DNA of 37,374 nt, from NCBI GenBank assembly GCA_001776785.1, contig MFDF01000002.1:70894-108267 (forward strand), written 5' to 3'. Below, in pieces: positions 1 through 37,374 of this stretch; position 1 is the first letter of the stretch; each line of letters opens with the position of its first letter. Position numbers and translations under genes: made by a program. A model generated the notes under the pieces. It searched no databases, was not told the DNA's origin, and worked only from the letters and a program-made list of their open reading frames with translations. The stretch is from Candidatus Daviesbacteria bacterium RIFCSPHIGHO2_12_FULL_37_16 (lineage in GTDB: Bacteria > Patescibacteriota > Microgenomatia > Daviesbacterales > UBA10151).

Positions 1-2
1 CT

Positions 3-548
3 GCAATTGCTTTTACTACTGGAATTTTAGGTAAGTTAAACAAACAGGAGCTTGAAGGAGTGACTGCACATGAACTGTCTCATGTTGGGAATAGAGATAC
101 TTTGGTAATGACTGTGGTCTCTGTTTTAGTCGGAACAATAGCTCTGTTGGCAGATATGTATATGAGGAGTATGTGGTTTGGAGGTAGAGACAGGGATGAG
201 GATAGAGGAGGAAATGCAATTTTTATGGTTCTGGCAATTGTTGCAGCTATTTTAGCCCCTTTGATAGCTACTCTAATACAATTGGCAGTTTCCAGAAGAA
301 GAGAGTTTTTGGCAGATGCATCCGGGTCAATCCTAACCAGAAATCCAGATGCACTGGCCCAGGCTTTAATAAAAATTTCAAGAGATAAAGAGCCACTTGA
401 GGTAGCAAACAGGGGAACTGCCCATCTTTATATTGTTAATCCTCTAAAGGGGAATGATGAATTAAATAATTTTGCCAAACTTTTCTCTACCCACCCATCT
501 TTAGAAGATAGGGTTAAAGCTTTAAGGGAAATGGAAGGGAAGTTATGA
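3..548 (+). CDS. htpX: HtpX-type M48 membrane metalloprotease (5' end outside window)
   Basis: The reading frame is open from base 3, so the N-terminus lies outside the window and about 181 residues are visible. They include the zinc-binding HExxH motif (TAHELSH, near base 66-86), a hydrophobic stretch MVLAIVAAILAPLIATLI typical of an HtpX transmembrane segment, and the downstream REFLADASG block whose Glu supplies the third zinc ligand. The C-terminal HPSLEDRVKALREM is also an HtpX hallmark. HtpX cleaves misfolded membrane proteins in the cytoplasmic membrane. The stop codon overlaps the gatC start (ATGA), so this gene may be cotranscribed with the gat genes. Family assignment is firm. The HtpX name, as opposed to another M48B paralogue, is slightly less so. 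Confidence 0.93.
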   Translation, partial: AIAFTTGILGKLNKQELEGVTAHELSHVGNRDTLVMTVVSVLVGTIALLADMYMRSMWFGGRDRDEDRGGNAIFMVLAIVAAILAPLIATLIQLAVSRRREFLADASGSILTRNPDALAQALIKISRDKEPLEVANRGTAHLYIVNPLKGNDELNNFAKLFSTHPSLEDRVKALREMEGKL

Positions 549-838
549 AACTTACAAAAGATCAGGTTAAAAAGGTGGCAAAACTGGCAAATCTTCCATT
601 GAGTGAAGCTGAGGAAGAAGAATCTGCTGAGCAGCTTTCTAAAATTTTGGATTATATTGACCAATTGGAAAAAGTTGATACTAGGGGTGTTGAACCCACA
701 TATAATGTGACTGGAAATGAAAATGTTATGAGAGAAGATGAAATAGGTGAAAGTTTATCTGCGGAGGATGCTTTGAAGAATGCTTCAAAGACTAAGGATG
801 GTTTTTTTGTAACAAAAGGGGTATTTGAAAGTGAGTGA
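545..838 (+). CDS. gatC: Asp/Glu-tRNA amidotransferase subunit C
   Basis: This 97-residue protein has the GatC pattern: an N-terminal helix with LTKDQVKKVAKLANLPLS, a central helix ending LDYIDQLEKVDT, a proline-containing belt (GVEPTYNV) and a C-terminal DGFFVTKGVFE. GatC wraps around GatA and stabilises the GatA-GatB interface of the GatCAB complex, which converts Glu-tRNA(Gln) and/or Asp-tRNA(Asn) to the amidated form. It overlaps the htpX stop by 4 nt and runs 8 nt into gatA when gatA starts at GTG 831. Length is normal for the family (about 95-100 residues). Confidence 0.95.
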   Translation: MKLTKDQVKKVAKLANLPLSEAEEEESAEQLSKILDYIDQLEKVDTRGVEPTYNVTGNENVMREDEIGESLSAEDALKNASKTKDGFFVTKGVFESE

Positions 839-2219
839 CATTACCTCTTTAACTCTAACTCAAACAATTGCTGCTCTGGATGAAAAAAAATTTTCTGAAG
901 AAGAGTTGAACAATGCATATCTGGAGAGAATTAAGAAATTAGATCCTAAACTAAATGCTTTTTTAGAAATTAATGAAAAATCTAATAAAATTCCTGCTGC
1001 TATTAAGTCTTTAATTTCTACAAGAGGGTTGAAAACATCATCTGCTTCCAAAATAATTGAAAATTATAACCCCCCGTTTAATGCAACTGTAATTGGGAGG
1101 TTATTAGACAAGGGAGTGTCAGTTATAGGAAAAACTAACCAGGATGAGTTTGCTATGGGGTCATCTGGGGAAAATTCTGCATTTGGTTCAACTAAAAATC
1201 CCTGGGATTTAATAAAAGTCCCTGGAGGGTCCTCAAGTGGGTCTGTTGCTGCAGTAGCTGCAGATTTAGCTGTTTTTGCATTAGGAACTGATACAGGTGG
1301 TTCTATCAGACAACCTGCCTCTTTATGTGGAGTAGTTGGTTTTAAACCTTCTTATGGAAGGGTTTCTAGGTATGGGGCAATTTCTATGGCCTCATCTTTA
1401 GACCAGATAGGACCAATTGGGAAGAGCGTAGAGGATGTGAGGCTGATATTGGAGTGGATTCAGGGACCAGATGGATTTGATAGTAATTGCCAACCAAGCT
1501 CACACCTCCGAGGTGCGACTAGGGTTGCGGCAGACGCACACCTCGGAGGTGGACTTAATGGGGTTAAGGTTGGGGTGCCGAAGGAGTATTTTGCCGTGCC
1601 TGCCGGCAGGCAGGGTGAAGGGTTAGATAGTGGTGTAGAAAAAGTTGTAAAAGATGCAATAAAAGAGATGGAAGAGTTAGGGGCTGAAATTGTTGAAATA
1701 AGTTTGCCAAATACCCAGTATGCAGTTGCAGTTTATTACATCATAATGGCTTCTGAGGTTTCTTCTAATTTAGCCAGGTTTGACGGGATAAGGTTTGGAG
1801 GAGACAGAAGTTTGTTTGGAGCAGAGCCAAAAAGAAGGATAATGCTTGGAACTTTTGCACTTTCCACTGGATACTATGATGATTATTACAATAAAGCTGC
1901 AAAAGTTAGGACTTTAATAAAAAAGGATTTTGAAAAAGCTTTTGAAAAGTGTGATGTGATAGTTGGACCTGTTTCTCCAACTGTAGCCTGGAAGTTAGGA
2001 GAAAAGATTTCTGATCCACTAACAATGTATCTATCTGATGTTTATACAATTCCTGCATCTTTAGCTGGAATCCCAGGGCTGTCTGTACCAGCTGGATTTA
2101 GTGAGGGGATGCCTGTGGGAGTGCAGATTCTGGGTAAATATATGGATGAGGAAACTATTTTAAATGTGGGCGAAGTTTTAGAAAAAGCACTAGACATAAA
2201 GGAGAAACCTAAATTATGA
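831..2219 (+). CDS. gatA: Asp/Glu-tRNA amidotransferase subunit A (amidase)
   Basis: GatA is the glutaminase of GatCAB, releasing ammonia from glutamine for transfer to misacylated tRNA. The amidase signature is intact: a catalytic Lys in VIGKTNQDEFAMGSS, then GGSSSGSVAAVAADL and GTDTGGSIRQPAS carrying the two serines of the Ser-cisSer-Lys triad. I prefer GTG 831 because an AGGGG sits about 10 nt upstream; TTG 825, two codons earlier, has a spacing of only about 4 nt. Two stretches have no counterpart in ordinary GatA. About 20 residues at 1495-1553 are encoded by an inverted repeat, and VPAGRQG at 1597-1615 is encoded by a perfect 16-bp palindrome. Both lie around the GVKVGVPKEYF motif, away from the catalytic residues. 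The stop overlaps the next gene by 4 nt. Confidence 0.97.
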   Translation: MSDITSLTLTQTIAALDEKKFSEEELNNAYLERIKKLDPKLNAFLEINEKSNKIPAAIKSLISTRGLKTSSASKIIENYNPPFNATVIGRLLDKGVSVIGKTNQDEFAMGSSGENSAFGSTKNPWDLIKVPGGSSSGSVAAVAADLAVFALGTDTGGSIRQPASLCGVVGFKPSYGRVSRYGAISMASSLDQIGPIGKSVEDVRLILEWIQGPDGFDSNCQPSSHLRGATRVAADAHLGGGLNGVKVGVPKEYFAVPAGRQGEGLDSGVEKVVKDAIKEMEELGAEIVEISLPNTQYAVAVYYIIMASEVSSNLARFDGIRFGGDRSLFGAEPKRRIMLGTFALSTGYYDDYYNKAAKVRTLIKKDFEKAFEKCDVIVGPVSPTVAWKLGEKISDPLTMYLSDVYTIPASLAGIPGLSVPAGFSEGMPVGVQILGKYMDEETILNVGEVLEKALDIKEKPKL

Positions 2220-2608
2220 CTGAACAGGTTAGAGTTTTGGATCCAGTACAAAATGAATTAAATGAGGTACTAAGCCTAAAGGAACGATTTAATAAAGGTT
2301 ATAGTATTGATGGATCACTGGAAATGATAAAAGCCAGGGTTATTTTTTTTACTATTTATGATGCAATTATGAAGATGAAAGATAATGAGTTAAGACCCCA
2401 AACAGTTTATAAATGTGAGATAAATGATCAGAATATGAAGAAAAAGATGAGAGTGAGAATTGATTTTAGTGATCTGAGTGAGGTTACCAGAGTTAAAAAT
2501 ATATTGGAGCATGTTTTGGGGTATATGGGAACTGAACAAAATTATCTAATTGAAAAGGATTTAGAGTTATTGATGGAAGCTGATGAAGAAGTTGAGGAGA
2601 GGGTTTAA
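2216..2608 (+). CDS. Unknown 130-residue protein inside the gatCAB operon
   Basis: I do not recognise this protein. It starts with an ATGA overlap on gatA and ends 5 nt before gatB, so it is translated with the amidotransferase subunits. It is soluble, charged and has no signal peptide or membrane segment. The N-terminal 45 residues look helical (QNELNEVLSLKERFNKGY), the middle (VYKCEINDQNMKKKMRVRI) looks like beta strands, and the end is a strongly acidic helix (LLMEADEEVEERV). Its position suggests a link to tRNA amidation, but that is only context. Check whether related genomes keep this gene between gatA and gatB. Confidence 0.85.
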   Translation: MTEQVRVLDPVQNELNEVLSLKERFNKGYSIDGSLEMIKARVIFFTIYDAIMKMKDNELRPQTVYKCEINDQNMKKKMRVRIDFSDLSEVTRVKNILEHVLGYMGTEQNYLIEKDLELLMEADEEVEERV

Positions 2609-2613
2609 ATAAA

Positions 2614-4035
2614 ATGTATAAACCAGTTATTGGTCTTGAAGTCCATGTGGAGTTGAATACAAAATCCAAAATGTTTTGTAATTGCAGTGCTGACTACTTT
2701 GGAAAAAAGCCTAATACCCATACCTGCCCTGTTTGTTTGGGTCTACCTGGTGCATTACCATTTATTAATAAGCAAGCTATTGAGGGTTGTTTAAAGATTG
2801 GATTAGCTTTAAACTGTACTCCTGCAGAAGAATCTCTATTTGAAAGAAAGAACTATTTTTACCCTGATTTAGCAAAGGGATTTCAGACTTCACAATATAG
2901 GTGGCCATTGTCTGTTAAGGGATGGATTGATATAGAGGATAAGAGTGGAGAGAAGAAGAGGATAAGAATCAACAGAGCTCATCAGGAAGAAGATACAGCC
3001 AAGTTGATGCATCAACTTGGAAATTCCAAGACACAAGAAACAAGTAACAATGAGAATATTACTGGAATTGATTTTAACAGGTCTGGGGTTCCTTTGGTTG
3101 AGATTGTGACAGAACCTGATTTTACTGACTCTTCCCAAATTAGGGATTATGCTAAAAAACTCCAGCAGATTTTCAGGTATTTAGGGGTGTCCAATGCTGA
3201 TATGGAAAGGGGAGATATGAGGCTTGAGGCGAACGTATCCGTTCGCGAAGTGGGAAATGAGAAATGGGATGTGAGAACTGGAAAGTTGCCTCCTTACAGG
3301 GTTGAGTTGAAAAATATAAATTCATTTAGATTTATGGTGGCTGCTGTTGAGTATGAAATTAAAAGACAAATTGAACTTTTAGAAGCAGGGAGAGATGATG
3401 AGTTAAGACAGGAGACAAGGGGTTGGGATGAAAATAAAAAGATAACTTATGTTCAAAGGTCAAAAGAAGAAGCCCATGATTATAGATATTTTCCAGAGCC
3501 AGACCTTCCAGAGTTCAGAGTTCAAAGTTCAGAATTCAGAATTGATGACATAAAAAAAGGCATGCCGGAGTTGCCATGGATGAAAGCTGAGAGATTTGTA
3601 AAAGAACTTGGATTAAAAATATCTGATGCAAAAATTTTAACAGAAGAAACTGAATTAGCTGATATTTTTGAAAAGTTGGTGAAGATTGGGAGGGAAAAGG
3701 AAATTGAGCCAAAAGTTTTAGCAAATTATGTGGTTAATCAAAAGATAGACCTATTAAATAAGGATCCAAACCAGATTATTGATGATATAAAGTCAAAAAG
3801 CGTGGGGATAATTTCTGATGAAGAAGAATTAGATAAAGTTTGCAGAGAAGTTATAGATGAGAATGGAGGATTAGTCCAGTTTTATAAGCGAAGCTTGATT
3901 CCGTCTGGCGACGAAATTAAAAAAGGAAATCCAAATATGCTAAATGTATTGATTGGGGGAGTTATGAGGAAGACTCAGGGAAAAGCAAATGCTGGGTTAG
4001 TAAGAAAAATTTTAGAAAAACTTCTAAATGGATAG
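2614..4035 (+). CDS. gatB: Asp/Glu-tRNA amidotransferase subunit B
   Basis: GatB binds the misacylated tRNA and activates the carboxylate with ATP before amidation. Visible hallmarks are IGLEVHVELNTKSKMFC at the start, the Cys-rich CPVCLGLPGALP, the family signature GIDFNRSGVPLVEIVTEPDF around residue 152, EANVSVR, and ELKNINSFRF. The C-terminal 150 residues form the YqeY-like tail that contacts tRNA, ending with GGVMRKTQGKANAGLVRKIL. At 473 residues it is normal length. Two low-complexity inserts are visible, GNEKWDVRTGKLPPYR (about 3248-3300) and EFRVQSSEFRI (3510-3542); both come from heptad-like A/G-rich repeats. The codons for EANVSVR also form a perfect stem (3229-3246). Confidence 0.97.
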   Translation: MYKPVIGLEVHVELNTKSKMFCNCSADYFGKKPNTHTCPVCLGLPGALPFINKQAIEGCLKIGLALNCTPAEESLFERKNYFYPDLAKGFQTSQYRWPLSVKGWIDIEDKSGEKKRIRINRAHQEEDTAKLMHQLGNSKTQETSNNENITGIDFNRSGVPLVEIVTEPDFTDSSQIRDYAKKLQQIFRYLGVSNADMERGDMRLEANVSVREVGNEKWDVRTGKLPPYRVELKNINSFRFMVAAVEYEIKRQIELLEAGRDDELRQETRGWDENKKITYVQRSKEEAHDYRYFPEPDLPEFRVQSSEFRIDDIKKGMPELPWMKAERFVKELGLKISDAKILTEETELADIFEKLVKIGREKEIEPKVLANYVVNQKIDLLNKDPNQIIDDIKSKSVGIISDEEELDKVCREVIDENGGLVQFYKRSLIPSGDEIKKGNPNMLNVLIGGVMRKTQGKANAGLVRKILEKLLNG

Positions 4036-4077
4036 TTTTTTAAATTCCCTACTTGAAATGGTTAGGTTTGGTGCTGG

Positions 4078-4083
4078 TAGAAT
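4078..4083 (+). promoter_or_regulatory. Predicted dnaE promoter -10 (TGG-TAGAAT)
   Basis: The sequence CTGGTAGAATAAAAG carries an extended -10 element, TG-G-TAGAAT. It would place the transcript start near 4090 and leave a leader of roughly 95 nt before the dnaE ATG. The same TGnTAGAAT hexamer lies before uvrB and uvrA. No good -35 is obvious; TTGAAA at about 4053 is 19 nt away. Confidence 0.5.
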
Positions 4084-4090
4084 AAAAGTG

Positions 4091-4168
4091 TCGCAAATGT
4101 TGCGCGGATAGGTCGTACCTCCGCAAGACAAGGATCTTGAGATCCTTCGCTTACGCTCAGGACGACTC
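4091..4168. repeat. Nested inverted repeats in the dnaE leader
   Basis: This G+C-richer block between gatB and dnaE is made of successive small inverted repeats: CGCAA-ATG-TTGCG, GCGGATAGGT-CGT-ACCTCCGC, and AAGGATC-TTGA-GATCCTT (4130-4147). It ends with CGCTTACGCTCAGGACGAC. It would form a string of hairpins in the dnaE leader. It resembles the palindromic intergenic elements at 8812, 19302 and 24748 in style, though not in exact sequence. There is no coding potential. Confidence 0.6.
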
Positions 4169-4186
4169 ATTTTAAAGGAAAATTAT

Positions 4187-7100
4187 ATGAGTCGATTTGT
4201 TCATCTACACACTCACACTGAATATTCGCTTCTTGACGGGCTTTCAAAAATTCCCAAACTGGTAAAGCAGGCAAAAGATTTAGGTATGGACAGTTTGGCA
4301 ATTACTGACCATGGGGTTATGTATGGAGCGCTGGAATTTTACAAAGTTTGTAAGGAAGTAGGTATTAAGCCAATTATTGGCTGCGAAATGTATGTGGCAC
4401 CCAGGTCTCACAAAAGTAAAGAAGGAAAGGTTGATAGTGAGCCTTATCATTTAACTGTCTTGGCTAAGAATTACCAGGGATACTTAAATTTAATGAAACT
4501 TTCCTCAATTGCCCATTTGGAGGGTTTTTATTACAGACCAAGGGTTGATAAGGAACTTTTAAAAGAATACTCTGAAGGGTTAATTGCTTTATCAGGCTGT
4601 CCTGCTGGAGAGTTTATTAGAAGCCTGGATTCAAAAGATTTAACAAAAGCAGAAGAGGTAGCTAAAACTTATTTAGAAATTTTTGGAGAAGGGAATTATT
4701 ATCTGGAGATCCAAAACCATTTTTATTCTGACTACATTAAAGATCCAAACTTAGATCCAACTGTCAGACAAGATCTTCAGAACATGGGACTTTTACAGGA
4801 GATTACCTGGGTTGCAGCAAAACAAATTTCAGAAAAACTTGGGATTCCAATTGTGGCAACAAATGATCTGCATTATGTTAAAAAAGAGGATGCAGAGGCA
4901 CAGGATGCGCTGCTTTGTATCCAAACTGCTAAATTTTTATCTGATATCCAGAGATTAAGGATGATTGATACCCCTAACCTTTATTTAAAATCTCCTGAAG
5001 AGATGGCGGAAGCATTTAAGGAGGTCCCAGAGGCTTTAGAAAATACAAATAAAATAGCTGAAAAGGTAAACCTGGAAATTCCTTTGGGAAACCCAAGGTT
5101 TCCAATGTTTGATATTCCAGAAAATGAGTCACAAAGTGCCTCTTCTGCTTCGCAGAAAAAAAAGCCATTTGAGTATTTAAAAGAGTTAACTTTTGAAAAA
5201 GCAAAGGGAAGATTTGCACTTAGTGAAGAAAGGATTCAAAGATTAGAATATGAACTTTCTGTAATAGAAAAGAAAAATTATGCAACTTATTTTTTGGTAG
5301 TTTCAGATTTTATGAGTTGGGCTAATGAACACGGAGTCATTACTAATACCAGAGGATCAGCTGCAGGCTCTTTGGTTTTATATGCTCTTGGGGTGACTGA
5401 TATTGACCCAATTTTTTATAAATTACCTTTTGAAAGATTCTTAAATCCCTTTAGACCAAGCCTGCCTGATATTGACTGTGATTTGGCTGATGACAGAAGG
5501 GATGATGTTATCAGGTATGTGATGGATAAGTATGGTGAAGATAAAGTTGCCCATATTGTGACTTTTGGAACAATGATGGGAAGGGCTGCAATCAGGGATA
5601 TTGGCAGGGTAATGGCAATTCCATATGGAGAGGTAGACAGGATTGCCAAACTTGTACCTCCGCCCCACCAGGGATTTCACAAGCCTTTGTCAGACGCTAT
5701 TAAAGAAGTACCAGAACTTAATGATCTATATAAATCAGACCCCCAATACAGAAAACTTTTGGATTTAGCAATAAAGGTTGAGTCTACAGTTAGACATGCT
5801 TCAGTCCATGCTGCAGGGATTGTAATTGCACCTGAACCTTTAACAAACTTTACTCCACTACAAAAGGAGGCTAATGGGGATAAAGTGGTAACTCAATATG
5901 ACATGTTTGGAGTTGAAGAGGCTGGACTTGTAAAGATGGATTTCTTGGGGATTAGAAACCTGTCTATTTTAGGCAGGTCTATTGAATATGTGAGGAATAA
6001 CAAGGGAATAGAGATTGATTTGCAAAAGATTCCCCTGGACGACAAAAAAGCTTTTGCATTACTCGGACGGGGTGAGACAATGGGACTTTTTCAACTAGAA
6101 GGAGGAGGAATGACTAAATATTTAATGGATCTTAAACCAACTACAATATTTGATATTTCTGCTATGGTTGCATTGTACAGACCTGGACCACTACACATTA
6201 TTCCTGAATATATTGATAGAAAACATGATCCTTCTAAAATTTCCTATTTTGATCCAAGGATGAAAGAATATTTAGAAAGATCATTAGGGCTTTTGGTTTA
6301 TCAGGATGATGTATTGCTGACTGCCATTAATATTGCAGGTTATTCATGGGAAGAAGTAGATAAATTTAGAAAAGCTATGGGTAAGAAGATCCCTGCTGAG
6401 ATGGCTAAACAAAAGACCCATTTTATATCAGGCTGCATAAAAAATGGGATGAACCAAAAAAAAGCTGAAGAACTATTTGCTTTGATTGAGCCATTTGCAG
6501 CTTATGGGTTTAATAAAGCCCATGCTGCCTCATATGCTTTAGTTGCATACCAGACTGCTTACATGAAGGCTAACTATCCTGTTGAATTTATGGCAGCTGT
6601 AATGACTGCTGAATATGGGAATGCTGATAAAATTGCCCATGCAATTTCTGAGTGTAAAAAGATGGGAATAGTTGTATTGCCGCCTGATGTTAATTTCTCA
6701 AGTGTCGGATTTACAATTGAGGATTTAAAAGCTTTATCTGAGGAGGATTTAAATAGGCAAATTACAGACATAAATAATCAGGCCCCACTCCGCCAAGGCT
6801 CCGCGGGACAAGGTGTCAGGTTTGGCTTATCTGCTATAAAGAATGTAGGGATTTCTGCTATTGAGTCAATTATAAAAGCCAGAGAACAAAAATCTGTTGC
6901 GTCATTGTATGACCTTTGCTCAAGAGTGGATACACGGCTTGTTAATAAAAAAACTTTGGAAAGTTTAATTAAAGCAGGAGCTCTGGATTCTTTGGGATCA
7001 AGAGCTGCCCAGCTTTTAGTTTTAGACCAGTGCCTAGAAGAGGTTCATAAATCTAACAGAGCAAACTCTAATGGTCAGGCTTCTTTATTTGGTGAGGATG

Positions 7101-7780
7101 AGAGTTTTTCAGCCAGTATTACTTTACCTGAAGTCGAAGAACTGCCTTTGGATAGGTTGGTGGCATTTGAAAAAGATTTATTGGGTTTTTATCTTCATGA
7201 GCCGCCCTATGTAAAAAAGCTTAAAGGAATAGGCGGATATATTTCACATAGAATTTCTGAGATAAGTGAAGAGGTTTTAAAGCAAAAAGTAACTGTAGGA
7301 GGAGTAATAGTTGAATTAAAGAAGGTTTTAACTAAAAAAAATGCCGCAGAGATGGCTTTCTTAAAGCTTGATGATGGGGAGGGTGTAATTGAATGTGTAG
7401 TGTTCCCAAAGACTTTTGCGGAGAGCAAGCATTTTTTAGAAAAAGAAGAGGTTGTAATTATTACAGGAAAAGCTGATAGGAGAGAGGATGAGTATTCATT
7501 AATTGTGGATTCAATTTCAGTTTTTAATCCTGAAACTGCAGAAAGGTTTTTTCCCCAAACTGTGGTGGAGATTGAATTCCCAAGGGAGGCTGATAGTGAG
7601 GTTATGAAAAGAGTTAACAGTGCCATCAGACAGTTTCCCGGGGAAGTGCCAATTTCAATATTAATACCATCAGGAGCTTCTTTTAAGAAGCTTAATTTAA
7701 GTTTTACAGTTAATTTAGATGATGGGTTTATACAAAATGTAGAGGAGATTTTAGGTCCTGGTGCTGTAAGAGTCAGTTGA
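4187..7780 (+). CDS. dnaE: DNA polymerase III alpha subunit
   Basis: This is the replicative C-family polymerase, 1197 residues. The PHP domain opens with FVHLHTHTEYSLLDG and keeps ITDHG and NDLHYV, so metal ligands appear present and PHP proofreading is possible (inference). The polymerase core has NTRGSAAGSLVLYALG (about residue 385) and the catalytic aspartates in PDIDCDLADD (about 427). It also has AYGFNKAHAASYALVAYQTA (about 770) and a C-terminal OB fold from about residue 1000 (KVTVGGVIVELKKV). Two odd inserts are visible. SASSASQKKK is encoded over a TTCTGC-TTC-GCAGAA stem (5143-5157), and APLRQGSAGQGV is in a locally G+C-rich patch (about 6781-6817). Expression probably starts at TAGAAT 4078, giving a structured leader. 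Confidence 0.98.
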   Translation: MSRFVHLHTHTEYSLLDGLSKIPKLVKQAKDLGMDSLAITDHGVMYGALEFYKVCKEVGIKPIIGCEMYVAPRSHKSKEGKVDSEPYHLTVLAKNYQGYLNLMKLSSIAHLEGFYYRPRVDKELLKEYSEGLIALSGCPAGEFIRSLDSKDLTKAEEVAKTYLEIFGEGNYYLEIQNHFYSDYIKDPNLDPTVRQDLQNMGLLQEITWVAAKQISEKLGIPIVATNDLHYVKKEDAEAQDALLCIQTAKFLSDIQRLRMIDTPNLYLKSPEEMAEAFKEVPEALENTNKIAEKVNLEIPLGNPRFPMFDIPENESQSASSASQKKKPFEYLKELTFEKAKGRFALSEERIQRLEYELSVIEKKNYATYFLVVSDFMSWANEHGVITNTRGSAAGSLVLYALGVTDIDPIFYKLPFERFLNPFRPSLPDIDCDLADDRRDDVIRYVMDKYGEDKVAHIVTFGTMMGRAAIRDIGRVMAIPYGEVDRIAKLVPPPHQGFHKPLSDAIKEVPELNDLYKSDPQYRKLLDLAIKVESTVRHASVHAAGIVIAPEPLTNFTPLQKEANGDKVVTQYDMFGVEEAGLVKMDFLGIRNLSILGRSIEYVRNNKGIEIDLQKIPLDDKKAFALLGRGETMGLFQLEGGGMTKYLMDLKPTTIFDISAMVALYRPGPLHIIPEYIDRKHDPSKISYFDPRMKEYLERSLGLLVYQDDVLLTAINIAGYSWEEVDKFRKAMGKKIPAEMAKQKTHFISGCIKNGMNQKKAEELFALIEPFAAYGFNKAHAASYALVAYQTAYMKANYPVEFMAAVMTAEYGNADKIAHAISECKKMGIVVLPPDVNFSSVGFTIEDLKALSEEDLNRQITDINNQAPLRQGSAGQGVRFGLSAIKNVGISAIESIIKAREQKSVASLYDLCSRVDTRLVNKKTLESLIKAGALDSLGSRAAQLLVLDQCLEEVHKSNRANSNGQASLFGEDESFSASITLPEVEELPLDRLVAFEKDLLGFYLHEPPYVKKLKGIGGYISHRISEISEEVLKQKVTVGGVIVELKKVLTKKNAAEMAFLKLDDGEGVIECVVFPKTFAESKHFLEKEEVVIITGKADRREDEYSLIVDSISVFNPETAERFFPQTVVEIEFPREADSEVMKRVNSAIRQFPGEVPISILIPSGASFKKLNLSFTVNLDDGFIQNVEEILGPGAVRVS

Positions 7781-7820
7781 GATTGGAATATTTAATCTTT
7801 TATGGTAAAATTCCAAGGTT

Positions 7821-8135
7821 ATGCTGAATACAAGTTTTAAAGACACACAATTAAATATTGGACAGACTTTAAGAGTAAAATACAACATTGTTGAGGGTGG
7901 GAAGACCCGCGTGCAGACTTTTGAGGGAGTTTTGATTGCTATAAGAGGCAGAGGGGAAAACAGGACAATTACTGTCAGAAGAATTGGTGATAGAAATGTT
8001 GGGGTTGAAAGAATTTGGCCTATTAATTCCAGGTCTCTAGTTGAGGTTAGTGTTGTTAAGAGTCCTAAAAAAGTAAGAAGGTCAAAGCTTTATTTTTTGA
8101 GAAATATTTCAGGTAAGATGTCCAGCTATATATAG
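7821..8135 (+). CDS. rplS: 50S ribosomal protein L19
   Basis: L19 sits at the 30S-50S interface. The protein shows the classic blocks VGQTLRV-like IGQTLRVKYNIVEGGKTR, QTFEGVLIAIRGRG, TITVRRIGDRNVGVERIWP and a basic tail VRRSKLYFLRNISGKMS. Its 104 residues are slightly shorter than the usual 115. A TGGTAAAAT box (TAAAAT at 7806-7811) ends 9 nt before the ATG, and AAGG lies just upstream of the ATG, so it may have its own promoter with almost no leader. The TAG stop is in the same frame as the following rnhB coding sequence. Confidence 0.97.
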   Translation: MLNTSFKDTQLNIGQTLRVKYNIVEGGKTRVQTFEGVLIAIRGRGENRTITVRRIGDRNVGVERIWPINSRSLVEVSVVKSPKKVRRSKLYFLRNISGKMSSYI

Positions 8136-8165
8136 TATATTGGAAAGACAGGGGATGCTTCTATA

Positions 8166-8774
8166 ATTATTCCTACTCTTCAGATAGAGAAATCACTTTG
8201 GAATTCAGGTTACAAGTTAATAGCAGGTATTGATGAAGTTGGGAGGGGGTGTTTTGCTGGGTCTGTAGTGGCTGGTGCAGTTATCTTTCCTCCAACAGTT
8301 AAATTGCCAAAAGGAATTGCAGATTCAAAACTATTGAAGCCTAAATTAAGAGAGGAACTTTCTTTAATAATTCAGGATTTATCTTTATTTTGGGCTGTGG
8401 GTGAGGCTTCTGTTGAGGAGATTAATAAAGTAGGGATTGGAAAGGCTACCCAGATTGCATTTAAAAGAGCTGTAAAAGCTTTAAGCAGCTCTCCAGACTT
8501 TTTGTTAATTGATGCATTTTATATTGATGAGTTTGCTAAACAGGTTCAAAGGCCTGTAAAAAATGGAGATAAAATTTGTGCTTCTATTTCTGCTGCATCT
8601 ATTATTGCTAAAGTTTATAGAGATGGGTTGATGAGAGGTCTAAGTAAGAAATATCCTGAATATGGTTTTTTTGAAAATAAAGGCTATGGGACAAAATTTC
8701 ATAGGGAAGCTATAAAAAAGCATGGATTATCAAGAATCCACAGGACTTCATTTGATCTAGGTAAATTCTTGTAA
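8166..8774 (+). CDS. rnhB: Ribonuclease HII with a probable non-canonical AUU start
   Basis: RNase HII cuts RNA-DNA hybrids and removes misincorporated ribonucleotides. The motif GIDEVGRG (8226-8249) holds the first Asp-Glu of the active site, LLIDAFYID the next Asp, and SIIAKVYRD the last; KGYGTKFHREAI is also typical. All of the GYKLIAGIDEVGRG region lies upstream of the first in-frame GTG (8268), so translation must start earlier. No ATG, GTG or TTG occurs in frame between the rplS TAG (8133-8135) and 8268. ATT at 8166 or 8169 gives the expected N-terminus IIPTLQIEKSLW. AGGGG at 8150-8154 is a plausible ribosome site, and a tiny ATG-CTT-CTA-TAA ORF (8155) ends exactly there. Readthrough from rplS or a sequence error are alternatives. 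Confidence 0.9.
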   Translation: MIPTLQIEKSLWNSGYKLIAGIDEVGRGCFAGSVVAGAVIFPPTVKLPKGIADSKLLKPKLREELSLIIQDLSLFWAVGEASVEEINKVGIGKATQIAFKRAVKALSSSPDFLLIDAFYIDEFAKQVQRPVKNGDKICASISAASIIAKVYRDGLMRGLSKKYPEYGFFENKGYGTKFHREAIKKHGLSRIHRTSFDLGKFL

Positions 8775-8780
8775 TAGTTG

Positions 8781-8880
8781 TAGTTTTCTTGGGGTTCTGT
8801 TAGAGTCGCTCGATGTTGTCATGCTCGCCAATCAAACTCGCTTCGCTCAAACAGAGATTGGTCTGCGCGTGACAACATCT
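8781..8880. repeat. Long palindromic element between rnhB and yraN
   Basis: Outer arms GATGTTGTCA (8812-8821) and TGACAACATC (8870-8879) are perfect, and inner arms CCAATC (8828-8833) and GATTGG (8856-8861) extend the stem around a loop rich in CGCTTCGCTC. The left flank (8781-8805) matches 19302-19326 at about 21 of 25 positions, so the two elements share a module. An open frame runs through it into yraN, but that part does not look like YraN. Confidence 0.8.
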
Positions 8881-8904
8881 TCGCACCTTTGCTATTGTGT
8901 AAGA

Positions 8905-9264
8905 ATGAGTACCGTGAATGTAGGAAATAAGGGGGAGGATTTGGCTTGTAAGTATCTTAGGAATTTGGGATATAAAATAGTTGAGAGGAATTATAGGATT
9001 AGGGGTGGGGAGATAGATATTGTTTGTAAGGATGGGAATATTTTGGTTTTTGTAGAAGTAAAAGCCAGAAATTCATATGAATATGGACTTCCTGTTGAAT
9101 CCATGACTCCATGGAAGATTAGATACTTAAAAAGATGCGCATTGTTTTATATTGTTCAATCAGGTTGGGGCAATGGACCATACAGGATTGATTTTATATC
9201 TATAGATTTTGCAGGTTCTAAGGACCACCCCAAAATTGAACTTATCAAAAATATTACCCAGTAG
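8905..9264 (+). CDS. yraN: YraN/UPF0102 family putative endonuclease
   Basis: This is a predicted Holliday-junction-resolvase-like nuclease. The family core is clear: NVGNKGEDLACKYLRNLGYKIVERNYR, then GGEIDIVCKDGNILVFVEVKAR, carrying the E-(x)n-D-(x)n-ExK nuclease signature, then RIDFISID. The ATG at 8905 gives a 119-residue protein of normal length. The frame is open further upstream to 8821, but that extension is translated palindrome and is unlikely to be protein. It follows rnhB, a common pairing in bacteria (rplS-rnhB-yraN). Confidence 0.92.
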   Translation: MSTVNVGNKGEDLACKYLRNLGYKIVERNYRIRGGEIDIVCKDGNILVFVEVKARNSYEYGLPVESMTPWKIRYLKRCALFYIVQSGWGNGPYRIDFISIDFAGSKDHPKIELIKNITQ

Positions 9265-9319
9265 TAACTATTGAAAACTTAAAAAGTGTGTTACAGTAAA
9301 TATTGAGGGGGTGATAAAT

Positions 9320-9520
9320 TTGAAAGGATATGGACCAGTAGTTGGATGGCTTTTAGCTTTGGGGGGAATTCAATTAGGCTTGATGGGACTTGTGGGATTT
9401 GACCTTTTGGGATCAATTTTGGGAAGCGGATCAGTACTTGAGAGAGCTGTTTTAGTTGCTGTGGGTGTAGCAGCAGTTGTTAAGGTGATGAGATTGGTTG
9501 GAGGAAAAGGAAAAAAGTAA
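9320..9520 (+). CDS. DUF378 family small membrane protein
   Basis: The 66-residue protein has two hydrophobic segments, VVGWLLALGGIQLGLMGLVGF and ERAVLVAVGVAAVVKVM, separated by a short GSILGSGS turn. This is the DUF378/YuzA pattern; function is unknown. TTG 9320 is chosen as start because AGGGGGTGAT (9306-9315), close to the full anti-Shine-Dalgarno complement, sits at ideal spacing. GTG 9311 lies inside that site. A candidate promoter (TTGAAA near 9272, TACAGT near 9292) precedes it, and a strong terminator follows. Confidence 0.8.
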   Translation: MKGYGPVVGWLLALGGIQLGLMGLVGFDLLGSILGSGSVLERAVLVAVGVAAVVKVMRLVGGKGKK

Positions 9521-9544
9521 TTATCTGCAAAGTTAGCTTTGTTT

Positions 9545-9572
9545 AAAAATCCCTGCAATTGCGGGGATTTTT
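9545..9572. terminator. Bidirectional rho-independent terminator
   Basis: AAAAATCCCTGCAATTG pairs with its complement through GCGGGGATTTTT. The stem is flanked by A5 on the left and T5 on the right, so it can stop transcription in either direction. It follows the DUF378 gene by about 25 nt. Confidence 0.9.
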
Positions 9573-9599
9573 AGTGGAAATTTTAGGTATAATTAAATA

Positions 9600-10175
9600 A
9601 TGGATATTATTAATTTTAACTGGAACTGGATGGTTTTTAATCTAATTTTAGCTTCAATTGGGGTAGGACTTGGGTATGTTTTTTTAGGTACAAAGCAACC
9701 CCTTTTTAAATTTATTATCTTTTTACTCTGGATTTTATTTTTACCAAATACAATTTATCTTTTAACTGATTTACAGCACCTGCCTGACCAATTTTACAGG
9801 ATAGATAATGAATATAAGATTACTTTGATGTTTCAGTATGTGCTTTTATTGTCTTTTGGAATAATTTCCTTTGTGGTGGGACTTTGGCCCCTGGAGAAGT
9901 TTATTTTATCTTTTAAAACCAGAGAAAGAAGACAGATAAGTTTTTACAGCATAATTTTAATGAATTTTTTAATTGGAGTGGGTGTAGTTTTAGGGAAAGA
10001 GCTTAGGACTCATTCCTGGTATGTGTTTACTGATTATACAAGGGTTTTAGAGGATTTAAAGACATTTATATCTACTCCAGTTTATATTGTTTTTGCCCTA
10101 AGTTTTGGGATTTTAGGAAATTTAATATATTTTGCTTTTAATAACAAATTTGCAAAATATTTAAAGAAGAAGTGA
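9600..10175 (+). CDS. DUF1361 family integral membrane protein
   Basis: This 191-residue protein has about six membrane segments and the DUF1361 signature WILFLPNTIYLLTDLQHL (about residues 44-61). Other family features are KELRTHSWYVFTDY near residue 141 and a hydrophobic C-terminal segment. Function is unknown. A TATAAT at 9588-9593 ends only 6 nt before the ATG, so a transcript starting about 7 nt downstream would begin at the start codon itself. The gene follows the 9545 terminator, so it is its own unit. Confidence 0.9.
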   Translation: MDIINFNWNWMVFNLILASIGVGLGYVFLGTKQPLFKFIIFLLWILFLPNTIYLLTDLQHLPDQFYRIDNEYKITLMFQYVLLLSFGIISFVVGLWPLEKFILSFKTRERRQISFYSIILMNFLIGVGVVLGKELRTHSWYVFTDYTRVLEDLKTFISTPVYIVFALSFGILGNLIYFAFNNKFAKYLKKK

Positions 10176-10196
10176 GAATTAGTTTTAGTTCCCACG

Positions 10197-10218
10197 AAAA
10201 AAGGCCCCTAAGGGCCTT
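10197..10218 (-). terminator. Rho-independent terminator of the small RNA
   Basis: Minus strand AAGGCCC-TTAG-GGGCCTT forms a 7-bp stem with a 4-nt loop followed by six U residues (10202-10197). On the plus strand the stem is followed only by a weak TTCTCTC, so the minus direction is the efficient one. Confidence 0.85.
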
Positions 10219-10302
10219 CTCTCGAAATACCTGCTTCTTTAAAGAAAACCGAGGTTTCCTCTAATTGCCAACTTACGCTAGCAATAAATAAAGAAACAAG
10301 TT
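10197..10302 (-). ncRNA. Orphan small RNA, family not recognised
   Basis: On the minus strand a textbook promoter (TTGACA at 10336-10331, 17-nt spacer, TATATT at 10313-10308) is followed about 100 nt later by a strong terminator (10218-10197). No open frame of note lies between them. Read 5' to 3' the predicted RNA of about 106 nt has an A/U-rich start. It then has a 9-bp hairpin with a GUAA tetraloop (AUUGCUAGC-GUAA-GUUGGCAAU, 10282-10261), a GAGG-AAA-CCUC hairpin, UUCUUUAAAGAA, and the terminator stem. I compared it by eye with SRP RNA, 6S and tmRNA hallmarks and found no convincing match. It lies back to back with the tRNA-Glu promoter. Confidence 0.75.
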
Positions 10303-10307
10303 TGAGT

Positions 10308-10336
10308 AATATAGAATAATTTTAATTTAGTGTCAA
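10308..10336 (-). promoter_or_regulatory. Consensus sigma-70 promoter of the small RNA
   Basis: Minus strand: -35 TTGACA (10336-10331) is a perfect match, the spacer is 17 nt, and -10 is TATATT (10313-10308). Transcription should begin near 10302. It is the best -35/-10 pair I saw in the window; most other promoters here rely on an extended -10. Confidence 0.8.
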
Positions 10337-10358
10337 GGTAGTAATTTGAGCCTATTTC

Positions 10359-10367
10359 TGTTAAAAT
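10359..10367 (+). promoter_or_regulatory. Extended -10 promoter for the tRNA genes
   Basis: TGTTAAAAT (TAAAAT at 10362-10367) lies 10 nt before the first base of tRNA-Glu. That would put the transcript start 3-4 nt before the mature tRNA. No clear -35 is seen. It faces away from the small-RNA promoter. Confidence 0.6.
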
Positions 10368-10377
10368 TATCAAGCCA

Positions 10378-10451
10378 GCCGCGTTCGTCTAGTGGCCCAG
10401 GACGTCGGGTTTTCATCCCGAAAATCACGGGTTCGACTCCCGTACGCGGTA
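10378..10451 (+). tRNA. tRNA-Glu (UUC)
   Basis: Acceptor GCCGCGT (10378-10384) pairs with ACGCGGT (10444-10450), with a G-U at the first position; the discriminator is A10451. The anticodon arm is TCGGG-TTTTCAT-CCCGA with anticodon TTC, and the T-arm is ACGGG-TTCGACT-CCCGT. CCA is not encoded. The last 15 tRNA bases plus three more are repeated exactly at 10563-10580. Confidence 0.95.
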
Positions 10452-10580
10452 CTTGCAAAAATTATTGGTCCTTGTGACCATCAATTTTGCAAACCTGTAT
10501 TTGGGAGAGAACTGAAATCTTTGATTTGGTTCGTTAGTCCGATGTATATCGGACTAGGATATCTCCCGTACGCGGTACTT
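10452..10580 (+). repeat. tRNA-Glu-associated unit ending in a copy of the tRNA 3' end
   Basis: Directly after tRNA-Glu come a long hairpin (10453-10492, outer arms TTGCAAAAATT/AATTTTGCAA, inner TGGTC/GACCA) and a conserved core ATCTTTGATTTGGTTCG (10517-10533). A perfect hairpin AGTCCGAT-GTAT-ATCGGACT (10536-10555) follows, then an exact 18-bp copy of CTCCCGTACGCGGTACTT (10563-10580; original 10437-10454, offset 126). The copied segment begins in the T-loop. GGGAGA at 10503 can pair with TCTCCC at the start of the copy. The tRNA-Lys unit has the same architecture. Confidence 0.85.
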
Positions 10581-10582
10581 AT

Positions 10583-10654
10583 GGCCCGATAGCTCAGCGG
10601 TAGAGCAGGAGCCTTTTAAGCTCTTGGTCCTCGGTTCGAATCCGAGTCGGGTCA
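10583..10654 (+). tRNA. tRNA-Lys (UUU)
   Basis: Acceptor GGCCCGA (10583-10589) pairs with TCGGGTC (10647-10653), with one G-U; the discriminator is A10654. The D-arm AGCTCAGCGGTAGAGCA is standard, the anticodon arm is GGAGC-CTTTTAA-GCTCT (anticodon TTT), and the T-arm is CTCGG-TTCGAAT-CCGAG. CCA is not encoded. It starts 2 nt after the tRNA-Glu-associated unit, and its own 3' end is repeated exactly at 10767-10782. Confidence 0.95.
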
Positions 10655-10782
10655 CATTTAAATATTTGGGAATATTTTTCCAAATATTTAAATTTAGCTG
10701 CCACAGGGATTTAAAGCAGATCTTTGATCTGGTTCGCCTTTTTGACGAAGTCAAAATGGGTGTGTTATCCGAGTCGGGTCAC
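10655..10782 (+). repeat. tRNA-Lys-associated unit ending in a copy of the tRNA 3' end
   Basis: After tRNA-Lys there is a perfect 14-bp stem (10656-10669 with 10680-10693, 10-nt loop), then the core ATCTTTGATCTGGTTCG (10720-10736), which differs from the tRNA-Glu unit at one base. A small hairpin TTTGAC-GAA-GTCAAA follows, then an exact 16-bp copy of ATCCGAGTCGGGTCAC (10767-10782; original 10640-10655, offset 127). The first stems and the small hairpins differ in sequence between the two units, but spacing and order are the same. Confidence 0.85.
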
Positions 10783-10793
10783 CGAAGGTGCAC

Positions 10794-10833
10794 CTCACGC
10801 ACAGTGTTCGAACTTTTTGAGCGTGAGTTTTTT
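10794..10833 (+). terminator. Terminator after the tRNA cluster
   Basis: CTCACGC (10794-10800) and GCGTGAG (10821-10827) form a 7-bp stem followed by six T residues. The loop contains a further palindrome, GTTCGAAC. It follows a perfect AGGTGCACCT palindrome (10786-10795) and probably ends the tRNA transcript. Confidence 0.75.
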
Positions 10834-10841
10834 GGAGATTC

Positions 10842-10899
10842 AAAAAGATACTTTTTCTAGACTGAAACTTTAGCCTCATTTTGGTTCGAACCCCTGCGA
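10842..10899 (+). repeat. Possible third, degenerate tRNA-associated unit
   Basis: AAAAAG-ATA-CTTTTT (hairpin, 10842-10856) is followed by ACTGAAACTTTAGCC, then CATTTTGGTTCG and AACCCCTGCGAG. The spaced ACTGAAA, CTTT and TTTGGTTCG words align with the core of the tRNA-Glu unit, and the end resembles a tRNA T-loop and stem. No third tRNA gene is present, so this is tentative. Confidence 0.35.
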
Positions 10900-10906
10900 G
10901 AAAAAT

Positions 10907-11488
10907 TTATTCGTTGCATTGAAAAGTTCCGAATCTAGCGGGACCAACTGGCGCCCCACGCTTTTGATCAGGTGGATTTTCACATCTTATAAATGTGTAA
11001 GTTAATTTAGTAGGATCAGGTTGAGTTAGATTAAAATATACTTGTTCAGCAACAGTTAAGTAAATTAAATTACCTTTAGAATCTCTTCCTTTTTGCTGAT
11101 ATAAATCTCTGAATTTGCCTGCTTCATCACATATCCTTTGAGCTACAGATTCTAAGTCTCTTTTTCTGAAACAGGTTTCTAGTGCAGTTCCTGGACTAAA
11201 ACCTATATCAATATCATAAGGTGCTTTATCAGAAGCAGTAATTCTGTTTGGTACACCTATAACAACGATTTGAGCATCAGGTTCCTTATCATTATTCACA
11301 TCGATCCAAACTGAAGAGAATGTATCGACAACTTTGGAAGGAACCTCAGCAGGCTTACCTTGCGGTACTTTTGAAGTCGGACGATTCTCCATTGGAACAC
11401 AACCTAGAACAAGCAAACCCAGAGATGTAGTAACAGGTAAAAAAGCTTTCTTTAAATGTTGACCGGAATCAAGTATTTTTTCTAACAT
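10907..11488 (-). CDS. Predicted lipoprotein of unknown function
   Basis: The 193-residue protein has an N-terminal hydrophobic segment ending in a lipobox, LLVLGC (Cys about residue 30), followed by a Pro/Lys-rich linker. The likely mature part begins with VWIDVNNDKEPDAQIVVIG; the DVNNDKEPD stretch resembles a calcium-binding loop of the type found in exported proteins. Four further Cys residues (ETCFRK, QRICDEA, FIRCENP, FQCNE) could form two disulfides outside the membrane. TATACT (minus strand, 11501-11496) ends 7 nt before the ATG, so the message may be leaderless. It belongs to the accessory island next to the tRNAs. I do not recognise the family. Confidence 0.85.
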   Translation of the reverse strand: MLEKILDSGQHLKKAFLPVTTSLGLLVLGCVPMENRPTSKVPQGKPAEVPSKVVDTFSSVWIDVNNDKEPDAQIVVIGVPNRITASDKAPYDIDIGFSPGTALETCFRKRDLESVAQRICDEAGKFRDLYQQKGRDSKGNLIYLTVAEQVYFNLTQPDPTKLTYTFIRCENPPDQKRGAPVGPARFGTFQCNE

Positions 11489-11527
11489 AATTTGTAGTAT
11501 ATCATAAGTTTATAACTATAAGTCACT

Positions 11528-11638
11528 CTACTCCATAATTTCCTCTTCATTTAGATATAACTGCCTCAATTGATTCCACGAGGCCAGAATTCTTCCTAGT
11601 GGTACAGCTTTTAGTCCCGACGGGTCACTTAGAATTTT
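11528..11638 (-). pseudogene. 3' fragment of an unrecognised protein gene, copy 1
   Basis: The minus strand reads LSDPSGLKAVPLGRILASW then NQLRQLYLNEEEIME and stops at 11528. About 80 nt of this (11550-11627) is roughly 70% identical to 14712-14793, where the same words (GLKTVLLGQILAS, DQLRQVYQN) are interrupted by stop codons. Conservation of the amino-acid pattern suggests a real protein end, but the upstream part is missing: at 11640 the sequence changes to a VirB4-like remnant on the other strand. Confidence 0.5.
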
Positions 11639-11639
11639 A

Positions 11640-11837
11640 ATGAAACAGGACACAACCACCATTAAAAAAGTAGCTGAGGAGTTTAATCTTAGTGAATATG
11701 AGCAAAGATTTTTACTAACTTGTGAAAGAGGAGAAGCTCTAATCATTGCTGATCAAAACCATGTAGCCTTAAAAATAGTCGCCTCAGAAAAAGAACACCC
11801 ACTACTTACAACAGACCCAAAAGAAATATATATTTAG
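11640..11837 (+). pseudogene. C-terminal remnant of a VirB4/TraC-type ATPase
   Basis: The 65 residues contain VKKLAEE-like IKKVAEEFNLSEYEQRFLLT, then CERGEALIIADQNHVALKIV and EKEHPLLTTDPKEIY. This matches the C-terminal end of VirB4/TraC-like conjugation ATPases (FLLxAGxGEGLxxAGxNHVAIKVVAS...TTDP). The Walker motifs and at least 500 residues are absent, and a stop lies just upstream in frame. It is therefore a remnant, or at most a small residual ORF. A second, shorter copy of the same end is at 13922-13990. Confidence 0.75.
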
Positions 11838-11897
11838 ATTGTTAATTTGGAACGTATAATATCTCATAGTTTAGCCTCAATCTGGTATAATTCACAG

Positions 11898-13145
11898 ATG
11901 ATTGAAAGACTACAACCTCCGAAGGGGCCTTGGAAAAGAACTTTAAGTCCATTTGGACCTGAATTTGTGCATGATTCAGGCATAAATCCTGAATCAGATG
12001 TTAAGACTTGGTGGAGAAAATCAGTTTCAAAAAATGCCGAAACTGTTGCAAGATTTGATGAACATCAGGGTGGAACATTAGACAGATGGGTTATGGAGAG
12101 TATAAATCCAGCAGGCAGGCAAATTCTCTATACAATCAGAGATCGAGGTGATAGAAATCAGTATTTACAATTAGCTTATGCAGGAGATAGATTTCAAGGT
12201 TTAAGCATTATCACAGAACTTGATGTGGCTAAAAGACCAGCTTTTCTCAATGTAAACAATATTGGCGCAGTCTATGCGTTAGACGGAGCAATTGCTTCTA
12301 TAAGAGTACATGTTGATTCTCAAAGTCGCTTTGATGAGGAAAAGTACCGTACAAAATCTTCAGAAGATAATTTAAGAGAACTTATTCAAATATTTAAAGA
12401 AAGTGGACCTCAAGCGGCTACTCCATATGCTCCTAGCCCTGATCAAAAAGTGAGTGAGTCTATTGCTGCTGACATCCATGACTCTGTTGTCAGTTCGTTT
12501 GTAAAAGGAAAACTTATGCAATGGATTGAAGCAGAGAAAAAGAAAATTGATGAGGATTTAGATATTATCCCTCAAGCAATTGAATCTACGGCCGACGATA
12601 CATTAAACAGGGAACAGATTCACGGAATGTCTAACTTTCTTTCAGCTGAAACTATTAAAGCATTACCTGATGATTATCCAAAGCTGGAAGGAGAACAAAG
12701 AGAAGATGTTTTTGATCAGGCATTTGACGACGCTATGCTGCAGAGTTTTAAATTACATGATCACAGTTTGCAAATAATGGCGCAACACACTGTAGTCTTT
12801 GCACTTAATAATCCTAAATTAGATGAAAATATTTTTGCGGTTTTTCAAGGAAATCCAACAAATCCATTTAGTGCCGAAGGATTAATGAATTTTATAACAG
12901 GAGAGCCGACAGAAGTTGGATCAGCGCATTCTTATGAAGATAAGCAATATGCACTCTTAAGACAAGAGGATTTTATGGCTCTCTTTATCTCATCTAAGTT
13001 GAATAGTAACCAAAGGATGCTTTATCTATCTTCAGAAAGACTTCAGATGGATAAACTCTTACCAATTATAAAAACAGAACATTCTTCTGAGTGGATGAAA
13101 GCCTATGATTTAGCAAGAGCAAGCTTAACAGTTGTACCTGCCTAA
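11898..13145 (+). CDS. Unknown 415-residue protein of the island
   Basis: I do not recognise this protein. It is soluble and acidic, with no signal peptide or membrane segment. Visible pieces are an N-terminal GPWKRTLSPFGPEFVHDSG, RFDEHQGGTLDRWVMESI, a middle Pro-rich break (GPQAATPYAPSPDQ) and a second half rich in Asp and Glu with helical stretches. A TGGTATAAT box (TATAAT 11886-11891) lies exactly 6 nt before ATG 11898. That argues for this start rather than the in-frame TTG at 11847, because the promoter would lie inside the longer form. It lies directly after the VirB4 remnant. Confidence 0.85.
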   Translation: MIERLQPPKGPWKRTLSPFGPEFVHDSGINPESDVKTWWRKSVSKNAETVARFDEHQGGTLDRWVMESINPAGRQILYTIRDRGDRNQYLQLAYAGDRFQGLSIITELDVAKRPAFLNVNNIGAVYALDGAIASIRVHVDSQSRFDEEKYRTKSSEDNLRELIQIFKESGPQAATPYAPSPDQKVSESIAADIHDSVVSSFVKGKLMQWIEAEKKKIDEDLDIIPQAIESTADDTLNREQIHGMSNFLSAETIKALPDDYPKLEGEQREDVFDQAFDDAMLQSFKLHDHSLQIMAQHTVVFALNNPKLDENIFAVFQGNPTNPFSAEGLMNFITGEPTEVGSAHSYEDKQYALLRQEDFMALFISSKLNSNQRMLYLSSERLQMDKLLPIIKTEHSSEWMKAYDLARASLTVVPA

Positions 13146-13232
13146 ATAAGGCAGATGAACCCGCATATTTTTAACTAAGGCTTAGTCACACCATAACTTC
13201 TAAAAGATTTTAAAAATTGTTAAAATTCTTCT

Positions 13233-13925
13233 ATGAGAAAACAAAAAAGAGTTTGGGACAAAGAGCACACAGAAAAATCAAGCCTTCCTTCAATGGCTTC
13301 TGAAGAACCTTCAAGGGGTGTTATTTTATTTGGAGATTATCTAAAAGATCACAAAATAAATCTATCGGGAAAAGTCATTGATATAGGTTGTGGTAAAGGT
13401 AGAAATGCTATTTATTTGGCAAAACTAGGATTTGAAGTTTATGCAATTGACTATATTCCAAAAGCTCTTGAACAAGCGGAAAAACTAGCTACAAGAGAAA
13501 ATGTTTCAGATGCTATTCATTATCTTAATGCGGCAATTGATAGCAAATGGCAATTTGAAGATGATTTCTTCGATATAGCAGTTGATTGCTTCTCTTCTAT
13601 AGATATCGAAACAAAAAAAGGTAGAGAAACTTACAGGAATGAATTATTGAGGACTCTTAAACCCGGTGGACTTGCTCTTATTACTGTTGTTTCCGTTAAG
13701 GACGAATGGGAAGCAAAACTCATTAAAAATAATCCGGGAATTGAAAAGAATAGTACTATTTGGCCTCAAAATAATAAATTTCAAAAGGATTATGATGAAA
13801 AAGAACTCAGGGATTTTTATAAATCTTTTGAGATTTTAGAATTAAAAGAAATAAACAAAAAAGCTTTTAAACTTGGTAAGTCATATAATGCAACAAATTT
13901 TTGGTTAGTTTTGAAGAAACATTAA
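13233..13925 (+). CDS. Class I SAM-dependent methyltransferase
   Basis: The SAM-binding motif VIDIGCGKGRNAIYLAKLGF (about residues 47-66) is followed by the acidic motif II EVYAIDYIPKALEQAE. Motif IV is DDFFDIAVDCFSSID and the post-motif is LRTLKPGGLALITVVS. These place it with the TehB/UbiE-like small-molecule methyltransferases; the substrate cannot be told. TAAAAT (13221-13226, with TGT in front) ends 6 nt before the ATG, suggesting a leaderless message. Its TAA stop is supplied by the start of the second VirB4 remnant (TTAAAG at 13922), so the natural C-terminus may have been altered when the sequences joined. Confidence 0.9.
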   Translation: MRKQKRVWDKEHTEKSSLPSMASEEPSRGVILFGDYLKDHKINLSGKVIDIGCGKGRNAIYLAKLGFEVYAIDYIPKALEQAEKLATRENVSDAIHYLNAAIDSKWQFEDDFFDIAVDCFSSIDIETKKGRETYRNELLRTLKPGGLALITVVSVKDEWEAKLIKNNPGIEKNSTIWPQNNKFQKDYDEKELRDFYKSFEILELKEINKKAFKLGKSYNATNFWLVLKKH

Positions 13926-13990
13926 AGGTTGTAGCTTCAGAAAAAGAACATCCTTTACTCACAACCGATCTTAAAGAAATATACTCATAA
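13922..13990 (+). pseudogene. Second, shorter VirB4/TraC C-terminal remnant
   Basis: The frame reads LKVVASEKEHPLLTTDLKEI and YS, then TAA. It matches the last 22 codons of the remnant at 11640-11837 with mostly silent differences. Upstream the similarity stops abruptly at the end of the methyltransferase gene. Two copies of the same gene end, each followed by an unrelated gene with its own -10 box, suggest repeated insertion or recombination at the end of a former virB4. Confidence 0.75.
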
Positions 13991-14033
13991 CCTATAGTTG
14001 TACAAATAGCCTCTTTCTGCTACAATTCTCACT

Positions 14034-14675
14034 ATGTCAGAAATTGTTCTAGAATCTTTACACGAAGCCCGAGAATATATCGGGGGAAGCTATGAACACT
14101 TTCCCAAAAAGAATGGTATAGTCGGCCCATTTGCTTTTATATGGACTCCGGTTGGCTTTAGATATGGTTACTTTTCAAATCATATTGGAAAAATAGAAGT
14201 TGACGCTTATATGGATGATCCAAATAAGCAATTTGGCGATATTAATGAGTTGAGAGTCAGATCATATGATCCCGAACAAGAATTTGTCATACGCGAGGCA
14301 GAAGGAAAATCCAGTATAAGATATAATTCTAACAGAGATATTTTTCCATATTTTACCAGACGAATATGGTCTGAAGAGGGAGCCACTGAGGATCAGAACT
14401 TAACTTACTTAATTTACAAAGTAAGTCAATCTGATGGAGTAAGCTATTTAATGCAGAATGGGAGTAACTATAAAACTAGGATTATTGGCAGTAGTAGAAT
14501 TGTTAATGGTCAACATGAATACATTGAAAAGCTTGTTAGTCAGTATCCAGAATCTATAGACGGATTAAGAGATATTAATGGTCTCATGATCCCTTGGAGT
14601 ATCAATTTTGCTCAAACCCAAAAAGATACTTTAAAATCATCCCGTTTAATTGACTTTCTCCAGGCACTACGCTAA
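14034..14675 (+). CDS. Unknown 213-residue protein of the island
   Basis: Not recognised. It appears soluble, with many aromatic residues (AFIWTPVGFRYGYFSNHIG) suggesting a beta-rich N-terminal half. It has no signal peptide. TACAAT (14021-14026) ends 7 nt before the ATG, again fitting a leaderless message. It is downstream of the second VirB4 remnant and upstream of the second copy of the minus-strand fragment, so it occupies the same slot as the 415-residue protein does after the first remnant. Confidence 0.85.
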   Translation: MSEIVLESLHEAREYIGGSYEHFPKKNGIVGPFAFIWTPVGFRYGYFSNHIGKIEVDAYMDDPNKQFGDINELRVRSYDPEQEFVIREAEGKSSIRYNSNRDIFPYFTRRIWSEEGATEDQNLTYLIYKVSQSDGVSYLMQNGSNYKTRIIGSSRIVNGQHEYIEKLVSQYPESIDGLRDINGLMIPWSINFAQTQKDTLKSSRLIDFLQALR

Positions 14676-14711
14676 AGCGAAAGAAAAAAGAGTTGAGGGT
14701 TATTATCCTAC

Positions 14712-14793
14712 GGATTTTGATATACTTGTCTTAATTGATCTCAAGAGGCTAAAATTTGTCCTAATAGTACGGTTTTTAAGCCCGAAAGGTCAC
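14712..14793 (-). pseudogene. 3' fragment of an unrecognised protein gene, copy 2
   Basis: This is the partner of 11550-11627, about 70% identical over 80 nt. On the minus strand it reads PFGLKTVLLGQILAS, stop, DQLRQVYQNP, stop, so it is decayed. It marks the far edge of the accessory island, just before the pseudopilin gene. The rest of 14676-14808 holds nothing I recognise. Confidence 0.5.
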
Positions 14794-14808
14794 ACATTCA
14801 AAAAAAAT

Positions 14809-15330
14809 TTAGGGGATTATGGATAGGTCTGAGCCTATTTCATACCTTCCGGGGTTTGAGCCCTGATCATTTGGCATTTTGATTGAATATTTGTTTGATT
14901 CTAAAATTGCATTTATTTCCCATTTGCTCCCTGCATTATTTGTTCTGTAAATATAAAAAAAGTTTGGGTTGTTTAAAGGGTCTAAAGTTAATACTGATAT
15001 ATAAGATGCTGCCCGCAGGTTGACTTTCAGCCAGCCTGTACCGTCACTAGCCCTTACGTCATAGCCAATATCGTTTGAGGAACCCTCACAGGGACGGGTA
15101 AGATTGTAGCAGAGAATTGTTGCAGGGTTGCCTGTATTGTCCTGAAGGGCTATATAAATTGCTTTTTCCAGGTCAGTTAAATCATTAAGCCTGATTGAAT
15201 CCCTTGATTCTTTAACAATTTGCTGCGGATTTATAAGCAAAAAGACTATAGCTGCAAGAATAGCGATGATTGCTAGAACGACTAGCAATTCGATTAATGT
15301 AAAACCAGAGCAGTTGGTTTTGTTGCGCAT
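14809..15330 (-). CDS. Type IV pilin-like / pseudopilin protein
   Basis: The N-terminus has the class III leader CSGFTLIELLVVLAIIAILA: a short basic leader, prepilin peptidase cleavage after Gly, N-methylated Phe, and Glu at +5. The hydrophobic helix is followed by a 130-residue globular head beginning SRDSIRLNDLTDLEKAIYIA, as in short type II secretion/competence pseudopilins. Two Cys (ILCYN, RPCEG) could form a disulfide. In this lineage such pilins support type IV pili used for attachment or DNA uptake (inference). A TATCTT near 15345 precedes the ATG by about 7 nt on the minus strand. No other pilus gene is in the window. Confidence 0.92.
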   Translation of the reverse strand: MRNKTNCSGFTLIELLVVLAIIAILAAIVFLLINPQQIVKESRDSIRLNDLTDLEKAIYIALQDNTGNPATILCYNLTRPCEGSSNDIGYDVRASDGTGWLKVNLRAASYISVLTLDPLNNPNFFYIYRTNNAGSKWEINAILESNKYSIKMPNDQGSNPGRYEIGSDLSIIP

Positions 15331-15405
15331 TTATTTAAGATATGTTAATTGTAAGCCTTATTAGGCTTTTAGAACAAGTAAGAGAAATAAGGTATAATTT
15401 TAGGA

Positions 15406-16362
15406 ATGAATTGGGTGGATTTATGTATTATTGCAGTTTTAATTTTATTTGTTCTGGATGGGATTAAGAGGGGCTTTATAAATGAACTGGTAGATTTCTT
15501 ATCTTTTTTAATAGCTTTTTTTGCATCAATCAGGTTTTATAACTACATTGGTTTATTTTTTGAAAATAATTTTCAGATACCTCACTCTTTCTCAAATATT
15601 CTGGGTTTTATTATGACATGGTTTGTAATTGAAACCTTATTTATATTTATAGTCCATTTATTAATAAGTAGATTTAGATTTTTAATTAAGATCAACCAGT
15701 GGTTTAGGCCTTTTGCAATTGTTCCCGCTTTTTTAAGAGGTGTTATTTTTGTGTCAATAATAATTCTACTTTTGGGAACTTTTCCAATCCAGCCAAGGAT
15801 TAAAAAGGCCGTTATTGATTCTGAAATTGGTTCTGTCATTTTAGACCATACCCAAAGATTAGAGCAGCCAATTAAAAATGTTTTTGGTGGTATTACCCAA
15901 GATACCCTTTCTTTTCTAACTATAAAACCAAGGAGTGATGAAACTATAAAGTTGGGTTTTAATGTTAATGAATTTAAGGAAAACAATGTTAAGGAGATGG
16001 AAATGATAGATTTAGTTAATAAAGAAAGGCAAAAGATGGGTGTTAAGACGCTTAGTTTTGATTCCCAATTAAGAGATATAGGCAGGGGACACAGTATGGA
16101 TATGTTCTTAAAAGGATATTTTTCTCACTATTCTCCTGAGGGTAAAACTGTGGCTGACAGGGCAAATGAAAGCGGAGTTAAGTTTTTAGTTATTGGTGAA
16201 AATTTAGCTTATGCCCCAAGCTTAAGTTTGGCTCACGATGGTCTAATGAATTCTTCAGGACACAGAGCAAATATATTATCTGAAGATTTTAATAAAATTG
16301 GTATTGGAATTATGGATGGCGGAGTGTATGGTTTAATGATTACCCAGGTATTTTCAAATTAG
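15406..16362 (+). CDS. CvpA-like membrane domain fused to a CAP/SCP domain
   Basis: Residues 1 to about 120 carry four membrane segments in the CvpA (colicin V production) pattern, starting WVDLCIIAVLILFVLDGIKR and including GFIMTWFVIETLFIFIVHLL. After a linker, residues 195-318 form a CAP/SCP domain: MIDLVNKERQKMGVKTLSFD, then GHSMDMFLKGYFSHYSPEG, GENLAYA, SGHRANILSEDFNKIGIG. The family His and Glu residues are present. The CAP domain would lie outside the membrane. TATAAT (15393-15398) ends 7 nt before the ATG. Such fusions are known in several bacteria; the role is uncertain, perhaps cell-envelope related. Confidence 0.92.
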   Translation: MNWVDLCIIAVLILFVLDGIKRGFINELVDFLSFLIAFFASIRFYNYIGLFFENNFQIPHSFSNILGFIMTWFVIETLFIFIVHLLISRFRFLIKINQWFRPFAIVPAFLRGVIFVSIIILLLGTFPIQPRIKKAVIDSEIGSVILDHTQRLEQPIKNVFGGITQDTLSFLTIKPRSDETIKLGFNVNEFKENNVKEMEMIDLVNKERQKMGVKTLSFDSQLRDIGRGHSMDMFLKGYFSHYSPEGKTVADRANESGVKFLVIGENLAYAPSLSLAHDGLMNSSGHRANILSEDFNKIGIGIMDGGVYGLMITQVFSN

Positions 16363-16400
16363 GATATAGGGTTTAGTGTTTAGGGAATAGTTTAAAAAAT

Positions 16401-16991
16401 ATGTTTAGCTCAAATCAACTAAAATTAATTTTTGTTTCAATAGTTGTATTTGCTGCTTCAGGTTTTTTATTCTATAAGGGGTTGGTTCATGAGTTTAGTA
16501 AATTAAGTAGTCTAAAAAATCAGACTGCAGAAAATTTGCAGGAGTTAAAAGAGTCTAGTCCAAGTGCAGCAGTTATTGATCCAAAATTTGAAAAAGTTAA
16601 AGTACTAAGAGTTATAGATGGAGATACAATTGATACCAATATTGGAAGAATTAGATATATTGGTGTAGATACACCAGAAACTGTAGACCCAAGAAGAGGT
16701 GTACAGTGTTTTGGTAAGGACGCAAGTGATGAGAATAAAAGATTGGTGGAAGGTAAGCAAGTTTATCTGGAAAAGGATGTTTCGGAAACGGATAAGTTTA
16801 GGAGACTTTTAAGGTATGTTTATCTGGAGCTTGATGATGGACAGTTATTGTTTGTAAATGATTATTTGGTAAGGCAGGGATTTGCCCAAACCGTTACATA
16901 CCCTCCTGATGTAAAATATATTGAGCAATTTACCCAGGCACAAAGACAAGCAAGGGAAAACCAAAGAGGTTTGTGGATGGAGTGCAACTAG
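16401..16991 (+). CDS. Membrane-anchored or secreted thermonuclease-like nuclease (SNase)
   Basis: An N-terminal hydrophobic segment (LIFVSIVVFAASGFLFYKGL) anchors or exports the protein. Residues from about 67 form a staphylococcal-nuclease fold. VLRVIDGDTIDTNIGRIRYI has the DGDT motif and the first catalytic Arg, followed by GVDTPE; then KFRRLLRYVYL carries the second Arg, and ARENQRGLWMEC ends the domain. It likely degrades extracellular DNA or RNA, which fits a scavenging lifestyle with little biosynthesis (inference). The 38-nt gap upstream consists mostly of TTTAG/GGG-type repeats. Confidence 0.93.
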   Translation: MFSSNQLKLIFVSIVVFAASGFLFYKGLVHEFSKLSSLKNQTAENLQELKESSPSAAVIDPKFEKVKVLRVIDGDTIDTNIGRIRYIGVDTPETVDPRRGVQCFGKDASDENKRLVEGKQVYLEKDVSETDKFRRLLRYVYLELDDGQLLFVNDYLVRQGFAQTVTYPPDVKYIEQFTQAQRQARENQRGLWMECN

Positions 16992-17016
16992 ACTCAAATT
17001 AATTTTTAAGCTACTC

Positions 17017-17032
17017 TATATATATATATATA
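17017..17032. repeat. (TA)8 tract ending in the start codon
   Basis: Sixteen bases of perfect TA dinucleotide repeat abut the ATG of the DUF192 gene (the last A of the tract is the A of ATG). Changes in tract length would alter the promoter or ribosome-site geometry. The tract may itself serve as the -10. Confidence 0.85.
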
Positions 17033-17550
17033 TGAAGACCTTTTTTCTGCAGATATTGGGACTTATGATAGTGATCGTTGTCGGTCTTATGCTGTCTACA
17101 AATACAGGGTTCCAAACTTCAGTTTTAAATACTTTCCAGGGTGGGCAAAATAGTATAAAAGAACAGGATACTTTAATTATTTCAGACTCAAATCTCCAAA
17201 ATACAAAAGCTAAGATTAAAATTGAAGTTGCAAAAAATAACGATGAAAAGGCTAAGGGTTTGGGAGGAAGAGAGAGTTTGGCAGAAGAGAATGGGATGTT
17301 GTTTGTGTATGATGTTAAACTTAAACCCAGGTTTTGGATGAAAGGCATGAGGATCCCCCTGGATTTTATCTGGATTGATGGAGATAAAGTAGTTGATCTT
17401 TTGGCAAATGTACCTCCACCCCAGGAAGGCCAATCTGATGCTACTTTGCCGCTTTATTCTTCTGTTGTGGAGGTGGATAAAGTATTGGAAGTTAACGCAG
17501 GCTTTATTTCTAAAAACAATATAACTGTGGGAGACATTGTAAATTATTAA
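17032..17550 (+). CDS. Exported DUF192 family protein
   Basis: ATG 17032 gives a 172-residue protein whose first 22 residues (KTFFLQILGLMIVIVVGLML) form a signal anchor. The DUF192 domain follows: IKIEVAKNNDEKAKGLGGRE, NGMLFVYDVKLKPRFWMKGM, IPLDFIWIDGDKVVDL, and VLEVNAGFISKNNITVGD. Function is unknown; DUF192 proteins are small, often exported, beta-rich proteins. The open frame extends upstream inside the nuclease gene but lacks the signal sequence there, so the later start is preferred. The following gene begins 1 nt after the stop. Confidence 0.9.
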   Translation: MKTFFLQILGLMIVIVVGLMLSTNTGFQTSVLNTFQGGQNSIKEQDTLIISDSNLQNTKAKIKIEVAKNNDEKAKGLGGRESLAEENGMLFVYDVKLKPRFWMKGMRIPLDFIWIDGDKVVDLLANVPPPQEGQSDATLPLYSSVVEVDKVLEVNAGFISKNNITVGDIVNY

Positions 17551-17551
17551 G

Positions 17552-18613
17552 GTGAATATACTACCCATAAAATTTCTAACTTCTTATGATAAAAATATTT
17601 TTGGTGAAGATCTTGTAAACCTTTCCCTCTTGCATAGAATGGGAGTCCCTGTAGCTTCAGGGATAGTTGTAAGTCCTCCAAGTGAATTAGTTAAGAAAGT
17701 TAGGTCCCATGAAAAGTTTGGAAGTATAAAAAACCTTAAAGAACAATTTACAAATTCTGAGGAAGCTAAAAAATTATTTCTGTCTTTTAAAGAAAAAAAA
17801 CTTACAGAAAAAATTTGGAATGATTTATTAGACAGGTGGTTTGAGAGATTAGAAATTGAGATTGAAAGAAAGGGAAGTCTTGATATAAATAAGCTTCCTC
17901 TAAAGGCAGAGGCAATTTTTTTTACAAAGAAAATTAAATCAGAAGGTGTAGCTTATATAAGTCAGTTAAGAAAGCTAGTTGAGGTTAAAACAGAAAGGGG
18001 AGAATTAGACCCTCAAAGATTTTCTGAACTTGATAGTTTAATTGAGGAAGCAAATAAAAAGTTATTACTTTCATATTTATATGATTGGATTTTGGATGAT
18101 GAAGGGTTTAAATTGATAAGGCTAAGACCATTTACACAAGACTATGTTAGAAATGACCCCACTTTGCCAACGCTTAGTGGGGCAAGGAAGTTTTTGGAAA
18201 TGGGAAGTGGGAAAAATACAAAAACTGCACTGAAAATGTATGGAAATGAAGAGATAGATTTAGGAGAATGGAGAGAAATTAGTACACCTGAAGAAGTGAT
18301 AAGTTTAGAAAAAACTAATGCAGATAAATTTGTGATAAACCTTGATAAAATTATTGGTCATTTATCAGGAAAATCTGATATTTCCGGGATAGATACACAA
18401 GTTATAAAGAGTGTATTTGAGGAGCCACTAAGAGTAGTTATATCTAGGGGATCTTTGGTTTTAGTGGGAGGGAAATCAGTGCTGCAGGATGATATTTTAA
18501 AATTTTTAGTAAAACTTGGTATTTATGGAGTTATTATTGACGGAGATAAAAGTGGACTTGAGGAGCATATAAGGACTTTAGAGCATATGCATATTAATAA
18601 GCTTTTAGATTAA
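17552..18613 (+). CDS. Divergent protein with PEP-synthase/PPDK-like traces
   Basis: GTG 17552 starts 1 nt after the DUF192 stop; the next Met is 30 residues in. LVNLSLLHRMGVPVASGIVV resembles the N-terminal glycine-rich strand of pyruvate phosphate dikinase/PEP synthase (LxxxxxGxPVPxGFVV). KLIRLRPFTQDY and the C-terminal FLVKLGIYGVIIDGDKSGLE look like worn pieces of the same family. The phosphohistidine swivelling domain and a complete active site are not recognisable in 353 residues, so catalytic PEP synthesis is unlikely. It overlaps the 3' end of rsmI (opposite strand) by 20 nt. The gene is sound; the family call is tentative. Confidence 0.8.
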   Translation: MNILPIKFLTSYDKNIFGEDLVNLSLLHRMGVPVASGIVVSPPSELVKKVRSHEKFGSIKNLKEQFTNSEEAKKLFLSFKEKKLTEKIWNDLLDRWFERLEIEIERKGSLDINKLPLKAEAIFFTKKIKSEGVAYISQLRKLVEVKTERGELDPQRFSELDSLIEEANKKLLLSYLYDWILDDEGFKLIRLRPFTQDYVRNDPTLPTLSGARKFLEMGSGKNTKTALKMYGNEEIDLGEWREISTPEEVISLEKTNADKFVINLDKIIGHLSGKSDISGIDTQVIKSVFEEPLRVVISRGSLVLVGGKSVLQDDILKFLVKLGIYGVIIDGDKSGLEEHIRTLEHMHINKLLD

Positions 18614-19274
18614 AAAGTAAAATATATTCCCCTTTTGGTTTTGATTTTTGAAATTCATTTAAAAATTCAGAAACCACCTTTTTACTAACCTTTTGGTGAA
18701 TTTTTGTTAGCTCTTTAGCTAAGACAACTTCTTTGTCACCAATGATTTCTTTTAAGTCATTAAGGGTTCTTAGGAGTTTATGTGGAGCAATATAGATAAT
18801 GAATGTTGTATTAATAATGTTGTGTATTGCAGAAAGGTTTTCTAATAATTTTTTTCTATTCCCGCTTTTTTCAGGCAGGTAGCCTAAAAATAGGAATTTG
18901 TCAGGAGGGAGTCCAGAGAGTGTTAGAGCAGTTATTGATGCTGTGGGGCCTGGAATTGAATCTACCTCCAGATTCTCCTGCAGGCACTCCCTGACTAATT
19001 TATATCCAGGATCTGAGATTAATGGGGTACCTGCATCTGAAATTAATGCAAGATTTTGGCCTTCTTTTAATTTATCCAGGATTTGAGGCAGGTTTTTTGA
19101 TTCATTAAAATCATTTAAGACCAAAAGTGGTTTTTTAATTGCATAGTGGTTTAGTAAAATACATGCATGTCTTGTGTCCTCACAAATAATGCCATCAACA
19201 GACTGAAGAACCTCTAAAGCTCTTAAGGTAATATCTTTAAGGTTTCCAATAGGAGTTGGAACAATATATAACAT
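18594..19274 (-). CDS. rsmI: 16S rRNA (cytidine1402-2'-O)-methyltransferase
   Basis: RsmI 2'-O-methylates C1402 in the decoding centre of 16S rRNA. The tetrapyrrole-methylase-type fold shows VPTPIGNLKDITLRALEVL at the N-terminus, ICEDTRH, LISDAGTPLISDPGYKLV (SAM pocket) and IPGPTASITALTLSGLPPDK. LFLGYLP and IIYIAPHKLLRTLNDL follow. At 226 residues it lacks the short C-terminal extension of E. coli RsmI. TATAAT (minus, 19288-19283) ends 8 nt before the ATG. A large palindrome lies between it and the upstream DedA gene. Confidence 0.96.
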   Translation of the reverse strand: MLYIVPTPIGNLKDITLRALEVLQSVDGIICEDTRHACILLNHYAIKKPLLVLNDFNESKNLPQILDKLKEGQNLALISDAGTPLISDPGYKLVRECLQENLEVDSIPGPTASITALTLSGLPPDKFLFLGYLPEKSGNRKKLLENLSAIHNIINTTFIIYIAPHKLLRTLNDLKEIIGDKEVVLAKELTKIHQKVSKKVVSEFLNEFQKSKPKGEYILLFNLKAY

Positions 19275-19301
19275 AAGAGTGAATTATACTTTAATTAATA
19301 G

Positions 19302-19412
19302 TAGTTTTCTCGGGGTCCTGCCAGAGGACAGCCCCAACTGGTAAAATTTGTGGAACAGGTTCTAACAAATTTTTCTCTTGGGGCGCCCCGTCCTCTGTCA
19401 CCCCTCGAAAAC
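19302..19412. repeat. Large palindromic element between rsmI and dedA
   Basis: Outer arms GTTTTCTCGGGGT (19303) and ACCCCTCGAAAAC (ending near 19412) pair. Next come CAGAGGAC (19322-19329) with GTCCTCTG (19390-19397), then GCCCCAA with TTGGGGC, and an inner AAAATTTGT/ACAAATTTT (19343 and 19364 regions). The full structure is a hairpin of about 110 nt. The left arm shares 25 bases, about 21 identical, with 8781-8805. It could act as a terminator for dedA or as a mobile palindrome. Confidence 0.85.
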
Positions 19413-19415
19413 CTT

Positions 19416-20060
19416 TTAGCTTTTGATCTTAAGAAGACTGAGGATTCTGGTGCGCTGGTTTTTGTCTTTTAGGACATGGATTATGGCTGGGGTAATTGAA
19501 AGTAAAATAATAAGGCCAACTATGGGTAATAAATATTTATCTACATCCGGAATCAGGGAGCCAAGGTAATAACCTGCTAAAGTTATACCTATTGCCCAGA
19601 GTAAGCCTCCAAAAAGGTTATAAAAGAGAAAAGTTGGGTAGTTCATAGAACCTATTCCTGCTACAACGGGTGCAAAAGCCCTGATAACCGGCATAAACCT
19701 GGCCAAAATTATGGTCTTACCGCCATGTTTTTCATAAAAAGCCTCTGTTTTTACTAAATGGTCTTTTCTGAAAAAGAATGAATTTTCTTTCTCAAATAAT
19801 TTCCTGCCGTAGCGGTGTCCGATAAAATAACCTACACTATCACCTGTAACTGCCCCTAAAAAGCATCCTAAAATAAGATAAGAGATATTAAATATCCCTT
19901 GGGAGGCTAAAAAGCCTGCTGTAAAAAGGAGTGAGTCCCCAGGGAAGAAGAAGCCAATGAGCATGCCTGATTCTAAAAAGACTATGGAGAAAACACCTAT
20001 GTAGCCAATTGTTTCTACTATACTTTTGAGGTCACCATGAAGGATTGAACTTAGTTCCAT
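19416..20060 (-). CDS. DedA family membrane protein
   Basis: DedA/VTT-domain proteins are polytopic membrane proteins that help undecaprenyl-phosphate or phospholipid flipping. The family signatures are FLESGMLIGFFFPGDSLLFTAGF (about residues 29-51), GAVTGDSVGYFIGHRYG, and ILARFMPVIRAFAPVVAGIG with the conserved RF.P..R pattern. GGLLWAIGITLAGYYLG follows. The C-terminus has a final membrane segment and a basic tail. At 214 residues it is full length. TATACT (minus, 20073-20068, with TGA in front) ends 7 nt before the ATG. Confidence 0.95.
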   Translation of the reverse strand: MELSSILHGDLKSIVETIGYIGVFSIVFLESGMLIGFFFPGDSLLFTAGFLASQGIFNISYLILGCFLGAVTGDSVGYFIGHRYGRKLFEKENSFFFRKDHLVKTEAFYEKHGGKTIILARFMPVIRAFAPVVAGIGSMNYPTFLFYNLFGGLLWAIGITLAGYYLGSLIPDVDKYLLPIVGLIILLSITPAIIHVLKDKNQRTRILSLLKIKS

Positions 20061-20131
20061 GAAGTTTAGTATATCAGATTGTATAAATAGTTAGAAGTTT
20101 TGGGTAACGAAGCCCGTATATGTTACATTAT

Positions 20132-20746
20132 TTAGAATCTTCTGATGACACCGACACAGCGGCCCTGGATTTGGACATTGGTAGCATAAATTGGATCCAT
20201 GGCTGCATTGGCTGGCTCTAACCTGATTCTATTTTCTTCTTTATAATACCTTTTAAGTGTGGCCAGTCCATTGTCAAGGAGGGCTACTACAATGTCTCCA
20301 TTGTAGGCAAAGGTTTGCTCCTCGATGATGACGAAATCCCCGTCTAAGATTCCGTCTTCTATCATCGAGTCGCCCTTAACTTGTAATACAAAAGTTCTCT
20401 TTTTATCCTTAACTAAGCTGGGTGAGACATTGATTGTGGCATTTGGGTCTGTAAAGGGCATTATGGGCTGGCCAGCAGCAATAAAACCTAAAATAGGCAG
20501 TTCTACTCCTTCTAATTTCCTGGCTATTTCATGGTCCAGGACCTCAATACCCCTGACTGCACCTTCAAACTTTTTAATTACACCTTTTTTAGCTAAAGTT
20601 TGGACGTGTTCATGAACAGTAGCTAAGGAAGAAACTCCCATTGCTTCTGCAATTTCCCCTAAGGTTGGAGAGTAACCATATTTTTCAATGTAGTCTCTGA
20701 TGAAGTTTAAAACTTGTTTTTGCTTTCTATAAAGGGTGACTGGCAT
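20132..20746 (-). CDS. lexA: LexA repressor
   Basis: LexA represses SOS genes and self-cleaves when RecA filaments form. The N-terminal winged helix (YRKQKQVLNFIRDYIEKYGY, SPTLGEIAEAMGVSSLATVH) is followed by the S24 peptidase domain. The Ala91-Gly92 cleavage site lies in GFIAAGQPIMP, the nucleophile is Ser127 (KGDSMIEDG) and the general base is Lys165 (LATLKRYY). All catalytic parts are intact. The promoter upstream on the minus strand may be TTGACA, a 17-nt spacer and TTAAAC. I could not identify an operator there. The nearby uvrA, uvrB and uvrC are natural candidate targets. Confidence 0.96.
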   Translation of the reverse strand: MPVTLYRKQKQVLNFIRDYIEKYGYSPTLGEIAEAMGVSSLATVHEHVQTLAKKGVIKKFEGAVRGIEVLDHEIARKLEGVELPILGFIAAGQPIMPFTDPNATINVSPSLVKDKKRTFVLQVKGDSMIEDGILDGDFVIIEEQTFAYNGDIVVALLDNGLATLKRYYKEENRIRLEPANAAMDPIYATNVQIQGRCVGVIRRF

Positions 20747-20813
20747 AGATTACCAGTAAGTTTAACAAAGATAACCCGAATGTGTCAACTGGGACAAAAT
20801 AGATCAAACTGAG

Positions 20814-21407
20814 TTAACGGGATAGATTAGTTACGTTGGTTTTATTTTTTTCCATGAGCTGACGAACAAATTCAGAAAATCTGTCTTGCTTGCGGTAGCA
20901 GTTCTGCAGGGTTTGAGGTTCTATAAAAAACTCTTTTCTAGGATAATTATCAATTAGAATAAGAACCATACAGGTGTTATCTCGGGTCTGATTTTTCAAA
21001 CCCTGCAATGAGTTTTTAAGATCATTTTTATCTATTTTTGCTAGCTCCAAATTCCTGGAGAGTTCTTGAGTCCTTTCATCATTAGCAGTCTCTGAGGCTA
21101 TAAAAGAAGATGAAGTTTTTGCAAAAAGACCAGAGATATATGATTGTTCTTGAGCTAATTCTGTAACGAATGATTTTAATTCTTTTACCTGAGTTTCTTG
21201 GGAATTCATTCTGTCTTTTAAATCTCTTATTTCAAGGGTTTGAAGAGCTATTGTAGTTGCTCCTACCGTGAAGACAGAAAACATAGCAGTTTTGAATAAA
21301 TGGTTTGGAGTCAGGTGATGAAGATTTGTTTTAGTAGATTCCCATAGAATCTGTGCTCGATTTGGTTTATGATCAATTTGATCCATCATACGTTTGAATT
21401 TTAACAT
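20814..21407 (-). CDS. Membrane-anchored coiled-coil protein, unknown
   Basis: The 197-residue protein has a basic cytoplasmic N-terminus, one membrane segment (LFKTAMFSVFTVGATTIALQ, about residues 37-56) and a coiled coil (LEIRDLKDRMNSQETQVKEL onward to about residue 130). The small C-terminal region has two Cys (NTCMVLILIDNY, QNCYRKQ). The arrangement resembles membrane-tethered regulators or division-associated proteins, but no family is recognised. It is divergent from the UDP-sugar dehydrogenase gene, with 46 nt between the starts, and ends 67 nt before lexA on the same strand. Confidence 0.85.
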   Translation of the reverse strand: MLKFKRMMDQIDHKPNRAQILWESTKTNLHHLTPNHLFKTAMFSVFTVGATTIALQTLEIRDLKDRMNSQETQVKELKSFVTELAQEQSYISGLFAKTSSSFIASETANDERTQELSRNLELAKIDKNDLKNSLQGLKNQTRDNTCMVLILIDNYPRKEFFIEPQTLQNCYRKQDRFSEFVRQLMEKNKTNVTNLSR

Positions 21408-21453
21408 AGATGGTTGCAGAAAATTTAGATCTTTTGTTAAAATGGTTGAGCTT

Positions 21454-22293
21454 ATGGATAATCCAATAGGAATTGTGGGTTATGGGATTGTTGGTCAGGC
21501 TTTAGAGTATGGGTTTAAAAAAGAACCTATTTTTATCTATGATAAATTTAAGGACTTCTTATCTTTAAAAGAAGTTTGTGAGAAATCTGAATTTATCTTT
21601 GTTTGTGTACCAACCCCTTTTAGAGCTGATGAGTCAGGAATTGACCTTTCTATAGTAAATGAGGTTGTTGATGAAATATCTACCTATATTAGTGGTACAG
21701 ATAAGATCTGTGTAATTAAATCTACTGTAATACCTGGTACTACGCAGGAGGCTGCAAAAAGAAATCCTGGTGTGCAATTTGCTTTTAACCCTGAATTTTT
21801 AACTGAGGCAAATTTTTTAGAGGATTTTGTAAATTCAGACAGGGTAGTAATTGGGGCAAATGATGATTTAGTCTCAAGGAGGTTGGTTTCTTTGTATAAA
21901 AAACACTTCCCAAAGATGCCTGTGTTCCAGACAGACCCTACAACTGCAGAGATGGTTAAATATATGGCAAACTGTTATCTGGCAACCAAAGTTATGTTTG
22001 CAAATGAGATGTATGATATTTGCCAAAAGCTGGGGATTAAATATGAAGAGGTTAAAAAATTAGTGGTGGCAGACCACAGGATTTTTGATTCACATCTGGA
22101 TGTGACTACAAACAGGGGGTTTGGTGGTAAGTGTTTTCCAAAAGATATGATAGCACTCAAGGGATTTGCTGATGAGTTGGGTGTGGAGACAGAAGTTATG
22201 GATGCTGTCTGGAGAAAGAATTTAAAGATCAGAAAAGTTAAAGATTGGGAAGAGATACCATTTGTAGTGTCTGAGAATTCTAAAGAAGAGTAA
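21454..22293 (+). CDS. Short UDP-glucose/GDP-mannose dehydrogenase family protein
   Basis: The family oxidises the C6 hydroxyl of a nucleotide sugar to a carboxylate with NAD. Visible are the Rossmann motif GIVGYGIVGQALEYGF, FIFVCVPTPFRADESGIDLS, IKSTVIPGTTQ, and FAFNPEFLTEANFLEDFVNSDR spread over residues 124-145. The central helix is TTAEMVKYMANCYLATKVMFANE and the catalytic Cys is in GFGGKCFPKDM. It ends at about 279 residues, whereas typical UGD is 430 or more; the C-terminal UDP-binding domain is essentially missing. ATG 21454 is preferred: TGTTAAAAT ends 10 nt upstream, and the frame before it overlaps the divergent gene's start. Confidence 0.92.
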   Translation: MDNPIGIVGYGIVGQALEYGFKKEPIFIYDKFKDFLSLKEVCEKSEFIFVCVPTPFRADESGIDLSIVNEVVDEISTYISGTDKICVIKSTVIPGTTQEAAKRNPGVQFAFNPEFLTEANFLEDFVNSDRVVIGANDDLVSRRLVSLYKKHFPKMPVFQTDPTTAEMVKYMANCYLATKVMFANEMYDICQKLGIKYEEVKKLVVADHRIFDSHLDVTTNRGFGGKCFPKDMIALKGFADELGVETEVMDAVWRKNLKIRKVKDWEEIPFVVSENSKEE

Positions 22294-22704
22294 TTATTGA
22301 GGTTGTTGGGGAGGGGTGGCCGGAGTTTGTTGAGTTCTTTGGAGGATATTTTTAACTTCCTGGACAATTTGGTCAGGGGTATAGGCTGCTTTGATCATAT
22401 ATCCTTCTGCACCTAGCTGGAACCCTTCTTTAATAACTGCATCCTGGCCTAAGTTTGTTAATAAAAGTACTGGAAGATCTTTAGTTTGTGGATTTGCTTT
22501 AATCTGTTTTAAAATCTCCAATCCATTCATATCAGGAAGCATTATGTCTAGTAATAGGAGGTTGTATTGGGTTTTGGAGATTGCCTCTAAGCCTTCTTTG
22601 CCATTAGCAAAACCATCTGTCTGCATGCCTGCAAGGGTAAGTTGTCTTTTATATAGTTCCCTAATAGGTTCTTCATCTTCTATAATAATGAGTCTGGGAT
22701 TCAT
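22294..22704 (-). CDS. Single-domain response regulator (CheY-like receiver)
   Basis: The 136 residues form one receiver domain: acidic pocket IIIEDEEP (Glu9, Asp10), phospho-acceptor Asp53 in LLLLDIMLPDMNG, Thr83 in LLLTN and Lys105 in GYMIKAA. There is no DNA-binding output; the C-terminus is a short Pro/Gln tail (TPATPPQQPQ). It lies 111 nt downstream of the histidine kinase on the same strand and is its probable partner. As a stand-alone receiver it likely acts through protein contacts. Confidence 0.95.
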   Translation of the reverse strand: MNPRLIIIEDEEPIRELYKRQLTLAGMQTDGFANGKEGLEAISKTQYNLLLLDIMLPDMNGLEILKQIKANPQTKDLPVLLLTNLGQDAVIKEGFQLGAEGYMIKAAYTPDQIVQEVKNILQRTQQTPATPPQQPQ

Positions 22705-22815
22705 AATTTTTTTAGACAGATTTCGACATAACTTATCTTAATTAAGAAGTATATCTGCGAAATCGTCTAGTATAAACATATTCTGTTCTATAAGCAGATA
22801 AAAGTCAATATAATC

Positions 22816-24249
22816 TTACAGTGGTAAACTGAAGCTGAAGGTGGAGCCTTTGCCAACTTCTGATTCCACCCAGATTTTTCCATGATGAAGGTCAACTATA
22901 GATTTTGTAATATAAAGTCCCAGCCCTGTACCTCTGGTTTGATATTCTAATTTGTTTTTCTGAACCCTGAAGAACTTATTAAATAGGTAAGGAAGTGTTT
23001 CTTTGTCAATTCCATGGCCATTGTCTTTAACATGGGTTGTAACCTGGGTTTGGTCTGTCTCTACACTGATTTCAACCCTGCCATTTGGGTCTGTGTATTT
23101 AACTGCATTAGTAATCAGGTTTGTGATGACCTCTGTAATCCTGGTTTTATCTACAGAAACCTGGGGAATTGCCTGGGCAGGAGGGGTAAATGTAAGTTCA
23201 ATTTGTTTTTCCAGTGCCCTTGATTTAAGGTCACTTACTGTTTGGCTTATCAATTGTGGCCAGTCAGCTTTTTGCATATTTAAGGTTATTGCGCCCCTGT
23301 CAATCCTGGAAACAGAGAGAAGATTTTCTACAAGAGCTATTAATTGATCAGAAGAGTTTTTGATTTGGGTTAAAAGGCCTTTTTGATCCTGGTTTAAGAT
23401 ATTTTGTACTTCAGGGACAAAAACTGAGATATAACCTTTAAGGGTAGTCAGTGGAGTCCTTAATTCATGGGCAGCCATTGAGACAAAATCCATTTTCATA
23501 TCATCCAAATTTTTTGCTTCAGTTATGTCTCTTAGGGTAATGACACAAGAAAGGTCTACCCCTGAGGAGGTTTCTATGGGAAGAGAAGAGAAATCTACTG
23601 TGGACTCCTTTTTGGATTGGGAGAGAGTTTTGACCCTTTCCTGACTGAACATAACAGATGAGGTTTCAGGAGAGCTTATGGGGCAGTAGATTAAATCAGA
23701 AATCTCACCTTCATTATTATAAACTTTTAAAATATCTCCTATTTTTTTATTTATAATAGCCTTTGCTTCCAAATTTAGGATTTGCTCAGCTTTTTTATTT
23801 ACTAAAACCACATTCCTTTCTTTATCCACTGCTATAACTGCCACTGCCAGGCCATAAAGGATACTTTGAAGTTTTTGGTTTTGGAGATTTAAATTATGGG
23901 TATCTCCTGTAAATTTCTGGGTAGTACCATGAATATTTAGAGCAACAGCATTTAAAGCATTGGCGATTATTTCCAGTTCATCTCCTGTTTTTAGTCTGAT
24001 CTGGTTTGCAAGGTTGCCTTTAGTTAACTCCAAGGAAGCATTTTTGATTTGCCCGATGGGTGAGAGGTATTTTTTTATTAAAATATAAAAGATAACAGAA
24101 GATAAAAAAAGCAAGATTAAATAAATTATGAAAAGTAGTGTTTTAGAGAAAATGAATGATGAAGTTAAAAAAAATATTAATAGATCTAAAAAGATTATGG
24201 CAAAAAATGGAATAAATATTTTTTTAATAAGGGCAGATTGAAGAAACAT
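22816..24249 (-). CDS. Membrane sensor histidine kinase (HAMP-PAS-HisKA-HATPase)
   Basis: Two N-terminal membrane segments (residues about 10-60) have almost no periplasmic loop, so sensing is probably in the membrane or cytoplasm. A HAMP-like region follows (ASLELTKGNLANQIRLKTGD), then a PAS domain (ILYGLAVAVIAVDKERNVVL). The HisKA motif is MAAHELRTPLTTLKGY with the phospho-accepting His near residue 259. The ATPase has N box ITNLITNAVKYTDP, G1 VKDNGHGIDKE, and GTGLGLYITKSIV. Closest in style to the PhoR/WalK group. Upstream and in the same direction are two very small genes, giving a four-gene operon with the receiver. Confidence 0.96.
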   Translation of the reverse strand: MFLQSALIKKIFIPFFAIIFLDLLIFFLTSSFIFSKTLLFIIYLILLFLSSVIFYILIKKYLSPIGQIKNASLELTKGNLANQIRLKTGDELEIIANALNAVALNIHGTTQKFTGDTHNLNLQNQKLQSILYGLAVAVIAVDKERNVVLVNKKAEQILNLEAKAIINKKIGDILKVYNNEGEISDLIYCPISSPETSSVMFSQERVKTLSQSKKESTVDFSSLPIETSSGVDLSCVITLRDITEAKNLDDMKMDFVSMAAHELRTPLTTLKGYISVFVPEVQNILNQDQKGLLTQIKNSSDQLIALVENLLSVSRIDRGAITLNMQKADWPQLISQTVSDLKSRALEKQIELTFTPPAQAIPQVSVDKTRITEVITNLITNAVKYTDPNGRVEISVETDQTQVTTHVKDNGHGIDKETLPYLFNKFFRVQKNKLEYQTRGTGLGLYITKSIVDLHHGKIWVESEVGKGSTFSFSLPL

Positions 24250-24301
24250 TTAAGTATATGTTAATTTTTGCAGATGGAGATTTAAGATTCAACAGTGGGG
24301 A

Positions 24302-24469
24302 TTAGACTAGTGTGCCATTTTGAAGCTGCAATTCATAGTTTGTCTGAGTCTCTATTGATGATGGTAAGTTACTGGTAAAGCGGAAAAAGAAAAATAGTAA
24401 TGTGGTTAAAATAAGAATAGTAATTATCATGACCAGTAAAACCAAATCCTGTTCAAGAGATTTAATCAT
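24302..24469 (-). CDS. Very small single-pass membrane protein (55 aa)
   Basis: The minus strand encodes MIKSLEQDLVLLVMIITILI, continuing LTTLLFFFFRFTSNLPSS, then IETQTNYELQLQNGTLV and TAA. It has one strong membrane helix (about residues 9-30) and a polar C-terminal tail of 25 residues. It starts 3 nt after the preceding small gene and ends 52 nt before the histidine kinase on the same strand. Its position suggests a sensor accessory or regulator of the kinase (inference). Confidence 0.65.
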   Translation of the reverse strand: MIKSLEQDLVLLVMIITILILTTLLFFFFRFTSNLPSSIETQTNYELQLQNGTLV

Positions 24470-24472
24470 AAT

Positions 24473-24610
24473 TTAATTATTGTTTAATCTTAGTTTTCCA
24501 AAATTTGAGAATGCCTCAGCTTTAATTAAGTTAGAGATAATATTGGAAAGAGGAATTGCCCCTTTTGTTTTAAATCTGGTAGTGATGGGAATATATATTT
24601 TTTTGGTCAT
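24473..24610 (-). CDS. Very small basic protein (45 aa), first gene of the kinase operon
   Basis: The minus strand encodes MTKKIYIPITTRFKTKGAIP, then LSNIISNLIKAEAFSNFGKL, RLNNN and TAA. It is basic and has no membrane segment. A TATTCT (24621-24616) ends 5 nt before the ATG, the same geometry as other genes here, which supports a real start. Stop and next start are 3 nt apart. No family is recognised; a regulatory or chance ORF remains possible. Confidence 0.45.
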   Translation of the reverse strand: MTKKIYIPITTRFKTKGAIPLSNIISNLIKAEAFSNFGKLRLNNN

Positions 24611-24718
24611 TTATAAGAATATGAATTCTTTTCAGGATAAGAATACTTTTTACAAGTGATAAGTTAGATAAAAAAAGGTAAGAGAAAAGGAAGAGTTAGG
24701 CTTTCGGGTAAAATTCGT

Positions 24719-24726
24719 GGTAGAAT
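24719..24726 (+). promoter_or_regulatory. Predicted uvrB promoter -10 (TGG-TAGAAT)
   Basis: GTGGTAGAAT gives an extended -10 (TAGAAT at 24721-24726). It leaves a leader of about 155 nt to the uvrB ATG, filled by the palindromic element. The hexamer is shared with the dnaE and uvrA promoters. Confidence 0.55.
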
Positions 24727-24747
24727 ATAGTGTATTTTTCTTGTTTG

Positions 24748-24860
24748 TGAGGTCGCTCACCAGATCATAAAGTACCGTTCGGGCCGAATCCCTCACTGTT
24801 GGTTCGCAAGTTATCGGGCAACTGCATAACTTGCTCACCGACTACTTTATTGATTCTGGT
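24748..24860. repeat. Nested palindromic element in the uvrB leader
   Basis: GTGAG/CTCAC (24748-24760) forms a first hairpin. Arms at 24759-24774 (ACCAGATCATAAAGTA) and 24843-24860 (TACTTTATTGATTCTGGT) enclose about 70 nt. Inside are TTCGG-GC-CCGAA and a perfect GCAAGTTAT (24806-24814)/ATAACTTGC (24826-24834) stem. The open frame leading into uvrB crosses this block, but the translated part is not UvrB-like. Confidence 0.8.
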
Positions 24861-24891
24861 TTCGCGCCCTTTGCTAAACGAATGCAAATAT

Positions 24892-26943
24892 ATGATATTT
24901 AAACTAAGTTCTATATTTAAACCAACAGGAGATCAGCCTCAGGCAATTGAGAAGCTTGTAGCTGGTCTTAAAAATAATGAAAAACACCAGGTTTTGCTTG
25001 GTGTAACAGGCAGTGGGAAAACTTTCACTATGGCTAATGTGATCCAGAAAATTAATAAGCCAACCCTGGTTATTTCCCATAATAAGACTTTAGCAGGACA
25101 GCTGGCCCAGGAGTTTAGGTCTGTTTTTCCTGAAAATGCTGTTGAGTATTTTGTATCTTATTATGATTATTACCAGCCTGAAGCTTATATTCCCCAGTCA
25201 GATACTTATATAGAAAAAGAGACTGATATTAATGAGGAGATAGAAAAATTAAGGCTTTCTGCCACAACCTCTTTAATGATCAGGAAGGATGTGATAGTAG
25301 TGGCTTCTGTGTCAGCAATTTATAACTTAGGTTCTCCTGCAGAATATGGTGGAGCAGTTTTGGACTTAAAACAGGGGGTGAGGATAGCTTTTGAGTCTAT
25401 ACTGAAGATGCTTCAAAAAATGTATTACGTGAGAAATGATATAGACTTTAAAAGGTCTACCTATAGAGTTAAGGGGGATACTATTGATATTTTTCCAGGA
25501 TATACAGATTCTGCAATAAGAGTTGAGTTTTTGGGAGATAAGATGGAGAGGGTTTCACATTTAGATCCTTTGACAGGAGAGATTGTCCCAACGCCCCAAA
25601 CTATTCAGATTTTTCCAGCAAAGCACTACATTACCCCTGAACAAAGAATGAAACCTGCTATTACTCAAATTGAGGAAGATTTAGAGATAAGATTGAAAGA
25701 GCTAAGAGCAGAAAATAAATTGCTGGAAGCCCAAAGAATTGAGCAAAGGACAAATTATGATTTGGAAATGATAAAAGAGTTTGGATACTGTAATGGGATT
25801 GAGAATTACTCAAGATATTTTGATGGAAGGCAGCCTGGGGACCCACCATATACCTTAATAGACTTTTTCCCTAAAGATTATTTATTGATTATTGATGAGT
25901 CTCATATAACCCTCCCACAAATTAGGGGTATGTACAATGGGGACAGATCAAGAAAAGAAACTTTGGTGGATTTTGGTTTTAGGCTTCCTTCTGCTTTGGA
26001 TAACAGGCCCCTAAAGTTTGAAGAGTTTCAGAGAAGAATTAATCAGGCTGTTTATGTTTCTGCCACACCTGATGAGTATGAGCTTTCTTTAGCAGGAGGT
26101 TATACACTGGATCACACCCCGGGGGTGTCATCTCAGGATTCATCCAAGACTCACCCCCGGGGTGAGCAAAGGGAGCTTGGGAAGAATGTGGCTCAGCAGT
26201 TAATTAGACCAACAGGGATTGTTGACCCAAGCATTACTATTAAACCAACAGAGGGACAAATACCTGATGTGATGGAGGAGGTGGCAAAAAGGACAAACAG
26301 GGGTGAGAGGGTTTTGATAACAACTTTGACCAAAAGAATGGCTGAGGATTTATCTGATTATCTAAAAGAAAAAGGGGTAAAGGTGGAGTATTTGCATTCT
26401 GATGTGGAGACTCTAAAAAGATCTGATATTTTGCAATCATTAAGACTTGGAGAATTTGATGTACTGGTAGGGATTAATCTTTTAAGGGAGGGGCTGGATT
26501 TACCTGAGGTTTCACTGGTAATAATTTTAGATGCAGATAAAGAGGGTTTTTTAAGGTCAAGGACTTCTTTGATCCAAACCATGGGTAGGGCTGCAAGGCA
26601 TGTTGATGGAGCAGTAATAATGTATGCAGATAATGTAACTAAATCTATGAAAGCTGCAATTGAGGAAGTAGATAGGAGAAGAGAATACCAGACTAAATAT
26701 AATGCAGAGCATGGGATTACTCCAAGAAGTATAGAAAAAGAGCTCAGGGATAGATTAATAGAAAAGATGGAGGAGATAGAAGAAGAAAAGGGAGTTAAGA
26801 TTTTGTCTGTTGATGATATTCCAGAAAAAGATAAGGGAAAGATGATAGAACTTTTAGAAAAGGAGATGAAAGAAGCAGCAGCACTCCTAGATTTTGAAAC
26901 AGCAGCTAGAATTAGAGATCAGATTAAAGAGTTAAGCAGTTAA
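24892..26943 (+). CDS. uvrB: Excinuclease ABC subunit B
   Basis: UvrB is the damage-verifying helicase-like subunit of nucleotide excision repair. The start ATG 24892 gives the normal N-terminus ([20 protein letters not shown]). Walker A is [10 protein letters not shown], the DNA-clamping beta hairpin has [15 protein letters not shown], the DEAD-like box is IIDESH, motif [12 protein letters not shown], motif [17 protein letters not shown] and motif [11 protein letters not shown]. The C-terminal UVR domain ([20 protein letters not shown]) binds UvrC. An extra segment of about 20 residues ([20 protein letters not shown]) at 26111-26168 is encoded by two related CACCCC-GGGGTG palindromes and sits between motif III and the IRPTG block. 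The protein has 683 residues. Confidence 0.98.
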
Positions 26944-27635
26944 ATTCTGCTTCTGTTCATTATAAATTGGGCTGTTATTTGGGACAGCCTTTCAATATCA
27001 TTTGGTAAAGCTAATCTGAAATCACCATAGCCAATTCCTGGTTTAAGATCATCTTTGTTAAAAATACCATCGTATTTTTCCTGGAAAACATGTTCTACAA
27101 TGGCAATTCTACCTGTATCAATAGGGTAAAATGAAGAAAAGCTGAAGTCTTCAGGGAAATCTGCGTCATATTCTGTATCAGTTGCTGATTCATAAATTCC
27201 AACAGGTAAGTGAAGTTTTAGTACTAGAGATGTTAATAGCCCAGGATCATTTTTTTCAATATCAATCAATTCTTCTTTTTGTGTGATGTTACGAGATAAA
27301 TCTAAGATTCCATAACTATATTTTTCTAAATTTACTTCCCTAGAATACCTAGCAAGGTTTTCTACTATTTTTTTAGCCCTGCCTTCTGCATCAAAATCTT
27401 CAAAGGTTATTTCATAACCTAATTTTGGATTAAAGGGTGCAATGAAGTCTCCAACCTGTATAATATCTGGTAAGTATAATTGTTCTATTAAAACTTTTCT
27501 TTCTTCAGGTAAAGTTGGCAGAATTAAGTTAAATGACTGTTCCTCATCTACCCCGTATTCTAATACTTCACTAGATTCAGTGAATTCAAATAATGGAAAT
27601 TCTACCCCCACTGAGATCTCTCTTATAGCTGTCAT
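26940..27635 (-). CDS. Unknown 231-residue protein between uvrB and uvrA
   Basis: Not recognised. A soluble acidic protein without signal sequence: [20 protein letters not shown] at the N-terminus, then alternating strands and helices, and a basic C-terminal helix ([12 protein letters not shown]). It overlaps the 3' end of uvrB by 4 nt in a convergent arrangement. The minus-strand sequence before the ATG has TTAAACTAT but no strong -10. Its location between two excision-repair genes is not evidence of a repair role, because it is on the opposite strand. Confidence 0.85.
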
Positions 27636-27724
27636 GACTCATAGTTTAATGATTTTATCTTATTTTTTCAAGTAGACAGTTATTTAGGCATCCTACACAA
27701 GGGGTTTAAAAAGTCTTTTGGAAG

Positions 27725-27733
27725 TGTTAGAAT
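27725..27733 (+). promoter_or_regulatory. Predicted uvrA promoter -10 (TGT-TAGAAT)
   Basis: TGTTAGAAT (TAGAAT at 27728-27733) would start a transcript near 27740. That includes the 50-codon leader ORF and gives a uvrA leader of about 175 nt. The hexamer is the same as at dnaE and uvrB. Confidence 0.55.
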
Positions 27734-27766
27734 AGAGGCCATTCGATTCGGTAAAGATTCGCAATT

Positions 27767-27919
27767 ATGGCTTCAAACGACAAAATAATCATAAAGGGTG
27801 CGAGACAACATAATCTTAAAAATATAAGCACCTGCTCACACCTCAGTATGGAATATTATACTTCGTGTTCGCAGAAGCTTGCCTTTTTCAAACTAGTCAT
27901 TAACAAGGAGGAATTGTGA
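27767..27919 (+). pseudogene. Leader ORF: decayed second 5' end of uvrA
   Basis: ATG 27767 opens a 50-codon frame whose first 21 residues, MASNDKIIIKGARQHNLKNI and S, align with the true UvrA N-terminus SIDKIVIKGARENNLKNV. After that the similarity ends, and the frame runs through an imperfect inverted repeat (CTGCTCACACCTCAGTAT near 27832 against ATACTTCGTGTTCGCAG near 27859). The TGA stop overlaps the uvrA GTG (GTGA at 27916-27919), so the two are translationally coupled. An AAGGAGG for uvrA lies inside the end of this ORF. It may be a relic of an older uvrA, now possibly a leader peptide. Confidence 0.8.
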
Positions 27920-30846
27920 GCATAGATAAAATAGTAATCAAGGGTGCTAGAGAAAATAATTTGAAAAACGTAGATGTTGAGCTTCCAAAGAACAAGTTAA
28001 TTGTCTTCACAGGTATTTCCGGCTCTGGTAAATCCTCTTTGGCTTTTGACACTTTATATGCAGAGGGACAGAGAAGGTATGTTGAATCTTTAAGCGCTTA
28101 TGCCAGGCAGTTTTTGGGAGTAATGGATAAGCCAGATGTAGATTTAATAGAAGGCCTTTCACCTGCAATCTCAATTGACCAAAAGAGTGCTTCACATAAT
28201 CCAAGATCTACTGTTGGGACTACTACTGAAATTTATGATTACCTTAGGCTTTTATATGCCAGGGTTGGTCATCCTCATTGTCCTGTTTGCGGGAGAGAAG
28301 TTTCCAGGATGAGTGTGGAGCAGATTGTAAGTCAAGTAATCAGTAGTCAGAGGTCAGAGGTCAGAAGAAAGCAAAAGAGGATTTTGGTGATGGCACCTGT
28401 AGTGAAAGACAGAAAAGGGGAGTTTTCAAATTTATTTGATGATTTAAGAAAAAAGGGTGTTTCAAGGGTTAGAATTGATGGACAGTTTAGGGATTTGGCA
28501 GAAGATTTTATGCTGTTAAAGAACAATAAACATACTGTAGATGCAGTGTTGGATAGGCTGGTTTTAGAAAAAAGTATCACGGGTAGAAAGGGTACCACGA
28601 GTACCACAGGGGATAATTCTGTTCTTTCAAGATTATCTCAGAGCATTGAAGCTGCATTAAAGCTTGGGGATGGGTCTGTAATTATCTCAGAGGTTTTGGA
28701 TGCATCTTTGGATTTTCCTGCAAACCCTAAAAAGCTTGAAGATCACCTTTATTCTGAGAGGTTTGCCTGTCCTGTAGATAATATTGCTTTGCCTGAAGTT
28801 GAACCAAGGATGTTTTCGTTTAATTCTCCTCATGGAGCGTGCAGCACCTGTCATGGGTTAGGGTCTCTTTTAGAAATAGACCCTGAAATGATATTAAATC
28901 CTATTTTATCCATTGCTGAGGGTGGAGTACTTCCTATGAGTAAGCTTGCAACAAATGAAACCTGGTACACAAGATTAATTGAGGCTGTTGGTAAGGAATA
29001 TAATTTTGACTTAAATACAAGGCTTGGCAATTTATCTGAGGATGCTAGAAAAGTTTTGCTTTATGGAGCGGGAGAAAAACAGTTTAATGTTGAAGGTAAA
29101 AACAGACAGGATAGATGGACCCATTTTAATTCAAATTTTGAGGGTTTGGTTACTAACTTAAAACAAAGATATGAGGAGACTGAATCTGATTGGGTAAAGG
29201 GTGAGATTGAGAAATATATGTTTAAAGAAGTCTGTCCAAAGTGCGGTGGTGCAAGGCTTAAACCTGAAGCTATGTCTGTGGATATAGATGGGTTAAATAT
29301 TGCTGAGGTTACCACCCAATCTATCAGGGAAGCATTGGAGTGGGTGAAGAAATTAAAAAGCCCGCTCTTGTCTGAAAGAGAACTAACAATTGCAAAACCT
29401 ATTTTAAAAGAGGTTACATCCAGACTACAGTTTTTGGTTGACGTAGGGCTTGATTATTTGACTTTGGATAGAGCTTCAATGACTTTGGCTGGTGGAGAAT
29501 CCCAAAGGATCAGACTGGCATCCCAGATTGGTTCTGGGCTTTCAGGAGTTTTATATGTTCTGGATGAACCTTCAATTGGGCTGCACCAAAGAGATAACAC
29601 AAGACTTATTGAAACTTTAAAGAGACTTAGAGATTTGGGAAATACTGTAGTGGTAAATGAACATGATGCAGAGACTATGGAGAATGCAGACTTTCTTTTA
29701 GAGATAGGTCCCGGGGCTGGGGAACATGGAGGAGAGATAATTTCATTTGGGACACCTGAGCATATTATGAAAGATCCAAAGTCCTTAACCGGAAAATATT
29801 TATCAGGTAAGAAAAAGATTGAAATAACTGGTGAACTAAAAAGACATGGAGAAAACCACAGGCTGGAGATTAAAGGAGCAGCTGAACACAACCTAAAGGG
29901 AGTTGATATTGAAATCCCATTGGGTAATTTAATAGCTGTAACAGGGGTTTCAGGATCAGGAAAGTCAACTTTAGTACATGACATATTATTTAAAGCGCTG
30001 TCCCAAAAGTTTTACAGGTCAAAAGAGAAGCCCGGGAGGTTTAAAGAATTAGTTGGGGTTGAGAATATAGATAAAGTAGTGATGGTTGACCAATCTCCAA
30101 TTGGAAGAACCCCAAGGTCAAATCCTGCAACTTATACAGGAGCTTTTACTTTTATAAGGGAGCTTTTTGCCAGCTCGCCTGAATCTAAAATTAAGGGTTA
30201 TGGACCTGGAAGATTCTCATTTAATGTTAAGGGTGGAAGGTGTGAGGTTTGTGAGGGTGAGGGACAGATCAAAATTGAGATGCAGTTTTTGCCTGATATT
30301 TTTGTGACATGTGAGGCCTGTGATGGAAAAAGGTATAACAGGGAGGCTTTGGATATTCATTTTAAGGATAAAAATATTGCAGAAGTATTAAGTATGACAG
30401 TTGAAGAAGCTTTAGAGTTTTTCAAAAACATCCCTCAAATCCACAATAAATTGAGGGTTTTAAATGAAGTTGGGTTAGGTTATATAAGGCTAGGCCAGTC
30501 TGCCACAACTTTATCTGGAGGTGAGGCTCAAAGGATTAAGCTGTCATCAGAGCTTTCTAAGAGACCCACAGGACACACACTTTATATACTAGACGAGCCA
30601 ACAACTGGTCTTCATTTTGCAGATATAGAAAGACTTTTAATGATTTTAAGAAGTTTAGTGGACATGGGAAATACTGTTTTGATTATTGAACACAACTTGG
30701 ATGTTATAAAAAATGCAGATTGGGTGATAGATTTAGGGCCTGAGGGAGGCTTGGGTGGAGGAAATTTAGTAGCAGAGGGGACACCAAAAGATATAGCAAA
30801 GATAAAAGAGTCTCATACAGGACATTATTTAGCTAAGATTATTTAA
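27916..30846 (+). CDS. uvrA: Excinuclease ABC subunit A
   Basis: UvrA is the dimeric ABC ATPase that first finds DNA damage. Both ATPase halves are intact: Walker A GISGSGKSSL and GVSGSGKSTL, ABC signatures LAGGESQRIRLAS and LSGGEAQRIKLSS, Walker B LYVLDEPSIGLH and LYILDEPTTGLH. Zinc-binding Cys pairs appear in HCPVCG, CSTCHG, CPKCGG, CEVCEG and CEACDG. GTG 27916 is preceded by AAGGAGG at ideal spacing. Two local inserts, SSQRSEVRRKQ (28340-28372, tandem AGTCAGAGGTCAG repeats) and TGRKGTTSTTG (28579-28611), are low complexity. At 976 residues it is slightly longer than the usual 940. Confidence 0.98.
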   Translation: MSIDKIVIKGARENNLKNVDVELPKNKLIVFTGISGSGKSSLAFDTLYAEGQRRYVESLSAYARQFLGVMDKPDVDLIEGLSPAISIDQKSASHNPRSTVGTTTEIYDYLRLLYARVGHPHCPVCGREVSRMSVEQIVSQVISSQRSEVRRKQKRILVMAPVVKDRKGEFSNLFDDLRKKGVSRVRIDGQFRDLAEDFMLLKNNKHTVDAVLDRLVLEKSITGRKGTTSTTGDNSVLSRLSQSIEAALKLGDGSVIISEVLDASLDFPANPKKLEDHLYSERFACPVDNIALPEVEPRMFSFNSPHGACSTCHGLGSLLEIDPEMILNPILSIAEGGVLPMSKLATNETWYTRLIEAVGKEYNFDLNTRLGNLSEDARKVLLYGAGEKQFNVEGKNRQDRWTHFNSNFEGLVTNLKQRYEETESDWVKGEIEKYMFKEVCPKCGGARLKPEAMSVDIDGLNIAEVTTQSIREALEWVKKLKSPLLSERELTIAKPILKEVTSRLQFLVDVGLDYLTLDRASMTLAGGESQRIRLASQIGSGLSGVLYVLDEPSIGLHQRDNTRLIETLKRLRDLGNTVVVNEHDAETMENADFLLEIGPGAGEHGGEIISFGTPEHIMKDPKSLTGKYLSGKKKIEITGELKRHGENHRLEIKGAAEHNLKGVDIEIPLGNLIAVTGVSGSGKSTLVHDILFKALSQKFYRSKEKPGRFKELVGVENIDKVVMVDQSPIGRTPRSNPATYTGAFTFIRELFASSPESKIKGYGPGRFSFNVKGGRCEVCEGEGQIKIEMQFLPDIFVTCEACDGKRYNREALDIHFKDKNIAEVLSMTVEEALEFFKNIPQIHNKLRVLNEVGLGYIRLGQSATTLSGGEAQRIKLSSELSKRPTGHTLYILDEPTTGLHFADIERLLMILRSLVDMGNTVLIIEHNLDVIKNADWVIDLGPEGGLGGGNLVAEGTPKDIAKIKESHTGHYLAKII

Positions 30847-30872
30847 ATCCTTCTTTTGATACAATTAACTCA

Positions 30873-32792
30873 ATGTATAGGGAATTTTCTCACTTTGTTC
30901 GAAAAGTATTTACTTTAGGGTTTTTTCTATTCATACTTCATAATTCTAACTTAATTTTTCCAGTTCATGCTGAAGGAGAGTTTCAGACTACCTACAATAT
31001 TACCTATGATGTTAATGAGCTGGGTGAGACTTTAGTTAATGAAAATATAATCTTAAAAAATTTGACTGATAAATTTTATCCTTCTAACTTTTCACTAACT
31101 ATTGGCGCTTTTAAGCTTGATGGTGTTTTAGCTTCTGATTCAATTGGTCAGCTTCCAGTTAAATTAGAAAACCAGCCAAAAAAAACTGTTATAAATGTAG
31201 ATTTAATAAACCAGCAAATTGTAGGTAAGGAAAAGGAATATACTTTTAATTTAAAATTTAAGTCAACTGATTTTTCTACCAAGATAGGTAATGTCTGGCA
31301 GATTTCTATTCCTAAAGTTAATTCTACCTCAAAAGATGATATCTATAATTTGTCTGTTTTGGTTCCTGTAAGTTTTGGTGACCCTGCAACAATTATTCCT
31401 GAACCTGAGGAGACTTCAGAGATTGGGGGAAAGTTAAAATTTGATTATAGCCAGGAAAAAATAATAAATTCAGGAATTTTGGCTAACTTTGGAACTAACC
31501 AGGTTGGTGATTTTAAGATTATCTTTAATGTTTATAATCCAGGATTTTTATCAAAGGAGGTTTTAGTACCAATCCCGCCGAATACCAGCTATCAGCAAGT
31601 TATTATTAAAAGTATTGAACCAAAACCTGAAAATGTAATAAAAGATTTTGATGGGAATTATCAGGCATTATTTAGGTTGGAAAGAAACCAATTTACCACT
31701 GTTACAGTTACCGGAAGTGTGAATTTATATGCCTCTCCTATTTTGGAAAGAAAACTTTTAACTGCAAAGGAACAGGAGGGATATAAAACCAGCCAGAAAT
31801 TTTGGGAGAAGGATAGTATTGGGGTAAAAGTTAAGGTTAAGGAGCTTTTAAGCTCAGAGAGCGCTTTAAGTACCAATGAAAAGGTTAGGGTTATTAATAA
31901 ATACATAAGTGAGACTTTAGCCTTTGACAGCGAGCGGATTAAAAGTAATGATTTTGCAAGACTTGGTGCACTGGCCGCACTTAATAACCCCCAAAAAAGT
32001 CTTTCCAGCGAATATACAGACCTTTTTGTAGCTATGGCCAGAGCAGCTGACATACCTGCCAGAGCATTGGTTGGTTATGCATACTCAAATAATTTAGATA
32101 TAAGACCATTGTCTTTTCAGGGAACCAAGCTTCATAACTGGCCAGAGTACTATGATAGTGAGCGGGGTTGGGTGATGGTTGATCCAACCTGGCAGTCAAC
32201 AAGCGGAGGTGTAGACTATTTTACTTTTTTTGATTTGAACCATTTTGTAACTGCAATAAGAGGGTCATATTCAATTTTGAGTTATCCTTTAGATTCAATT
32301 GAACTTAAGTTTGTTGATGAGCTTCCAAACCCTGAGAGTAAGATTAAGCTTAATCTAGATTCTGCTGATTTAGTTTATTCAGGCATTCCTTCAAAAGTTA
32401 AAGTTAAGGTTGAGAATTTGGGAAACTATGAGTATGAAAGTAAAAACCTGACGCTATCTGCAGGTAGGGTTAATTTAATTTTGTCCCGTGAGAATAACTT
32501 AATTGACGGTGGAACAGAAGGAAAGGTTATAAAAACTCCTGTTATACCACCACTTGGGTATATAGAATATGAATTTGATTTAAGGACACCTTATGTGTGG
32601 CAGTCTTTTGATGATGTGCTGTCATTGCAGATTGGAGATGAAGTTTTAAATAAAAAGATAGAGATAAAGCCGATAATTGCATACAGGTTTTTCTATCCAG
32701 TATTAATAAGTTTGACTTTAGTAATTTTTAGTGCATATATCCTAAGTTTAATACTGCATCTTAAGTTTCCAAAAGGCCACAGCAGCAGGTAA
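30873..32792 (+). CDS. Exported transglutaminase-like protein with catalytic Cys replaced
   Basis: A signal peptide (FTLGFFLFILHNSNLIFPVHA) leads to an extracellular region of about 570 residues and a C-terminal membrane anchor (FFYPVLISLTLVIFSAYILS). The first 280 residues are beta-rich. A transglutaminase-like core follows: YTDLFVAMARAADIPARALVGYAYS, then HNWPEYYDSERGWVMVDPTW with the His and Asp of the triad. Where active members have Cys (GVCxDxxxLF), this protein has Ser (SLSSEYTDLF), so classical Cys catalysis is not expected. TACAAT (30860-30865) ends 7 nt before the ATG. It may be a structural cell-surface protein. Confidence 0.9.
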   Translation: MYREFSHFVRKVFTLGFFLFILHNSNLIFPVHAEGEFQTTYNITYDVNELGETLVNENIILKNLTDKFYPSNFSLTIGAFKLDGVLASDSIGQLPVKLENQPKKTVINVDLINQQIVGKEKEYTFNLKFKSTDFSTKIGNVWQISIPKVNSTSKDDIYNLSVLVPVSFGDPATIIPEPEETSEIGGKLKFDYSQEKIINSGILANFGTNQVGDFKIIFNVYNPGFLSKEVLVPIPPNTSYQQVIIKSIEPKPENVIKDFDGNYQALFRLERNQFTTVTVTGSVNLYASPILERKLLTAKEQEGYKTSQKFWEKDSIGVKVKVKELLSSESALSTNEKVRVINKYISETLAFDSERIKSNDFARLGALAALNNPQKSLSSEYTDLFVAMARAADIPARALVGYAYSNNLDIRPLSFQGTKLHNWPEYYDSERGWVMVDPTWQSTSGGVDYFTFFDLNHFVTAIRGSYSILSYPLDSIELKFVDELPNPESKIKLNLDSADLVYSGIPSKVKVKVENLGNYEYESKNLTLSAGRVNLILSRENNLIDGGTEGKVIKTPVIPPLGYIEYEFDLRTPYVWQSFDDVLSLQIGDEVLNKKIEIKPIIAYRFFYPVLISLTLVIFSAYILSLILHLKFPKGHSSR

Positions 32793-32832
32793 TTTGCACA
32801 AAAACTTTGATAGATTTAAAATTAGCTTCTTT

Positions 32833-34131
32833 ATGCTTAAAAATCTGTTTGATAAAAATAATCTGCCCCATAAACCTGGTATTTATATTTACAAAAATGC
32901 TATGGGGAGGGTTATCTATGTGGGAAAGGCTGTAGACCTATTTTCAAGGGTCAGTTCATATTTTTCAGGTAGACTACATGACCTAAAAACCTCCCAACTT
33001 ATAGGAAATATTGCTTCTGTTGAAACCATAGTTGTGGAATCTGAAATTGAGGCGCTAATTTTGGAGGCAAACCTAATAAAGCAGCACCTGCCTTTGTATA
33101 ATATAAGGCTGACTGATGATAAAGATTATTTATATATTGCTTTTACTAGAGAGGACTTTCCAAGGGTTTTAACTGCCAGAAGAAAAGACCTGCCTGCCGG
33201 CAGGCAAGGAGTTGAAAAGTATAAAAAATATTTTGGACCTTATCCGTCTTCTAAAACAGTTAAGGAAACTTTAAAAAAATTAAGAAGAATTTTTCCCTGG
33301 TGCAGTATGAAAAGTGAAATATTAAATATGAAATATAAAAAAAATAAGCCATGTTTTTATTATCATTTGGGGTTGTGTATGGGTCCATGTGCCGGGGTGG
33401 TGCGTAAGGACGAATATAATAAGATGATTAACAGATTTTCTATGTTTATGGATGGAAAAAAGGAAGAGCTTTTAGATGAGCTAACAGCCGAGATGGTTAA
33501 AAGATCAGAAGAGATGAAGTTTGAAGAAGCTGACCAGCTTAAAAAAATAATTGGAGGTATAAATTATATTACCCAGCCTACAAGTATTACTAAATATTTA
33601 GAAAACCCAAACTTTTTAGAGGATATGAATAAACAATCTCTTGAAGCATTACAGAAGGATTTAAATTTACCTGAACTTCCTGAGAGGATTGAAGGTTATG
33701 ATATTTCAAATTTTGGGGGTAAAGAAGCAACAGGTTCTATGGTTGTATTAATAAATGGTGAGATAGATAAATCACAGTATAGGAAATTTAAGATTAAGAT
33801 TACAGGCAGGCCAAATGATGTGGGGATGCATAAAGAGATGATGAGAAGAAGGTTAAAACATAAAGAATGGTTATTACCTCAATTAATTTTGGTGGATGGT
33901 GGGCGTGGTCAAGTAAGAGGAGCAGAATTTGAAATTAGAAATTTGAAATTTGAAATTCCAATTTTTGGGTTGGCAAAGAGGATGGAGTGGTTATATCCGC
34001 CTGAGGGAGAAGTAGTTAAATTGCCCAAAAGGTCTTTGTCTCTAAGACTTTTGCAAAAAATCAGGGATGAATCCCACAGGTTTGCAATTACTTATCATAG
34101 AAAGTTGAGAAAAAAGTCGTTAGGTATTTAA
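32833..34131 (+). CDS. uvrC: Excinuclease ABC subunit C, short form without HhH domain
   Basis: UvrC makes both incisions in excision repair. The GIY-YIG domain is at the N-terminus (KPGIYIYKNAMGRVIYVGKA, then ASVETIVVESEIEALILEANLIK). A Cys cluster (FPWCS, CFYYHLGLCMGPCAG) and a UVR motif (MKFEEADQLKKII) follow. The C-terminal RNase H-like endonuclease keeps all three acidic/His residues (EGYDISN, VDGGRGQ, DESHRFA). It ends 13 residues later, without the tandem helix-hairpin-helix found in most UvrC (about 600 residues; here 432). ATG 32833 is preferred over TTG 32794 because TAAAAT lies 10 nt upstream. Inserts: LPAGRQG (palindrome 33191-33206) and two heptad-type A/T-rich stretches. Confidence 0.95.
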   Translation: MLKNLFDKNNLPHKPGIYIYKNAMGRVIYVGKAVDLFSRVSSYFSGRLHDLKTSQLIGNIASVETIVVESEIEALILEANLIKQHLPLYNIRLTDDKDYLYIAFTREDFPRVLTARRKDLPAGRQGVEKYKKYFGPYPSSKTVKETLKKLRRIFPWCSMKSEILNMKYKKNKPCFYYHLGLCMGPCAGVVRKDEYNKMINRFSMFMDGKKEELLDELTAEMVKRSEEMKFEEADQLKKIIGGINYITQPTSITKYLENPNFLEDMNKQSLEALQKDLNLPELPERIEGYDISNFGGKEATGSMVVLINGEIDKSQYRKFKIKITGRPNDVGMHKEMMRRRLKHKEWLLPQLILVDGGRGQVRGAEFEIRNLKFEIPIFGLAKRMEWLYPPEGEVVKLPKRSLSLRLLQKIRDESHRFAITYHRKLRKKSLGI

Positions 34132-34152
34132 ATTTCTTGTTATAATATTCAG

Positions 34153-34554
34153 GTGAAGGGTTTACTAAGACATTTCTTAATGAATTTGGTTGCATTGTGG
34201 GCAACTTCTATAATCCTGCCAGGACTTTCATATACCGGCGGTTTGAGAGCTTTGGCTATCGGGGCTTTGGGGCTTATGTTTATAAATATGGCTATAATTC
34301 CACTTCTCAAAATTATGTTTTTACCCTTAAATTTATTAACTTTGGGGCTTTTTACCTGGGCAATTAATGTTGTGGGTTTATATCTTTTGACAACTTTTGT
34401 CCCTGCATTTAGAATTATCCCTTACTACTTTCCAGGATCAAACATTGGAGGTGTTGAAATACCTGCTGCAGACTTAAATGTTTTGTGGGTAGCAATTTTA
34501 GCATCATTTCTGGTAGGATTGATCAGTCACTTTTTAGGCTGGCTTGCAGATTGA
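34153..34554 (+). CDS. Phage-holin-family (YvlD-like) membrane protein
   Basis: The 133-residue protein has four membrane segments, with LVALWATSIILPGLSYTGGLRA, INMAIIPLLKIMFLPLNLLTLG and a final WVAILASFLVGLISHFLGWL. This is the pattern of the holin superfamily IV / YvlD group. These are widespread chromosomal membrane proteins and not evidence of a prophage. TATAAT (34141-34146) ends 6 nt before GTG 34153. secG begins 1 nt after its stop. Confidence 0.88.
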   Translation: MKGLLRHFLMNLVALWATSIILPGLSYTGGLRALAIGALGLMFINMAIIPLLKIMFLPLNLLTLGLFTWAINVVGLYLLTTFVPAFRIIPYYFPGSNIGGVEIPAADLNVLWVAILASFLVGLISHFLGWLAD

Positions 34555-34555
34555 T

Positions 34556-34771
34556 ATGGAAAATATACTTATAATATTACAGATAATATTTGGACTTTTA
34601 GTAATAGGATTAATTCTTTTGCAGTCCAAAGGTACAGGACTTGGATCAACATTTGGAGGAGACATGGGGTTTTATGGAACAAAAAGAGGGGCTGAAAAGA
34701 TGCTGTTTGTTGCAACTATATTTTTGTCAATCTTATTTTTAATAACCTCATTTTTGAGTGTTCTGCTTTAG
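34556..34771 (+). CDS. secG: Preprotein translocase subunit SecG
   Basis: SecG is the small accessory subunit of the SecYEG channel. The protein has two membrane helices (ILIILQIIFGLLVIGLILLQ and MLFVATIFLSILFLITSFLS) around the conserved cytoplasmic loop SKGTGLGSTFGGDMGFYGTK, RGAEK. ATG 34556 gives 71 residues. A longer frame from TTG 34544 would overlap the previous gene and add only MQID. It is likely cotranscribed with the holin-like gene before it and the binding protein after it. Confidence 0.93.
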   Translation: MENILIILQIIFGLLVIGLILLQSKGTGLGSTFGGDMGFYGTKRGAEKMLFVATIFLSILFLITSFLSVLL

Positions 34772-34785
34772 CTTTTAAACTTTAG

Positions 34786-36150
34786 ATGACCAAATTAAGT
34801 TTATTTTTTAATTTTATAGTTGCTTTTTTAAAGCGCAAATATAAGCTGACAGTAACTATCTGCTGTCTAATCCTCATAAGTGTTTATTCTCTAGTTTATA
34901 TAAAAGGTAATTTTATCCCTAATCAGGTTGTTGAAGGTGTTGTGGGGACATATGAGGAAAAAAACTTACCTGAGGTTGTGAGTAATTTAACTACTACTAA
35001 ATTTGTAGGTATCAGTGAAAATGGTATGCCTGATTCTTCCGGACTTGTGGAAAGCTGGGAAGCAACAGCAGAAGCAAAAGAATATAAATTTAAAATAAAA
35101 AAAGACCAGAAGTGGTCTGATGGAAGTCCGGTTAAGGCGTCTGAAATAAGCCTAAGGGTACCTGAAGTGAAGGTAGAAGTCTTAGATGATAATAGTCTGA
35201 GGTTTTTACTGGCTGATTCATTCAGTCCCTTCCCAAGTTTGCTCTCAGTTGCTGCATTTAAGGAAGATAGTTTGGTTGGTACAGGTCCATATAAGGTTTC
35301 AAGCATTCAAAAGGATGGAATTTTTGTAAAGAAAGTAACTTTAAAACCTATAAGTAAAGATATGCCTGAGGTAGTAATAAAGTTTTATCCAAATGAAAGG
35401 ATTGCCAAAAATGCTCTGAAACTGGGTGAGATACAAGCAATTTTAGGCTTGAATGAAGAAGATGGGATTAATATGCAGCCTTATAAAATTTTTACTAAGA
35501 CTAATTTAAATCAGTTGGTGACAATTTTTTACAACACCCAGGATCCTATCCTATCAGATGAAAATTTTAGGGTTGCTTTATCTTTTGCTGCACCTAAAAT
35601 TTCTGATCAGCTAGAGGCCCAAACATCAATACCTTCAAATTTTTGGGCATTTAACAGCGCTGTAAGAGATTATTTAGATAATCCTGAACAGGCCAAAGCT
35701 TATTTGAAAAAAGTCCAGAATGGAAAAGACAGTACTATAACTTTAACTGCAACCAGTACTTTAGAAGAAGTTGGTGAGAAGATTGTTTCTGCCTGGAATA
35801 ATAATGGAATTAAAGCTGTTTTGAGGGTGGAGTCAGGAATACCGCAAAATTTTCAAGCCCTTTTAATAACCCAAAAAATTCCTTCTGATCCTGATCAGTA
35901 TTCACTCTGGCATTCAACCCAGTCAGAAACGAATATCTCTAAGTTTTCATCCCCAAGGGTTGATAAAGATTTAGAGGATGGCAGAAAAATTTCTGATTTA
36001 GAAACAAGAAAACAGAAATACCAGGACTTTCAAAAAGTTTTATTAGACCACGCACCTGCAACGTTTCTTTATTTTCCAAAATACAAAGTGATATACCTTA
36101 AAAAAATAGAAATTGACCTAATGAAAATTTTAGATTTGCAGATTTATTAA
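34786..36150 (+). CDS. Membrane-anchored solute-binding protein, family 5 (peptide type)
   Basis: The N-terminus has one hydrophobic anchor (LTVTICCLILISVYSLVYI). The body follows the SBP family 5 pattern: VEGVVGTYE, LVESWEATAEAKEYKFKIKK, DQKWSDGSPVKASEI, LVGTGPYKVSSIQKDG, and VTIFYNTQDPILSDENFRVAL. Near the end SLWHSTQSETNISKFSSPRV resembles the C-terminal ligand-closing region. These proteins capture oligopeptides for ABC importers (DppA/OppA), but no permease or ATPase gene lies next to it. At 454 residues it is somewhat short; the usual first part of the domain is compact. Confidence 0.9.
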   Translation: MTKLSLFFNFIVAFLKRKYKLTVTICCLILISVYSLVYIKGNFIPNQVVEGVVGTYEEKNLPEVVSNLTTTKFVGISENGMPDSSGLVESWEATAEAKEYKFKIKKDQKWSDGSPVKASEISLRVPEVKVEVLDDNSLRFLLADSFSPFPSLLSVAAFKEDSLVGTGPYKVSSIQKDGIFVKKVTLKPISKDMPEVVIKFYPNERIAKNALKLGEIQAILGLNEEDGINMQPYKIFTKTNLNQLVTIFYNTQDPILSDENFRVALSFAAPKISDQLEAQTSIPSNFWAFNSAVRDYLDNPEQAKAYLKKVQNGKDSTITLTATSTLEEVGEKIVSAWNNNGIKAVLRVESGIPQNFQALLITQKIPSDPDQYSLWHSTQSETNISKFSSPRVDKDLEDGRKISDLETRKQKYQDFQKVLLDHAPATFLYFPKYKVIYLKKIEIDLMKILDLQIY

Positions 36151-37259
36151 ATAGTAAATCCCAGGATTTGTAAAAGTTTTTTGGAGGGAGTTTTTTCCAG
36201 GAGTTTTAATACACTTGGGGTGTCCAGGTCATTATCCATTAAAGTTGTAAATTCTTCGGTTGGAAATTGCCCAGATAGGTTTTGGGTAATCTTATTTAAA
36301 ACCCTTTCAGCTTTTTGCAGCTCCCCTTCCTCAAAATCCCACTCACTTCTGTAATGGTGGGAAAGCAGGATCCATCTAATCGCATTAGGTGAATACTTCT
36401 TTAAAAGATCTCTAACCATGACTAAATTACCCAAAGATTTGGACATCTTCTCCCCTTTATAATTTAGCATTGCAACATGAGACCAGTATTTAACAAAAGG
36501 GAGTTTATTTGTGAATGATTCAGATTGGGCAATTTCAGATTCATGATGGGGATAAATTAAGTCATATCCTCCTCCATGGAGGTCAATTTGAGGACCTAAA
36601 GTTTTGTAGATCATTGCAGAGCACTCTATGTGCCAGCCAGGTCTGCCCTTGCCCCAGGGTGAATTCCAGAAGGGCTCATCTTCTAAGGATTTTTGCCAGA
36701 GAAGAAAGTCTAAAGGATCAATTTTATTTGGATCATTGGGGTTTGCACCGCGCTCAGCAGAGATTTTTATCATTTCTTCTCTTGTGAGTTTAGAAAGTTT
36801 GCCATAGTTTTTAAATTTAGAAACTTCAAAGTAGACATTACCATTTATTTCAGAAGCAAAGCCTTTTTGAATTAAAACTCTAATGATTTCTATGATTTCT
36901 GGGATTGCTTCAGTGGCTTTAATGTAGTGGGTTGGGGGGAGGATATTTAAAGCTTTCATATCTTCTAAGTATCTTGTAGTCCATTTTTCTCCCAGTTTCT
37001 TCCAATCAGTCTTGAGTTCTTTAGCCTTTTTTAGGATGTCATCATCTATATCTGTGACATTTTGGGTATATGTGACTTTATAACCTTTAAATTTTAAGTA
37101 TCTGACTAGAGTGTCAAAAAAGACATAAGTGAAGGTATGACCTAAGTGAGTAGTGTCATAAGGAGTAATTCCACAAACATAGATAGAGACTTTGCCGAAA
37201 GAAAGAGGTTTAAACTCTTTCTTTAAATTAGTTAGAGAGTCATAAAGTTTAAAGGGCAT
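36147..37259 (-). CDS. cysS: Cysteinyl-tRNA synthetase / MshC-like ligase, short form
   Basis: A class I aminoacyl-tRNA-synthetase fold: zinc ligand Cys29 in IYVCGITPYDTTHLGHTFTY with the HxGH signature THLGH, TQNVTDIDDDIL, RPGWHIECSAM (second Cys), HGGGYDLIYPHHESEIAQSE and KMSKS in GEKMSKSLGN. Several motifs resemble mycothiol ligase MshC more than standard CysS: CGITPYD-THLGH (CysS has CGPTVYDxxHIGH), ILPPTHYIKATEAIP, and LLSHHYRSEWDF. It ends at 370 residues, whereas CysS is about 460, so the anticodon-binding domain is nearly absent. If it is the only CysS in the genome, it must still charge tRNA-Cys. TATAAT (minus, 37276-37271) lies 11 nt before the ATG. It overlaps the previous gene by 4 nt. 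Confidence 0.92.
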   Translation of the reverse strand: MPFKLYDSLTNLKKEFKPLSFGKVSIYVCGITPYDTTHLGHTFTYVFFDTLVRYLKFKGYKVTYTQNVTDIDDDILKKAKELKTDWKKLGEKWTTRYLEDMKALNILPPTHYIKATEAIPEIIEIIRVLIQKGFASEINGNVYFEVSKFKNYGKLSKLTREEMIKISAERGANPNDPNKIDPLDFLLWQKSLEDEPFWNSPWGKGRPGWHIECSAMIYKTLGPQIDLHGGGYDLIYPHHESEIAQSESFTNKLPFVKYWSHVAMLNYKGEKMSKSLGNLVMVRDLLKKYSPNAIRWILLSHHYRSEWDFEEGELQKAERVLNKITQNLSGQFPTEEFTTLMDNDLDTPSVLKLLEKTPSKKLLQILGFTI

Positions 37260-37341
37260 TTGAAGGAGTTATTATACAAAATGGGGATGGAATTTCAAAC
37301 AGCTGCAAAAGATGAGATACATCGGTAACACTCCTGAGGTA

Positions 37342-37374
37342 GAATTTTTACCCAGGGAGGTGATTACACATAAA
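37342..37374 (+). other. Possible start of a further gene at the window edge
   Basis: GGTAGAAT (37339-37345 region) is followed by GGGAGGTGAT and a candidate GTG at 37360 (GTG ATT ACA CAT AAA) that stays open to the last base. Either the GTG is a leaderless-type start, or GGGAGGTGAT is a ribosome site for a start beyond the window. Too short to identify. Confidence 0.3.

Follow-up and report, generated by a model that had tools for sequence, protein, structure and literature searches.

The window, which is the whole 37,374-nucleotide stretch of DNA analysed here, comes from the 1.02 Mb genome of Candidatus Daviesbacteria bacterium RIFCSPHIGHO2_12_FULL_37_16, assembled in 27 contigs and designated G000. 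Its plus strand carries a tRNA-Glu(TTC) gene (10378..10452) and a tRNA-Lys(TTT) gene (10583..10655), both identified with ARAGORN and Rfam, and each is followed by a unit that ends in a copy of the 3' end of that tRNA. The neighbouring genes in the window are ordinary by Pfam and encode DNA polymerase III alpha, UvrB and UvrA (4187-7780, 24799-26943, 27916-30846). In the unit behind tRNA-Glu (unit 1, plus strand) a long hairpin, P0 (10453..10492), recognised from its fold and from a weakly terminator-like scan match, lies directly 3' of the tRNA. It is followed by the strand P1' (ACCTGTATTTGGGAGA, 10493..10508), complementary to the tail copy at 10562-10576 by its fold and by a permutation test over 26 units, and by the hairpin P2 (AACTGAAATC-TTT-GATTTGGTT, 10510..10533), defined by covariation and base-57 tracking and ending in the T-loop motif GGTTCG (10528-10533). 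The hairpin P3 (10534-10557), defined by covariation and per-position identity, and the junction GATAT (10558-10562) together occupy the place of A58 (10534..10562), and the unit closes with an exact copy of tRNA-Glu 59-C74 plus TT (10563..10580). Unit 2, behind tRNA-Lys on the same strand, consists of P0 (10656..10693; fold), a P1' strand (10699..10710; fold and permutation test) in which the only clear pairing, a weak one, is GGAT with ATCC of the copy, P2 (AAGCAGATC-TTT-GATCTGGTT, 10714..10736; covariation) ending in GGTTCG (10731-10736), P3 (10737-10759) with the junction GTGTGTT (10760-10766; together 10737..10766, covariation), and an exact copy of tRNA-Lys 59-C74 (10767..10782).

The repeats, their shared core and the hairpins between them had been reported in a first-pass annotation of the sequence, and all were confirmed when the coordinates were rechecked. 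The Glu tail at 10437-10454 (positions 59-C74 at 10437-10452) recurs as an exact 18-bp match at 10563-10580, the Lys tail at 10640-10655 (positions 59-C74) as an exact 16-bp match at 10767-10782, and the common core ATCTTTGATYTGGTTCG lies at 10517-10533 and 10720-10736, with no third site in the window at up to three mismatches. Both structured intervals fold far below dinucleotide shuffles (z -5.6 and -4.2, 0/200 each). The copies start in the T-loop as annotated, with the border now refined to tRNA position 59 and the block 59-74 sharp, and the RGTTCR ahead of the second hairpin is an additional piece of the T-loop of the same tRNA.

A covariance model of the P2-P3 core (R1), joined with a pattern scan, gave eight strong matches in G000 (E below 1e-8), including the two in the window. 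Seven of the eight lie directly 3' of a tRNA and end in the tail of that tRNA (Glu-TTC, Lys-TTT, Glu-CTC, Arg-TCT, Leu-CAG, Pro-GGG and Ser-TGA); the eighth is interrupted where its contig stops, and an Asn-like tRNA end lies on the other contig. The genome also holds a composite version at Lys-CTT and a reduced one at Leu-TAG. All eight strong units represent one P2 core behind different tRNAs, and another genus has a different P2 type. Many more units are carried by G031 and G033, members of the same family, where the hosts are Gln, Pro, Ser, Leu, Val, Gly, Cys, Arg, His, Asp, Lys and Met tRNAs. A second covariance model (R2) added units in G022, G023, G026, G060 and G061, and searches with tRNA-Glu found units in G058, G066 and G067 as well as a degraded unit in G059, which brings the family to about 40 units over ten genomes, including relatives among the Daviesbacteria and Microgenomates. 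Searching 380 genomes across the phylum with R2 yielded no true unit outside the family, and no unit is present at two weak matches there (L327, L328). Loci L215-L217, L219, L311, L315 and L099 were examined and contain no tRNA with a copy. An exact scan of genome and viral contigs for the 17-nt core returned mostly chance matches, and it did point to the Daviesbacteria relatives. Within a genus the presence of units is patchy, and most relatives have the same tRNAs without them. A covariance search thus retrieved further copies in the same genome and in relatives; the strong ones follow tRNA genes and, with few exceptions, carry the tail of the preceding tRNA. None of the outcomes that the first-pass annotation had named as refuting its claim occurred, and an assembly artefact is excluded because the units occur independently in about ten genomes.

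The borders of the copy were determined from a per-position identity profile of tRNA against copy in 27 units. Position 58 is identical in 6/27, which is chance level, position 59 in 22/27 and positions 60-74 in 24-27/27; identity falls to 15/27 at position 75 and to chance level (6-10/27) from 76 onward. C74 is retained in 26/27 copies and is encoded in 143/143 tRNA genes of G000, G031, G033 and G026. The full CCA is encoded in few of those 143 genes, and partial CCA is the rule (L223-L296). When the 16-nt tail (59-74) of 141 tRNA genes from four genomes was sought within about 220 nt downstream at two or fewer mismatches, 21/141 tRNAs had their own tail again, compared with 2/4798 control trials with the tails of other tRNAs. 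The inserts between tRNA and copy measure about 50-173 nt and the whole units, which are gene-free, about 100-190 bp. In the fetched DNA all exact copies lie within 173 nt downstream of their tRNAs, which indicates whole units and not the ends of larger islands, and no larger autonomous version with the same ends was found there. A sequence-independent copy test in other families of the class found a tail copy 99-141 nt downstream in 4/193 tRNAs (30 genomes), and in two of those four the fragment 54-74 is uninterrupted (G048, G435).

A sharp 16-bp block is what a retro-element or casposon-like insertion would leave as a target-site duplication if cuts were made at 58/59 and after 74, and casposases make duplications of 14-15 bp at tRNA 3' ends (PMC6977970); in a retro variant, a reverse-transcription stop at m1A58 would yield the same left border. 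This origin is nevertheless very unlikely. Cas1 was found in 0/9 genomes, reverse transcriptase is missing in 4/6 (none in G031, G033, G026 and G066; two pieces at contig ends in G000 and two in G058), and no terminal inverted repeats were recognised. The base at position 57 of the unit equals tRNA base 57 in 39/41 units (hand tally; Fisher 1.2e-8), which a duplication of 59-74 leaves unexplained, as it does the uninterrupted 54-74 fragments of G048 and G435. The m1A58 stop was dropped as the reason for the start at 59 because base 57 tracks the tRNA too.

The order of parts 3' of C74 is P0, P1', P2, RGTTCR, P3, junction and copy. P0 is a long hairpin and takes the terminator form of A-tract, GC hairpin and T-tract in several units, P1' is complementary to tRNA 59-73 with a looser middle, and P2 is of a short type, AAYYARATC-UUU-GATYTRGTT, or of longer types in other genera. 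The junction is GNGTRTT or GAYAT and takes, together with P3, the place of A58. In Rfam 15 only the tRNAs match at the gathering threshold, and relaxed searches added no meaningful match within the unit. Readings as a group I intron, hammerhead, HDV-type RNA or group II domain were set aside because the core motifs are lacking, Rfam being the formal test applied. A spliced T-loop intron was thought unlikely, since at Leu-CAG the acceptor stem has its better partner in the native tail, and inserted palindromes have destroyed some copies (His, Asp). In two such cases, L251 (G031 His) and L285 (G033 Asp), a GC-rich palindrome of the CCTGCC...GGCAGG type interrupts the copied tail at a common position.

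Some of these features agree with an RNA under selection. The inner part of P1, P2 and P3 covary above all 500 shuffles and all register shifts in alignments of 12 and 38 sequences, although the 38-sequence alignment was fitted to the covariance model and is biased toward it, and hairpins can also arise by templated mutation. Each P1' prefers its own copy over those of other units (summed -299.6 versus -243.8 kcal/mol, sd 12.9, 0/20000 permutations), a result that spans 26 units and is weak for single ones such as the Lys-TTT unit of the window. G-U exceeds A-C pairing in P2 and P3 by 29 to 6 (p ~1e-4), which points to the sense RNA, but one position supplies most of the count and the sequences, being related, are not independent. 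The main rival to the reading ranked first below, possible though doubtful, is a selected tRNA-trailer RNA, a predicted co-transcribed unit with a second acceptor/T-stem-like minihelix ending at N73-C74. Its role would lie in 3' processing, folding or surveillance of the tRNA; P1' would switch by strand exchange between pairing with the tRNA tail and pairing with the copy, and a protein bound to P2 would account for the uniformity of P2 in any one genome. The retention of C74 and the similar spacing at the few tRNAs in other families of the class agree with such an RNA. The patchy presence does not, some copies are mutated or palindrome-split (His, Asp), the remainder of the unit may be little transcribed where P0 is terminator-like, as it often is, and the palindromes of P3 and P0 are possible by templated mutation without selection. 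The first-pass annotation had offered as its alternative a trailer RNA whose copy competes for the acceptor strand of the tRNA. The trailer part survives on the covariation of P1, P2 and P3; the competition is not required, since the unit itself supplies an antisense partner for the copy.

Comparison of orthologous loci provided an empty site. The tRNA-Glu(CTC) of G058 is filled with a unit, and the corresponding loci of G064 and G026 are empty with homologous flanks on both sides, at this one locus and with a flank identity of about 70%. The nearest relatives of the G058 unit are found at tRNA-Glu(TTC) of G066 and G026; tRNA and unit of these two match each other at 91% over 159 bp and the DNA outside is not homologous; tRNA-plus-unit blocks may therefore also move whole. 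Tandem units occur at Pro-TGG of G033 and Cys of G031. An anticodon-loop version, with a hairpin and GTGTATT in place of A37, is present in the Lys-CTT remnants of G026 and G000, so that fragments start at the known crossover subsites in the T-loop (units) and in the anticodon loop (Lys-CTT remnants).

Other loci record the displacement of an older tRNA by a newer one. The tRNA-Leu(TAG) of G033 (L277:304-387) is nested in an older tRNA-Leu, with the 5' half of the latter upstream and its 3' half downstream; older tRNA-Val remnants lie 3' of tRNA-Val in G033 and G026, and displacement is also seen at Lys-CTT (G026, G000) and Ile-TAT (G064). The Glu-TTC tRNA of G067 is 100% identical to that of G026, yet its unit retains an older, different tail. 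Such loci agree with replacement scars, in which a foreign tRNA of the same isotype would recombine in within conserved loops, leaving the old 3' fragment downstream, and the unit would be the trailer of the incoming tRNA; phages bearing a whole replacement tRNA are known (PMC10865867). We regard this as an unlikely origin of the family, since replacement alone explains neither the common P2/P3 plan over many isotypes nor the antisense strand and the near-perfect identity of most copies. Several further observations concern these loci. The nested G033 tRNA-Leu(TAG) is bordered by the inverted repeat CAATTTGAAAC/GTTTCAAATTG. At L305 of G064 (about 1501-1700, minus strand) a complete tRNA-Ile within the inverted repeat CAAAATT/AATTTTG has the 5' half of another tRNA on one side and, on the other, a unit that closes with the tail of that other tRNA. 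A hairpin module, TTCGAAGTC...GACTTCGAAAACA, borders tRNA fragments in the L231:6881 region and in L241 between Leu-GAG and Val. The tRNA ahead of the broken unit of G000 (L220/L237, end of contig C6) is Asn-like at its 3' end and has an apparent group I intron 3' end (caagcaaatgagatagtcc...cacttg) in the anticodon loop. ARAGORN and the Rfam tRNA model detected no Asn or Met tRNA in G000, and more intron-containing tRNAs are therefore likely.

The explanation that we tentatively rank first is that the units are minimal, gene-free, non-autonomous insertion elements specialised on tRNA loops, which is somewhat short of probable. Insertion in the T-loop would leave a complete tRNA, then the element and then the displaced or duplicated 3' fragment (53-57 plus 59-74), in which A58 would be replaced by the P3 hairpin and GNGTRTT; the remnants with A37 replaced would be related products at the anticodon loop. 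By analogy, an arrangement of tRNA, insert and displaced 3' fragment, with subsites in the T-loop and the anticodon loop, classically marks an insertion of the integrase type (PMC4383910, PMC1762012). The observations comprise the anatomy, the 59-74 borders, the covariation, the many isotypes, the tandems and one filled/empty pair, and the copy, base 57 and the antisense strand all track the host tRNA. Three separate segments track the tRNA, which no single travelling tail can explain; the tail is therefore either generated from the target on insertion or kept in agreement with it by selection or conversion. This tracking, the small size and the common fold place a structure-guided non-autonomous element first, and the patchy presence, the known subsites and the sharp copy speak for it as well. 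Insertion would be enzymatic, and the enzyme would act in trans, perhaps that of a phage or a resident Xer-type recombinase. It would recognise the folded three-way junction of P1 (tail:antisense), P2 and P3, folding thus being required for movement, and recognition of structure rather than of one fixed sequence would allow the use of many tRNAs.

Several points weigh against an element, among them the single clean filled/empty pair and the possible movement of whole tRNA-plus-unit blocks. The copies remain near-perfect although P0 and P3 are almost wholly different from unit to unit, a contrast that suggests either selection acting on the copy or its repeated homogenisation. Ordinary attP/attB integration carries a fixed tRNA tail and would break a tRNA of another isotype, so a classical integrase would not easily shift one element between tRNAs of different isotype. 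Tyrosine recombinases number one to three per genome (one each in G000 and G033, two each in G031 and G066, three each in G026 and G058), with none inside a unit in these six genomes, and no element-dedicated integrase, reverse transcriptase or Cas1 was found. The minimal non-autonomous T-loop element proposed in the first-pass annotation is a plausible candidate, and the interpretation given there is partly supported.

The literature search, with most subscription journals outside its coverage, found no paper on such units, and the multi-copy family is apparently unnamed. With some reserve, we suggest that they might form an undescribed class, "tRNA-echo elements", which carry an antisense strand and a sense copy of the tail of the preceding tRNA and so permit strand exchange, and which would be either a mobile element guided by structure, with access to any tRNA loop, or a trailer RNA specific to its tRNA and bearing its own second acceptor-like helix. 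If mobile, they would be about the smallest tRNA-targeted element known to us, and their use of many isotypes would suggest that folded DNA or RNA, and not a single att sequence, is what is recognised; as a trailer RNA, they would represent a new layer of tRNA biology in what is the largest uncultured bacterial group. On either reading the class is thrown out by the length and integrase filters of current island finders, and relatives are directly searchable with the copy test.

Integron attC sites are recognised as a folded single strand, which permits variable sequence; by comparison, the units are without cassette genes, and no integron integrase was identified. Intrinsic terminators 3' of tRNA genes resemble P0 in some units and account for P0 only. 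Casposons likewise target tRNA 3' ends and make a duplication of about the same size (14-15 bp), but encode Cas1 and have terminal inverted repeats, neither of which was found here (PMC6977970). Phages of tRNA-dependent lysogeny supply a whole replacement tRNA on insertion into a tRNA, comparable to the G033 Leu and G064 Ile loci, but are large and do not involve the unit family (PMC10865867). In mycobacteriophage Ms6 the core is the 7-bp T-loop and single T-loop bases set the choice of tRNA, as base 57 of the units may recall; unlike the units, Ms6 is an autonomous phage using tRNAs of one amino-acid family and an uninterrupted core (PMC1762012). The integrases that target tRNAs cross over at the anticodon loop, the T-loop or the T/acceptor junction, and Islander discards candidates that are shorter than 2 kb or without an integrase (PMC4383910). 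The units are shorter than 2 kb and contain no integrase gene, their inserts being too small for one, and would not be listed there. The closest likeness in layout is to Islander-type islands and prophages, which have a complete tRNA, an insert and a displaced 3' fragment in the same orientation (PMC4383910), as 27 units do on the same strand, and which share the T-loop and anticodon-loop subsites and the tandem arrays; the units differ from them in their gene-free inserts of about 100-170 bp, in using many isotypes per genome, in their conserved fold and in the hairpin that stands in for A58.
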